Part shown: positions 1 through 64,000 of the stretch, piece after piece
Numbering within the stretch: position 1 is the stretch's first letter
How the letters are laid out: every line of letters starts with the position of its first letter
From: Congeria kusceri
Taxonomy: Eukaryota > Mollusca > Bivalvia > Myida > Dreissenidae
Length of the DNA: 64,000 nt
Assembly (NCBI GenBank): GCA_027627225.1
Contig: CM051034.1
Span: 9,736,761 to 9,800,760, forward strand
Direction: 5' to 3'
Notes under the pieces: model-generated
The model's database searches: none
Seen by the model: only the letters and a program-made list of their open reading frames with translations
Told to the model about the DNA's origin: nothing
Position numbers and translations under genes: made by a program

Positions 1-810
1 ATATAACACAAGTTAATTATAGTCCGGACAAGAGAAAAGCTGATTTTGAACTTGGACCTGTAAGTGCGACCTTTACCTTTAACATATGTACCTGGTTTAT
101 GGTCTAATTACCCCAAAACGGAAGTCAAATCCTCTGGGGTACAGTTAGATAATAAGCACATATGGTGGAGTGCAGGATGCATAGAATTTGTAAAATACAG
201 TTTAAATGATATGTTTTGGTATCATTTTCAAGGTATATATGTAAGCAATAAGAAAAACAAGCATTTTTTGTGCACCACTTTGTCTAGTGGTTCCAAGCTT
301 CATAACGTTTGGTCCATGTATTCATGCGCAAGATGGCAGCCTATATGCCTGTGAAAATCGGTGTGTTTTTTCTAAGGTAAATATGTTGAGTTACAACGCA
401 TATACCTTTTTGACATGCTGTTTTTTCAAAAGGTTATGTGCTCATCTTTCCAACAATGTATGGTGATATATAGGAAAGTAGCTTGGTGATGGTGAAAAAT
501 GAGATCAAACATTGAACATTTTATATGTAACGAAGAAGGAATTTATTTGCGCATGCTTAACCTTATATGCACTTCCTGTTGGTTCACTGATATAGGTTGA
601 CATTGGTGCCAGATAGTTTTTAAAATCCATGGCAAAGTGTCAATTTTGCCCTTTGACCTCTGATATGACCTCGACTTTTGACCTAGGGACCTGATTCATG
701 AGCGGTACACACCAGCTCATTTCAGCAAACATTTGTGCTAAGTAATTCTACGATCCCTCCATCCATGGCCAACTTATAGTGTGGACAAACAAAAATGCCA
801 AATTATAATC
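1..810. other. Intergenic, no gene recognised
   Basis: AT-rich sequence with no exon-like segment flanked by credible splice sites. A 96-codon open frame at 64-354 has no recognisable domain, no GC rise and poor coding character, so I do not call it. The region is probably decayed repeat or simple intergenic DNA. Confidence 0.5.
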
Positions 811-1485
811 AAAGGGCAATTACTAACTGAAAACTCACCAGACCGGAACGACCTGACAATACGCGCATGTCCTCTTGGTAAGGATGCTGCATATAATGTT
901 TCATTAAATTCCAGTTGTTAGGACCTGAGATCTCGCGCGGAAAGGAAAATACTCCTTTTAAATGTATTATTTTCAATATAAAAAGGGCAATAGCTCCCTG
1001 AAAAATCATCAGACCAGAACGACCTGACAATATGCGCATGCCCCCTTGGCATGGATGCTGCATATCAAGTTTCATTGAAATCCAGTAGTTAGCTATTGAG
1101 ATCTGGTGTGGAAACGAACATATTTCATTAACATGTATTATCTTTAATATAAAAAGGGAAATAACTTCCTGAAAAATCAACGGACTGGAACGACCTGACG
1201 ATAAGCGCATGTCTATTCTATAGGATGCTTCATATACAAAATTTCATTCAATTCGGGTCGTTAGTTCCCGAGATCTCGCGCGGAAACGAAGTACCGGACA
1301 GACGGAAAGACGGACGGACGGAGGGACAGACGGCCGGACGGACGGACATGGAGTCTGATGGATCAAATCATCGGGGACATTTGTTTCACAGACGGACAAA
1401 CTGAATTGCAGCAAAATTAGAATTCGGACGGACAAAGCGGCGACTGTATGCTCCTCCATTTTGGGTAGCATAAAAATGTTGTTAG
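811..1485. mobile_element. Monomer-array element with ACGG tract (pearl/HINE-like)
   Basis: About three direct copies of a ~170-bp monomer lie at roughly 811-980, 985-1150 and 1155-1290. Each carries the words ACGACCTGACAATA and GAGATCTCGCGCGGAAACG or close variants. They are followed by an ACGG-type tetranucleotide tract at 1295-1350 and a short tail ending near GGGTAGCATAAAAA. Internal ~160-bp repeats plus an ACGG microsatellite and a conserved 3' end is the architecture described for bivalve pearl elements and non-autonomous Helentrons (HINEs). That assignment is by analogy; I cannot see a transposase or the exact termini. Open frames across it on the minus strand are by-products of the repeats. 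Confidence 0.6.
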
Positions 1486-1524
1486 AAGCAAAATCTAGTT
1501 TATTGTAATGCGGCGAAGTATCAT

Positions 1525-1735
1525 GAACAATAGACCTTTCCAGATTTTGCTACGAATAATTAAAACACCTTCCCAGCTATTGTTATTTAGTATTTATTTC
1601 CATAGATCGAATAACCACGTGCTCTTTTGAGTAAAATTGTTTAACCGTTAAACACGTGATATCCCAGTGCAATGATTGCATAAAATTGCAGATCAATTTG
1701 CTTATAAATGATGAACATTTATGGAAGCGTCTTTT
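1525..1735 (+). repeat. Dispersed CACGTG-containing repeat, copy 1
   Basis: Contains the block ACCACGTGCTCTTTTG, then TTAACCGTTAAACACGTGAT, then ATAAAATTGCAGATCAATTTGC. Related copies lie near 7125-7265, 13700-13870 and 47470-47700. The order of blocks and the spacing of the two CACGTG sites are kept, so this is an interspersed family rather than chance E-boxes. No coding capacity is visible. Confidence 0.6.
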
Positions 1736-1838
1736 ACATAACAACGTTTACAACATTCTCAACTTTCTAATGTTTCACTGCTCACCGGATATAACACATT
1801 CCAATTTATTGTTCTAATATTTTACTGTAAGTAAATAT

Positions 1839-2347
1839 TAAAGGGACTATGTCAACGAACAATTTTCTATCGATTGCACTATTATTTATATTATTTGATA
1901 GAGATGCGCTGTACTGAGACATGTGCATTAACTAAATAACAAATAATATAGTACACAATAAGATATTTGATACAAACAAATTAGCCAAAACGTCTGAAAA
2001 ATTAAAACCCCTAGCGGGATTCGAACTCACGACTTAGTAGCCATACGAAGAAATAACAGTAGACAGTGGTTTTACCAACTGCGCTATAATGCTTGGAAAG
2101 GAGTCGTGTTTAAACTATGGTTATACAAAATGCTCACAATTCTGGCGTCAAAATGTAAACAGGAAAAGAGCCAAACAAACAAAACCCTTATTATAAATTG
2201 ATTTTTATCTCAGAATGCCTACACTCTTTTCCCATTAGGTATACCCTGTTTTAACCGTTATTATATGCCAGTATTAATATCTAAATTTCATTTTTTTTTT
2301 AAAGAGATTGCCCCCTTGAGGCCCTTTTCGATGAATGGTCCCTTTAA
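1839..2347 (-). mobile_element. tRNA-derived SINE-like element in TTAAAGGGAC ends
   Basis: On the minus strand around 2100-1985 there is a degenerate tRNA-like head. It has an A-box-like TAGCGCAGTTGG and a B-box-like GAGTTCGAATCCCG, the two internal RNA polymerase III promoter elements. The block is bounded by inverted words: TTAAAGGGACTATG at 1839 and ATGGTCCCTTTAA ending at 2346. It could be a SINE, or a small inverted-repeat element carrying a tRNA-like sequence. It is not an intact tRNA gene, because the acceptor stem does not pair. Confidence 0.5.
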
Positions 2348-3540
2348 CATTTATTACACGTTATTTGATTGGCTCAGCGACACACCTTTGAAAGAAAATC
2401 ATACATGATGTTGCACAGTTTTTACTTCACCTGCGCAAATATATATTTAAAAAAAAGATTATATTGCACGGTAACTAAAAATAGCTTATTTGGAATCCCA
2501 ATAAAAGTGCGAATTTTGCCGAGGCTCGTTTCGTTCAATTACGTATTGTCCCGAAGTAAGAGTCGGTAATACTCGCGCAGCGAACAGTGATCTCCCGTTA
2601 AAATTAAAATAAGGGAAGTAACCGAATTATATATTTTTGTTCTGATATTAATATTGGAACAAATAAATGTGTGTTGTTCTTTATTCTTAAAACGCCATCA
2701 GCTATCAATTATTTTATAAGTCATATAATAAAACAAGTATGGACTTTATAGCTGTGCAATATCATGTAATGGTGCACAGCAACAAGTCCATATTTGTATA
2801 ATATTGTACAGTGCGGATCGCAGCACGACAGCTCTCCTTCTCCTCCTGTCCATATCTATGGAAGCGTCCGAGATAAAAATAAATAAATATATATACCCTT
2901 ATTTACGTAAACTCCATGGTACCGGGTTGGTCGTTACCAACTATAAGTCAGAATTACGAGTTACTAAGTCATAATTACGAGACATTTAAGTCCAAACTAC
3001 GAGTTATTAAATTGTTATTAAATTACGAGAAAGCTTAGTCATAATTACAAGCTATTAAGTCGTAATTAAGAACCATTATTTAGATGTAATTACAATATAA
3101 AATAATTTTCAAGCTGGCACGAGGACCATGTCATACTTAATCTACGACACTGAAACAAAAATGTTTTAAAACACTGGCGATATTCGAATGCGAAGACCAG
3201 TACATATTTTAAAAGTATCAAATAACAAAATTACGCATAAAGACATGTACACGCAAACTGTAAATTTCACATTAATTATAAAGTAAGGTAACTGCAAAAC
3301 AAGAACACATGAAACCTAAACTTGTAATGCTATATCAAGTAAGTCAATATATATGTGTGGGCATTATGCATTAACAAAACGGGCGCTATCGTTTTACACG
3401 TGTACGTTTACACATTCATAAAAATACATTTCTACGGTTTGCACGCGTATCTCGTGATGTTTTAGTGTACGCGAAGGAGGCCCGTCAGCACTAAAACTAC
3501 CGATAGACTCAATCAAGGTTTCACATTATTACCTCCACCA
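2348..3540. other. Intergenic with short degenerate repeats
   Basis: No gene recognised. At 2939-3075 there are about six degenerate copies of a ~20-bp word related to ATTACGAGTTATTAAGTC. The remainder is AT-rich, with short open frames that lack splice context or protein sense. Confidence 0.4.
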
Positions 3541-3554
3541 AGAAGATTATGTTT

Positions 3555-3645
3555 TTGAAGTTTGTCTGCCTGTCTGTCTGTCTGTCTGTCCGTCTGTCCG
3601 TCTGTCCGTCCGTCCGTCCGTCCGTCCGTCTGTCTGTCTATTTGT
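3555..3645. repeat. (CTGT)n/(CCGT)n microsatellite
   Basis: About 90 bp of tetranucleotide repeat shifting from CTGT to CCGT and back. Similar tracts occur next to monomer-array elements elsewhere in this window (1295-1350, 62196-62230), so it is probably the microsatellite part of a decayed element. Confidence 0.8.
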
Positions 3646-3726
3646 TCGTAATTAACATTACGCACACGGTTATATAGGGATAAGCATGAAACTTTCTGTG
3701 AAGGTTGGAAATGGGACAATAAACTG

Positions 3727-3911
3727 TTGATTGCATTGTGGTGGTGATACGAATCACGTCTATAAACAATTGATTGCATTGTGGTGGTGATACGAATCAC
3801 GTCTATAAACAATTGATTGCATTGTGGTGGTGATACGAATCACGTCTATAAACAATTGATTGCATTGTGGTGGTGATACGAATCACGTCTATAAACAATT
3901 GATTGCATTGT
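3727..3911. repeat. 43-bp minisatellite
   Basis: Four nearly perfect direct copies of a 43-bp unit beginning TTGATTGCATTGTGGTGG, plus a partial fifth, with almost no divergence between copies. It lies in intergenic DNA about 1 kb upstream of the first gene. Near-identity suggests recent expansion or homogenisation. Confidence 0.9.
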
Positions 3912-4831
3912 GGTGCTGATCCGGATTACCGTCTGGATCCAGATGTTCAAAGATTTTTTATTATTGGAAGGGCAACTTTCCATATTGTGCTGATTAACTT
4001 AAAACATACCTATCACTTGGGGAACAAGCTGCCTTGGCGGTGGTGTGCGCCCCCATTGTGCTTTCTTACAAAAGCAACGTTGACGAATAAACTTACTGAA
4101 TTCAAATCACGTATTTTACAAGTAAATGGGCATTTATTGCCACACCCATAGACGAGCATGATAACTTCGTTAAGTACTTTCTCTTACTCGTGTGATGCCA
4201 ATTTAACTGGGGTTTGCAATTGTCAGACAAGGCCAGTGCTGGCCAGATGCACATGTGTTTGATGTGCTAAGATGCTAGTAAACGGCTTAAGTTCCACGTG
4301 TAGTAAGTATCTTGTTCTTATTCATTCGATGCCAATTTAAATGGGTCGTGCAATACAACCGCTAGTCAGACAATGTCACCGCTTGTCGTAAGTGTCTGAC
4401 AAAAACTAACGGGTATCTGACAGGAATTATGACATGTCACAAACATGTGTGTGGTACTTCGGGCCAGAAAGTAGCGAATTAGCTAAGGTTTAGTGATTGT
4501 CAAGTTTTTGTTAATGTAAAAAGCACCAATTAATGTATCCCTACCGTATCAATGGTTCAGATATGCTGAGTGTGTTTTCATTGTAAAGAAGCACAGTTTG
4601 TATTTTGAGATGTTAGAACTTATAGATCTACGTAATAATCCATGAATGTGATTGCAACATTATATATATAACAACAAACTTAGCATAGTCAGAATTACGT
4701 GTACATATATAAACATATATTGGCGATAAGAAAATCTTGAAACGGTAGTTATGCCTAGGTGAAGCGATGGGACAGTTTTCACTCTGTCGGGCCTCATTTC
4801 AACATATGTCGATGTCTCCGAGGCGCACGGT
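3912..4831. other. Intergenic region upstream of the secreted GAGQ-repeat gene
   Basis: No gene called. An 82-codon open frame at 3903-4151 starts inside the 43-bp minisatellite and shows no domain. The last ~100 bp would be the proximal promoter of the gene starting at 4899. Confidence 0.4.
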
Positions 4832-4839
4832 TATATAAA
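4832..4839 (+). promoter_or_regulatory. TATA box of the GAGQ-repeat secreted protein gene
   Basis: TATATAAA followed by a G-rich step, 67 bp upstream of the ATG at 4899. This predicts transcription starting near 4860-4866 with a short 5' UTR of about 35-40 nt. Position and sequence fit a strong focused core promoter. Inference from consensus only. Confidence 0.65.
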
Positions 4840-4898
4840 GGGGGCAGTTCCGCAGTTCTAGTCTTTCCGAGATAGTAGCTGCTCACGACAGAAGAACC

Positions 4899-7800
4899 AT
4901 GAAGCTGTTAGTTCTCTGTGTAGTCCTTTTGCAAGGTCAGTAACACGTTTTATTGCTTTGTAATTTCTTTTATAGTTCATTAATTAGCGCTTGCATACTT
5001 CATTGTCGCATTAATCCGATACCGTCATATTTGCCTTTGGCTATGCGTCTTTACGTGTTTATTTAAATAACTTGACTGATAATGCTCAATTGTGTCTCTG
5101 GGTTGCGTTTGGTTTGGCTGCGGTCATGTATAGTGTCGCGCATGTGTTTCATTCGGTATGCATCTCGGAATAAAATCATTTATTGACCTTTAATCTTATG
5201 GGTCGCAAGTTAAATGTAATTGTGTCTGTCTTTAATAATGTTGGACTGCTATATATTTAGAGGCCATTTGCATGACAGTACACGTTACTGGAGGCAGTCC
5301 GTAGGAAATGTCTTCGCAGTAGGCTAAGCATTTTTGCACTGTTAGTTGGCAAGTACTTGTAGGCACCAAGAAAAATCACTTAATTAAGCTATTCCGTTGT
5401 TTTTACCTCATTAAAATAGGCACGAAACGCTTGACCTAATTAATATACCTACCAGTCGCTGTTGGAATCTAAACAACTCTTGTTACAGGTCAACTTCAAA
5501 TGTCCTTCCTGACCATAAACACGTGGCCGTTCTGAACCGAATTAAATACTTGACAAAGCTTAGTCAGAAAAGTTATTACGTTTTTATGCCCCCGAAGAAG
5601 GGCATATTAAAATCGAACCGTGCGGCCGTCTGTCAGCCTGTTTGTCCGTCCGGCCAAGGTTAAAGTTTTTTATGAAGTCCAATATCTTGAATACTATCAA
5701 AAGTATTTACTTTATACTTGCTTGAGAAATTGACCTTTTTTCAACTTAGAAATTGCGCTTTAGTTCAAATTTCACAATATCTACAAGAGGTATTGACTTG
5801 AAACACAAAATAAACAGCACAGTTATGAACCCATTCTGTAGACAAGATAAGGTAACTATATGAAGAATTTTGGTGGAGTTATTGCCCTTTTCTCAACTTA
5901 GATATTTTTGCTTTAGTTATCTATACAGGTAGTTCTGGCTTCCATAACTTAAAATGTCGCTTTTTATATTTTTTGACTTTGCGCGACATAAAAGTTATGG
6001 AGCAAACCCCATAGTAAAGTGAAAATGAAAATCTCGTAGTAACGTGATAAAACAACAATGGCGGCGTAATTGTACATTGTGTGCTGATCAGAGTTATTTT
6101 CAGGTATTATTCGATGTATTTGACAATTTCGATTCTCAAAACACGCCACACGTAAAAAATTTATTTGGACTCACCCGTATATGTAGTGATTTCCTCCAGA
6201 AATTGCAAAATAATGGATTTATAGCGTGACATAAATATGTTACGACTCTGGTTGACTTTCGATACGGGGTTGGCTTCAGCTAACAGGTCTAGTCAGTACT
6301 ATATACACTGTTCGCTGAAGTTTCTTTAGCTACTATAAAGATATCGACTTGAAATTTTCAAAATCATGACAGTGATAAACTTTTTCTATAAACAAAAGCA
6401 TACAGTACTATCAAATATGAGGAAGTTGAGCGTCCAGCACCTGTAGGCGGTGATCTTGTTTTTTTTCTTCAATATTGCTTGCATTTTCCACCGGTCCTCT
6501 ATCAGTTTTATTTCCATGTGACCTTAATAAATTACAACTTATGTATGTACGGTCATCTTGATGTGTCCTCTTAAGTATCCAGAGGATCCAGCCAGATGGG
6601 AAATGATTTTAACGAAATTTCGCATTGTTTATTTTATCAGTTGTTAAATTTTAGTCAAACGCACAAAAAACATGCGTCTTATTGACTTGTAACGTGGTAT
6701 AAGTATGTAGAAAATCGCAATGTAGACATCTGTCGTTACGGTTAATAGCTACAACGAAAACACAAATAACGCTGGCTGTTACCTTGGTTACAAACTATGA
6801 TTGTGCATGATTTCCACGAGGGGCATGTGGTTTAAAGTACAATTTTGCCACCCATGTGTTTTCTAAAATTCTTAAAATGGATATTATCATTAGAAATCAT
6901 CATTTAATTACCAAATTAACAAAAGTAATAATCGTGGTCAAACTTAGTCAAAAACGTAAATGATAAATTTATAAGTTAAATAAGTATTACAAGATGATAC
7001 ATTTGATATATTTATAAAAAGCATTTACTATAACGACTACGGTCGCCTTATTAACATTTGCTTATATTCCGTATACTATTGACATTTCCATTTTTGCCTC
7101 TAACAGTGATTTTAACTCCTTTAGGGCTATTGTTAAATGAATAATTTTCAATTTGTCGATAATAGCAAGTTTTACCACGTGCTCTTTGCAAAAAAGGTCA
7201 ACGATTAAACACGTGATTGGACAAAGTTCTTATTTGCTACCACGTGTACATTAATTTCGTAAGTTTAATGATGTTGAACTGAACTGTCGCATATTTATAG
7301 ATTGAATTATTACAGTAAAGTGGTGTCCAATTGAATCTTAATGGAACGTCAGAGTAAGCAAAAAAGTAACACAAATTTACCTGTATTTATATTTTCAAAG
7401 GTAAATTTCATGAGATTGAAAAACGGTATGTTCCAACTTTTGCAAATTTCCGCTATCACATGTCATCGCTGTACTGTACATTAATAACTGGATACCTTTA
7501 CTGTAACCTTTCAGTCTCTGCCAATTCGCGGAATGACAAGCAGGACCTCTTGGCTGTGCTGCGTAAAACGCTGGAAGCCTTGGACAATAAGCGAGCTGGT
7601 ACCCGGCCAGCGCCCTCCAACAGTCAGAACGTTGGCGAGACCGGAAGTGTCGATTCTCGAACGCACTCGGGAGCCCAAAACACAGGACCGTTTACGCTAA
7701 TCACGAATCTGGATACTGGAGCAGACGCTCACGTAGTTTCTGGTACAGCCAGCCCGGGTTCTGGATTAGATTCCGGATTTGGCACCGGACAGGGTGCCGG

Positions 7801-10800
7801 ACAGGGTGCCGGACAGGGTGCCGGACAGGGTGCCGGACAGGGTGCCGGACAGGGTGCCGGACAGGGTGCCGGACAGGGTGCCGGACAGGGTGCCGGACAG
7901 GGTGCCGGACAGGGTGCCGGACAGGGTGCCGGAATTGGTGCCGGATTTGGTGCCGGATTTGGTGCCGGATTTGGTACCGGAGATGGTCCTGGATACGAAA
8001 CTGAATACGGATCTGGAGTGGGACATATGAATGGTGAAATGGCAAGTGATACAACCGAACCTCCACAGTACGGTCCCGAGTACTACTACAGGTAAGTGTG
8101 CATCAGTATCACTAACTTCATGACGGTTCTTCTTACACTTGCATAACACGCCCATAATATTAATTACTCGTAGCCATTTGGGATGCGTACATCTTGTTCA
8201 CTGTTGGTATCGCATAATAACCACATAGTATATTAAAACTACCGGTACTATACTTTTGTGATGTTGATTTCCTTAGCAACTTACTTATACGAACTTTCAT
8301 TTACAACCCCGGGTACTATCAAATAGGAGAAAGTCGAGCGTCCAGCACCAGTAGGTGGTTTCCTGTTAATTTCTAAGATAAAATATATTCTTGATGAATT
8401 TTTATGTTCATTGGATGGTCTTCTAAAAAACCCTGCACATATAGTTCTGTTTCAGTGCACAAGATGGCCAGCAGAGCTAAAAATAGACTTACGGTCTAAA
8501 AAAAACATTTTCTTCTAAACCCGTGGCTAGATTTAAAAAATAATTTCACACAAATATTCATTTTGCTATCCTCGAAAACACTTTTCCCAATGGTTCCAGT
8601 CCACTGCACAAAATGGCCGCTAGAGCTGGAAAAACAGAATTTTGCGTGAAGAATTTTGCGTTAAAAATTCTGTATTTCTGTGATATTTTCAAAAGGTTCT
8701 TCGTCAATGTTGATGAAGCTTCAGGCAAATGTTCTCAGGTGGATCCTCGACCAAACCTTAGCAGCGGCTCCGGCTTCAGTGTTACAAGATAGCCGCCATA
8801 GCTAGAAAAAACAACAACATTTTCTTAACTGTAGATAGAATTTTCAAATAATTTGACACCACTGTCTTTGCATACATCAAGATCTACATAAACATGATAC
8901 TTTTCCTAATCATGATCGGCTTGTACATTTTACCTTCAGCGAAATAACAAATCTGGCTTGAATGCTGTTGCCGCATTCTATACTAATCAAAATTCCTAAC
9001 GCATGACATATCCAAAGTTCCTTATATACATAATAAAGATAATAACATACAGTTACGGGTAATCAAACGAAGATACAATGATATGCAAACATGTTCCAAT
9101 AGTAAACCGAACAGTGTACACAATAAAGTATGAATCAAAAACGCGCACAAGGGAGATAATAAAAAAATCACACACGTCATTAATGGTTATGCCCCCTCCT
9201 TTCATTCGGTACCTCAGTGCATCTCCAACACGTAGAAATAACAAAAGTTGTCACCATGTCCAAAGGAATGGTAATACCTCCCGGTTTTTCCTTGCGTTTT
9301 CCTATGTATTTCCTATGTGATGCGTTAAGAGTTTTGATTAGTATATTTCTTGTTAGATTAATATTCTTGTTCGTTGCTGAGAAAGCAGTTATCAGGTATT
9401 TGTATTTGGATTATCCAACTTATATCAAATTCAGGGCAGTTCAGTCCTTTCTGTGAAAATGTCAACCGTCCCTACAGTAGATCACGAAGTGTCAGTATTG
9501 TATACGTTCAGCTTCCAGGACACTTCGTTCGAGGACTTGGAGGCGGAGTTCATCTTCCCCGGCGGCAACTTCCTGACGGAGCTGATGATGCGGGGTTTCG
9601 AGGGGGAATGGGACTGGAACACTGTGACGAGTACGTAGCTACAATGTCAGGCCTTTTACATAGTAAAGTTTGACAATTCTGAGAAGGTCCATAGTTCAAC
9701 ACTGGTTAGTACTGTTACCACGTTTATAACGCTGTTCATACAGTGCATATAATACCGGTATATAATTTTGAATTAACCGACTAATTCAAAAGCATATACC
9801 AAAACCATATTTATTTTAAAATGCAAACTTATCCCTGTAATATCGCTACTGTGCACATTACATATTTTAAACCTTTTGTACTTGAAGGCTACATAGACTT
9901 GAACAACTGTAACTTCAAAGACTTCGCGCCCAAGATGTCCCAGGTGATGCGCATCGTCAAGGACCCCGAGGCCGTTGCTATGATGTTCACGCGCCTGGTA
10001 ACAGAGAAAATGTTCCAGGAGCGCTGGAGATGTGCAGCCACAGTTATAGACAGCAGTCTGGCCAGTAAGGAAATATTTAACATGTTTACACCCCAACTGT
10101 TTGTGAAAGATGTGGACTGCGTAGTGTTGGTCCATCCGTCTGTCCGTTCATACATACATCCACCCGTCCGTACTTCCATATTTCGGTTCCGCTCCAGTAG
10201 GCCGTTTCAAAGAGAAACTTAAGTGCAAAAGTTACGTTTAAGACTTTCGTTTTGTTACGACAAAATGTAAGTACGTTTCAAAGACCGAGTCGTAAGTTTA
10301 TACTTCATGCGATTGAATTTCCTGAGCTTACTTGCAAACTTGTTTTTTTTTTCTGGAACCGCGTTTCAGTTGTAAATATTGTTTCAAGTTTTGTCGTTTC
10401 TCTTTAAAACTGCGTACAGATCTTCTTAAATGCCTGGGAGGATTTTTATTATTACTGCACATTATTATTCCCCTTGACAGTCAATGATTGTACATGACCC
10501 ATGCATGTCTGTCAAATGTCAAAGTTCACAGTTGAATGCCATAATCCTTGTCAAAGCAGTATGTGGGTGTTGGTCACCTTTAGTGATTTATCTTAATTTT
10601 ATATCGTACCATGTACATGCCATAAGCAATGTGCCAATGCAATCTAGTTTTCGTCAGGAATGTACCTATGCAATCTAATACAATCTAGTTTTCGTCGTTT
10701 TCGTCACTAATGTACCTATGCAATCTAATACAATCTAGTTTTCGTCGTTTTCGTCACTAATGTACATATGCAATCTAATACAATCAAGTGTTCGTCGTTT

Positions 10801-13800
10801 TCGTCACTAATGTACCCATGCAATCTAGTTTTCGTCACTAATGTAAAACCAGTTCTCTTCATAATGTCTATGGAAAGTGTCTCTGACGCTTTAAAAGAAA
10901 CCATACATTTCGCCTGTGTGTGTGTATATCTTACAATGCTGCAGTAGATTTGTTTTCACGTTGTAAAACATGCATTGACAATTGTTGATTTGTTTCAGAG
11001 TTCATGTACATAAAGCTATACAGCGTCGTTCACCGTTCGGACAACGTCGATTATCTCCGTGAGCGACTCGAGCGTGTTTTCCCGTACAACTTCGGCACTA
11101 CAGGATTGCTGGAGGAGCTCACGACCCGAGTGCTAACGGACTTGCACGGAATGCTAGCGAATAAAACCAACGAATTCATAATGCAGATGGCTCTTAAAGG
11201 TAATGAAAGTTCCTGTTTACAGAACGCAAGTACAGAACGCAAGTAAAAGTAATCGGTCATCGCATGATTGGCAATATTAGATACCTTATATACATTATAT
11301 TCGAACTAAATGCAAGAATAGGTCAAGTTAAAAGTAAAAAATGTACAATGCATGCATTTTAAATGCGGAAATATTGAAGGTTACAAATTTCTAACACTTG
11401 AAAAAAAGTTCCTAGAAGAAATGTATTACAGTCACAAATATATTAGTTTCCCTTAGGTTTTAAGACCCTATAGACTAAAGAAAAATCGCACGCTAAATAA
11501 GAATTGAATCCTTTAACACTGGCCTACAGTTTTAATTAATATATTAAATAAAACACATGCAGACGTGTTCACAAATGTTTACGACAAAAGTCAAATGCAT
11601 TTATGGTCTGTATTAAATACAACAGATTGTGTACTGTTTTTGTTTTCTATTATTTGTCCATTTTAAAAACATGTGTTTAAATACATCGGAAAAAGCATAA
11701 ATATCATTCTGAGATTTTTCCATAGTTACTGCTACGTACTTAACTTTGTACCTTTACCCCAGATGTTGCTGAAATGACGCAGAGCTTTTACGAGAATGCC
11801 GTCGTCAACTTGGAGTTCATTACCAGACATTGGGAGCAATACGACGGTAAACATTTTGTTCACATAGCATTGTGACACAAATATACTTGATGGTAAATTT
11901 GAAAAAGTTGTTAACACCTACTAGCATTCAATAGCTTTGGAATTAACTGCGGTGCACATTCTTACATTACAATTGAGTGTATAATTATTAACGAGAATTG
12001 TGATCACGAGCATAAGAAGATGAATAACGGAGCAAAATTAATATCTTATAAATATTAAGATATATTTATCATTAATATGTCACGCATACATATATGAATA
12101 CAACTTCTTATAAGGAAAACGTATATTTAACATAAATAACTGAATCACACTTGTTAACATAAATAAATTGATAACGTTACGAGGCTAAGATTCCGCTTCA
12201 TTACAGATGCCACGTTTCCGTACCGGTTCTTCTGGCCATTGTATGAAGTCCAGTGCCCCAACCTGACGTATCTACAGACTGTGCATCAATATGCCATCAA
12301 GAAGTTCTTGCTGCAGTATGTATATACCTTCCGTTTGCTTAATAAATGTATGGGTGTTTAGGTTTTACTGTAACGTGTACCTAATATAAATGTATTTTAT
12401 TTGGGAAACGGAATGCCATGGACAACAGTTTGGTACAAGGTATTTGCAAATTATTTGATATTCTCAATGGAGATACTCGATGATTTTCTTTTATATATAC
12501 AAAACTATGTAGTTAGGTTTCACGTTAAAATGAACCAATATACCAAATCATTTATAACCACTTGAATAGAACAATAGCGGTGATATATACAATTTCGGAT
12601 TAAATGTTTCGCTAGAAATGCAAAAGATCATCAAATATTTTAAATATTGATAAAACTATATAAATCATCAGATAAAAGGAAATTAAAGGAAATTTAATCC
12701 CATCCAAACTGAACAATATTTAACTTTGTGGACATACTTTTTTATGTGATTTTTTTAAAGTGTCGACCGTTTTTATATGGTAACTAATTGATACTTTTTT
12801 ACTGTGATTAAATATACCCCTAATCAAAGTGGTAGTATTGTTTGAAACGTACATAAAAGAGTACAAAAAAGCGCACAATGTACTCGTATTAATGACAACA
12901 CTGACGTGCAGTATTTATATTTTGCAGGTTCGAATTCATGACGTTAGAAGGGCTGTGTGGACATCTCACGGAATACTTCATGAAAGTGTCCAACGCACTG
13001 AGCGGCATCTTCCTGCAAGGTTAGCTATTAGCAGAAATAAGGCGTGTCTTGGGAACCCCGGGCTTTATGCATGTGCGTAAACTGTCGTCCCGGATTAGCC
13101 TCTGCAGTCTGCACAGGCTAATCCAGGACGGCACTTTCCGCCTACGGTGGATGTATGTTTTAGGAGAGACTTCCTTGAAAAAGAAAATACCATTAAAAGC
13201 GGAAAGTGCCGTGCGGAATGCACAGGCTAATTTGGAACGACACTCGACGCACATGCATAAAGCCAGGGTTTCCCACGACACGCATCAAATAGAGCTAGCG
13301 GTTACCGTTTGGATGCAAAGAATGAAACCAGAGTCTGATGCTGAAGACTACTTCACTAAAAGTCACACTTATCAGGTGACAACTGATTTACATAAGGTGC
13401 AACAGTTGACGGGCCTCAATTAAAGAGTTCAACGCCTACTCGATGTCTAACAAACAGCTTGCAGAGCATTAATTTTACAAAACATAGCCATGAACTGCCT
13501 GACATTTTGAATGGCGAATCGCATGATCAAAACTCATCCATCCGTCAATTCTGCACCAACTGTAAATACCCTAGGCTATAACTGATTACCTCACCATTAT
13601 TCATTATTAGTATCTCACCATTAAGCATCACCAGTTTCCTACTACACTCAATATACCTCCTTTTCCAGAATTGATCACGAACAGCTTACTATCCACCCGA
13701 GATATTAACTGATTAATTTCCATTCATGTAACATCACAAACACATGGCAAGCTATACCACGTGCTCTTTTATGTAAAATGCGAAAGTAGGTTAACCGTTG

Positions 13801-14822
13801 ATTTTCGAAGTGCAAAGATTGGATAACATTGCTGATTAATTTACACATGATTAACATTTGTGAAAAGCTCTATACCCGCCCGGTCTCGTGCATGTTGCAG
13901 GCGACTCCGGTCCAGGGTTTAGCTCAACGGGTGCCGCCTATGCCCGGCAGTTCCCGGACTACACTGATGCCTCTACCGCCATGCAAGAGATATGCGATAG
14001 GTCACACGCCGAGCTGGAGGAGATTGTCAAATACATGAAGGACTTCCAGATCAAAGCGGGCACCAAAGAGATGATCGACACCTTTATGCAGAGTAATTTC
14101 GCGATTTAAAATGAACTACTGATCCATAGGTTTATTCTCAATGACAAATAGTACATGAATAAACGGAATTATGAATAATAACACATTTAAGTGTTTTTAA
14201 TTTAGTTCAAAACTTGAATTTGTCCGTTCGACTTTCTACGTATTATTAGCCTAAATCAGACATTTCAATCTTGCGTTTTTCGGGATCAGCTCATTTTAAA
14301 TGCTGACCGCTTGGGTTTTTCTTTTTTTGTCGCACAAATTTTATTTCAATCGATATTTGTACAATACAACTTCAAGCACAACATGACAATTCATACATCA
14401 ATTCAAACATTATTCATTCAAGGCGACAATATATATAAAAAGAAAAGTGCACACAAATATAAATATATAGATATATGTTTTTAAAATTTCTACATGTATA
14501 TGTGCACAAGAAAGAAAGAATGAAGAAAGCATAAACCTAAAGAAGTAAATATCAACAGGTATTGTTTTGTATTTGATGAACACAGGATATATAACGAAGC
14601 TTTAAAGGACCGTAATTCGAGCGATATCAATTCTTTGTTCTTATTAACGGTATATTTGACTGAATCCGTATTTGTGCATTGTTACCCAATAATGTGACCT
14701 TTGTAACCCAGAAAGCTGTATCAATTTCAGTTTCGGACAATTTCGACAAAGAACGACTGGAGATGGCGTTTTCCTTGCTCACTACAGCATCCGTCAATGC
14801 CAACGTCTATTACAAGAAATAG
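4899..14822 (+). CDS. Predicted secreted Gly-Ala-Gly-Gln repeat protein, 10 exons
   Basis: Exons: 4899-4935, 7515-8091, 9512-9630, 9888-10064, 10999-11199, 11763-11846, 12207-12315, 12928-13019, 13901-14092, 14731-14822. All junctions are GT/AG, the phases agree throughout and the total is exactly 559 codons plus stop. The start gives a signal peptide (MKLLVLCVVLLQGVSA). A charged helix follows (NSRNDKQDLLAVLRKTLEAL), then a Ser/Thr/Gly linker, eleven GAGQ units (residues ~106-149), GAGI/GAGF units and an acidic-aromatic stretch ending EYYY. Residues ~205-559 form a helical domain rich in Phe, Met and charged residues, with five Cys and possible N-glycosylation sites (NKT, NLT). I recognise no family. 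The repeat is silk- or elastin-like, so an extracellular matrix, byssal or shell role is possible but unproven. Exon 1 and the TATA box support the start. The weakest junction is the acceptor at 9511. Confidence 0.8.
5583..6465. mobile_element. Intronic repeat element ending in GTCCAGCACCTGTAGGCGG
   Basis: Begins with a hairpin-like ATGCCCCCGAAGAAGGGCAT and a GTCCGTCCGG tract. It contains sequence related to 18240-18900 (GAGGTATTGACTTGAAAC and similar) and ends with the block found again at 8315-8365 and 18940-18990. It is probably a non-autonomous element inside intron 1 of the GAGQ-repeat gene. Boundaries are approximate. Confidence 0.45.
7125..7265 (+). repeat. Dispersed CACGTG-containing repeat, copy 2
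   Basis: Contains TACCACGTGCTCTTTGC and, about 40 bp on, AACGATTAAACACGTGATTGG, matching the family at 1525-1735. It sits in intron 1 about 250 bp upstream of exon 2 of the GAGQ-repeat gene. Confidence 0.55.
7793..7924 (+). repeat. Coding 12-bp minisatellite (11 perfect GAGQ units)
   Basis: Eleven identical copies of GGTGCCGGACAG, each encoding Gly-Ala-Gly-Gln, inside exon 2. They are followed by diverged units encoding GAGI, GAGF (three) and GTGD. Identity at synonymous sites across all copies implies recent expansion by slippage or unequal exchange. Because 12 is a multiple of 3, all six frames stay open here, which produces spurious open frames on both strands. Repeat number may well be polymorphic. 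Confidence 0.95.
8315..8830. repeat. Intron 2 repeat cluster
   Basis: Starts with a copy of the terminal block GAAAGTCGAGCGTCCAGCAC (see 6420 and 18950). It then carries three direct copies, about 150-175 bp apart (near 8450, 8600 and 8775), of a segment around TGCACAAAATGGCCGCTAGA. No protein is visible. Probably a decayed monomer-array element. Confidence 0.5.
10638..10845. repeat. 50-bp minisatellite in intron 4
   Basis: About four copies of a 50-bp unit containing CAATCTAGTTTTCGTCGTTT and CACTAATGTACCTATG, with length variation in the first and last units. It lies between exons 10064 and 10999 of the GAGQ-repeat gene. Confidence 0.85.
13041..13283. mobile_element. Palindromic CAGGCTAATCC MITE, copy 1
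   Basis: A roughly 243-bp element with imperfect terminal inverted repeats (GGCGTGTCTTGGGAACC and GGTTTCCCACGACACGC). Inside are two inverted copies of the block GTCGTCCCGGATTAGCCT...CACAGGCTAATCC. It lies within intron 8 of the GAGQ-repeat gene. A second copy is at 37254-37517. No transposase is present, so it must be mobilised in trans. I remember this block as abundant in Dreissena, but have not searched for it. Confidence 0.75.
13690..13870 (+). repeat. Dispersed CACGTG-containing repeat, copy 3
   Basis: Contains TACCACGTGCTCTTTTATG, then GTTAACCGTTGATTTTCG, then ATAACATTGCTGATTAATTT, collinear with copy 1. The second CACGTG is lost. It ends about 30 bp before the exon at 13901, so it may supply part of the branch-point region. 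Confidence 0.5.
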
Positions 14823-14881
14823 TGAACACGGTACCGGTATATATATATATATATAGAGAGAGAGAACAAAGAATTGATATC

Positions 14882-15083
14882 GCTTAATAACAGGGGTTGT
14901 TTATATTAGGGGTATAGTCGTTGCTGGGTTGGCAAGAGTTTATATAGTGTGTGTGTGTGTGTGTGTGCGCGTGTGTGTGGGTGGGGGTGTGTGTGGGGGT
15001 GGTGTGGTGTGTGTGTGTGTGTAGAACTCGTGCCAACCCAGCAACGACTATACCCCTAATATAAACAGCCCCTGTTATTAAGC
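14882..15083. repeat. Long inverted repeat around a GT tract
   Basis: 53-bp arms at 14882-14934 and 15031-15083 are reverse complements with one mismatch (ends GCTTAATAACAGGGG and CCCCTGTTATTAAGC). They flank a (GT)n-rich spacer at 14949-15022. A second, outer arm pair (GCGATATCAATTCTTTGTTC at 14621 and its reverse complement at 14864-14883) overlaps the first, so the structure spans the last coding exon of the GAGQ-repeat gene (14731-14822). In the transcript's 3' UTR it would fold into a long stem. Confidence 0.85.
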
Positions 15084-15118
15084 TGTGTCACTCCGAATGA
15101 ATAGTCGTGTTAACCACA

Positions 15119-15124
15119 ATAAAA
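15119..15124 (+). terminator. Candidate polyadenylation signal of the GAGQ-repeat gene
   Basis: AATAAA about 300 bp after the stop codon at 14820-14822 and just past the inverted repeat. An earlier AATAAA at 14158-14163 would serve a form that retains the last intron and stops at 14107-14109. Consensus evidence only. Confidence 0.3.
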
Positions 15125-15587
15125 TCCATAAAAGCAAAGCAGGAAACCATCCGAGCTATATTTAAGTACTTGCCTGCACCAAAAAAAAAAAAAAAGTAAA
15201 AAAACAACCTTTTTTTGCAAAATGATTTGTTTACATTTAGATAAGAATCCCTGTTTGTCCTTAATAGATTAATTAAAAATTATTGTAAAACGGCTCTAGT
15301 TTGAAGTAAAACATTTTAATGCTCAAGTAGTACACATTTTCATTTTTTTTTAAATCTATATTATTTTCATGGAACAGCGGCGTTTTTGTTTCAGGCCTCC
15401 GAGAGATGCGCAGTGCCTCAATCGTCATTTTCGGTTGACTTGTTTCTGGATTAATGATAATAAAAAAAGATGGTTCATTTGCATCATTTTGTTGTGTTGG
15501 TTTCATTTCATAAGCTTTATTCCGTTTCACTGGTGTGTTGATCATCGTAACTTCACCTTAAATACTTGAGGTTCCGCCTATTTTTAG

Positions 15588-16740
15588 CTCGACTTTTCGA
15601 AGAAAAGGCAAGCTATTCTACTCGCCCCGGCGTCGGCGTTGGCGTCGGCGTCCGAGCTAGGTTAAAGTTTTTCGGTAAGCTAGTTTCTCAGGAATGGCTT
15701 GAGGGATTCCATTCAAACTTAAAACATGTATTCCCCACATCAAAATGAGCCTATAGGCCAAGTTTGTTGCTCTATTTTGAAATTTGTCAATTGTGGGCAT
15801 TTTTACACTTAGAAATTTTATATAAGCTACATGGACAGGTTAAAAGTTTTTCGGTAGGCTGGTTTCTCAGGAATGGCTTAAGGGATCTCGTTCAAACTTG
15901 GCATACTTATTCCCGATATTAAAATGAACTAATGGACCAATTTTGATACTATGGGGCTTTTTACACTTTGAAATTTTACATATAAGCTATATGGACAGGT
16001 TAAAGTTTTTCGGTAAGCTAGTTTCTCAACTTTTCGTTTCCACTCTCGAACTAGAGAACGGATTAATGAAACTGCAAACATAGATACTTCGCTTGGAATT
16101 GCAAATGGGGTGGGTGGGGTCAAGGTCACTGTTACTAAAATAGAAAAACGGTTTCGGCACAATAACTTGAGAACGCATTGAGATATGTTAATGAAACTTT
16201 ATACATACATACCTTATATCAAGACCTCGCTTGGGATTGCGTATGGGGTGGGTGGGGTCAAGGTCACTGTTACTTAAATAGAAAAGCGGTTTCCGCTCAA
16301 TAACTTGAGAATGCATTGATATTTAAATGAAACTTTATACATAGATACCTTATATCAAGACCTCGCTTGGAACTGCATACGGGATGGGTGGGGTTAAGGT
16401 CACTGTTACTAAAAATAGAAAAACGGTTTCCGATCAATAACTTTAAAACAAATTGAGATATTGTAATGAAACTTAATGAAACTTAATAGATACCTTATAT
16501 CAAGACCTCGCTTGGGATTGCATATTGGGTGGGTGGGGTCAAGGTCGCTTTTACTAAAATATGTATTGATGTGCTGACTTTAATGCATTTTGTTAGAAAA
16601 AGTTTGTTTTTCATGGAATTTCCATATTTTTTGTTAGGAAAAAAAATTCCAGTAACTCGGACAAGCACAAGAAAATTCGAGCGCGCTGTCCTCCGACAGC
16701 TCTTGTTAACAATGCTGGTAGTTTTAGAATACACTTAGAT
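15588..16740 (+). mobile_element. Monomer-array element (GGGTGGGTGGGGTCAAGG family)
   Basis: Opens with TTAGCTCGACTTTTCGAAG and a GGCGTC-rich tract. About two and a half ~175-bp monomers follow (GGTTAAAGTTTTTCGGTAAG). Next come about four ~137-bp monomers carrying GGGTGGGTGGGGTCAAGGTC and AATAACTTGAGAACGCATTG. It ends near GAGCGCGCTGTCCTCCGACA. The same ~137-bp monomers appear in opposite orientation at 30170-32340. Non-coding; read as a non-autonomous element. The Helentron/HINE link is by analogy. Confidence 0.6.
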
Positions 16741-17735
16741 TTGGATTAGTCTTTCTACCCGTATCAATGGCGGTCTTACAAGTGGACGTGAATTGTTCTT
16801 CAACTGAAAGGTTCAATGCATACACAAATGATCTGCAGAAACGAAAACGTTGGATGAAAGACGCTAAAAATTGAAAAATATATACAAACTAATTATTCGA
16901 TAAAAACAAATCCTAAGTAAATTCGTCCAAACTGAAAACTCTTAAAAACGAAATTAAAAATATTGCTCAAACAATATTCCAAAATTCAAACGTACATGTA
17001 ATATCTCGAATAATATCTCGAATGTTCTTACTTTAAATAAATGTCAGCTAACATGCGGTATATGCAAATCCATTATTTCAACCGTGATTATAAATTCACA
17101 AAAACATGTATACTGAACCAATAAAAAGAAACTTCGCTAAGTTTGAATGTAGATATTTTTCACGTTTGAATACATGTGTTACGTAACAGTGACAATTATG
17201 CTTATACTACGAACGTTTATTTTTTGGTTTACTATAGATCATGACTAGTTATCCGACCAAAATAACTACATTAACGAGAATATAAAGAAAACTATTCAAA
17301 CTACAACCAACATTAGGCTATACATTTTGTCATATATTTTATCTTTCTGGGAATTAACACATGCACCTAATATTTTTGATAATTTACTATCTAAATCTAG
17401 ACTCGTTACGGACTTGCGGGATATTCATAAGGTGCTATTCAAAACTGACACACAATACCAAATTTATATTTGTGTATTTTGAGTTTAAATACACAATTAT
17501 ATGACGCTTAAACTTCTAGATTGTAGTTCTACTCAACAAGTACATGTCTTTGTGTTTAACATTAGGGCCATGATGGCACAAAGGGCAGCCCTGAGTACTG
17601 GCAAAGCTGAAGACCTTACTGTTGTGAGAGGTTTGAACAAATGTTATGAATTGAAAACAAGTTTGCCATAAATGTCTTTAATAGTTCGTCTAGCTGATTA
17701 ATTGTCGTCATATGTCGATACTCCTGGCTTATCAA
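16741..17735. other. Intergenic, nothing recognised
   Basis: Plain AT-rich sequence downstream of the GAGQ-repeat gene. I see no exon-like segment, repeat or RNA gene. Confidence 0.4.
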
Positions 17736-18130
17736 AATAAAGAGGGTCCTAAGGTCCTAGGTCGCTCACCTGATAATTTGGCCTGAAGACCTAAATTTCG
17801 ACCCCACGTGACCCAGTTTCGAACCCGTTCGAGATATTATTGGGACAAATGTTCTGAGCAAGTTTCATTATTGGGTTATAAATGTGGTCTTTAGAGTGTT
17901 CTGAAGCTTTTTTTTCAATTAGGCCTGGTGACCTAGTTGTTTTGATCCCATGTGACCCGTTTTCGAACTTGTCCGAGATATCATTGGGACAAAAGTTCTA
18001 AGCAACACAAGTTGTTTATTTTCAATTTGGCCTGGTTACCTAATTTCTTACCCCATGTGACCCGGTTTCGAACTTGTCCGATTATTCTTTGCAAATTTCA
18101 TGTTGTGGCATTTAGAGTGTTCACGCTTTT
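17736..18130. repeat. Fragment of the GGTCGCTCACCTGA element family
   Basis: Begins GAGGGTCCTAAGGTCCTAGG then TCGCTCACCTGA, the 5' word of the family seen in full at 40577-41222. Three ~120-bp monomers follow, containing CATGTGACCCAGTTTCGAAC and its variants. Related monomers are at 43925-44345. The 3' end is missing, replaced by the next element. Confidence 0.5.
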
Positions 18131-18995
18131 TAGCTCGACTTTACGAAGCAAAAAGTAGAGTTATTGTCGTCGCTCTGCGTCAGCGTCTGCGTTAGTTAAG
18201 TTTTTTGTTAAGTTTTTTTGTTAAGTTTTTGTCAAAGAGTCCCTTTCTCAAAAATTATAAAAGGTATCCATTTGAAAAGATTAATACTTTTTCACTATCA
18301 AACGGGTAATTCATAACAACAAGGCAGGTAACCCTGTGATTTGTATTTCCAGAATTATCTGCCCTTGTTGGAACTTACAACTTAGAATATTTTGACTTTT
18401 TTGTTAAAGATAACATTTCTCAATAACTATCATAGACATTAAATTGAAACTCAAGATACTTGTTTATGGTGCTGACCGCATTCTGCAGACATGAGGAACA
18501 AACTCTTTCAAGGATTTTGTTGGAGTTGTAACTATATTATTCAACACACTTCGCTTTAGGTCAAATTTCTCAATACCTGAGATATTAACTTGAAACAAAA
18601 AGTACTTGATCACATTCATGAATTTATTCTGTAGACAAGAGGAGGTAACTCAATAAAGGATTTCGTTTCAGTAACTGCCGTTTTTGAACTTTGAATTTTC
18701 GCTTTAGGTCAAATTTCATAATATTTATAAGAGGTATTGATTTGCATCTGATTGATAAATACTTGTTCACAGTTATGAATCCGTTCTGTAGACAAGATGA
18801 TGTAACTATATCAATGATTTTGGTTGAGGTATTGCATTTTAGCATTAGGTCAAATTTCTAAATATCTACGAGAGGTATTTACTTGAAATTTAACACATTT
18901 CATCACGGTGATGAACACATTCTATTAACAAAATGCCAGACTACTATCAAATACGAGAAAGTCGAGCGTCCATCACCCGTAGGCGGTGCTCTTGT
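18131..18995. mobile_element. GCTCGACTTT-ended repeat element
   Basis: Starts TTTTAGCTCGACTTTACGAAG and ends with TACGAGAAAGTCGAGCGTCC plus the GTAGGCGGTGCTCTTG block. GCTCGACTTT and AAAGTCGAGC are inverted terminal words. Internal ~180-bp monomers contain TTCTGTAGACAAGA and GAGGTATT blocks, and a related copy lies at 5583-6465. No coding capacity is seen. Confidence 0.5.
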
Positions 18996-19442
18996 TTTCA
19001 ATTTGACCTATTTCATGACTCCACATGACCCAGTTTCGAACTCGTCCGAGATGTTCAGATTAAGTTTCGTGAAGATTGGGAAATAAATGTGGTCTATAGA
19101 GTGTTCACAAGGTAAATGTTGACGACGACGAACGTTTTGGAGAAATAGTGCCAACGCTGCAGTTCAGAAAGATAATGGACATCGTTTATCTCAACAATTT
19201 CCGATTTGTCTGAATATACATCTCCGCCTTACTCGGGGTTAAATCCCTTCGGAATATGTTCGATATTGCACTCCGTATGATTCGTCAACATATAACATGT
19301 AACATTATTTTGGGAATAGTCATCTCAAATTTAGAAACGATTCAACTATATAAATTGTATTTCGAGATTCCGTTGTACACTTTTCTTGTATTTACAGCAT
19401 AATGTGTATGAAAGGTAAATAAACATTTTACTGGAAAGATAT

Positions 19443-19848
19443 TTGCTAAATGTTAGATGCCGAACCGAGTGTCTTTCATCTGAGTTGCTAAATGTTAGAT
19501 GCCGAACCGAGTGTCTTTCATCTGCGTTGCTAAATGTTAGATGCAGAACCAAGTGTCCTTCATCTGAGTTGCTAAATTTTAGATGCAGAACCGAATGTCG
19601 TTCATCTGAGTTGCTAAATGTTAGATGATGAACCGAATGTCTTTCATCTGATTGCTAAATGTTAGATGCCGAACCGAGTGTCTTTCATCTGCGTTGCTAA
19701 ATGTTAGATGCAGAACCGAGCGTCTTTCATCTGCGTTGCTAAATGTTAGATGCAGAACCGAGTGTCTTTCATCTGCGTTGCTAAATGTTAGATGCAGAAC
19801 CGAGCGTCTTCCATCTGCGTTGCTAAATGTTAGATGCAGAATCAAAAG
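19443..19848. repeat. 42-bp minisatellite
   Basis: About nine to ten copies of a 42-bp unit containing TTGCTAAATGTTAGATGC and GAACCGAGTGTCTTTCATCT. Units fall into subtypes (ATGCCGAACC, ATGCAGAACC) that occur in blocks. Because 42 is divisible by 3, long open frames arise on both strands. They have no start context, splice context or domain and are not genes. Confidence 0.9.
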
Positions 19849-20149
19849 GGTAGGTATAAAACGCAGCTTTTAGCGAAGCCTGCGCTATGCGGGCTGCGTT
19901 ATAGGGGTATAAAACGCAGATATCGTTGAAAAAACGCAACCAATATAGCGATAGTAGGAAAACGCAGCCCATACAGGAGAGCCACAGACGCAAAGCAAGT
20001 CTAACCAATTATTTATTATTAATTATTTGTATGCATTTTTTTCAATAATTATGTAAGCAGCCTTCAATATTCTACCAATTGCGAATAATTAATTTAAATT
20101 AACAGTACAAGAGCTATAATTGTACCTTAGCGGTAAAATTAATGGACGT

Positions 20150-20575
20150 GACATGAACTTTATCATCGTCGACCCAGACGACACCAACATCATCATCACC
20201 GACTCCGACGACACCAGCTTCGTCATCACCAATAGCGAAAAAACAACTTCATCGACGTCATCTATAACATCGCCGACTCCGACGACACCTTTTTTAACAA
20301 CGCCGACTCTGACGACACCAACTTCATCATCGCTGACGACACCAACTATATCATCGCCGTCTCTGATGACACAACTTCATCATCGCTGACAGCACCAACT
20401 ATAATATCGTCGACTCTGACGACACCAACTTCATCATCGCTGACAACAACAACTATATCATCGCCGACTCAATCTTTATCACCGCTGACGACACCAACTA
20501 TAGTCGCCGACTCCAACTTCATCATCGCTGACAAAATCGCCAACTCCGACGACACCAACTTCATCAATGAATCCG
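20150..20575. repeat. Degenerate GACGACACCAACTTCATCATC repeat
   Basis: A long imperfect array of 24-30 bp units built from GACGACACCAACT and TCATCATCGC. It would encode low-complexity Thr/Ser/Pro or Asp-rich peptides depending on frame. Frames are interrupted and no splice context is convincing, so I call it a repeat and not a gene. Confidence 0.65.
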
Positions 20576-21810
20576 GCGAAGGTATATGCATATAATGATT
20601 TACCAGTGAATTGGGTCGCTATCCGCTTAACATAACAATATATGTGCGATTTATTAAAAAAAGGTGTAACAATATTAGCAATTATAATATTAAACCAGAG
20701 GGCCATGATGGCCCTAGGTCGCTCGCCTGAGTTTAAGTCATCATAACTGCTAATAACAAGTGGACAAAATGGCACTAAACCCCTTATCTGAGTATAAAAA
20801 TCTGGGCCTTGCAGGTTCATAAGTTTTTTAGTCTATATAAACCATGTGACCCACAGGGCGTGGCCACTTTCTACCTTAGGGGCATAATTTGAAAAATATT
20901 TGTAGTGGACCACTATTAAATGTTACATATCAAATATGAAAACACTGGGCCTTGCGGTTGCACAGATTTTTAAAGTCATTTTGCTATTTAAATGTATATA
21001 AACCATGTGACCTCCAGGGGCATCATTGGAACAATTTTTGTAGAGGACCACTCCACAATGTTTTACGCAAAATATAAAACCTCTGGGCCTTACAGTTTCA
21101 AAAAGGAGATTTTTAAGGCCCACTTGCCATATAAGTCTATATAAACCGTGTGACCCCCTGGTCATGGGCACTTTTTACCCCAGGGGCATACTTTGAACAA
21201 TCTTTGTTGAGGACTACTATACAATGTTACATATCAAATATGAAACACTCCGGTTTCAGAGGAGATTTTAATGTCATTTTGCTATTTAAGTCTATATAAA
21301 CAGTGTGACCACCAGGGCAGGGCCAGTTTTGACCCCTGAGACATCATTTGAACAATCTTTGTAGAGGACAACTATACAATGTTACATACCAAATACAAAA
21401 CCTCTGGGCCTAGCATTTTCAGAGGAGAAGATTTTTAAAGTCATTTTGCTATTTAACTTTAAGTCTATATAAACCATGTGACCCCCGGGGTGTGCCCAGT
21501 TTTGACCCAAGAGGCATCATTTGAACAATCTTTGTAGAGGACCACCATACAATGTTACATACCAAATATAAAGCCTCTGGGCCTTACGGTAGCCCAGTTT
21601 GACCCCAGTGGCATCATTTGAACAATCTTTGTAGAGGACCACTATACAACGTTACATACCAAATATGAAACCTCTGGGCCTTGCAGTTTCAGTGGAGAAG
21701 ATTTTTAGTCATTTTGCTATTTATGTCTATATAAACCATGTGACCCCCCGGGGTGTGCACAGTTTTGACCCCAGGGGCATCATTTTAACAATCTTTGTAG
21801 AGGACCACTA

Positions 21811-22748
21811 CCGTAAGTACTCAGTCATAAGTCGAGATTTTAAGCCTCTAAATCGTAGTTATAAAGAACATTTGACTTATGAAGCAGTTCACAAAAAATC
21901 TTAGCATATTATATTGAAATATTTGTCAAATGCGTATTATTTCTTACCTGCATATTTGCTAATCCACACACTACAATCCATTCATAATTATCACAGTTTG
22001 CCCTTGCTATTAATTACCGACAATTAAGACAAAATGCACAACTGTTTTATTATTAAATAAGATGCAAACTGTGAATGAAACTATCTACTCTATTTTAATT
22101 GACTTCCCCACTTTAGCCCCCAGCTAGACCATCAGCCACCAATAAAAAATCAATAAACCTGCAGGGCTGTCCGGCTAGCGCAATAGTTGGTACACGCGCT
22201 TCTCACCTAGGCAATCCGGGTTCGCTGCCCACTCCCGGCGCAAGTGAGTTTGGTTATTGGTCACCATGCGGGACAGGTGGGGTTTCCTCTGGGTACTCCG
22301 GTTTCCCCCCACAGCACAAGACCACACCAAAATTATATCTAAGTTAAAAATAAATAGCTGGAAATTGCAGCTATGATTAAAATTTTGACCCAACTTTCGT
22401 GAGTCTCTTGTAAGTTAATTAGGTAGGAGTGCAGTGACACTCCGGGTCCTCACATAATGCAGCCTCAGGCGCGGAAGGACCTCATAAACTTCGAAACACA
22501 CACACACGCACATAAACCTGCAGACGGAACCCATGATTTTCGTGTATAGCATATTGCTAATTAAACTGGCTGGAACTGGTTTTTGTCTACATCAAGACCT
22601 GTCAAAGAAGATAAGGCGGTGATTTTCACACTTCAAGGCATTTACTGCAGATTATGCTCATTCTAACTCGCTTTATGGAATGGTTATTATTAGAAATACG
22701 TTTCTGGAGTGAATTTTAACTTCTTGACTTATGACTGCGTATTTACGG
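21811..22748. mobile_element. TA-flanked MITE with ~25-bp inverted ends
   Basis: Ends are CCGTAAGTACTCAGTCATAA at 21811 and, inverted, TTATGACTGCGTATTTACGG at 22748. They continue pairing for about 25 bp. The element is flanked by TA on both sides. Removing it with one TA restores GGACCACTATACAATG, the exact monomer sequence of the host array, so the insertion site is certain. TA duplication and inverted ends fit the Tc1/mariner superfamily. No transposase is present. It carries a SINE at 22165-22511. Confidence 0.85.
22165..22511 (+). mobile_element. tRNA-derived SINE with 12-bp target duplication
   Basis: Flanked by direct repeats ATAAACCTGCAG at 22153-22164 and 22512-22523. The head has an A-box-like GGCTAGCGCAATAGTTGG and a B-box-like CGGGTTCGCTGCCC. 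A central block follows (GGGTACTCCGGTTTCCCCCC) that resembles a domain conserved among invertebrate SINEs. The 3' end is (CA)n. It would be transcribed by RNA polymerase III and moved by a LINE in trans. It lies inside the MITE. Confidence 0.8.
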
Positions 22749-24799
22749 TATACAATGTTACATACCAAATATGAAACCTCTAGGCCTTGAGATTTCAGCA
22801 GAGATTTTTAATGTCATTTTTGCTATTTAAGTCAATATAAACCATGTGACCCCCGGGGTGTGGCCAGTTTTTACCCCAGGGGCATTATTTGAACAATCTT
22901 TGTAGGGAACCACTATACAATGTTACATACCAAATATGAAAATTCTGGGCCTTACGGTTTCAGAGAAGATTTTTAAAGTCATTTTGCTTTTTAAGTCTAT
23001 ATAAACCATGTGACCCCCCGGGGTGTGGCCAATTTTGAACCCAGGGGCATCATTTTAACAATCTTTGTAAAGGACCACTATACAATGTAACCAACCGAAT
23101 ATGAAACCTCTAGGCTTTGCAGTTTCAGAGGAGAAGATTTTTAAAGTCATTTTAAGTGTATATAAAATATGTGACACCCGGGGTTTGGCCAGTTTTTAAT
23201 CCAGGGGTATCATATGAACAATCTTTGTAGAGGACCACTATATAATAATACATACCAAATATGAAACCTCTGGGCCTTGCGGTTTCAGAAGAGAAGATTT
23301 TTAAAGTCATTTTGCGATTTAAGTCTGTATAAACCATGTGACCCCCGGGGTGTGGCCAATTTTGACCCCAGGGGCATCATTTTAACAATCTTAGTAGAGG
23401 ACCACTATACAATGTTACCAACCAAATATGAAACCTCTAGGCCTTGAAGTTTCAGAGGTGATTTTAAAAGTCATTTTGCTATTTAAGTCTATATAAACCA
23501 TGTGACCCCGGGGTGTGGCCAATTTTGACCCCAGTGACATCATTTAACACCTTTTGTAGAGGACCACTATACAATGTTACCAACCAAATATGAAACCTCT
23601 AGGCCTTGAAGTTCCAGAGGAGAAGATTTTAAAAGTCATTTTGCTATTTAAGTCTATATAAACCATGTGACCCCCGGGGCGTGGCCAGTTTTGACCCCAG
23701 GGGCATCATTTGAACAATCTTTGTAGAGGACCACTAGAGGATGTCACATATCAAATATGAAAGCTCTGAGCCTTGCGGTTTCATAGATTTTTTTAAGTTT
23801 TCACTTTTTAAATCTATTTTTAGCTCTGGTGACCTACATATGCAGAGGACCGGAAAAAATTGAAAAACTTCGAAAGAGGTCCACCCAAGGATCATTCCTG
23901 TGAAGTTTGGTTAAAATCTGCCAGGCGGTTTAGGAGATGTTGTTTAAATGGAAAGTTGACGGCGCACGCACGACGGACAACGGGCGATCACAAAAGTTCA
24001 CCATGAGCACTTTGTGCTCAGGTGAGCTAAAAAGGTATGCGAACAAGCTATTGCAGACTGTTATAATAGACTTAAATTAATTTGCAATATATAGACGATG
24101 AATGTCATTTTATGGGGTTTTTTTTGCCCATGTGGATTAGGCAGATAAATATATACCAAAGATGCTAAATACGAAACGCGATTTTTTTAAAAATTAATGT
24201 GCTTAACTCTAATTCCCTCGACTACATTTCACTAAATGATATGTATTGCCACTGTATGTAAATTGTACTATGGGCATCTGCTCTTAAATTGTCTTTATTT
24301 TATCGTTTTGTGTTATGTATTGTTGTAATGTGTGTTTTAAACAAACTAAATTTATCTTTGTCTACTGTTATATTTGGATATAATTTAATCAACTGGTATT
24401 ACACAATTACTGGAATAGACACACTTTCAGTTCCAGGCAGAATCACTGTCACATCAACTTGAATACACACATTAATCATGTGTACAATGCTTGATTGTGT
24501 CGTATAAATTTCATCTTTATAGCTTTTATATATTATTGTAAATGATGTCAAGAAATAAAGCATTAAATATTAAGTTGCGTTTATTCAATGTCCCTTACTT
24601 AGTTTTTTCTTTGGCACAGTCTTGTTTAATTTAAGTATATATTATGAGTATTCGCGTGTGTATATTCGTTATTCTAATTACTGCATTTTTACACAAAATC
24701 ATAGTTAACTATGATTGCAGTTTAAACAACGTTTTCATCAATGCATATGAAGACTGCATATTTCAATCAAATACAATTAAATAATTGTTTTATTATGTA

Positions 24800-25920
24800 A
24801 TTTATTATCAAATTTACTTACAGACATTCGCAACAATTTTTTCCATTTTTTTTCCAAGGATAGTTTTTCTTAAAAATTTGCACAAACATGTGTCAATGTA
24901 TCCCAAATCTAAAACAGTCTTAAAAAATAGGGGTCACCGGCCTTGTTCCCGAAATATTCGAGTTTAAATACGGTACATGGCGAAGCCTTTTTTCAGTTTG
25001 TGTGCCTAGCAATGTTCAATTATATAAAGCGTTCATATTCAAATAAGGACGGAGATTTTTAAATGTATCTGTTTTTAATGCTTTGTTTGGCAATATACAA
25101 GTGTAGTTTAATGATAAAACGCGCTTTATCTATAGCTACCATTTAAACAAATGACTTTTAATGGACACTTTATGAGGTTAATTATGCATTTAATATGCCT
25201 TTGAAAACATCACAAAATAATCAAACATACGCATATCTTTTGTTCCAAACGACAGATTTTGTTAAAAAATTCCATATACATGTGTCATTGTATACTGAAA
25301 CTAAATCAGTGTTAAAAAATAGGGGTCACTGGCCTTTTTCTGGAAATATTGGGTTTTGAATACGGTACCTGTCGAAGCCTCTTTTTTCAGTTTGGATTTT
25401 TAATCAATGTTTTAAGTATATAGGAGAGCTTTTTTCAAACAAGGTTATGGTTCTTTGAACTGATGTGTTTTCACATGTCTTGTTTGGCAATATACAAGTG
25501 TATTTTGGTAATAAAAAATGCTTTACCTTTAATTACTGTTAAAATAATGAATTCGCCTGGACATTGATGTAGGTCCAATGGGTACTAAATATACAATCTA
25601 AAACGTCATTTATTATGCATCAGTATATTTTGTTCCAAATGACAGATTTTCGTACATTTTTGCACATATGTATACTTACACCAAAACATTAATAAAAAGA
25701 ATGGGTCACCAAACTTGTTTTGGAAATATTGGACTTTAAATAGGGTACCTGTGTAGCCTTTTTCATGTTTCGTGTTTACTAAACAAAGTATCAATTGCCA
25801 AAATAGAATGGAGATATTTAATGGATCTTTCTTTAATTAATTTGTATGGCAATACATTGTATACGTGTGTTTGTAATTATTATAATGCTTTATAAACTTT
25901 TAACCATTGACTGGAACTTA
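24800..25920. repeat. Three diverged ~390-bp direct repeats
   Basis: Blocks around 24840, 25240 and 25630 share, in order, a GACAGATTTT-type segment, CATGTGTCAATGTAT, AATAGGGGTCAC, AAATACGGTACC and GGCAATATACAAGTGTA. Divergence is considerable, so the array is old. No coding frame is conserved between copies. Confidence 0.65.
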
Positions 25921-27500
25921 ATGATTTATAAAGATTCATATTTATTGATTGAAATTAGTATATTTTAACCTATATACAACAAAGAAACAATGAAGCAAAA
26001 GGAGAAATAAACCCAATTATTTTCTTTGTGTTGCAAACGTCTTTAAACAAAATACATTTATTTTAAGCAGTAATCTGGATAATATTTAGTATATACATTT
26101 TCTTAATAAATCATCCCTTGTATATATCGATTTAAGCTTTAATATCTGAAACCTAAACACTTTCCATTTCTGTCTTTGGGACTTCACTTAATATGCAATA
26201 TTACCTCTTGCTGTTTTCCAATTACTCCACCTTAAAACAATTTTAAGACATCAACACTCTGTTCAGAACGGACCCTTTGGATACTCGGAAGAAAATGCTC
26301 TAGACGTTGACCAGATGCAAGCATGTTGAGAGAATGAATAACTGTGCACATAACATGTTCGATTGTGTGTTTTATTAACAAATCAAACAAATAGAACAAA
26401 CTAAGAAAATATTTGAACGAGATCAACAAAATTGCAATATGATACAAAATACCATATACAACATGTATAAACGTATAAACGTAATTGTAACGCTATTTTC
26501 GAGTATTTTTTAAAGAAAATGAAAGCAGTCAACAATTAAAGAAAATAAAAACATCATGTCAACAAACAAATACAATGAAAAGAACATGTCAACAATCACA
26601 CGTCACTGATTCTACTTGGATACCATGTCTTTACAGTAAACCGTCAATTTATTTAGAACATACACGTAAATAACTACCAATTAGGTAATTATTACTTACG
26701 ACAAGAATATACACGCCAAAAGACAAAAGCTCACCCCAAGCATAACACAGATGCACAAAAGATTAGCAACATACCATAACTTAAATTGTCTAAACAAAGA
26801 CATTATATTTTAGAATTTAACATTCTTGACAAAAATTAAATAGCATTATTTGCTGCTTTGGAAACAAAAACGAACAAATGCATTTTAACAACAAAAACAC
26901 AAACGTTACCAACATCATTTAACTGATTTTCCAATAACCAAAGTACAGATTCTTCAAACAATTAAACATTGCATTCATTTCAGACGAAAAATAACTGCAA
27001 GTAATTTGGTTGCTGAAATGAGCATCAAACAAATGACTTGTACCATTGTGCCATTTATGTTAATGAAATAAATAATTGTATTTTTTGCATCAATGCATAT
27101 TACCTGAATTAATATTCAATTCTTGTGATTAAACATTAATTTTAAAATAAAATGATCATAAATTATATCATTTCCCACCATGTTCTGCGTGTTCCAATCT
27201 AAATAACTAAACAATACAGTACATTATAAAACAACCCAGTTGAACATTCAAGGGTGTAATGAACCTTCCCTCATCTTACAAAAAGATCCAAAATAAAACA
27301 ACAGGACTCCAAAATCTTACTTTAAGAACAATATTGCATTATCATCGTCATGCAAGCTTTTGCGTGTTAGTGAAGAAAACGAGGCTCGTCACAGGATGTG
27401 ATGTATGCCCCCAAAGCATATGCTCATCTGAGGAAGGCAACACAATGACAGACAAGCATGTGTGATGGCCGCAAACAGCATCTTTTCAAGGGGAATAATA
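25921..27500. other. Gene-poor AT-rich region, nothing recognised
   Basis: Low-GC sequence with poly-A-rich patches. No exon-like segment, RNA gene or clear repeat was found on either strand. Short frames at 26232-26447 and 27259-27465 show no domain or splice context. Confidence 0.4.
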
Positions 27501-27711
27501 ATCTGAAGTAAAATTAAAATCCTAACAGGTGTTTAGAAGTTATAAAGGGAAAACGAAATTCCTTGAAATCTGACCCAGAATTGTGACCTTGACCTTTGAT
27601 CGACACCCATAGGTGTTGTAAGCCACACATTGTCTGGTCCTGGGGGTTGATCGACTAGCATGGGAGTTGTATGCGACACCTTGCTTGTCATGGGGAATAA
27701 TAATCTGAAAT

Positions 27712-29192
27712 AATATTAAAATCCTTCCAGGCGTTTTTTGACCCCAGGGGCATCATTTTAACAATCTTAGTAGAGGACCACTATGCAATGTTACCAACCA
27801 AATATGAAACCTCTAGGCCTTGAAGTTTCAGAGGAGAAGATTTTAAAAGTCATTTTGCTATTTAAGTCTATATAAACCATGTGACCCCGGGGTGTGGCCA
27901 ATTTTGACCCCAGTGGCATCATTTGAACATCCTTTGTAGAGGACCACTATACAATGTTACATACCAAATATGAAACTTCTGGGCCTTGCCGTTTCAGTGA
28001 AGAAGATTTTTAAAGTCATTTTGCTATTTAAGTCTATATAAACCATGTGACCCCTGGAGTGTCGGAAGTTTTGACCCCAGGGGCATTATTTGAACAATCT
28101 TTGTAGAGGACCACTATAAAATGTTTCGTACCAAATATGAAACCTCTGGGCATTGCTGTTTCAGAGGAGAAGATTTTTAAAGTCATTTTGACATATAAGT
28201 CTATATAAACCATGTGACCCCCGGGGTGTCGCCAGTTTTGACCCCAGGGGCATCATTTGAACAATCTCTGTAGTGGACCACTATACAATGTTACATACCA
28301 AGTATGAAACCTCTGGACCTTGCGGTTTCAGAGGAGGAGATTTTTAAAGTCATTTTGCTACACAAGTCTATATAAACAATGTGACCCCCGGGGCGTGGCC
28401 AGTTTTGACCCCAGGGGCATCATTTGAACAATCTTTGTAGAGGACCACTAGAGGATGTCACATATCGAATATGAAAGCTCTGAGCCTTGCGGTTTCATAG
28501 AAAAAGATTTTTTTTAAGTTTTCAATTTTAAATCTATTTTTAGCTCTGGTGACCTACATATGCAGCGGACCGGAAAAATTTGAAAGAGGTCCACCCAAGG
28601 ATCATTCCTGTGAAGTTTGGTGAAAATCTGCCAGGTGGTTTAGGAGGAGATGTTGTTTAAATGGAAAGTTGACGGCGCACGCAAGCACGCACGACGGACA
28701 ACGGGCGATCACAAAAGCTCACCATGAGCACTTTGTGCTCAGGTGAGCTAAAAAGGTATGCGAACAAGCTATTGCAGACTGTTATAATAGACTTAAATTA
28801 ATTTGCAATATATAGACGATGAATGTCATTTTATGGGTTTTTTTTGGCCCATGTGGATTAGGCAGACAAATATATACCAAAGATGCTAAATACGAAACGC
28901 GATTTAAAAAAAAATTAATGTGCCTAACTCTAATTCCCTCGACTACATTTCACTAAATGATATGTATTGCCACTGTATGTAAATTGTACTATGGGCATCT
29001 GCTCTTAAATTGTCTTTATTTTATCGTTTTGTGTTATGTATTGTTGTAATGTGTGTTTTAAACAAACTAAATTTATCTTTGTCTACTGTTATATTTGGAT
29101 ATAATTTAACCAACTGGTATTACACAATTACTGGACTAGACACACTTTCAGTTCCAGGCAGAATCAGAATATTAAAATCCTTCTAGGCGTTA
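27712..29192. mobile_element. Truncated second copy of the monomer-array element, ~24-bp flanking repeats
   Basis: The insert (about 27738-29165) begins abruptly inside a monomer (TTGACCCCAGGGGCATCATT) and ends at TTCCAGGCAGAATCA, the same 3' limit as the copy ending at 24438. It is flanked by AATATTAAAATCCTTCCAGG at 27712 and the near-identical AATATTAAAATCCTTCTAGG at 29169. The flanks belong to another repeat that reads continuously once the insert is removed. A 5'-truncated copy with a fixed 3' end between long direct repeats resembles target-primed reverse transcription, but no reverse transcriptase is seen. Confidence 0.6.
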
Positions 29193-29349
29193 TGAAGTTA
29201 TGGAGCGGAAATGAAAATTCTTGACCTTGAATTGCGACCTTGTCCTTTGTCCCACGAGCATGGTAGTTGTACTTGACACATCACCTGGACATGGGGAATA
29301 TTAATCTGAAGTTAAAATCCATCCAGGTTTTAAAAGGTTAGAGAGCCGA

Positions 29350-29430
29350 AACGAAATCCAGACGGACAGAAACACCCACGGACAGACGGACGGTGCAACT
29401 ACTATATGCCCTCCTTCAGGGGCATAAAAA
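29350..29430. repeat. ACGG tract and hairpin 3' end of an element
   Basis: A CGGACAGACGGACGG tract is followed by ATGCCCTCCTTCAGGGGCAT and an A-run. It is the terminal part of the repeat into which the 27738-29165 copy inserted, and matches the microsatellite-plus-hairpin ends of other elements here. Confidence 0.5.
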
Positions 29431-29900
29431 AAACTGTTTATACACCTACTGAACAAGCAGGAATGAATTGTTCATAAAATACAATGCTAAGTGGAGATTT
29501 TCATTGCATTATACTGAGAAACATTGTATGCTAGACATTTTACAAGTTCTTCTACAACAAGAGGCCAGGAGGACCTGCAACTATCCTCTGACTGAACGCG
29601 AGTAGTGCCACAAGGAAAAGGGACCCTAATTATATCTAGCAGCAATCGTGTGCACTTGACCAGAACAATTACTTTGGCACATGAGCACCCAGGAACAGAT
29701 CTGTGAGGTTCCATAAAAGTTAGCTGTGTGGTTTCAAAAGGCCAGTGGAGCTAAAAACCATTATTATTGCAGTTATCACTGCCAAATATGGAAATGAAAT
29801 GGAAAATTATGTGACAAGTCCATATTCAACTTACACTAACCAAACAATACAGATGTATTCATGTTATTACAAAATCGCCAAGCTAACACTCATTACCATA

Positions 29901-32900
29901 TTAACAGCTTTCCAGAAGGAAGGCTAACACCTGGTGTTGTAGAAAGTTTACCACCAGGAGGCTGTTGTCTGCAGTCAGGTGAATGCCGGAAGGTCGGCGA
30001 ATGGCAGCATCGACCACAAGGATTCCCATGTAGGTCCCGTCATGGCGGTACATCTACAACACACAGGAAATAATAACAAAACAAGATACGTGGAAATTCC
30101 ATGAAAACCAAATGTTCCGAATGAAACGCATGAAAGTCAGCACAATAATGAAAGAAAGTTCTGGGTATCATATGCAATCCCAACGGGGTCTTGTTATAAG
30201 GTATCTATGTATAAAGTTTCATTAATATATCACAATGGGTTCTCAAGTTATTGTGCTGAAGCGTTTTGTATTTTAAGTTACATTTACCTTGACCTTGATC
30301 TCACCCACCCATAAGCAATCCCAAGCATGGTCTAGATATAAGGTATCTATGTATGAATTTTCATTGAAATATCTTGATACGTTCCCAAGTTACTGAGCGG
30401 AAACCATTTTTCTTGTTTTAGTAATGGAGACCTTGATCTCAACCACCCCATAAGCAATCCCAAGCGAGGTCTCGATATTAGGTATCTATGTATGAAGTTT
30501 CATTAAAATACCTCAAGTTAAGTTATTGAGCGAAAACCATTTTTCTGTTTTTAGTAACGATGACCATAACCACCCCCACCCACCCCATTTGCCATTTCAA
30601 GCAAGGTCTGAATATAAGGTATCTATGTATGAAGTTTCATTCAAATATCTTGATACGTTCTCAAGTTATTGAGCGGAAACCATTTTCTATTTTTAGTAAC
30701 GGTGACCTTGACCCCACCCACCCCATATGCAATCTCAAGCAAAGTCTCGATATAAGGTATATATATATGTATGAAATTTCATTAAAATATCTCGATGCGT
30801 TCTCAAGTTATTGAGCGGAAACCGTTTTTCTAAGTTTAGTAATGGTGACCTTGACCATGACACCCCCCCCTCCCCATATGCTAACCCAGCAAGGTCTCTA
30901 TAACATGGATATCTACATGGGTGAAAGTTAGGAAAATCCAAAATCCTGAAAAAAATAGCTGGGGGCCAGGGGGCCGCAGGGCCCCCGGTGGGTTCTGGGC
31001 AACGCCCTGACCAGGGGTCCAGGGGGCCGGAGGCCCCCGGAAGCTCCTGGAATCTAGCTTATTTGCACAGCTTGAAAAGCTTATATTCCTATGTATAAAA
31101 CTTTTTAATTCAAACCAAAAAAAGTTAATTTTTATTCCTTTCTTCCCACTCGACGCATACTTCAATGTTTTTCCACAAAACTCACAGAAAGCGACACCAG
31201 CAGTATCGGTTTTTCGTAACCAATTTCCCCATTTGTCCCCATTGCTGTCCACTTCATTTAACCATTCACATCGCCATTTGTTTTTCACGGTCTTTTCTAA
31301 TTCTTTTGTGTTGAATCCCTCAGGCAGAAACTTCATTTTCTTTGTTTACACGCTGCTGTTTGTCAAAATCTTTTGTTCATCTTTTTGTGTGTGTGTTTTC
31401 TTTGTTGTTACCAGACTTTTATAAACCGATATTTCATTGGATGATTGAAGAAAATAAGCCAATGAAAACCCTTGTATAAAAACTCGAGACATCTGGGAAA
31501 CCATTTATCCCCCCGATATGTTACGATGTTATTCGGTAAATATCGGTATATATTTGCCTGCGTAAATATTGAATTACGTTTTGGAACGGACAAAAACGAA
31601 CGTATATTCGTGAATGTCCGTAAAGAACCACCTGTTCGCGAAGAAACACACCGCTAAAAATAGATTGTGCATAAAAATAAGAATTTTGTTTTAGTAATCA
31701 GTACATAAGGAACGAAATGAGACCCGTACCGTACCCCCCCCCCCCCCCCGATAAAAACTCACCGGATTTACACGATTTAGAAAAATGGTCTCTAGCGATC
31801 GGGAGAATCCGGAACTTCCGGATAAATCCGGAAAACTTTCACCCATGTATAATCTATGTATGAAGTTTCATTAAAATATCTCGATGAGCTCTCAAATTAT
31901 TTAGTAAAAAACTTTTCTATTTTTAGTAACAGTGACCTTGACCCCACCCATCCCATGTACAATCCCCAGCGAGGTCTCGATATAAGGTATCTATGTATGA
32001 AGTTTCAGTAAAATATCTCGATGCGTTCAAAAGTTATCGAGTGGATAACGTTTTTCTATTTTTAGTAACGGTGACCTTTTCCTTGACCCACCCACCCCAT
32101 ATGCAATCCCATGTGAGGTCTCGATATAAGGTATCTATGAAGTTTCATTAACATATCTTGATGCATTCTCAAGTTATGGAGCGGAAACCGTTCTTCTATT
32201 TTCAGCAAAGGTGACCTTGACGCCACCCACCTCATATGCAATCTCAAGCGAGTTCTCGATATAAGGTATCTATGTATGAAGTTTCAGTAAAATATCTCAA
32301 TCCATTCTTGAGTTAGAGAGCGGGAACGACAAGTTGACGCCGCCACCCCGCCCACCCGACATACCCCAATGTAATAACCAAAATTTTTCTTTGGAAAATT
32401 TGGTTAAATATTTTAGATTAGTTTAAACCTATTTATAAGCTCAATTGTGTTGAACGCCAGTGTACTTTTGAGAAAGATCACACGAACATTCCTAGAGTAT
32501 GGATCGAACTCACAACCTCCTGATGGCAAAGCAACTGCGACCTGTATAACAATTATTTTAAAAGACAACCGAGATAGATCTAGTACGTCTACAACTATCT
32601 TATAGTTTTATAGACAAACGGTATGAAACAGGTCAGACAGGTCCAACCAATAATCAGCTAAACTTTCTAGAAGAATGATGCATATTATAGCTCTAGAGAC
32701 CTGAAACATTTATTTTATCTGGAAGAGTGAAAATCATCTTCCAAACAAGTAATCAACTACAGTAAAATCAGATCAGAAATCTAATGAGATTTGTCACTAT
32801 CTAGCCATGTTGAAGCATATTTTGGCACTCTGAGACACAGTTTCTGACAACCATGCTTAAATCTGCAAAATTGGTTTGTGGTATACAATAAATTAATTCC

Positions 32901-35900
32901 CTTGCTGACATGCGGGTTTCAAAGTTTACATTAAACACACCACCAAACAAAAGTTTTATAAAATGTGACAACAAATCATTCTTATTTTACTAAATCTGCA
33001 TATTAGATGAAATAGGTTTAGTGTATTATTTGCAAGGTTAACGTATTCATGGAAACCACATAAGTAGTTCAATCTTACCTGAATTCTGTTGTTTTTGCTG
33101 TCACCAATGAGGATGTTGCCAAACTTGTCGACAGTGATTCCTGAGGGCTCAAAGAACTCCATGGGGCCGTGACCATAGCAACCAAGTGTCTTCAACAAGT
33201 GACCTTCCAGTGTGGTGATGTATATTAAACTCGCACCTGTTCGTGGCGAAACAAAAAGTACTGATCAACCGCTTGTAGCTTCTTTACCATTAGTCTGGGT
33301 TATCTATCCAACCAGCACATTCTAAAACCTTTATCGTCAAGACAGAGTACTACATGTGCTATTACTACTACTAAAGACTTTAAACACACTTTAAAGCCCT
33401 AAGTAAAGACGTTAACCAAATCTTTATTGACAAGATCATTTTTACTGGAGTTAAGATTGAAAATATAGCAGAAATAAAATACAGAATTATACAGTTACCA
33501 GTAAATATTCCATTAATCCTGTTCGTACTTGCACAACTGCAATTCAATGAAGTTTTCAAACATTTAACAGAATATAAATTTAAACTTACTTTACTTTGCA
33601 ATTTAAAACAAACTATACTGACAGTTTCTCACATATTGAGATGGAATTTTTTAATGTCCTGGTTTTCCAGCCACTAAACTGATTACAAACAAATCCAGCA
33701 TATTTATTGTCATTCTGTCACAAAGTAGTAAACTATATCAAATGCTGACCACTCTTACCTAAGTCGCTGACGACAACACTGTTCTCCGCCAGTCCCATGA
33801 ACCTACACTTGCTGATGCCATTCGGACCGCTCTGCCCGACCAGGGGTTGGTACGTGAAACGACAGACACACTTCCCGTCCTGCGAGATGTGAACCAGACT
33901 GGGATTCTGATGCGCCGTCTCCAGAACTATCAGACGCCCGTTGGAAGCGATAACCAAGCCTGAAACAGTAATACCTCCATACAGTAACTAATTATGTCTG
34001 GTATAAAATAAAACACCACTGACTTGTGTCTTTTAAAACAAGATTTGTAGAGGTTTGTCAAAATGGGTATGAATGTGTTATCTCAAACTCGGTAAGTTGA
34101 AGTTCCAGATATTTCAAAGAGGAAAATTATTACAGCGACTTTCTTTAATCTATCATATAAAATGTGATGATAAAATATCTCAAACTGGGTAGTTTGTACT
34201 TAAGCGGTCCCCAGAAATTCTAAATGTAGAATGTTTTGTGCATGCATTGATGTTGCTATGCATGACTTGTCTTGTTCCAGTCGGCCGCCTTTTTATTTCT
34301 TGATTCGTAATGTTTTTCTTGGAAAAATGATTATCATTGTTTTGAATCAAAACAGGATGAAAGTATGAGCCACATGGCGTTTGAGTGTCACTCTGTCACT
34401 CCGCTACTCAACAGTTCAAATTTCTCCGTGGTTTACTGCTACCCAATAATAACATTTATAGGTATGATCTGTTTGAAGAAATAACGCATTGATTGCTATC
34501 AAAAACTTAATTAATAACTTGTAATGTGCACAAGTTATCTATGGTCTTTTTATGATGAGACCCTTATTATCCAGAAGAGAAGTGTTACCAATTAATAAGA
34601 ACCTAATCCAGTAACGAGACACATGTTCAACTGCAATAAACAATTAAACAGTCATAATTGGATCCTCTACTAGCGTTCTGCCCAGTCGGGCTTTACACTG
34701 TTCAAACGATATGTATTTCTTTGTAAAACACAACTGACTTCTTTTCAAAATCGGGTTTGCGCAAATTTAAGACAGCGCGAAATTTCCGTAATTACATGTA
34801 CGCTAAATCTGTACCCCGTGACATCAAGTGATTCCACAGTATTTCTATGTTTATCACATGTAACACCTGTAGCAAGCCTTACTGAGACTTCGAGGTTCAA
34901 ATAACAAAGTTCAGCTGTAGATAAACTGGACAATATTCACATGTGACACCTGTAGCAAGCCTTACTGAGACTTCGAGGTTCAAATAACCAAGTTCAGCTG
35001 TAGATAAACTGGACAATATTCACATGTGACACCTGTAGCAAGCCTTACTGAGACTTCGAGGTTCAAATAACAAAGTTCAGCTGTAGATAAACTGGACAAT
35101 ATTCACATGTGACACCTGTAGCAAATCATACTGAGACTTCGAGGCTCAGATAACAAAGTTCAGCTGTAGATAAACTGGACAATATTCACATGTGACACCT
35201 GTAGCAAGCCTTACTGAGACTTCGAGGTTCAAATAACAAAGTTCAGCTGTAGATAAACTGGACAATATTCACGTGACACCTGTAGCAAATCATACTGAGA
35301 CTTCGAGGCTCAGATAACAAAGTTCAGCTGTAGATAAACTGGACAATATTCACATGTGACACCTGTAGCAAGCCTTACTGAGACTTCGAGGTTCAAATAA
35401 CAAAGTTCAGCTGTAGTTAACTGGACAATATTCACATGTGACACCTGTAGCAAATCATACTGAGACTTCGAGGCTCAGATAACAAAGTTCAGCTGTAGAT
35501 AAACTGGACAATATTCACATGTGACACCTGTAGCAAGCCTTACTGAGACTTCGAGGTTCAAATAACAAAGTTCAGCTAACAAAGTTCAGCTGTAGATAAA
35601 CTGGACAATATTCACGTGACACCTGTAGCAAATCATACTGAGACTTCGAGGCTCAGATAACAAAGTTCAGCTGTAGATAAACTGGACAATATTCACATGT
35701 GACACCTGTAGCAAGCCTTACTGAGACTTCGAGGTTCAAATAAAAAAGTTCAGCTGTAGATAAACTGGACAATATTCACATGTGACACCTGTAGCAAATC
35801 ATACTGAGACTTCGAGGCTCAGATAACAAAGTTCAGCTGTAGATAAACTGGACAATATTCACATGTGACACCTGTAGCAAGCCTTACTGAGACTTCGAGG

Positions 35901-38900
35901 TTCAAATAACAAAGTTCAGCTGTAGATAAACTGGACAATATTCACATGTGACACCTGTAGCAAGCCTTACTGAGACTTCGAGGTTCAAATAACAAAGTTC
36001 AGCTGTAGATAAACTGGACAATATTCACATGTGACACCTGTAGCAAATCATACTGAGACTTCGAGGCTCAGATAACAAAGTTCAGCTGTAGATAAACTGG
36101 ACATAATTCACATGTGACACCTGTAGCAAGCCTTACTGAGACTTCGAGGTTCAAATAACAAAGTTCAGCTGTAGATTATCTGGACAATATTCACATGTGA
36201 CACCTGTAGCAAATCATACTGAGACTTTGAGGCTCAGATAACAAAGTTCAGCTGTAGATAAACTGGACAATATTCACATGTGACACCTGTAGCAAGCCTT
36301 ACTGAGACTTCGAGGTTCAAATAACAAAGTTCAGCTGTAGATAAACTGGACAATATTCACATGTGACACCTGTAGCAAGCCTTACTAAGACTTCGAGGTT
36401 CAAATAACAAAGTTCAGCTGTAGATAAACTGGACAATATTCACATGTGACACCTGTAGCAAATCATACTGAGACTTCGAGGCTCAGATAACAAAGTTCAG
36501 CTGTAGATAAACTGGACAATATTCACATGTGACACCTGTAGCAAGACTTACTGAGACTTCGAGGTTCAAATAACAAAGTTCAGCTGTAGATAAACTGGAC
36601 AATATTCACATGTGACACCTGTAGCAAATCATACTGAGACTTCGAGGCTCAGATAACAAAGTTCAGCTGTAGATAAACTGGACAATATTCACATGTTACA
36701 CCTGTAGCAAGCCTTACTGAGACTTCGAGGTTCAGATAACAAAGTTAAGCTGTAGATAAACTGGACAATATTCACATGTAATCTTCCCCCTGTCAATCTC
36801 CTCACTTAATTACTCTACAGAAAAAAGTACAACAGATACAAACTTTTTTTGGGGTAACAGTTTAACTTAGAAGAATGTTTCCTGCACTATATTCAGAATG
36901 AATGGCAGAGCATGACAATTCTCAGTCTTCGCAATGATATAACATACTTTTTGAAAAAAAAAAACAGCTGAAAATTTGACTGGTTTACCAAAAGGTTTTT
37001 TGAACAAGTCCTCAGCAATGTTCCTTTCGAATGTTCCACTGGCTGAGAAAACTCGAATACACACGTCATCTTTCACGAAGATTTCATCGTTGTCATTGAC
37101 GACCACTGCCGACGGTCTTCTCATCCCAGTGCATTGCTGAACATGAATCGAAAAAACATTGCTTACATTAACAGAATATTACATAGCTTGGGAGTACAAA
37201 GTTAAAACAGTTACCATTTTACTACCATATTCTGGCACAATATTGAAATAAATATGAGGTGTGTTGTGGGGAACCCGGCTAAATGTATGAGTGTAAAGTG
37301 TCGTCCTGGATTAGCCTGTGCAGTCCGCACAGGCTGATCCGGGACAATACTTTCCGCTTTTATGGTATGTTCTGTTTCAAGGAAGTCTCTTCTAAACATA
37401 AATGCACTGTAGGTGGAAAGTGTCGTCCCGGATTAGCCTGTTTGGACTGCACAGGCTAATCCGGGACGACACTTTTAGCACATGCATTAGGCCCCAGTTT
37501 CCCACAGCACACCTCATTTTTTAAGTGTTTGCATGTTTTATAGTGTAGGTATAGTAGCAATTTATTTAAGTATTTTCAGACGGGTGTTGCGATTATGCTG
37601 GCTGTTATAACGCCAATCCAAAACACTGATATCATTCATATTAAATTTCACTATGGAAAGATCTTGGATCTAAAAAGGTACAGGGTGTTGCTAAAAAGGA
37701 GCACGGGGGAAAACTGGACCAGCTCGTTGACCTTTTCTAAAAATTTGCTAAATCCAGGGTTTTCTTGAGCCCAATGTTTCTAATTATGGTTTTTAAGCAT
37801 AGTCGATTCATTTGTATTTGAATATTTGCAAAAAGTTGTAGAATTTTAAAAGATATTAAACATTTCTGTGTTGACCAGCCACAGGGGCAGCAGGAGGGAA
37901 CCAAAAAGGAGCAGGGTGCAGCACACTGCTATTTTGCTCTAGATCTTTCCCTAATTTCACACAAAAGTCATAGCTGCAATTTTCCGGTCCGCTCATTCTG
38001 CCGATGTCCATGCACTAGTGTCTACGAGTTTTTTGCACAGATGTATTGCCTTAAACCAAATACAAGTACTGTATACTGACTTTAAGCAAAAATCTAAAAC
38101 CCATTGTTACCACTTTTCCAAACTCCATGTCGGGAGCACCATCAGCAGTGAACATGCGCAGACAGTGGTTCCCGGTGTCGGCCACTATTATCTTCCCTTG
38201 ACTGTTGGAGCACACGCCAATCGGGAAATGCATGTCACCCAAGCATGTGAACAGAAGCTTGCCTTTCACCACTGCATCTGTCAATTTAATTTATTTATTA
38301 AAAAACATGGTAAGCATTTTCAGAGTTTGTTTTTTCCTTCTCAATGGCCATCAAACATGAAACACGTATTAGAAGTGTTTTGTTTCAAATGTGGTTTTAT
38401 GATGTCACAGCGGTATAATGAATATGGTGGCCGCCCTGCAATTTGAGACAAAAGTTCCAAGCCTACTCAGGGAGCGTTCAAATGAGTTTCTCATATACGC
38501 TAAGTACTGGTTATACGAAGGAAAGGAATAACATGTCTGAATAACACTTAGACATTTGACATTACCCTGCTACAATAATTGGTTTAAAGTAAATGTAGGT
38601 ATTAAGTGATAGTTAAATAGTGATGAAAAAAGTGCATGCATGTAAATGCCCAGTACAGAGTGCCAGACCCAGAGAGGTAATTGTATTTCTTACTAGAGCC
38701 AGGGCTCTGTCCAATCTTGTTCCAGTGCTGCTGTAGAGGCCCTATACGACTGCCGGCAACAGTCTGGTCACGGCTCAAGTTCTGGTCTAGAAAAATAGGA
38801 ATCAATTTTACTATTTCAGTTGTTTGGCGGTTGTAATGTTTTTTTATAAATGTCAATAAAAAGTATGGAAGAACAACTCAGGTATTCAATATGACTGTTT

Positions 38901-41900
38901 CTATGAACTAACATCAAACATATGAACTCTCAAAATAAATATTATAATTACAATCAAATTTAAAGAAGTGACCTCTATTTTAAATTTTACCTGTCACTAA
39001 AGTTATAGCTGCAGCCATGAAACATGTATCCACATGTTGTAAGATTGTTATGGCAGTAAGAAACTAATGAAGAATGGGTTCACAATATTGGAAAACCTAC
39101 TTTCTGTACTGATTGATCCATTTCATTATTAATATTATAAAACATTGTTTCAAGCTGTCGAGAATCTTACCTACTACACCTTTCACAATGCTAGACATGG
39201 TCCTCCCACTTTCATTAACTATAGGCTTTTTCTTTGCATCTGCATTTTCAGCTTTTATGCTTTTAGAAACCATGTCTGGTTTTGACACAGAAACAGCCAG
39301 TTTAACCACAGCCTCAACTTTCTGATTGATGACAGTCCCGATAGGAAATGGGCTAGATTTAGTCACTGTGGTGTCAGTATCAAGTTCATCCCCCCACCAC
39401 TCTGAAGTTAGTGCTGATGTAGGTGTAGTAACACTGTCCAGCTTTGACTGACCAGTCACTGTAGGAACACTGGCTCGCTCCCTTATCACCACAGGAATTT
39501 GCTTCTGTGGAAGTGTTTTAGATGCATTGCCTTTAGATCCATAATTAATTAAATTACCAGATAGGGGTGCTGGGTCTGGTTGTGCAGACAAGTTCCTTTC
39601 CTTAATTGATTCACTGCTGCTGAGTTTTTCAACACAGTCTGGTTCTCTTGATGAACTCTTCCCTTCAACCTCTTCACCCCTGCCTTGTTTTTTATTCAAA
39701 CTCAGTTCTTCATCCCAATCTTCTGTAACAGGTGATTCGCATTCAGTTAACCTTTTCTTCAGGTAGCCTTTACACCAATTCATCTGCGCCTTTAACACAT
39801 TCAGATTCTTATGTGTTGACGTGTTTTCATAATTATTGTTTACAACTTCCCGAAGAGTCGGACCTTTATCAGAGCACAGTCTCAAAATATCTGCTGTGAT
39901 GTTGGTATCGTCGCAAACCGCTATGCGCATCTCAGGTTTCACAATGCTTTCTGTCGACTCATCGCCTTTCCCAGGCACAACAGGACAATTAAGATTCACA
40001 GTCAGATAATTGCTGTTTACATCACCACTGGCTTTATCAAGGTCATTCAGTCTATTACTATCACCACAGTTATCTGACCCATCTTTTTTTAGTACTGCCT
40101 GTGTCAAAATTTTATCAGTGATTGGCATCGGCCGTCTCAGGGGTTTCAGGTCTGTGTCACTGAACCTGCCTGCAAAACCACAGAAACAAGAGCTCTTTGT
40201 AAAACAGGTATGCCTCCTTTAGGTTAAAAAAAATCTGTAAAATATCAAGTTTGGTGAAGATCAGATGAAAACCATGAGAGTGGAACAGACGAAAATTTTA
40301 AATAAATCCAACGGCCAAAGTCTGCAGTTCCTGGGGCAATTATGGCCTCAAACATTTTTATCAACTTTGGTGAAGACTGGATGAAAACTGATGGATTTAG
40401 AAAGCAGAAATGAGTAAAAGGCCTATTTTAGATAATTCCAGTGCCATAACTCCGAAGTTGCTCAGGAAATTTGGTTGATTATCAAACCTGACCAAGATAT
40501 TATGCTCAACAAGATTTTTATCAAGTTTGGTGATGATCGGATAAAAACTGTTTGACTTAGAGAGCGGAAACTGCAAACAAGAGGGCCAAGATGGCCCTGG
40601 GTCGCACACCTGAGTTTAGCTAAAACTGCCACCGTCATGGCGCAAATACTCTCGCCACCTCAATCATTAACAGTAATTGGCGTTGAATAACAACATAAAT
40701 AAGTATGTCGCCAGACAGAAGTGATTTGAAGGAATTTGACAGAGGGTCACCCAAGGAACATTTTTGTGAAAACTATTTTCAAATCCAGCCAGTGTTTTCA
40801 GACAGGACGATTTTTTAAGTTTTCCATATCGTCATATAAGGAAAACTGCCCCGCCCCCTGGCGGCCATGTTTTGTAACGAATCAAAATGCTTTGAAGTAA
40901 TTTGGTAGAGGGTCACCCTAGGAAGATTCTGTGAAAACTTTTTTCAAATCAAGCCAGTGGTTTCTGACAAGAAGATTTTTTAAGTTTTCCAGTTGTTAAG
41001 ATTTTGATTGCCATGGCAACCACAATTCTCAATATATTCTAATGAATTGAAGGAATTTGTTAAAGGACCATCCCAGGAAAATTCATGCCAAGTTTGGTTA
41101 AAATCCTCCGAGTGGTTTCAGAGAAAAAGTTGTTTGAAGTAAAATGTTGACGACGGATGATGGACACAAGACTGATCACGATAACTCACCCTTGAGCACC
41201 TCATGCTCAGGTGAGCTAAAAAGGCAAATTTTAGATAATTCATGGGCCATAACTCCACAATACCTGTGGCGATTTTACTAATTATCGAACTTGGCCGAGA
41301 TATTATGCCCACAAACATTTTCATGAAGTTTGGTGGAGATCAGATGAAAACTGTTGGACTTACTGAGCAGAAACGAATATGGTTACTGACCAACAGCCAC
41401 TGGCAAACCAAGATACCCCGCCATCTTCAATGAGGGTATAATTAGCTTATTTACTTGCCAAATGTTATATGTACGTGTATTAATCAGAATATGAACTGAA
41501 CTGTTTAACAAGCTGCCAAATGTTTTTACTATTAAATACCCAAGAAACTTTTAACGTTTCATTGTGTTGAAGTTGTTAAATATACACTGAATATTAAATA
41601 CTGAAATCACCAATTATTTAAAGGAAACTCGATAGAACTTCTTGTTCATTATATACGTTATTTTATACCTTTTGTCAACTTTAAATTAAAATTAATTTAG
41701 TTTTCTGAATATGCAACAACAATGACATAACTAGTGTTTTATCCAGGAAGGCAGAGGGGCATGGTGCAATATGTTCGATAAGGGCATTTTAGCGCGCTGT
41801 GTCCTTATATAGAGTATCATAATCTACAAATTTTGTATTTAAAAAAAACATGTAAAAGCATGTTGTCACACTCGGTAAACTGAACAACAAACATATTATG

Positions 41901-44900
41901 ATGTGCGAATAGTTATACATATAGGGAGAGACGTTAATGGGGCGAGTCGTTAATGGGGCGAGTCGTTATATATTCGTCACACCCTTATCCCAAATACAAG
42001 TTTTTAAATTTGGATTGATTTTTGAATGAATACGATTGATTATTTCAATTACAAATATTGACACCTGAAAAATGGACTTGAATACAAAATTTGTATATTA
42101 TGATACTCATAGCCAATACACTGAAACACATGTGCCCTTTTAAACGGAAACAGCGCGCGAAACGAACACGGATAGTATGAGGGGGAGACATCAATCTACG
42201 AGTTGACATTATGTATGTTAATCGAATAAGCATCATCAATTAGGCCTAAATGTCACCACTTTAGTCGGATTAAGAATCAGTTTCAATAATCAAGCTGACA
42301 ATCAATAGAACAGTAATGGATTTAATCAAATCAATAAGAAATGCATGTATGCATTAAACAGAGCACAGTCAGAGCGACAATAACAGAAAACAGCGGGTGC
42401 TCTTTTCGCAGACATAGGGTAAAGAGGCAATTAAGATCGTTATCGATTAGGGCGAGTGGCGGCTTTTGCCTTTGAAAAGGGCAAAGTGGCGCTTCAAAAA
42501 AAGGGGCATGGTGCCGCGTCATGCCAAAGGGGCCTAGATAAAACACTAATACCACTATCTGGTGAGCCGACAATACCATTACCAGGTTTAACAGCATGCA
42601 GCTGGCAGTTACCTGTGGTGTCACTCTGAGACTCAGACACATTCACTAATGTTGAGGCCATGGGCAGTCGTAGAGGTTTCAAATCTTCAAGTCTCTCGCC
42701 TATTACTCTTCCTTTCAAATTCTGAAAGTACTTGGTTTTCACTTGAAGCACCTGCTCTTTACATTTTTCATTCAAGTCCTCAAGGGTTGGACCCACATCT
42801 TTCACAGTCACGTCAGCACTGATTTTACCTTCATCTTTATGCTTCATATTCTTGCGTGTAGTGCCACCCTCTGCCGCTTTTATAAGGGTCTCAGACATTT
42901 CGTTCATCTGATCACCCGAACCCTTATCCCCTGCTTCATCAACTCTGCTGCAAAATAAATCTGAGCCATCACCACTCAACTCGCTAGTTCGGTCAGACTC
43001 AGTAATTACTTGTGTAGCCCTTGACGAGGCCCTGTCAAATTTACTCGGCACATCTTGATCTTTACACCCCCCAGTCACACTTTCTTTAACACTGTCTGCA
43101 TTCTTAGCTGCAGTCTTGTTTTCATTCTTTTCAACACATTCCTCATCATTCAACATGCCATCATCATCATCAATACCTTCTTGTTCTTCCTTCTCTTCAT
43201 CTATCTCTTTAATACACTCCAGTCTTGGAGGTCCCATAGGTAAAGGTATGTCTCGAACATCAACTGCGTAACAATCAGAAAGTTCTTCATCTGCGATAGG
43301 TTCTATCTTCTTTCTATCCAATGAGTTGTTATCTACATTTACATCTGTAACCCCAACTCCCGTCGCCTCGGGTGGGATCACATCATCATTGAGATGATGG
43401 TTTTCTAAGCCAGGGGGCTTCCTTTTCAGTCTGTCTCTAGCATTGTCAATGTCTGCCATATAAGATGAGCAATGCAAGGATTTTTTAGCACGTATGTCTG
43501 GCAATGGCTGGGAAGACACTTGACACATGCACGACACACACGTACACACACGTTGGTCAGGAAGAACACCGTGGTACGGCTGAAATGCGGTGCTGCTTTG
43601 CTGCATGAGCATGGGCACATTTGACGAAAGGTAGAGATTAACAGATGATGGCGGCTCGGAAACCAGAGATCCAGGTTGGTTCAATGCTGCAAATCCTGGT
43701 GGCGGAGGACTGGTTTTCTTCCTCAGATTTAGACCGCCCGGTCTGACGTCATGGCAACTGCATGGCGGGGAGAGGATACCCAGAGTGTCGGCGAAGTACT
43801 GGGACACGGTCTGTCCACCGCAGCAGCTCTGGTTGGCAGTCAGAGTCTGGGCACATGGCACTGAACACATGGCGCCCTGGGATGGACACATGGATGTTTA
43901 CTCATGGTTATCTGAAGGTCGCTCAACTGAGGGGCGAAGCAAGTTTCATGTTGATTGGGCAACAAATGTGGCCTCTATAGTGTTCACAAGCTTTTTCTTT
44001 AATTTGCCCTGGTGACCTAGTTTTTGAACCCATGTGACCCAGTTTTGAACTTGACCCAGATATCATGAGAACAAATGTTATGAGCAAGTTTCATGTTGAC
44101 TGGACAAAAAATGTGGCCTCTATAGTTTTCCCAGGCTTTTTCTTTAATTTGCCCTACTCACTTAGTTTTTGACACCCAGTTTCGAACCTGTTGGAGTTAT
44201 CATTGGAACAAATGTTCTGGGCAAGATCCATGAAGACTGGGCAATAAGTGTGATCTATAGTGTTCACAAGGTAAATGAAGACGACCATTGATTAACAAGG
44301 AACGATAAACGATGGACGACGGACAAAACGCGATCACAAAAGTTTACAAGTTAATAAGTTTTCATTATGGTTTGACAAACAAAAGTAGTTTGAATACAAC
44401 AAATTATTTGTTTTACATGTACTAAGCTTTCTGTTCGAAATTTTGTAGAAAAAGTACATCAGCAACATTCACATCTAACTTACAACTAACCGACTTAAGA
44501 GATGTCTTTTCTTAGTGCAACATACTGACTTAGTTTCAGTTCTCACCAATCAAATTTAATGAAGAAGTTTCGTAGAATTCAATGCAATCGAGCCTCAAGT
44601 TTAATCCAGGTAGCACTAGCAACAAGCAAAATACAATTTCTAAGGTTTTTTGAAACAAAGGTTACCACCTTACCACATAGAATAGGAGCATTTGCATTGA
44701 AGTTAAAAACATATTAAATTGTTAATGCAGGGTACAGAAAACGAAGATTATTTTGGGTGTGCATCCAAGTAAGTGGCTAATGGCTACACAATGTATCAAA
44801 CCCAAACGTGGTCTTAACTGAGAATACTGACCAAGGAAAATGATTGTTAATACATAACTGCCTTGAATTTCATTAGCTAATATATCGCGCTGAGAGTTTG

Positions 44901-47432
44901 AGTTTGGACACTTTCCTAGTGATGGGCCCTGCTCCTCATAATCTCAGAAACTAGCTGTGTGACCTACTGTAGTGAGGCTGTCATCTGTCTGGGTCTCTGC
45001 ATGTGCGTAATCTTTCCGCTTGGATGGTTTGGACTCACTTCCCGGAACACTATCATCACCGACAACACATCCGAACATACTGGACTGTATTTCCTCGCAG
45101 CTGTAGGCTGGTTTGAAACTCAGCGTCAGACACCGATCCACGTTCACATCCAGATGCTTGCTGCACAAGGTGCTTAAAAGAAATACACAGTGAGACGTTC
45201 AGGTATTAAAATGTTCAATCCAATTGTCAGTAGGGTTACAGTCCCTTTTTTGTCAGACAATTTTCCTTAGATGATACATTCAGTTTTGCAAAAATAATTG
45301 TATATGTTGCTTTTCAATTCATAGCAAAAGCTTTTATGAAACATGAAAACTAATATGTTGGTATCTTGAAATGAAACTGTAAACCGTGAAAATTTCATTT
45401 TATCCTCGATTAATCTTCTTCCATTCTAATTAATTACAGAAGTACATAAGAAATATGTTTTCCACATCTTATATGCATATGTTTTTAAACACTGATATAA
45501 AGTTTGCTGTATTCATTTTTACAAATGTCTCCATGGTCTCCCATTAAGGAATATGAAGAATATTTAAGACAAGAGCTGTCTCAGGACAGTGTGCTCTACT
45601 ATTCATACCACTTTGTCAGAGTTATGGGCCTTGGGCAGACGTAAAAAAATAATGTTTGTTTCAGGTAACCCGATCTACCCTAAAAAAATGCCCCGACCCT
45701 AGAACATTTTATTGGGTTTGTCAGATTGATTTTTGGTTTAATTACCTTTTTCAATAATTAAATGTGATTTTGGATAAATAAGTGTTTAGTATCCACTTAT
45801 AAACAATGTTTAAGGATATTACTGATTACGTTTTGAATATTTATTCACTTTTAGAATCTTTAAGTTTACCATTTACCAAAAAATTTTTTTTATTAAATCC
45901 CGACCTACCTATCCTATTTTTTTTGGGCATGTTACCTGAAACAAACTTTTTTTTTTACGCCTCAGTGACCTTACATAATAACCCGAAAGACATGTGTGAA
46001 GTTTCAATTGAATATCTGTAGTAGTTACATAGAAATGTATTTGCACGCAAACTTTAACCTGAATTTTTTAAGAACAAAAAAAGAGTCATAATTCTTCTAA
46101 AATGCTGGTCACATTTATGGGCCTTGACCAGTGACCTTATGTAATGACCCAGAAGACATGTGTGACGTTTTAATTGAATATCTGAGGTAGATATAGAGAT
46201 ATGAAGTTGTTGCATGCAAACATTAACCTGAAGTACAAACAGAAGCACAACCACACCCCCAATGAGTTTTTTTGTAAACACTGTGCATACCCAAAGCCCT
46301 CGATCAAAGTGCTGATCTTTGCCCTGCTGGCCACTGCCTCCATGTCACTGTTGAGCAGCTGATCTGCGTCCTCACAAAGTTCAGTGAGCACCTCGATATC
46401 CGCCTCCATCTCACACTTAGTATGCTCCATCTTGGCAACCTTCTTCTGGTACCTGTCATCCAGCTCCCAGTGGCTTTCAGCCCTACAAGTTAGATACACG
46501 TGTTGAATATACTAGTATTTGCTGGTATTGATCTTTTTAAAAGGCGAAAAGCAGAAAAATGCAAAACACAGGCATGCGTTCTTCTTGTAGCTTTGCAATA
46601 TATTCATGCATAAAGGTAGGTGTAATTTGTCTGAGCTAAATCTTTTTACCAGAGAAAAGGAGACATTTTCTACTCCATATGAGTTTACCTTAAATAAGAC
46701 AAACTACCCATGTCACAATAATTTTTAAATGACTCAAAATATACCAAAACTGAAATATCTGAAGCACACTAAGGCTAATAAATATAAATTGTGTGTTTCA
46801 GGCAATGATCTCAAAAAAGTTAGGTAGGGTCGGGACAGAGGTTGTTTTTTTTACTTTTTGTTTGAAAAACACATGTTGGTCAAAAAACATTGACGGATTT
46901 CACGGAAAACAAACATCGCATAAAACTTTAGGGTCGGGTTTTTTTAATTTTGCTAGGTAGGGTCGGGTTACCCAAAACGCAGAATATTTTGTTTTGGCCT
47001 AACCACACAAACCACATTAAAATGTTGTTCACTTATAACAACACTAAATCTGTTTTTCCGATATATTTTAAGTCATTATATCCTGCCTTTGTTTCTAATA
47101 GACATTTCAAACATTTAAACTGTTCTAGAATCACCTAAATACACACTTTTATGATTACGTTTGGCATTATTGAATGCAATAAAACGAAGAATTCAGTTGG
47201 CCTCGGGAAGCTACATTTAAGACAAACGAAAGTCTGCAAAGGTTGATTACTTGAATTGTTTCAATGCCTCCAGCATCTTGTTGACGTATGCATCCACATC
47301 CCTCCGTGCCTGGTCCTTGTGGTACTGCAGCATGGCTCGCAGGGTGCTCATCTTGCGTACAAGGCCATTCAGGCGAATGCATTCCTTCCTGCCATGTTTC
47401 ATGCGAGAGAACAACTCGTCTTGTACATCCAT
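29901..47432 (-). CDS. TRIM-like coiled-coil/NHL-propeller protein lacking RING, 11 coding exons
   Basis: Exons (complement, in order): 47432-47251, 46482-46291, 45160-44968, 43876-42613, 40169-39171, 38786-38694, 38277-38111, 37136-36989, 33959-33759, 33236-33079, 30053-29901. All are GT/AG, phases agree, total 1,249 codons plus stop. The ATG has an excellent context (GAGCCATGG) just after a splice acceptor, so a non-coding 5' exon lies upstream. Residues 1-130 are coiled coil; LTLSFKP near 150 resembles the post-coil segment of TRIM proteins. Residues ~190-940 are disordered and acidic, with ETQTD (an LC8-type site) near 180. About 975-1249 form six NHL blades (IIVADTGNHCLRMF, ILIGDSKNNRIQMYRHDG). 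NHL propellers bind RNA or protein in TRIM-NHL families. No RING or B-box is visible, so ligase activity is not supported. An alternative donor (exon end 42583) would add ten residues. Confidence 0.88.
30170..32345. repeat. ~138-bp monomer arrays, reverse of the 15.6-kb family
   Basis: Direct monomers at 30170-30900 and 31855-32345 carry GGTATCTATGTATGAAGTTT, TCTCAAGTTATTGAGCGGAA and CCTTGACCCCACCCACCCCA. They are the reverse complement of the monomers at 16080-16550. The array ends at CCGCCACCCCGCCCACCCGA. It lies in the last intron of the NHL gene and is split by the DNA transposon at 30915-31848. Confidence 0.75.
30915..31848 (-). mobile_element. DNA transposon remnant with BED-like zinc-finger fragment
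   Basis: Inverted ends ACATGGGTGAAAGTT (30915-30929) and AACTTTCACCCATGT (31834-31848) interrupt a monomer of the surrounding array. An open frame on the minus strand from 31336 includes WRCEWLNE and FCEFCGKTLKYASSGKKG, the spacing seen at the start of BED/TTF-type transposase zinc fingers, with no downstream catalytic domain. So it is a deleted, non-autonomous copy. A GC-rich patch at 30957-31060 and a poly-C run at ~31735-31750 are unusual for this region. Superfamily (hAT-like or other) is uncertain because the target duplication is unclear. Confidence 0.65.
34862..36778. repeat. 83-bp satellite with alternating A and B variants
   Basis: About 23 tandem copies of an 83-bp unit containing ACCTGTAGCAAGCCTTACTG and GATAAACTGGACAATATTCA. 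Type A reads GCAAGCCTTACTG with GAGGTTCAAATAAC. Type B reads GCAAATCATACTG with GAGGCTCAGATAAC. After three A units the order is mostly A-B with occasional A-A, so 166-bp A-B dimers have been amplified. One unit carries a 14-bp internal duplication near 35570, and 2-bp deletions recur in the CACATGTGAC word of some units. It lies in the NHL gene intron between 36989 and 33959. Confidence 0.93.
37254..37517. mobile_element. Palindromic CAGGCTAATCC MITE, copy 2
   Basis: Inverted ends ATGAGGTGTGTTGTGGG and CCCACAGCACACCTCAT enclose two inverted blocks (GTCGTCCTGGATTAGCCTG and CAGGCTAATCCGGGACGACA). It is more intact than the copy at 13041-13283. It lies in the intron between NHL-gene exons 38111 and 37136, about 120 bp upstream of the latter's acceptor. 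Confidence 0.85.
40577..41222. mobile_element. Complete short copy of the GGGCCAAGATGGCCC element
   Basis: Starts GAGGGCCAAGATGGCCCTGG, then GTCGCACACCTGAG, and ends CATGCTCAGGTGAGCTAAAA. CACCTGAG and CTCAGGTG form inverted ends. Inside are about two ~130-bp monomers (TTTGAAGGAATTTGACAGAG) and a GACGACGGATGATGGACAC tract. It interrupts another repeat (40220-40575 continuing at 41224-41420). It is a compact model of the family whose expanded form occupies 20697-24438. Confidence 0.65.
41732..42548. mobile_element. Inverted-repeat DNA transposon next to an NHL-gene splice donor
   Basis: Terminal inverted repeats TAGTGTTTTATCCAGG (41732-41747) and CCTAGATAAAACACTA (42533-42548), with subterminal GGGGCATGGTGC also inverted. 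A further inner inverted pair (GAGTATCATAATCTACAAAT near 41813 and its reverse near 42090) gives extensive foldback potential. No transposase frame. The element ends 35-65 bp from the donor of the 1.26-kb NHL-gene exon. Confidence 0.75.
43925..44345. repeat. ~120-bp monomers of the TGTGACCCAGTTT family
   Basis: About three monomers with GCAAGTTTCATGTTGATTGG, ATGTGGCCTCTATAGTGTTC and CATGTGACCCAGTTTTGAAC, followed by an ACGACGGACAAAACG end. Related to 17780-18130. It abuts the acceptor of the NHL-gene exon beginning at 43876. Confidence 0.55.
45641..45958. mobile_element. Inverted-repeat element with GTTTCAGGTAAC ends
   Basis: Ends GTTTGTTTCAGGTAAC (completing near 45668) and GTTACCTGAAACAAAC (from 45931) are inverted repeats, with outer A/T runs extending pairing to ~28 bp. 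A related fragment with TAGGTAGGGTCGGG lies at 46800-46985. MITE-like with no coding capacity. Each end contains CAG/GTAAC, a splice-site-like word, which could act cryptically. Confidence 0.7.
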
Positions 47433-47469
47433 GGCTCCTGTGAGCATATTGTGAAGAATACTATTGATT

Positions 47470-47700
47470 CCATTGAAAATAGACCTTTCCAGGTTTTGCC
47501 ACGAATATTTTAAATTCCTCCCTAGCTATTGTTAACAGATTAATTTCCATTCATCAAATATCACAAACAGATTACATGTTTACCACATACTCTTTTGTGT
47601 AAATTTGGTTAACCATTAATCATGTGATAACCAATTATTCGAATACAAGTAAAAATGACTGGATAAAATTGCAGATAAATTTGCATTTTATTGACATTGT
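47470..47700 (+). repeat. Dispersed CACGTG-family repeat, copy 4
   Basis: Collinear with copy 1 at 1525: AATAGACCTTTCCAGGTTTTG, then TTTACCACATACTCTTTTGTG, then GTTAACCATTAATCATGTGAT, then AAATTGCAGATAAATTTGC. Both CACGTG sites are mutated here. It lies just upstream of the first coding exon of the NHL gene. Confidence 0.6.
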
Positions 47701-48718
47701 TTCTGCTTAAACCAATTTCATCCAATCTAGTGCAAATCAATTTTGATAATAAGAGCGCTACATATCAGTTAAATAGTGAAGTTGGATAACATAAATTTTA
47801 ATTTAAACATTGTATTTTAATATTTTTAGATCAGTAATATCATGAGCAAGTTCTCTTAACACAATAAAAACAGAACATTATTTAATTAAAGTTATGTAAG
47901 ACTTGGCATGCACCAGGATTAATGTATTTAAATTAATATTTTAAATTATGTTTCAATCTACATGATCACAGATTGGTTGCGTGGTTCAGTGAATACAACT
48001 TGCCACACTTTTATTTAACAACACAATATACTCAACATTCTTAATAACTGTTACATAACAAAGAATAATTCTCCGACCGTTTAGGCTTTTTCTCACCACA
48101 TAGGTACGAAACGTGATGGTACGAATACTTCGCTGAACTGTCTGAATTAATAATGTCCCATAATTTATGGCATAAACATAATGTGCATTTGTAGGTTAAT
48201 GTTACATTCCTAGCACTGCATCGTGTCACAGCAATATGCGTAGAGAAAAAACATACCAAATACTTGTATACACCCGTGACACTAAATTCTTCGCATTTCT
48301 CGCAATCTGTGAGTGATTCGTCAAAACTTCAAGGTAGGATAGGTTACCCAAATCGAATTAAGAAAACGAAATAAAAATATTGAAACCTATTTTGAATACA
48401 GATGTTTAGTCTTGGTTATTATTTTAATTATATTGGACTGTTTTATTTTGGTCTTTTACAAACAGCCATGTTTTAAACACACTAAATTCAACCCTGCGAC
48501 CCTTCTCGCAAATAATGGACTTGCCGTGCAGCGAAATGTTTCCCGCCATTAAATACTCTCATACCAAAATGTTTAATGATAAGCCATCTGTATTTTTAGA
48601 CACTTCCTATTACTGAGTATTAGTATAGTGTTAAAGTTTTGTTATGCATTTTTGAACGAAACCGTTTATCATTCTTTTATAATCCAAACTAATTTTCAGT
48701 TACAAACTGTTTTGAGAG

Positions 48719-48726
48719 TATAAATA
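48719..48726 (+). promoter_or_regulatory. TATA box of the small coiled-coil gene
   Basis: TATAAATA 70 bp upstream of the ATG at 48789, giving a predicted start near 48750 and a ~40-nt 5' UTR. The first coding exon of the minus-strand NHL gene begins at 47432 and needs an upstream untranslated exon, so 47.5-48.7 kb may serve as a divergent promoter region for both genes. Confidence 0.55.
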
Positions 48727-48788
48727 TTCGTCTGGCGCTGAGTTTGAAAAGTCTATCGTGCACGAATTTGTGCATAAAAAACGTCACA

Positions 48789-51700
48789 ATGACATCTGGT
48801 AAGTGCAAATCTATATTTAACGTTTAAGATTGGGGCATTGCCGACATTTTGTAAAATGTGCGCCGCATTAAAATAAATGAAAAAAAAGCAGCAAAGCTGA
48901 CGTTTTAAGCCTTTTAAACTATCTTAGTCCAGGGCCGTATCCAGAGACGAAAAAGCACCGAGGCAAATATCTATTGTCTAAGTGGTCCGGAATGCTCCCC
49001 CGAATTATTTTTAAAGGGTGCGATTTGGCGTATATTTGGGTGTTTTTTTTCTTCAAAAGGCATGTTTCAACGTTTAAGAACTTCTAGTTATCAATTTATC
49101 ATAGAGGGGATCTTCATAGATCTATTCAAATATTTATAAATTTTCGCATGATCAGTGACGTCATTTAAAGTTAAAAAAATAAATATAATAAACGGGTGCA
49201 TTATACACACATGAAAAAAAAATACAATAATAATGTCACCAAATTGTTTTAAAAGGTGCTTAACATTAAATGATGAACTATTTACTAGTACTTCGCAAAT
49301 TCAACAACGGTTTGAACATCATCAATTCAGAGTTCTTTCTACATGCTGTCAAAATGTAGATATTGAAAGAATAAGACATACAATAACATTTGTTTATATG
49401 TTTTTCCTAAATTACGTTTACAATGTTCATTGTTGTATATGAATAAACACCAAACTACTCAGTATTAGCCACAAAAAACATGTGATAAAGTAACGAACAT
49501 ATTTAAATTGAATATGTTCGTTACCGTATCACATGTTTAATAAAGCAATACACAAATCAAGGAGTCTAGATTTATATATTTTGTAAATAGGGCAAACAAA
49601 GAGCTTGAATTTTAGATTTTCTTCCCTTGGAGGGTGCTTATAATTGCTTCAATTTTGTTAAAGAATGTATCAACCCAGGTCATGATTAAGCCTTAAACGT
49701 AAGACACTGTTAAATATTGATAGAATTACATATCAAGTTGTGCAGATTAAGATGCAAGTTTGTATTAAAGTATGGTTTTACATTGTAGTACCTTAATTGT
49801 TATGTAATAGATCTAGTTATTTAGGAATCGCGCGTGTTGGTCCGTACGTCTGTTCGTACGCAGGTCCATATTTCGTTTCCGCTCCATGCCTGAATGGATG
49901 TTATTATAACTTCACATTATATCTCCCCATAACCAGACGATCTATTGCGTATATAGCTCATGCTTGTTTGTCAATGGTCAAGGTCACAATTCAAGTTAAT
50001 ATGTTAAATATCTGTATTTCGTTTATGCTACATAACTTCTTAATGCCTTCTTACTTATCGTTTTAGAACGATATTCTTTATTTGCAATTACACTGGGTTC
50101 AACGCAGATATCGGAACTAAACCGTTTTGACGACCTATATAGCAAATGTATGTGTCTTTGGCAGAGAATGTCAGTCATTTTACACTTCGAATGTCTTACT
50201 TAAAATCTTTAGCATCGAGAAATATTGCAGCTTTATGGACATGACACGAATGTCTTAACATATATGACATCTAGCTGGTAATGTTTTGAAGGGCCATGCG
50301 TCAGTAACAGTATGGGCGAGTCTGTGCAGAAGTTGAACTACCAGGAAGTGTGCGATCAGCTGGATTCTCTCAACCGTGAGCTAGAGGAAATGAAAGAGTC
50401 CATTCTCAAGACCAGCTGTGAGCTATATATAACATTTTACGTTACAGTTAGTCGTTTATGTGATGTCGTGCTTTATCCAGTCTTGCATCACAATATTAAG
50501 TTGTTTTGATATCGTAAGTATTATTTTGTCCAGCCAATAAAAATAGCAATGCAATTGAATGTCTTTATTTGTTACCATAGACTGTGTAATGCGTTTCAAT
50601 AACATTTTCAGCATCTTTAAATTAAGGTAGATGCGTTAAATATGTTGACCATATTCACTGCTTCGGTAATGTAAATAATTGTCATACGTCGATTGGTTGA
50701 AAAACAATTCCTAAATTTAATATTAAAATCTTACCATTCCGCTGTTGTTGTTATGCCCCACAAAGTGGGAGGCATTAAGCGTTGCACCTGTCCGTCCGTA
50801 GGTCCCAAAATTTTGTGTGCTCAACTCCTCTTCAACTGCTGGGTCGATTCGCTATATATAACATTTTACGTTACAGTTAGTCGTTTATGTGATGTCGTGC
50901 TTTATCCAGTCTTGCATCACAATATTAAGTTGTTTTGATATCGTAAGTATTATTTTGTCCAGCCAATAAAAATAGCAATGCAATTGAATGTCTTTATTTG
51001 TTACCATAGACTGTGTAATGCGTTTCAATAACATTTTCAGCATCTTTAAATTAAGGTAGATGCGTTAAATATGTTGACCATATTCACTGCTTCGGTAATG
51101 TAAATAATTGTCATACGTCGATTGGTTGAAAAACAATTCCTAAATTTAATATTAAAATCTTACCATTCCGCTGTTGTTGTTATGCCCCACAAAGTGGGAG
51201 GCATTAAGCGTTGCACCTGTCCGTCCGTAGGTCCCAAAATTTTGTGTGCTCAACTCCTCTTCAACTGCTGGGTCGATTCGCTCAAACGTTTACAGCTGAA
51301 GAACCTTACTGTGTAGATGATCGTAACGGAAGGAATTTTGGCTGCGACCAATTTTGACAGAATTATGACCCTTTGTTATTTTTTATACTATAGAATTTTG
51401 TGGACTCGACTCCTCTTTAACTGCTGGGCGGATTGCGCTCAAACTTTCACATCTGAAGAACCTTAACGTGTAGGTGATCGTTAAAGAAGGAGTTTTGGCT
51501 GCGACCAATTTTGGCAGAATTATGGCCGTTTCATTTTTTCCCACTAGAATTTATATGAAAATACATTTTTGAAGGCAAAAATTAGTGTTGGCGACACGCC
51601 CTTCGTCTGTGTCCAGATATGCATCGTGGGGGCATCCGTGTCTGTGACACATCTAGTTTTTAGTTGTTGTTGTTTCCAAATATGGAATTAAGTTTGCAAA

Positions 51701-51859
51701 TCTCTAATTATTGCCTAACGTGTTTCAGCTAGGGCACACTTGGTGGAAGTAGAAATGGCGACGCTGTACAACCCGGAGGTGGAGAATGCGCTTCGTAATG
51801 CGCAACAGGAGTGCGGGGTCTGTACACAGGCTGTTGAGGAACTGAAGTCCAGTAACTGA
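48789..51859 (+). CDS. Small coiled-coil protein, 88 residues, 3 exons
   Basis: Exons 48789-48798, 50292-50417 and 51729-51859 join in phase to 88 codons plus stop. Exon 1 carries only MTS and one base; its ATG has A at -3 and is followed by a consensus donor (GGTAAGT). The body is heptad-rich and charged (VCDQLDSLNRELEEMKESI, then VEVEMATLYNPEVENALRNA, ending AVEELKSSN). No signal peptide or membrane segment is seen. It looks like a small helical subunit of a larger complex, but I do not recognise the family. The acceptor at 50291 has a poor pyrimidine tract; an alternative start is the in-frame ATG at 50312. AATAAA at 51931 supports the 3' end. Intron 2 holds an exact 429-bp tandem duplication. 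Confidence 0.72.
50422..51279. repeat. Exact 429-bp tandem duplication
   Basis: 50422-50850 and 50851-51279 appear identical by eye over 429 bp, joined head to tail at GATTC/GCTATATATAAC. The first copy begins 4 bp after the GT of the exon-2 donor of the small coiled-coil gene. Each copy includes the start of the mobile element that continues after 51279. Lack of divergence means a very recent event, or an assembly artefact. Confidence 0.9.
51181..51656. mobile_element. GCCCCACAAAGTGGGAGGCATT element
   Basis: Starts with hairpin-like ATGCCCCACAAAGTGGGAGG and a GTCCGTCC tract. It has two ~170-bp monomers (TTTTGGCTGCGACCAATTTT) and ends GGGGGCATCCGTGTCTGTGA then CACATCTAG. A fuller copy with three monomers is at 62158-62843. 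Non-coding. Confidence 0.65.
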
Positions 51860-51930
51860 CCTGGCAGTCTAACACCGGACCTTTTACTTGAACCCCAGTA
51901 AAAAATTAACCATTATACAACGCAACAGTT

Positions 51931-51936
51931 AATAAA
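51931..51936 (+). terminator. Candidate polyadenylation signal of the small coiled-coil gene
   Basis: AATAAA 72 bp after the stop codon at 51857-51859. Consensus evidence only. Confidence 0.5.
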
Positions 51937-52290
51937 TATTAGAATGGCTGTTTGTGTGTTAATTAAGCCCCCAGACTCATGTTTTCATTTCGCTGTAAAG
52001 GGACGTAACTGATACATGTACACATTGAAACCAGTTGAGCAGTTTGTGAAATTTTGTCTCCCCTTAACCACAAAGGTTTTTTTTCCTTTCTAGCATCGAC
52101 TTGTACCAGAAATAATTTACGCACTCACACTAATAAATCTGCATAATACATTAATGTATATAATTTATTTTTAAAATCATGTATGTATTTTGCATGCAAA
52201 TTGTCCTAGTTAAAATGGTAAGCATGCAATATCTACATGTACGTCGTAATGACGTTTTGAATTTTAACTGACACAACAATGAGTTGCTGA

Positions 52291-52400
52291 ATGTCGGGCA
52301 AGATGGACTAGTATGTCGGGCAAGATGGACTAGTATGTTGGGCAAGATGGACTAGTATGTCAGGCAAGATGGACTAGTATGTCGGGCAAGATGGACTAGT
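52291..52400. repeat. 22-bp minisatellite
   Basis: Five tandem copies of a 22-bp unit containing GGCAAGATGGACTAGTATGT, with single-base variants. Located between the small coiled-coil gene and the ferritin-family gene. Confidence 0.9.
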
Positions 52401-53000
52401 ATGTTGCTGTTGTCACTAACACTTTTATTACCGAATTAATCCTTTATTTCTAGATTACAACTGACATTATCATGTTAGAATTTAATAATATGCTGCTATA
52501 TACAGTTATGATCACACTGGTAAATAGACGGTGAAAATAGTATCTGCATTTTGTGTGGAGCGAAATTTCAATTCACATTGCATACCTATAGATAATGACA
52601 CCGCTTTTCAAGTCATGTAGCCGACAACAGTGGACTCTAGACTGTGACAGTGACTGATATTAGATGATAATTCGATTTTCCACTACGATTATACGCAGGC
52701 CAGTACACACAAAGTATTGTTCCTGACAAAGTACGTTTTTTAATTATTACAAAATCAAGTTTTCCGCAATACATCGTTTAATATGAACGTACGTGTCACT
52801 ACCGTTGCCCCATGTATAAGTAATACTTATAAAAGTGCAGTTGGATATCTAACAGTTTTGTAATAGCTTTATCGCATAGTGAAATCTTTGAATTGAATAA
52901 CATTTGACCAGTGTGCTCCAGATGTGAACCACCCAGAGTTCACGCGTAACCATCGGAAAATACACCGATAAACACCGATGACACAAACCACCCTTCAACT
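52401..53000. other. Intergenic region upstream of the ferritin-family gene
   Basis: No gene or repeat recognised. A CAGTGT word at 52909 was checked as an iron-responsive element, but its flanks do not pair and it lies upstream of the TATA box. Confidence 0.4.
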
Positions 53001-53008
53001 TATAAATA
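53001..53008 (+). promoter_or_regulatory. TATA box of the ferritin-family gene
   Basis: TATAAATA 89 bp upstream of the ATG at 53090. The predicted 5' UTR (about 53030-53089) contains no CAGTGN loop, so translational control by iron-regulatory protein, usual for cytosolic animal ferritins, is not supported. That agrees with a secreted-type ferritin. Confidence 0.55.
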
Positions 53009-53089
53009 TTGCTAGTACAGATAACTTAACCACTACTGGTGTGAAACACGTTAATAATTAACATTGTTGAATAAACCGAAACATAAACC

Positions 53090-56000
53090 ATGGGGCGAGA
53101 ACATTCGGGGAAGTTCTCGCTTGTTGTTCTTATTCTAAGCGTTACCGTGGCAATATTATGGATGCCAGATTTCCCGGGGGTACGTTCGATGAAGACGTCG
53201 GACGTTGAACTAAGCGTTTCCGGTAACAGACGTCGCTTAAAGGAGCGAAAGCCAGACGAAGATGAACGCTTTGGTAATAATACTTATAAATTTCATGTAT
53301 TGTTATTATCATTATTATTATCATTTCTTTTTAATATTGTGTAGCGTGTCGGTTCAGTATAAGTTTAGTAATATACTTTGAGGACACGTACTGTACGACT
53401 AAATTAGAACCGATATGCTCACATAAACCCATATTTGTAGAACGTGTTCCCTTAGATTTCTTTCATTGTTATTTTCGTGTGTTGTGGAAATAAGATCATC
53501 ATGTAACTGATTACCCAAACCCCAAATTAATGAATGTACTTGTGCTTTTATGCACCTATGCAATATTTTTCCCCAGAGGGGGAGCGGCGGGCATATACGG
53601 GACTTTAGACTGAAAGCGGTTCCCGACAGTAGGGAATTTGACACACCGAATGATTCCGGGTCCCGGGAAATAGACTGTTCGGATTTTAGATCCCGGTTAA
53701 TATTGGTTCCGGGCCATTTGATACATAAATTAAGCATCTCCCATTGAGGCGATTTAGACAAAAATGCATGGATCTAGGGTGGGGAATTAAACACCCAAAA
53801 TACAATTAGTCGAATTCCCCTGGGTTTGCCGACAGTTCCCCCATCGGGGGAAATATTGATATGTGCATTAGTACTTTTCATTTTTTGTTCCGCGATTGGG
53901 AGTAGAGATGTGCATATACTGATATGGTTTGTTGCTGGCGCATTTTCTTGGAAATAATTAAGACGTTTGCCAACGATAATGTATCAGTACTAAATTTTCC
54001 AAAGACCATCGTGAATCTTCGTAACAAGTAAAACAAAAAAGAAAGTGAACTAAACTATAACTACCATTGTTACAGTGTACGAACTGTCCCAAAACTACGA
54101 CGAGAGTGTAAACCGCTTCCTGGCAAAGTCCATCATCTCCAGCCATCTGGAGGCCAGCTACCAGTACCTATATATGGTAATGTAACAGTCACACTTAGTC
54201 ACCAGTACCTATATATGGTAATGTAGCAGTCACTCGTACCTATACATGGTAATGTAGCAGTCACATTCAGTCACTAGTACATATACATGGTAATGTAGCA
54301 GTCACACTCAGTCACTAGTACCTATACATGGTAATGTAGCAGTCACACTCAGTCACTAGTACCTATACGTGGAAATGTAGCAGTCACGCTTAGTCACCAG
54401 TACCTATCCATGGTAATGTAGCAGTCACACTTAGTCACCAGTACCTATACACGGTAAAGTAGCAGTCACACTCAGTCACTAGTACCTATACGTGGTAATG
54501 TAGCAGTCACGCTTAGTCACCAGTACCTATACATGGTAATGTAGCAGTCACACTTAGTCTCCAGTACCAACACACGGTAATGTAGCAGTCACACTTAGTC
54601 ACCAATACCTATACGTGGTAATGTAGCAGTCACACTCAGGCACGAGTACCTATACATGGTAATGTAGCAGTCACACTCAGTCACTAGTACCTATACGTGG
54701 TAATGTAGCACTCAAACTCAGTCACCAGTACCTATACATGGTAATGCAGCAGTCACACTCAGTCACTAGTACCTATTCATGGTAATGTAGCAGTCACACT
54801 CAGTCACCAGTACCTATACATGGTAATGCAGTAGTCACACTCAGTCACCAGTACCTATACATGGTAATGTAGCAGTCACACTCAGCCACCAGTACATATA
54901 CATGGTAATGTAGCAGTCACACTTAGTCAACAGTTCCTGTACATGGTAATGTAGGGGTCACACTCAGTCACTAGTACCTATACATTGTAATGTAGCAGTC
55001 ACACTAAGTCACTAGTACCTATACATGGTAATATAGCAGTTACAATCAGTCACCAGTACCTATACATGGTAATGTAGCAGTCACACTCAGTCACCAGTAC
55101 CTGTACATGGTAATGTAGCAGTCACACTCAGTCACCAGTACCTGAACATGGTAATATAGCAGTCACACACAGTCACCAGATTCTATACATGGTAATAGTA
55201 GCAGTCACACTTATTAACAAGTACCTATACATGGTAATGTAGCAGTCACACTCAGTCACCAGTACCTGTACATGTAGCTGTCACATTCAGTCACTAGTAC
55301 CTATACGTGGTAATGTAGCAGTCACACTTAGTCACCAGTACCTATACGTGGTAATGTAGGAGTCACACTCAGTCACCAGTACCTGTACATGTAGCTGTCA
55401 CATTCAGTCACTAGTACCTATACGTGGTAATGTAGCAGTCACACTTAGTCATCAGTACCTATACGTGGTAATGTAGCAGTCACACTTAGTCACCAGTACC
55501 TCTACATGGTAATGTAGCAGTCACACTCAGTCACCAGTACCTGTACATGGCAATGTAGCAGTCAAACTCAGTCACTACTACCTATACATGGTAATGTAGC
55601 AGTCACACTCAGTCACCAGTCACCAGTACCTATATATGGTAATGTAGCAGTCACACTCAGTGACCAGTACCTATACATGGTAATGTAGCAGTCACACTCA
55701 ATCACCAGTACCTATACATGGTATTGTTGCAGTCACATTTAGTCACCAGTACCTATACATGGTAATGTAGCAGTCACACTCAGTCACCAGTACCTGTACA
55801 TGGTAATGTAGCAGTCACACTTAGTCAACAGTTCCTGTACATGGTAATGTAGGGGTCACACTCAGTCACTAGTACCTATACATTGTAATGTAGCAGTCAC
55901 ACTAAGTCACTAGTACCTATACATGGTAATGTAGCAGTCACACTCAGTCACTAGTACCTATACATGGTAATGTAGCAGTCACACTCAGTCACCAGTACCT

Positions 56001-59000
56001 GTACATGTAGCAGTCACATTCAGTCACTAGTACCTATACGTGGTAATGTAGCAGTCACACTTAGTCACTAGTACCTATACGTGGTAATGTAGCAGTCACA
56101 CTTAGTCACCAGTACCTCTACATGGTAATGTAGCAGTCAAACTCAGTCACTAGTACCTATACATGGTAATGTAGCAGTCACACTCAGTCACTAGTACCTA
56201 TACGTGGTAATATAGCAGTCACACTCAGTCACTACTACCTATACGTGCTAATGTAGCAGTCACACATTGTCACTAGTAACTATTCATGGTAATGTAGCGG
56301 TCACACTTTGTCACTGGTACCTATACATGGTAATGTAGCAGTCACACTTACTCACTAGTACCTATACGTGGTAATGTAGCAGTCACACTCAGTCACCAGT
56401 ACCTATACATGGTAATGTAGCAGTCGCACTCAGTCACCAGTACCTATACATGGTATTGTTGCAGTCACACTTAGTCACCAGTACCTATACATGGTAATGT
56501 AGCAGTCACACTCAGTCACCAGTACCTGTACATGATAATGTAGCAGTCACACTTAGTCAACAGTTCCTGTACATGGTAACGTAGGAGTCACACTAAGTCA
56601 CTAGTACCTATACATGGTAATGTAGCAGTCACAATTTGTCATCAGTACCTATACATGGCAATGTAGCAGTTACACTCAGTCACTAGTACCTTTACATGGA
56701 AATGTAGCAGTCACACTCAGTCACCAGTAGCTATACATGGCAATATAGCAGTCAAACTCAGTCACTAGTACCTATACATGGTAATGTAGCAGTCACACTC
56801 AGTCACCAGTACCTTTACATGGTAATGTAGCAGTCACACACAGTCACCAGTACCTATACATGGTAATGTAGCAGTCACACTCAGTCACCAGTACCTATGC
56901 ATGGTATTGTTGCAGTCACACTTAGTCACCAGTACCTATACATGGTAATGTAGCAGTCACACGCAGTCACCAGTACCTGTACATGGTAATGTAGCAGTCA
57001 CACTTAGTCACTAGTACCTATACATGTGTAATGTAGCAGTCACACTTAGTCACCAGTACCTATACATGGTAATGTAGCAGTCACACTCAGTCACCAGTAC
57101 CTATACATGGTAATGTAGCAGTCACACTCAGTCACTAGTTCCTATACATTGTAATGTAGCAGTCACACTAAGTCACTAGTACCTATACATGGTAATGTAG
57201 CAGTTAAAATCAGTCACCAGTACCTATACATGGTAATGTAGCAGTCACACTCAGTCACCAGTACCTGTACATGGTAATGTAGCAGTCACACTCAGTCACC
57301 AGTACCTGAACATGGTAATGTAGCAGTCACACTCAGTTACCAGTCACCAGTACCTTTACATGGTAATGTAGCAGTCACACTAAGTCACCAGTACCTATAC
57401 ATGGTAATGTAGCAGTCACACTTAGTCAACAGTTCCTGTACATGGTAATGTAGGAGGCACACTCAGTCACTAGTACCTATACATTGTAATGTAGCAGTCA
57501 CACTAAGTCACTAGTACCTATACATGGTAATGTAGCAGTTACAATCAGTCACCAGTACCTATACATGGTAATGTAGCAGTCACACTCAGTCACCAGTACC
57601 TGAACATGGTAATGTAGCAGTCACACTGAGTCACTAGTACCTATACATGGTAATAGTAGCATTAAAACTTATTCACAAATACCTATACATGGTAATGTAG
57701 CAGTCACACTTTGTCACTAGTACCTATACATGGTAATGTAGCAGTCACTCTTTGTCACCAGTACCTATACATGGCAATGTAGCAGTCACACTCAGTCACT
57801 AGTACCTTTACATGGTAATGTAGCAGTCACACTCAGTCACCAGTACCTATACATGGCAATGTAGCAGTCAAACTCAGTCACTAGTACCTATACATGGTAA
57901 TGTAGCAGTCACACTCAGTCACCAGTCACCGGTACCTTTACATAGTAATGTAGCAGTCACACTCAGTCACCAGTACCTATACATGGCAATGTAGCAGTCA
58001 CACTCAGTCACCAGTACCTATGCATGATATTGTGGAAGTCACACTTAGTCGCCAGTGCCTATACATGGTAATGTAGCAGTCACACTCAGTCACCAGTACC
58101 TGTACATGGTAATGTAGCAGTCACACTTAGTCAACAGTTCCTGTACATGGTAATGTAGCAGTCACACTCAGTCACTGGTACCTATACATTGTAATGTAGC
58201 AGTCACACTAAGTCACTAGTACCTATACATGGTAATGTAGCAGTTACAATCAGTCACCAGATTCTATACATGGTAATGTAGCAGTCACACTCGGTCACCA
58301 GTACCTGTACATGTAGCAGTCACATTCAGTCACTAGTACCTATACGTGGTAATGTAGCAGTCACACTTAGTCACCAGTACCTATACGTGGTAATGTAGCA
58401 GTCACACTTAGTCACCAGTACCTATAAATGGTAATGTAGCAGTCACACTCAGTCACTAGTACCTATACATGGTAATGTAGCAGTCACACTCAGTCACTAG
58501 TACCTATACGTTGTAACGTAGCAGTCACACTTAGTCACCAGTACTATACATTGTAATGTAGTAGTCACACTTAGTCACCAGTACCTATACACGGTAATGC
58601 AGCAGTCACACTTAGTCACAAGTACCTATACATGGTAATGTAGCAGTCACACGCAGTCACATGGTAATGTAGCGGTCACACTCAGTCACCAGTACCTATA
58701 CATGGTAATGTAGCAGTCACACTCAGTCACCAGTACCTATACATGGTAATATAGCAGTCACACTTAGTCACAAGTACCTACACAGTAGCAATCACACTCG
58801 TTTATCTGCTATACTTGTTTTTGTCCACCACAAGACACAAAAGTGCTTATTTAGGTGACATAAGTTTGCATGGTGTCGTTAGTGTGCAGAACTGAATATA
58901 TTTTTTGACCATAGTGTTTTGTAAAATAACTGCGTCGTTTTTAAAAGGGACAATATTCTTGTTTCATTGTGTCTTCGGGGTATAAATTGTTCAAAGGGAA

Positions 59001-60928
59001 TGCAAATTTGTGTATTTGTTTGATCATCCATTTTGTGATGGTTCATCTATGGTGCTTGTTTTTGGCACCCATACATAACAAGTCAGTTGGGCATACATAT
59101 GAGTCAGTGCGATGTCCATGGAAACAAGTCTATGAGTGTAAGTTCATCTTCGGCACATAATGTATGATGTTAATAGAAACATGTCTGAACGTTTTAATCC
59201 AACTTCTTCAAATAATGACCATGTATTATGTCTATGAAAACATGTCAGTGCGCTTTAGTCCAACTTCTGCACATAATGAGCATGTGTGATGTCAATGTAA
59301 ACATGCCTGTGCGTTTGAATTCAACTTCTTCAAATAATTACCATAATTGTGTGAAGTCAATGGAAACATGTCTGTGCGTTTTAATCCAACTTCTTCATAT
59401 CATTAGCATGTATGATGTCAATGGAAACATGTCTGTGAGTTTCGGTCAATGGTCTTGAAATAATGAGCAAGTGTGATGTCAATAGAATCATACATGCTTT
59501 TGTTTACAGTCGAACTTCTTCGAGCGCAGTGACGTTGCCCTGCCCGGGTTTGCCAAGTTCTTCAAGAAGGCGTCCGACTCCGAGATGGACAACGCCCAGT
59601 TCCTTATGGACTACCTGAACAAACGTGGGGGATTCTACGTATTCGGGGACATTGACGTACGTTGACATTTTATTTCTCACTTTCTATAACTTTTAATTTG
59701 TTTCAATGCTGGTTATATTCCAGTAAGGGAAAGTTTGGAAATTTGTTATTTTGCAATTTGTTGATATTATTTAGCTTAGTTTTAGATGAACACGGAGTGA
59801 ATATAAAAAGTGTATGCTTTCACTTAAGGTGAATGTAACTGCAATTGAAATAACATTATTGACTCTTTCAATCTAAAAGTCAGAAACAGTCCTTGAAGCC
59901 TAAAACCGCATGTTAATCATTATCACTCAAACGCTTTCTTAAAAGTAATGTGGCACATATATGCTTCTCAGTGTTCGTACAGATCTGCAAAAGTCATGGC
60001 AAATGGGCTTTGTCTGGAAAAATCATGGAATCTTGAAAATTTTGATTTTATCATGGAAAAGTCATGGAATTTTCTAAAATTGTCATGGAAAAGTATTCGT
60101 GTATATGACTGTACGTGCATAAAAATGATCAAATCTATTGAAATATAATCAAACAAAAAATCAAGATCAAGATCGTAATGTTGGATAGACATGTATAGTG
60201 CAGCACTACAAGCAATTCTATGCTATTCTAGAGGGTGTGAATCAGCCTAGATAAACAATTTTATTATGTCAATCAAATAAAATGTGGATATCCGTGTACT
60301 ATTTTGACTTCTGTATGTACGGATTGTTTCATGGAAAACTGAGCTTTATCATCGAAAAATCATGGAATTAAGGTTTCAGTAGTTTGTGTGAAGCTAGAAT
60401 GATTCTTTCCTAGGCCAACAGTCATAACGTTACGAATTACGAATTCTTGATATTTGCAAAAGCAACATGTAAACCATTACTTCATTTTTGTAGATTCACT
60501 TCAACTTCCCCATACCAGCGAAAGTATCTATGCGGACAGCTTTAAAAAAAATAGTCCAAACATTGTTGTAATCAGTTGCATAATCAAATAAAAGGAAGAT
60601 GTTTCGGAATAGTTCAGTAAACTTCGAATTTTGTTATCATTATTTTAAAGTCAACATAACAAGTCGATTCGCTTCTCTGATCTTAATTTATAGGCAGAAT
60701 CACAAATAAAATATGGTGCCTATATTTAACGCGTTCTCTGTGAATCGTTTCTTTGCCGCACGGCATCTCTTAGAGTTCCCGATCTTGCAGGGTCCCTCCG
60801 TGTTCACGTTCGTGGAGAAGGAGGACTTGGCCATGGAGTCCCTCATTAAGGCGCTGCTGCTGGAGACTCGAACCTTCCACCGCCTCACCAAGATACACGA
60901 GCGAGCCGAGCGCAAGGGAGATGCACAT
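53090..60928 (+). CDS. Secreted-type ferritin-family protein, 3' end beyond window
   Basis: Exons 53090-53273, 54076-54176, 59510-59656 and 60791-60928 are GT/AG and in phase, giving 190 residues; the last exon (ferritin helix E and part of D) must lie past 64000. Residues ~9-25 ([17 protein letters not shown]) are a signal peptide or anchor, followed by a basic linker with RRRLKERK. The ferritin fold begins near residue 68: [40 protein letters not shown] and NKRGG match helices A-B. Exon 4 covers helices C to early D, with a loop about four residues longer than human H chain. Of the ferroxidase ligands (human H numbering), Y34, E62 and E107 are kept, but E27 is His85, E61 is Ser119 and H65 is Asn123. 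A normal ferroxidase centre is therefore unlikely. Intron 2 is almost entirely a minisatellite. Family identity is secure; function (iron storage, delivery or immune) is not. Confidence 0.88.
54160..58795 (+). repeat. 4.6-kb ~41-bp minisatellite derived from an exon/5' splice-site junction
   Basis: More than 100 tandem copies of a ~41-bp unit, typically CCAGTACCTATACATG then GTAATGTAGCAGTCACAC then a TCAGTCA-type spacer. The true exon-2 end of the ferritin-family gene (CCAGTACCTATATATG, exon ends at 54176) and its donor (GTAATG) are the first unit. So the array was seeded by duplicating the last bases of the exon together with the splice donor. Variants (CACTAGTACC, CAACAGTTCCTGTAC, CATTGTAATG) recur in the same order at intervals of about 0.7-0.9 kb (near 54928, 55827, 56558, 57427, 58130), showing higher-order amplification. 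Copy number may be collapsed or variable. Confidence 0.95.
59105..59485. repeat. ~62-bp minisatellite
   Basis: About six diverged copies of a ~62-bp unit with GATGTCAATGGAAACATGTC, then TGTGCGTTTTAATCCAACTT, then a CTTCAAATAATGA-like stretch. It directly precedes the acceptor of the ferritin exon at 59510, so intron 2 is tandem repeat almost from end to end. Confidence 0.85.
59985..60400. repeat. TCATGGAAAA-rich repeat
   Basis: Repeated short words AAAAGTCATGGAATTT and AAAAATCATGGAAT over two clusters (59990-60095 and 60330-60375), in ferritin intron 3. Probably two parts of one dispersed repeat. No coding potential. Confidence 0.45.
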
Positions 60929-60999
60929 GTGAGTTACAAACACGTGTATAAATCTGCGATCAATCAATTAAGGACAGGGCTTTTTTGGCCAACTTTATA

Positions 61000-62065
61000 G
61001 CCGTTATTGTGTCATATTCAGAATGGCAAAAAGTATATTTTTTTCCCAAATCCAGTCCCAGAATTACCAATTGATAGTTTGACTTTCAGATGTTTGGTAA
61101 TAAGAGACAGTTCGGTGTAGAAATGAAGATTGTTGAAGTTGTAATAACTATTTTACTGATTTGTTTTTTGTTCAGAACGTTCTATTTTATGTAGTTTATC
61201 TATGAAGAAAACAGCCTGGATCATTTTCTGGTAATATATATTTAAAATTATTATTATTATTATTTCTTCCTTCCCTATGAATACGAGCATCCTCAATATC
61301 AAACTTTGTCTCAACTTAAAATATTGACCAATGAAATTGGTTATTACATATTGTCTTTGAATTATATTGGGTAATATATTGAAGACTTAGTTTTATAATT
61401 AAGAACTTTCGTAATCGTTGGGCCGGAAATGAAAGTATTTGAAACTATTAAATATACAATTATATGTAAGAGGTAGTATGAAGTGTCGCATCAAGTACCT
61501 GTATATCTGGCCCACGACTACAGGCATTCTTAAGATCAGTCTTAGTCTTATTTCGTTATATTATTCCAATGGTTATTAACGATGGAAACTGTGACAATCA
61601 TTTTCTTTGGCCAGTATTTTTAGTTGAGACTAAGTTTGTGGTTGGGAACTTTCGTGGTCGTTGGTCCTGATCAAAATTAAACAGATGAGCAAATACTCGT
61701 AATCGCTATATTCTAATTGATTGACAGTATTAACTATTTTTCCACGAAGATCAATATATAAGACGTTCCTTGTTTAACGGGATTTGTTTACGGGTTGACG
61801 AATTGACGATTTCCAAATTTTGTGCCACATATTCCAAAAAATAAAATAGTATTTACAGGAGCGAAATAGCACTATTGATATAGTAAATTGGAAATAACGT
61901 TGCGATGACGAGTAATCGTCAATTGAATGATAAAATTATAATGCGTTTGAAACGCGAAACAATATATTACATTTTGGAGTACTTTTGCTGTTTTTGTTAA
62001 AATTGTTAAAAATATCTGTGAATTATTTACATGAAGTACAAATTAAACGTATTAAATGAGTTGTT
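61000..62065. other. Ferritin-gene intron, nothing recognised
   Basis: AT-rich sequence after the donor at 60929. I searched by eye for the helix D-E exon (a GC-richer segment with Phe/Leu/Glu codons) and did not find it. Confidence 0.45.
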
Positions 62066-62069
62066 TAAA

Positions 62070-62150
62070 CTCAGATTGGCCGAGCGGTTTGCGCGTCAGA
62101 CATTTGATCCGGAGGTCGTAGGTTCGATCCCCGGTTCCTGGTTGCGGTAC
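62070..62150 (+). mobile_element. tRNA-derived SINE head
   Basis: TTGGCCGAGCGGTTTGCGCG (A-box region of a Leu/Ser-type tRNA) and GTAGGTTCGATCCCCGG (B box) are correctly spaced, but the sequence lacks a pairing acceptor stem and a variable arm. It is a SINE head or tRNA pseudogene, directly followed by the element at 62158. Confidence 0.6.
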
Positions 62151-62157
62151 ATTTTTA

Positions 62158-62843
62158 TGTCCCCACAAAGTGGGAGGCATTAACCATTTCACTTGTCCGT
62201 CCGTCCGTCCGTCCGTCCGTACGTACGTCCAGAAATTGGGTGGACACAACTTTTTTTTAACCAACGGCTGAACGGATTTCGCGCAGACTGTCCCAGATGA
62301 ACAACCTTAATGTGAAGGTGGTCGTAAAGAAAGGAATTTTGGCTGCGACGAATTTTGGCAGAATTGTGACCCTTTGACATTTTTTCAACTGTATATAATT
62401 AATGAAATGTTGTGGACACAACTCCTCTTAAACGGCTTGGGGGATTTCGCTTACACTTTTACAGCTGAACAACTTTAATGTGTAGGTGATCGTAAAGGAA
62501 GAAATTTTGGCTGCGACCAATGTTTTGCAGAATTATGATCCTTTGACATTTTTTCCACTATATATATTTCATGAAATTTGTGGACTCAATTTCTCTTTAA
62601 CGGCTGGGCGGATTTCGCGCAAACTTTCACAGCTGAACAACCTTAATGTCTAGATGATCGAAAAGATAGAAATTTTGGCTGCGACCAATTTTAGCAGAAT
62701 AATGGTCCTTTTTTCTTGTTTCCACTATAGAATATATTATGACAATACATTTGTGTATGCAAATATTAGTGTTGGCGTCACGCTCTTTGTCTGTGTCCAA
62801 ACATGCGTCTTGGGGGCATCCGTGTCTGTGACACATCTAGTGT
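62158..62843. mobile_element. GTCCCCACAAAGTGGGAGGCATT element, full copy
   Basis: Hairpin start CCCCACAAAGTGGGAGGCAT, then (GTCC)n at 62196-62230 and three ~180-bp monomers (TTTTGGCTGCGACCAATTTT, TTAACGGCTGGGCGGATTTC). The end is GGGGGCATCCGTGTCTGTGA then CACATCTAG, identical to that at 51656. Microsatellite plus monomer array plus fixed ends again fits a pearl/HINE-like family, here in the orientation opposite to the 811-1485 element. Confidence 0.7.
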
Positions 62844-64000
62844 GGCCTTTTTTGATGCTTTTCTTGTTATAATACTTCAGTTTTAAATTCAGATGCTTTA
62901 GTATTTCAAGTTTATACATTCAATGGCGTATGCTAAAACATACAACAAGAAATGTCTTTAAAAAAGACAATCGGCGTTGAAATTAATATTGAGATGTCAT
63001 TTAAAAATTACCTAAACAGACGGCCAAGATGACTCCAGATTTGTTGGTCCCCACCAATATTAGGAGACTTATTGGACCCCAGATTTTTCGGACACTATAA
63101 GAAAACTTCTCGGACCCAAAAGTTAAATCATTAATATCTATGCCGTGAATAAACCAGTCATAGAGCTCCATGTTTCCACCAGTGATATATGAATAACCAA
63201 TTGTTATCTGAATTTGTCAAGCGAGTTTAACAAATTAACAATGCAGGAAAATAATTTCGGGAATGAATTAAAATTATTATGTATCAGACGAGTCTATAAG
63301 ACTATATATAGTTATTTATAGCACCGATAATATACCATTCATGTTAGTTATCTAATATAAAAACGATTTGAAGTCAAGTAAGCATTTATGCTGTGTATCC
63401 CAAGAAAAAGCAATAGTCAGGGAACATTCAGCGATTTTTGAAATGTTAAGATTTTATTTTTGATAACACGAACATAAAAATTCTTTAGACTGACGATTTT
63501 AAATTATATTAGTAGAACTATGATATATCAATGGTTCCTGTGTATAATTAGTATTGCAAATTGTGTATTTATGCTACGCGAATAACAATTCGACGTATTC
63601 CGAATCTTCTTTCATGACATTTTATCTATAGAAAATGTAGCATCTTTTAACATATTAAATAACATCTACTGGAGAAGTTGATAGAAAGATGCAATTATAA
63701 TTAATCGTTAATAAATCGTAACCACAATTTTAATTCAAATTAACACTAAGTTTATAAATATAAATTCCCCATTTATTGAAATTTTTAGGGTTATGATTCT
63801 CTGAACGCTATTATTGATGCATGTACGAGTATATTAACACAGCTATATACAACGGCTGCTAGCTACGCGCGCTATTTTTAGAATGACACTACTGTTTCTG
63901 GAATGTGATGAACTCGGTAGAATCAATGGGCTACATGGAAAAGCAACTCTATGAATGAGATTTATGAATGGGAAAATTGCACAATTGCTATTTATAGAGC
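62844..64000. other. Ferritin-gene intron to window edge, nothing recognised
   Basis: AT-rich sequence without exon-like segments, tandem repeats or RNA genes that I can support. Confidence 0.4.

Follow-up and report, generated by a model that had tools for sequence, protein, structure and literature searches.

A very large donor-side minisatellite built on an exon-intron boundary of a ferritin gene in the bivalve Congeria kusceri

The ferritin locus and its intronic arrays

The window, by which we mean the whole stretch of 64,000 nucleotides that was analysed (C11:9736761-9800760, in an assembly of 1.55 Gb), carries a gene that matches Pfam family PF00210 and is thus identified as ferritin (Table 1). 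The closest protein match is a "ferritin, middle subunit-like" of Dreissena polymorpha, which aligns without gaps to exons 1-4 at 76% identity over 190 residues. The alignment runs uninterrupted across the join of exons 2 and 3, such that the orthologous protein is joined exactly at the boundary between exon 2 and intron 2. The encoded protein (53090-60928) has a hydrophobic stretch at its N-terminus, and His and Asn replace Glu and His at two ferroxidase positions in the alignment. The product is possibly a secreted subunit with weak catalytic activity. Elsewhere in the window, neither of two minus-strand open reading frames (42494-43891, 465 aa; 39097-40128, 343 aa) has a Pfam match, the longer one has no homologue at E 0.001, and an Rfam scan of the whole window gave no matches at the gathering score.

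Table 1. Features of the window ferritin gene and of its paralogues
Feature	Position	Strand	Basis or remark
Ferritin exon 1, coding part	53090..53273	+	translation and splice words; N-terminal hydrophobic stretch, signal-peptide-like
Ferritin exon 2, 101 nt, ending ...YQYLYM	54076..54176	+	splice words, D. polymorpha alignment
Array unit 1, coinciding with the actual exon 2/intron 2 boundary (17 nt exonic, 24 nt intronic; donor GT 54177-54178)	54160..54200	+	unit alignment, TRF
In-frame TAA met when the first donor is skipped	54183..54185	+	translation
41-bp array, donor-side mirage by sequence, 113.4 copies / 114 aligned units	54160..58784	+	TRF, wrap-around alignment
Intron 2, ~87% array	54177..59509	+	TRF and exon positions
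Second intron 2 array, 61 bp x 5.4, near exon 3 acceptor	59160..59491	+	TRF
Ferritin exon 3	59510..59656	+	splice words, D. polymorpha alignment
Ferritin exon 4	60791..60928	+	splice words, translation
Ferritin exon 5, outside the window	C11:9801205-9801336		read beyond window end
L020 locus	C1:53897500-53907400	-	ferritin paralogue
L019 junction arrays (exon 4 donor; exon 5 acceptor)	L019:5562-5709; L019:7365-7472		TRF

Intron 2 is occupied for the most part by a tandem array with a period of 41, 87% matches and 3% indels by TRF, the decayed remains of which extend to about 58795. Both TRF and a 29-mer search place the copies head-to-tail, all on the plus strand, within the intron that adjoins exon 2. 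Each unit combines exonic and intronic bases of one and the same boundary, and the first unit has 3 departures from the consensus among its 41 positions, of which one is exonic. The first-pass annotation had described a unit copied from the last ~16 bases of exon 2 plus the 5' splice site, a true donor at 54177 and more than 100 units over 4.6 kb. These points hold, with 17 exonic bases instead of ~16.

The further statement that nearly every unit keeps the donor word is correct for the GT dinucleotide, which is present in the donor column of 98 of the 114 units (86%; wrap-around alignment, partial last unit counted), and is slightly strong for GTAATG, which is nonetheless kept in most units (88 of 114, or 77%). 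The word ATGGTAATG is kept in 67 of 114 units by the same alignment, and ungapped counting within 54160-58795 yields 86 occurrences of GTAATG and 64 of ATGGTAATG.

The array appears to be confined to this intron. With up to 3 mismatches allowed, the unit 29-mer occurs 98 times in the window, every time within 54164-58761, and is absent from 100 shuffled sequences. When an 82-nt dimer was searched against the same 1.55-Gb genome, scoring the best candidates only and skipping very common words, all 57 places found were inside the array (C11:9790920-9795529). Among these best candidates there is consequently no dispersed satellite with the unit at many genome loci, the circumstance that had been named as evidence against an origin from this exon.

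The array is known from one assembly, in which 85 of the 114 units are distinct. Runs of near-identical units reach at most 6, and a higher-order repeat was rejected, with mean unit distances of 4.8-5.5 at lags 1-45 (5.4 overall). Both the diversity of the units and the lack of a strong higher-order period fit long local turnover. On the evidence of the unit sequence, we classify the array as a very large donor-side mirage, that is, a boundary-spanning minisatellite. For the 61-bp array at the other end of the intron, 9 of 300 shuffles scored as well as its comparison with the start of exon 3, a separate comparison gave p about 0.1, and neither a derivation from that exon nor acceptor-side amplification is established by these scores.

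Predicted strength and conservation of the repeated donors

The true donor is predicted by RNAduplex to pair with the 5' end of U1 at -6.9 kcal/mol, through five pairs, a bulged +5 U and three more pairs. Only 3.3% of 1252 background GTs have an energy at least equal to this. By comparison, 77 of the 98 units with GT reach it, the true donor included, and 65 of the 98, counted in the same way, reach its score in a mammalian splice matrix. Most copies thus hold donors of equal predicted strength, in keeping with their description in the first-pass annotation as competitors. Since predicted strength fails to set the first donor apart, position alone would have to single it out. Masking of the inner donors by RNA structure was considered and rejected, given fold z values of -0.10 for the real junction, 0.84 for one unit and 1.56 for two units relative to shuffles.

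When the first donor is skipped, the reading frame continues as ATG GTA ATG TAA, and any later donor would lead to a 97-residue product ending in ...YLYMVM. The immediate stop that had been predicted for later donors is therefore confirmed by translation. This shared outcome is compatible with an account in which the inner donors, many of which equal the true one in U1 pairing, divert a share of transcripts to stop-carrying messages, such that copy number sets ferritin output. Tuning of this kind had been proposed at the outset, together with the idea that the copies act as decoys.

Conservation within the array speaks against both proposals. In the 114-unit alignment, consensus match is 92.0% for the nine donor columns and 92.5% for the other 32, as drift predicts. 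GTAATG alone stands at 94.0%, which is no clear excess, and its +2 T at only 88.6%. Column conservation does not measure splicing, but donor columns whose conservation does not exceed that of the remaining columns are what is expected of copies without selection, which argues against maintained decoys, and selected decoys were rejected on this basis. The same lack of excess conservation counts against copy-number control of output, as does the available text of the amphioxus studies discussed below, where similar arrays are reported without disturbance of splicing. We therefore regard such control as improbable.

Slightly lower still do we rate the possibility that the array serves as a platform, in which many U1 sites would keep U1 bound to the nascent intron, either guarding it against premature polyadenylation or speeding recognition. 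About 77 U1-like sites do lie within 4.6 kb, and the 4618-bp array stretch has no AATAAA and a single ATTAAA. However, the U1 word is under no selection, and AATAAA is missing from the array simply because the repeated 41-bp unit has none.

Junction arrays in other ferritin genes

Three further ferritin genes (L018, L019 and L020) were read, which together with the window gene makes four genes and 24 junctions tested. Exons 1 and 4 and the exon 5 acceptor of L018, as well as the 5' sides of exon 2 in L019 and L020, are outside this number. At 5 of the 24 junctions a TRF array has its edge 5-17 nt inside the exon, and alignment finds the same five. Besides the window array, these comprise four arrays, at donors and at acceptors, in the paralogues L019 and L020. 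Local array-edge density leads one to expect 0.0074 per junction (3-20 nt), or 0.18 in 24. The corresponding Poisson probabilities are 1.3e-6 for five in 24 and, when the window array is taken as given, 3e-5 for four others in the remaining 23, values that pertain to four genes of one family, tallied after some of the arrays had already been seen, with the chance rate estimated on the 131 kb in which they lie.

Tandem arrays abound in the 131 kb examined, occupying 24% of it, yet the least probable of the explanations we weighed is that an unrelated satellite or an assembly artefact merely abuts exon 2, given a unit that includes 17 exonic bases, a genome search whose best candidates all fall within this array, and a diversity of units unlike that of an assembly duplication.

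In L020, the boundary of exon 2 and intron 2 is present twice in tandem (39 bp; L020:8849-8924), at a position that matches the boundary amplified in the window gene. A mirror image is found at an acceptor of the same gene, where 18.8 copies of 30 bp (L020:553-1114) carry TTTTCAG together with the six bases that open exon 5, the best copy being identical in 25 of 25 bases. By pattern, nine acceptor-like CAG words lie upstream of exon 5, seven of which would give TAA as the third codon. A copy at the exon 4 acceptor of L020 is weak, with a score of 26 and a p of about 0.005 against shuffles; it lacks a TRF array and is not one of the five. In L019, on C12, a 44-bp unit is repeated 3.3 times at the exon 4 donor, the later copies missing a base at the splice word, and a 37-bp unit 2.9 times at the exon 5 acceptor.

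No junction array was found at the four junctions tested in L018. Intron 1 of this paralogue holds a 4.5-kb array of 33 bp (L018:7065-9901 into L021:1-1720) that ends 45 nt before exon 2. It was rejected as a copy of the exon 2 acceptor, as there is no match and 70 of 200 shuffles are as good.

The exon 2 region of L020 has a near-identical counterpart at C1:67425923 (L034), which carries an in-frame stop. In L034 the boundary is single, and at this point the locus differs from L020 by one 39-bp gap. The pair would be what a first boundary duplication looks like, although L034 could instead have lost a copy. Judging from the two sequences, an early stage of a mirage likely exists in this genome, with the boundary doubled in L020 and single in L034.

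Origin and tolerance of the array

The explanation that we favour, with a probability of about 0.78, is that the donor-side mirage arose when the boundary was duplicated and then expanded as minisatellites ordinarily do, and that splicing likely still proceeds from the first donor to exon 3. In the order of events that we infer, the likely first step was the tandem duplication of a short segment spanning the junction of exon 2 and intron 2, after which neutral growth of the ordinary minisatellite kind would have led to about 114 copies. The coding boundary itself makes up unit 1, whose YQYLYM is conserved in the D. polymorpha protein. Since the coding bases of this unit are constrained, exon 2 is the likely source of the array.

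The outermost donor would win because it closes the normal 101-nt exon, consistent with exon definition, and is the earliest to be transcribed. With later donors, exon length would range from 142 nt to about 4.7 kb, in messages that would stop at codon 98 and would probably be degraded via nonsense-mediated decay. Growth of the array was likely tolerated because the outermost site is the one used, and the inner copies would then be free to drift. By analogy with human IFI6, where downstream units are used, leakage to units 2-3 is plausible.

A broader proposal, which we put forward tentatively and hold with well under even confidence, is that tandem duplication in this genome has its hotspots at splice junctions. 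On this view, arrays would arise across exon edges at a rate far above chance, at donors as well as at acceptors, the spliceosome would choose, from dozens of equal sites, the one lying outermost, and introns would grow from their ends, the window array being an extreme product of this process. If junction-anchored arrays are common in this genome, they would represent a route of intron growth, and perhaps of intron gain, outside chordates. With 98 GT donors in series, most of them of equal predicted strength, the array is a naturally occurring system in which to test cleanly whether donor choice depends on position only. Paralogue stages with 1, 2, 3 and about 19 copies likewise permit a stepwise comparison of origin and tolerance.

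Comparison with known systems

Boundary-spanning minisatellites have been described in amphioxus under the name of mirages, at both types of boundary, with unstable length and with splicing reported as undisturbed in the portions of the reports available (PMC3087553, PMC3902484). The cases include the globins BflGb6 and BflGb9 and Adh3, and also TnC and PGBD5 (PMC3087553, PMC3902484). According to the accessible text, globin RT-PCR and Adh3 data suggest that mirages leave splicing intact (PMC3087553). Like these mirages, as far as they are described there, the window unit spans exonic and intronic bases, is repeated in tandem in the adjoining intron and keeps its splice word in many copies. 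The dimensions differ, with 3-6 units of 150-160 bp in the globins and units of 10-72 bp in Adh3 in the text available, as opposed to 114 units of 41 bp in the window.

A 1995 report by Turri is said, by its title, to concern a minisatellite at the end of an IFI6 exon that constitutes repeated splice donors. In this human gene (also 6-16 or G1P3), the available account has the first and two downstream repeat units acting as donors (PMC4526556). Both systems therefore have a minisatellite at an exon end that supplies repeated donors. In IFI6, on that account, the alternatives make protein isoforms, whereas in the window ferritin even the first of them would bring in a stop. By analogy, the amphioxus globin RT-PCR and Adh3 data and IFI6 suggest precedents for tolerated junction repeats.

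In human segmental duplications, internal tandem repeats at exon-intron boundaries are described, in the part of the source available, as repeats whose expansion may alter splicing or create introns (PMC2812944). These comprise on average 4 units of 30 bp in recent primate duplicates, compared with 114 units of 41 bp here (PMC2812944). Among molluscs, intron 3 of the Pacific abalone TSSK1-like gene has a length-polymorphic 27-bp minisatellite (PMC6905558). It shares an intronic location with the window array, but, unlike the latter, its overlap with a splice junction is not stated in the text available (PMC6905558). We found no bivalve mirage in open-licence PMC texts.

The amplification of an exon-intron boundary, which the first-pass annotation considered unusual, therefore belongs to a class already known from amphioxus mirages and IFI6, and has counterparts at donors and acceptors of the paralogues. 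The window array is far larger than the amphioxus, IFI6 and human boundary cases as described in the accessible portions of those sources. What is new is the presence of four more junction-spanning arrays in two ferritin paralogues.
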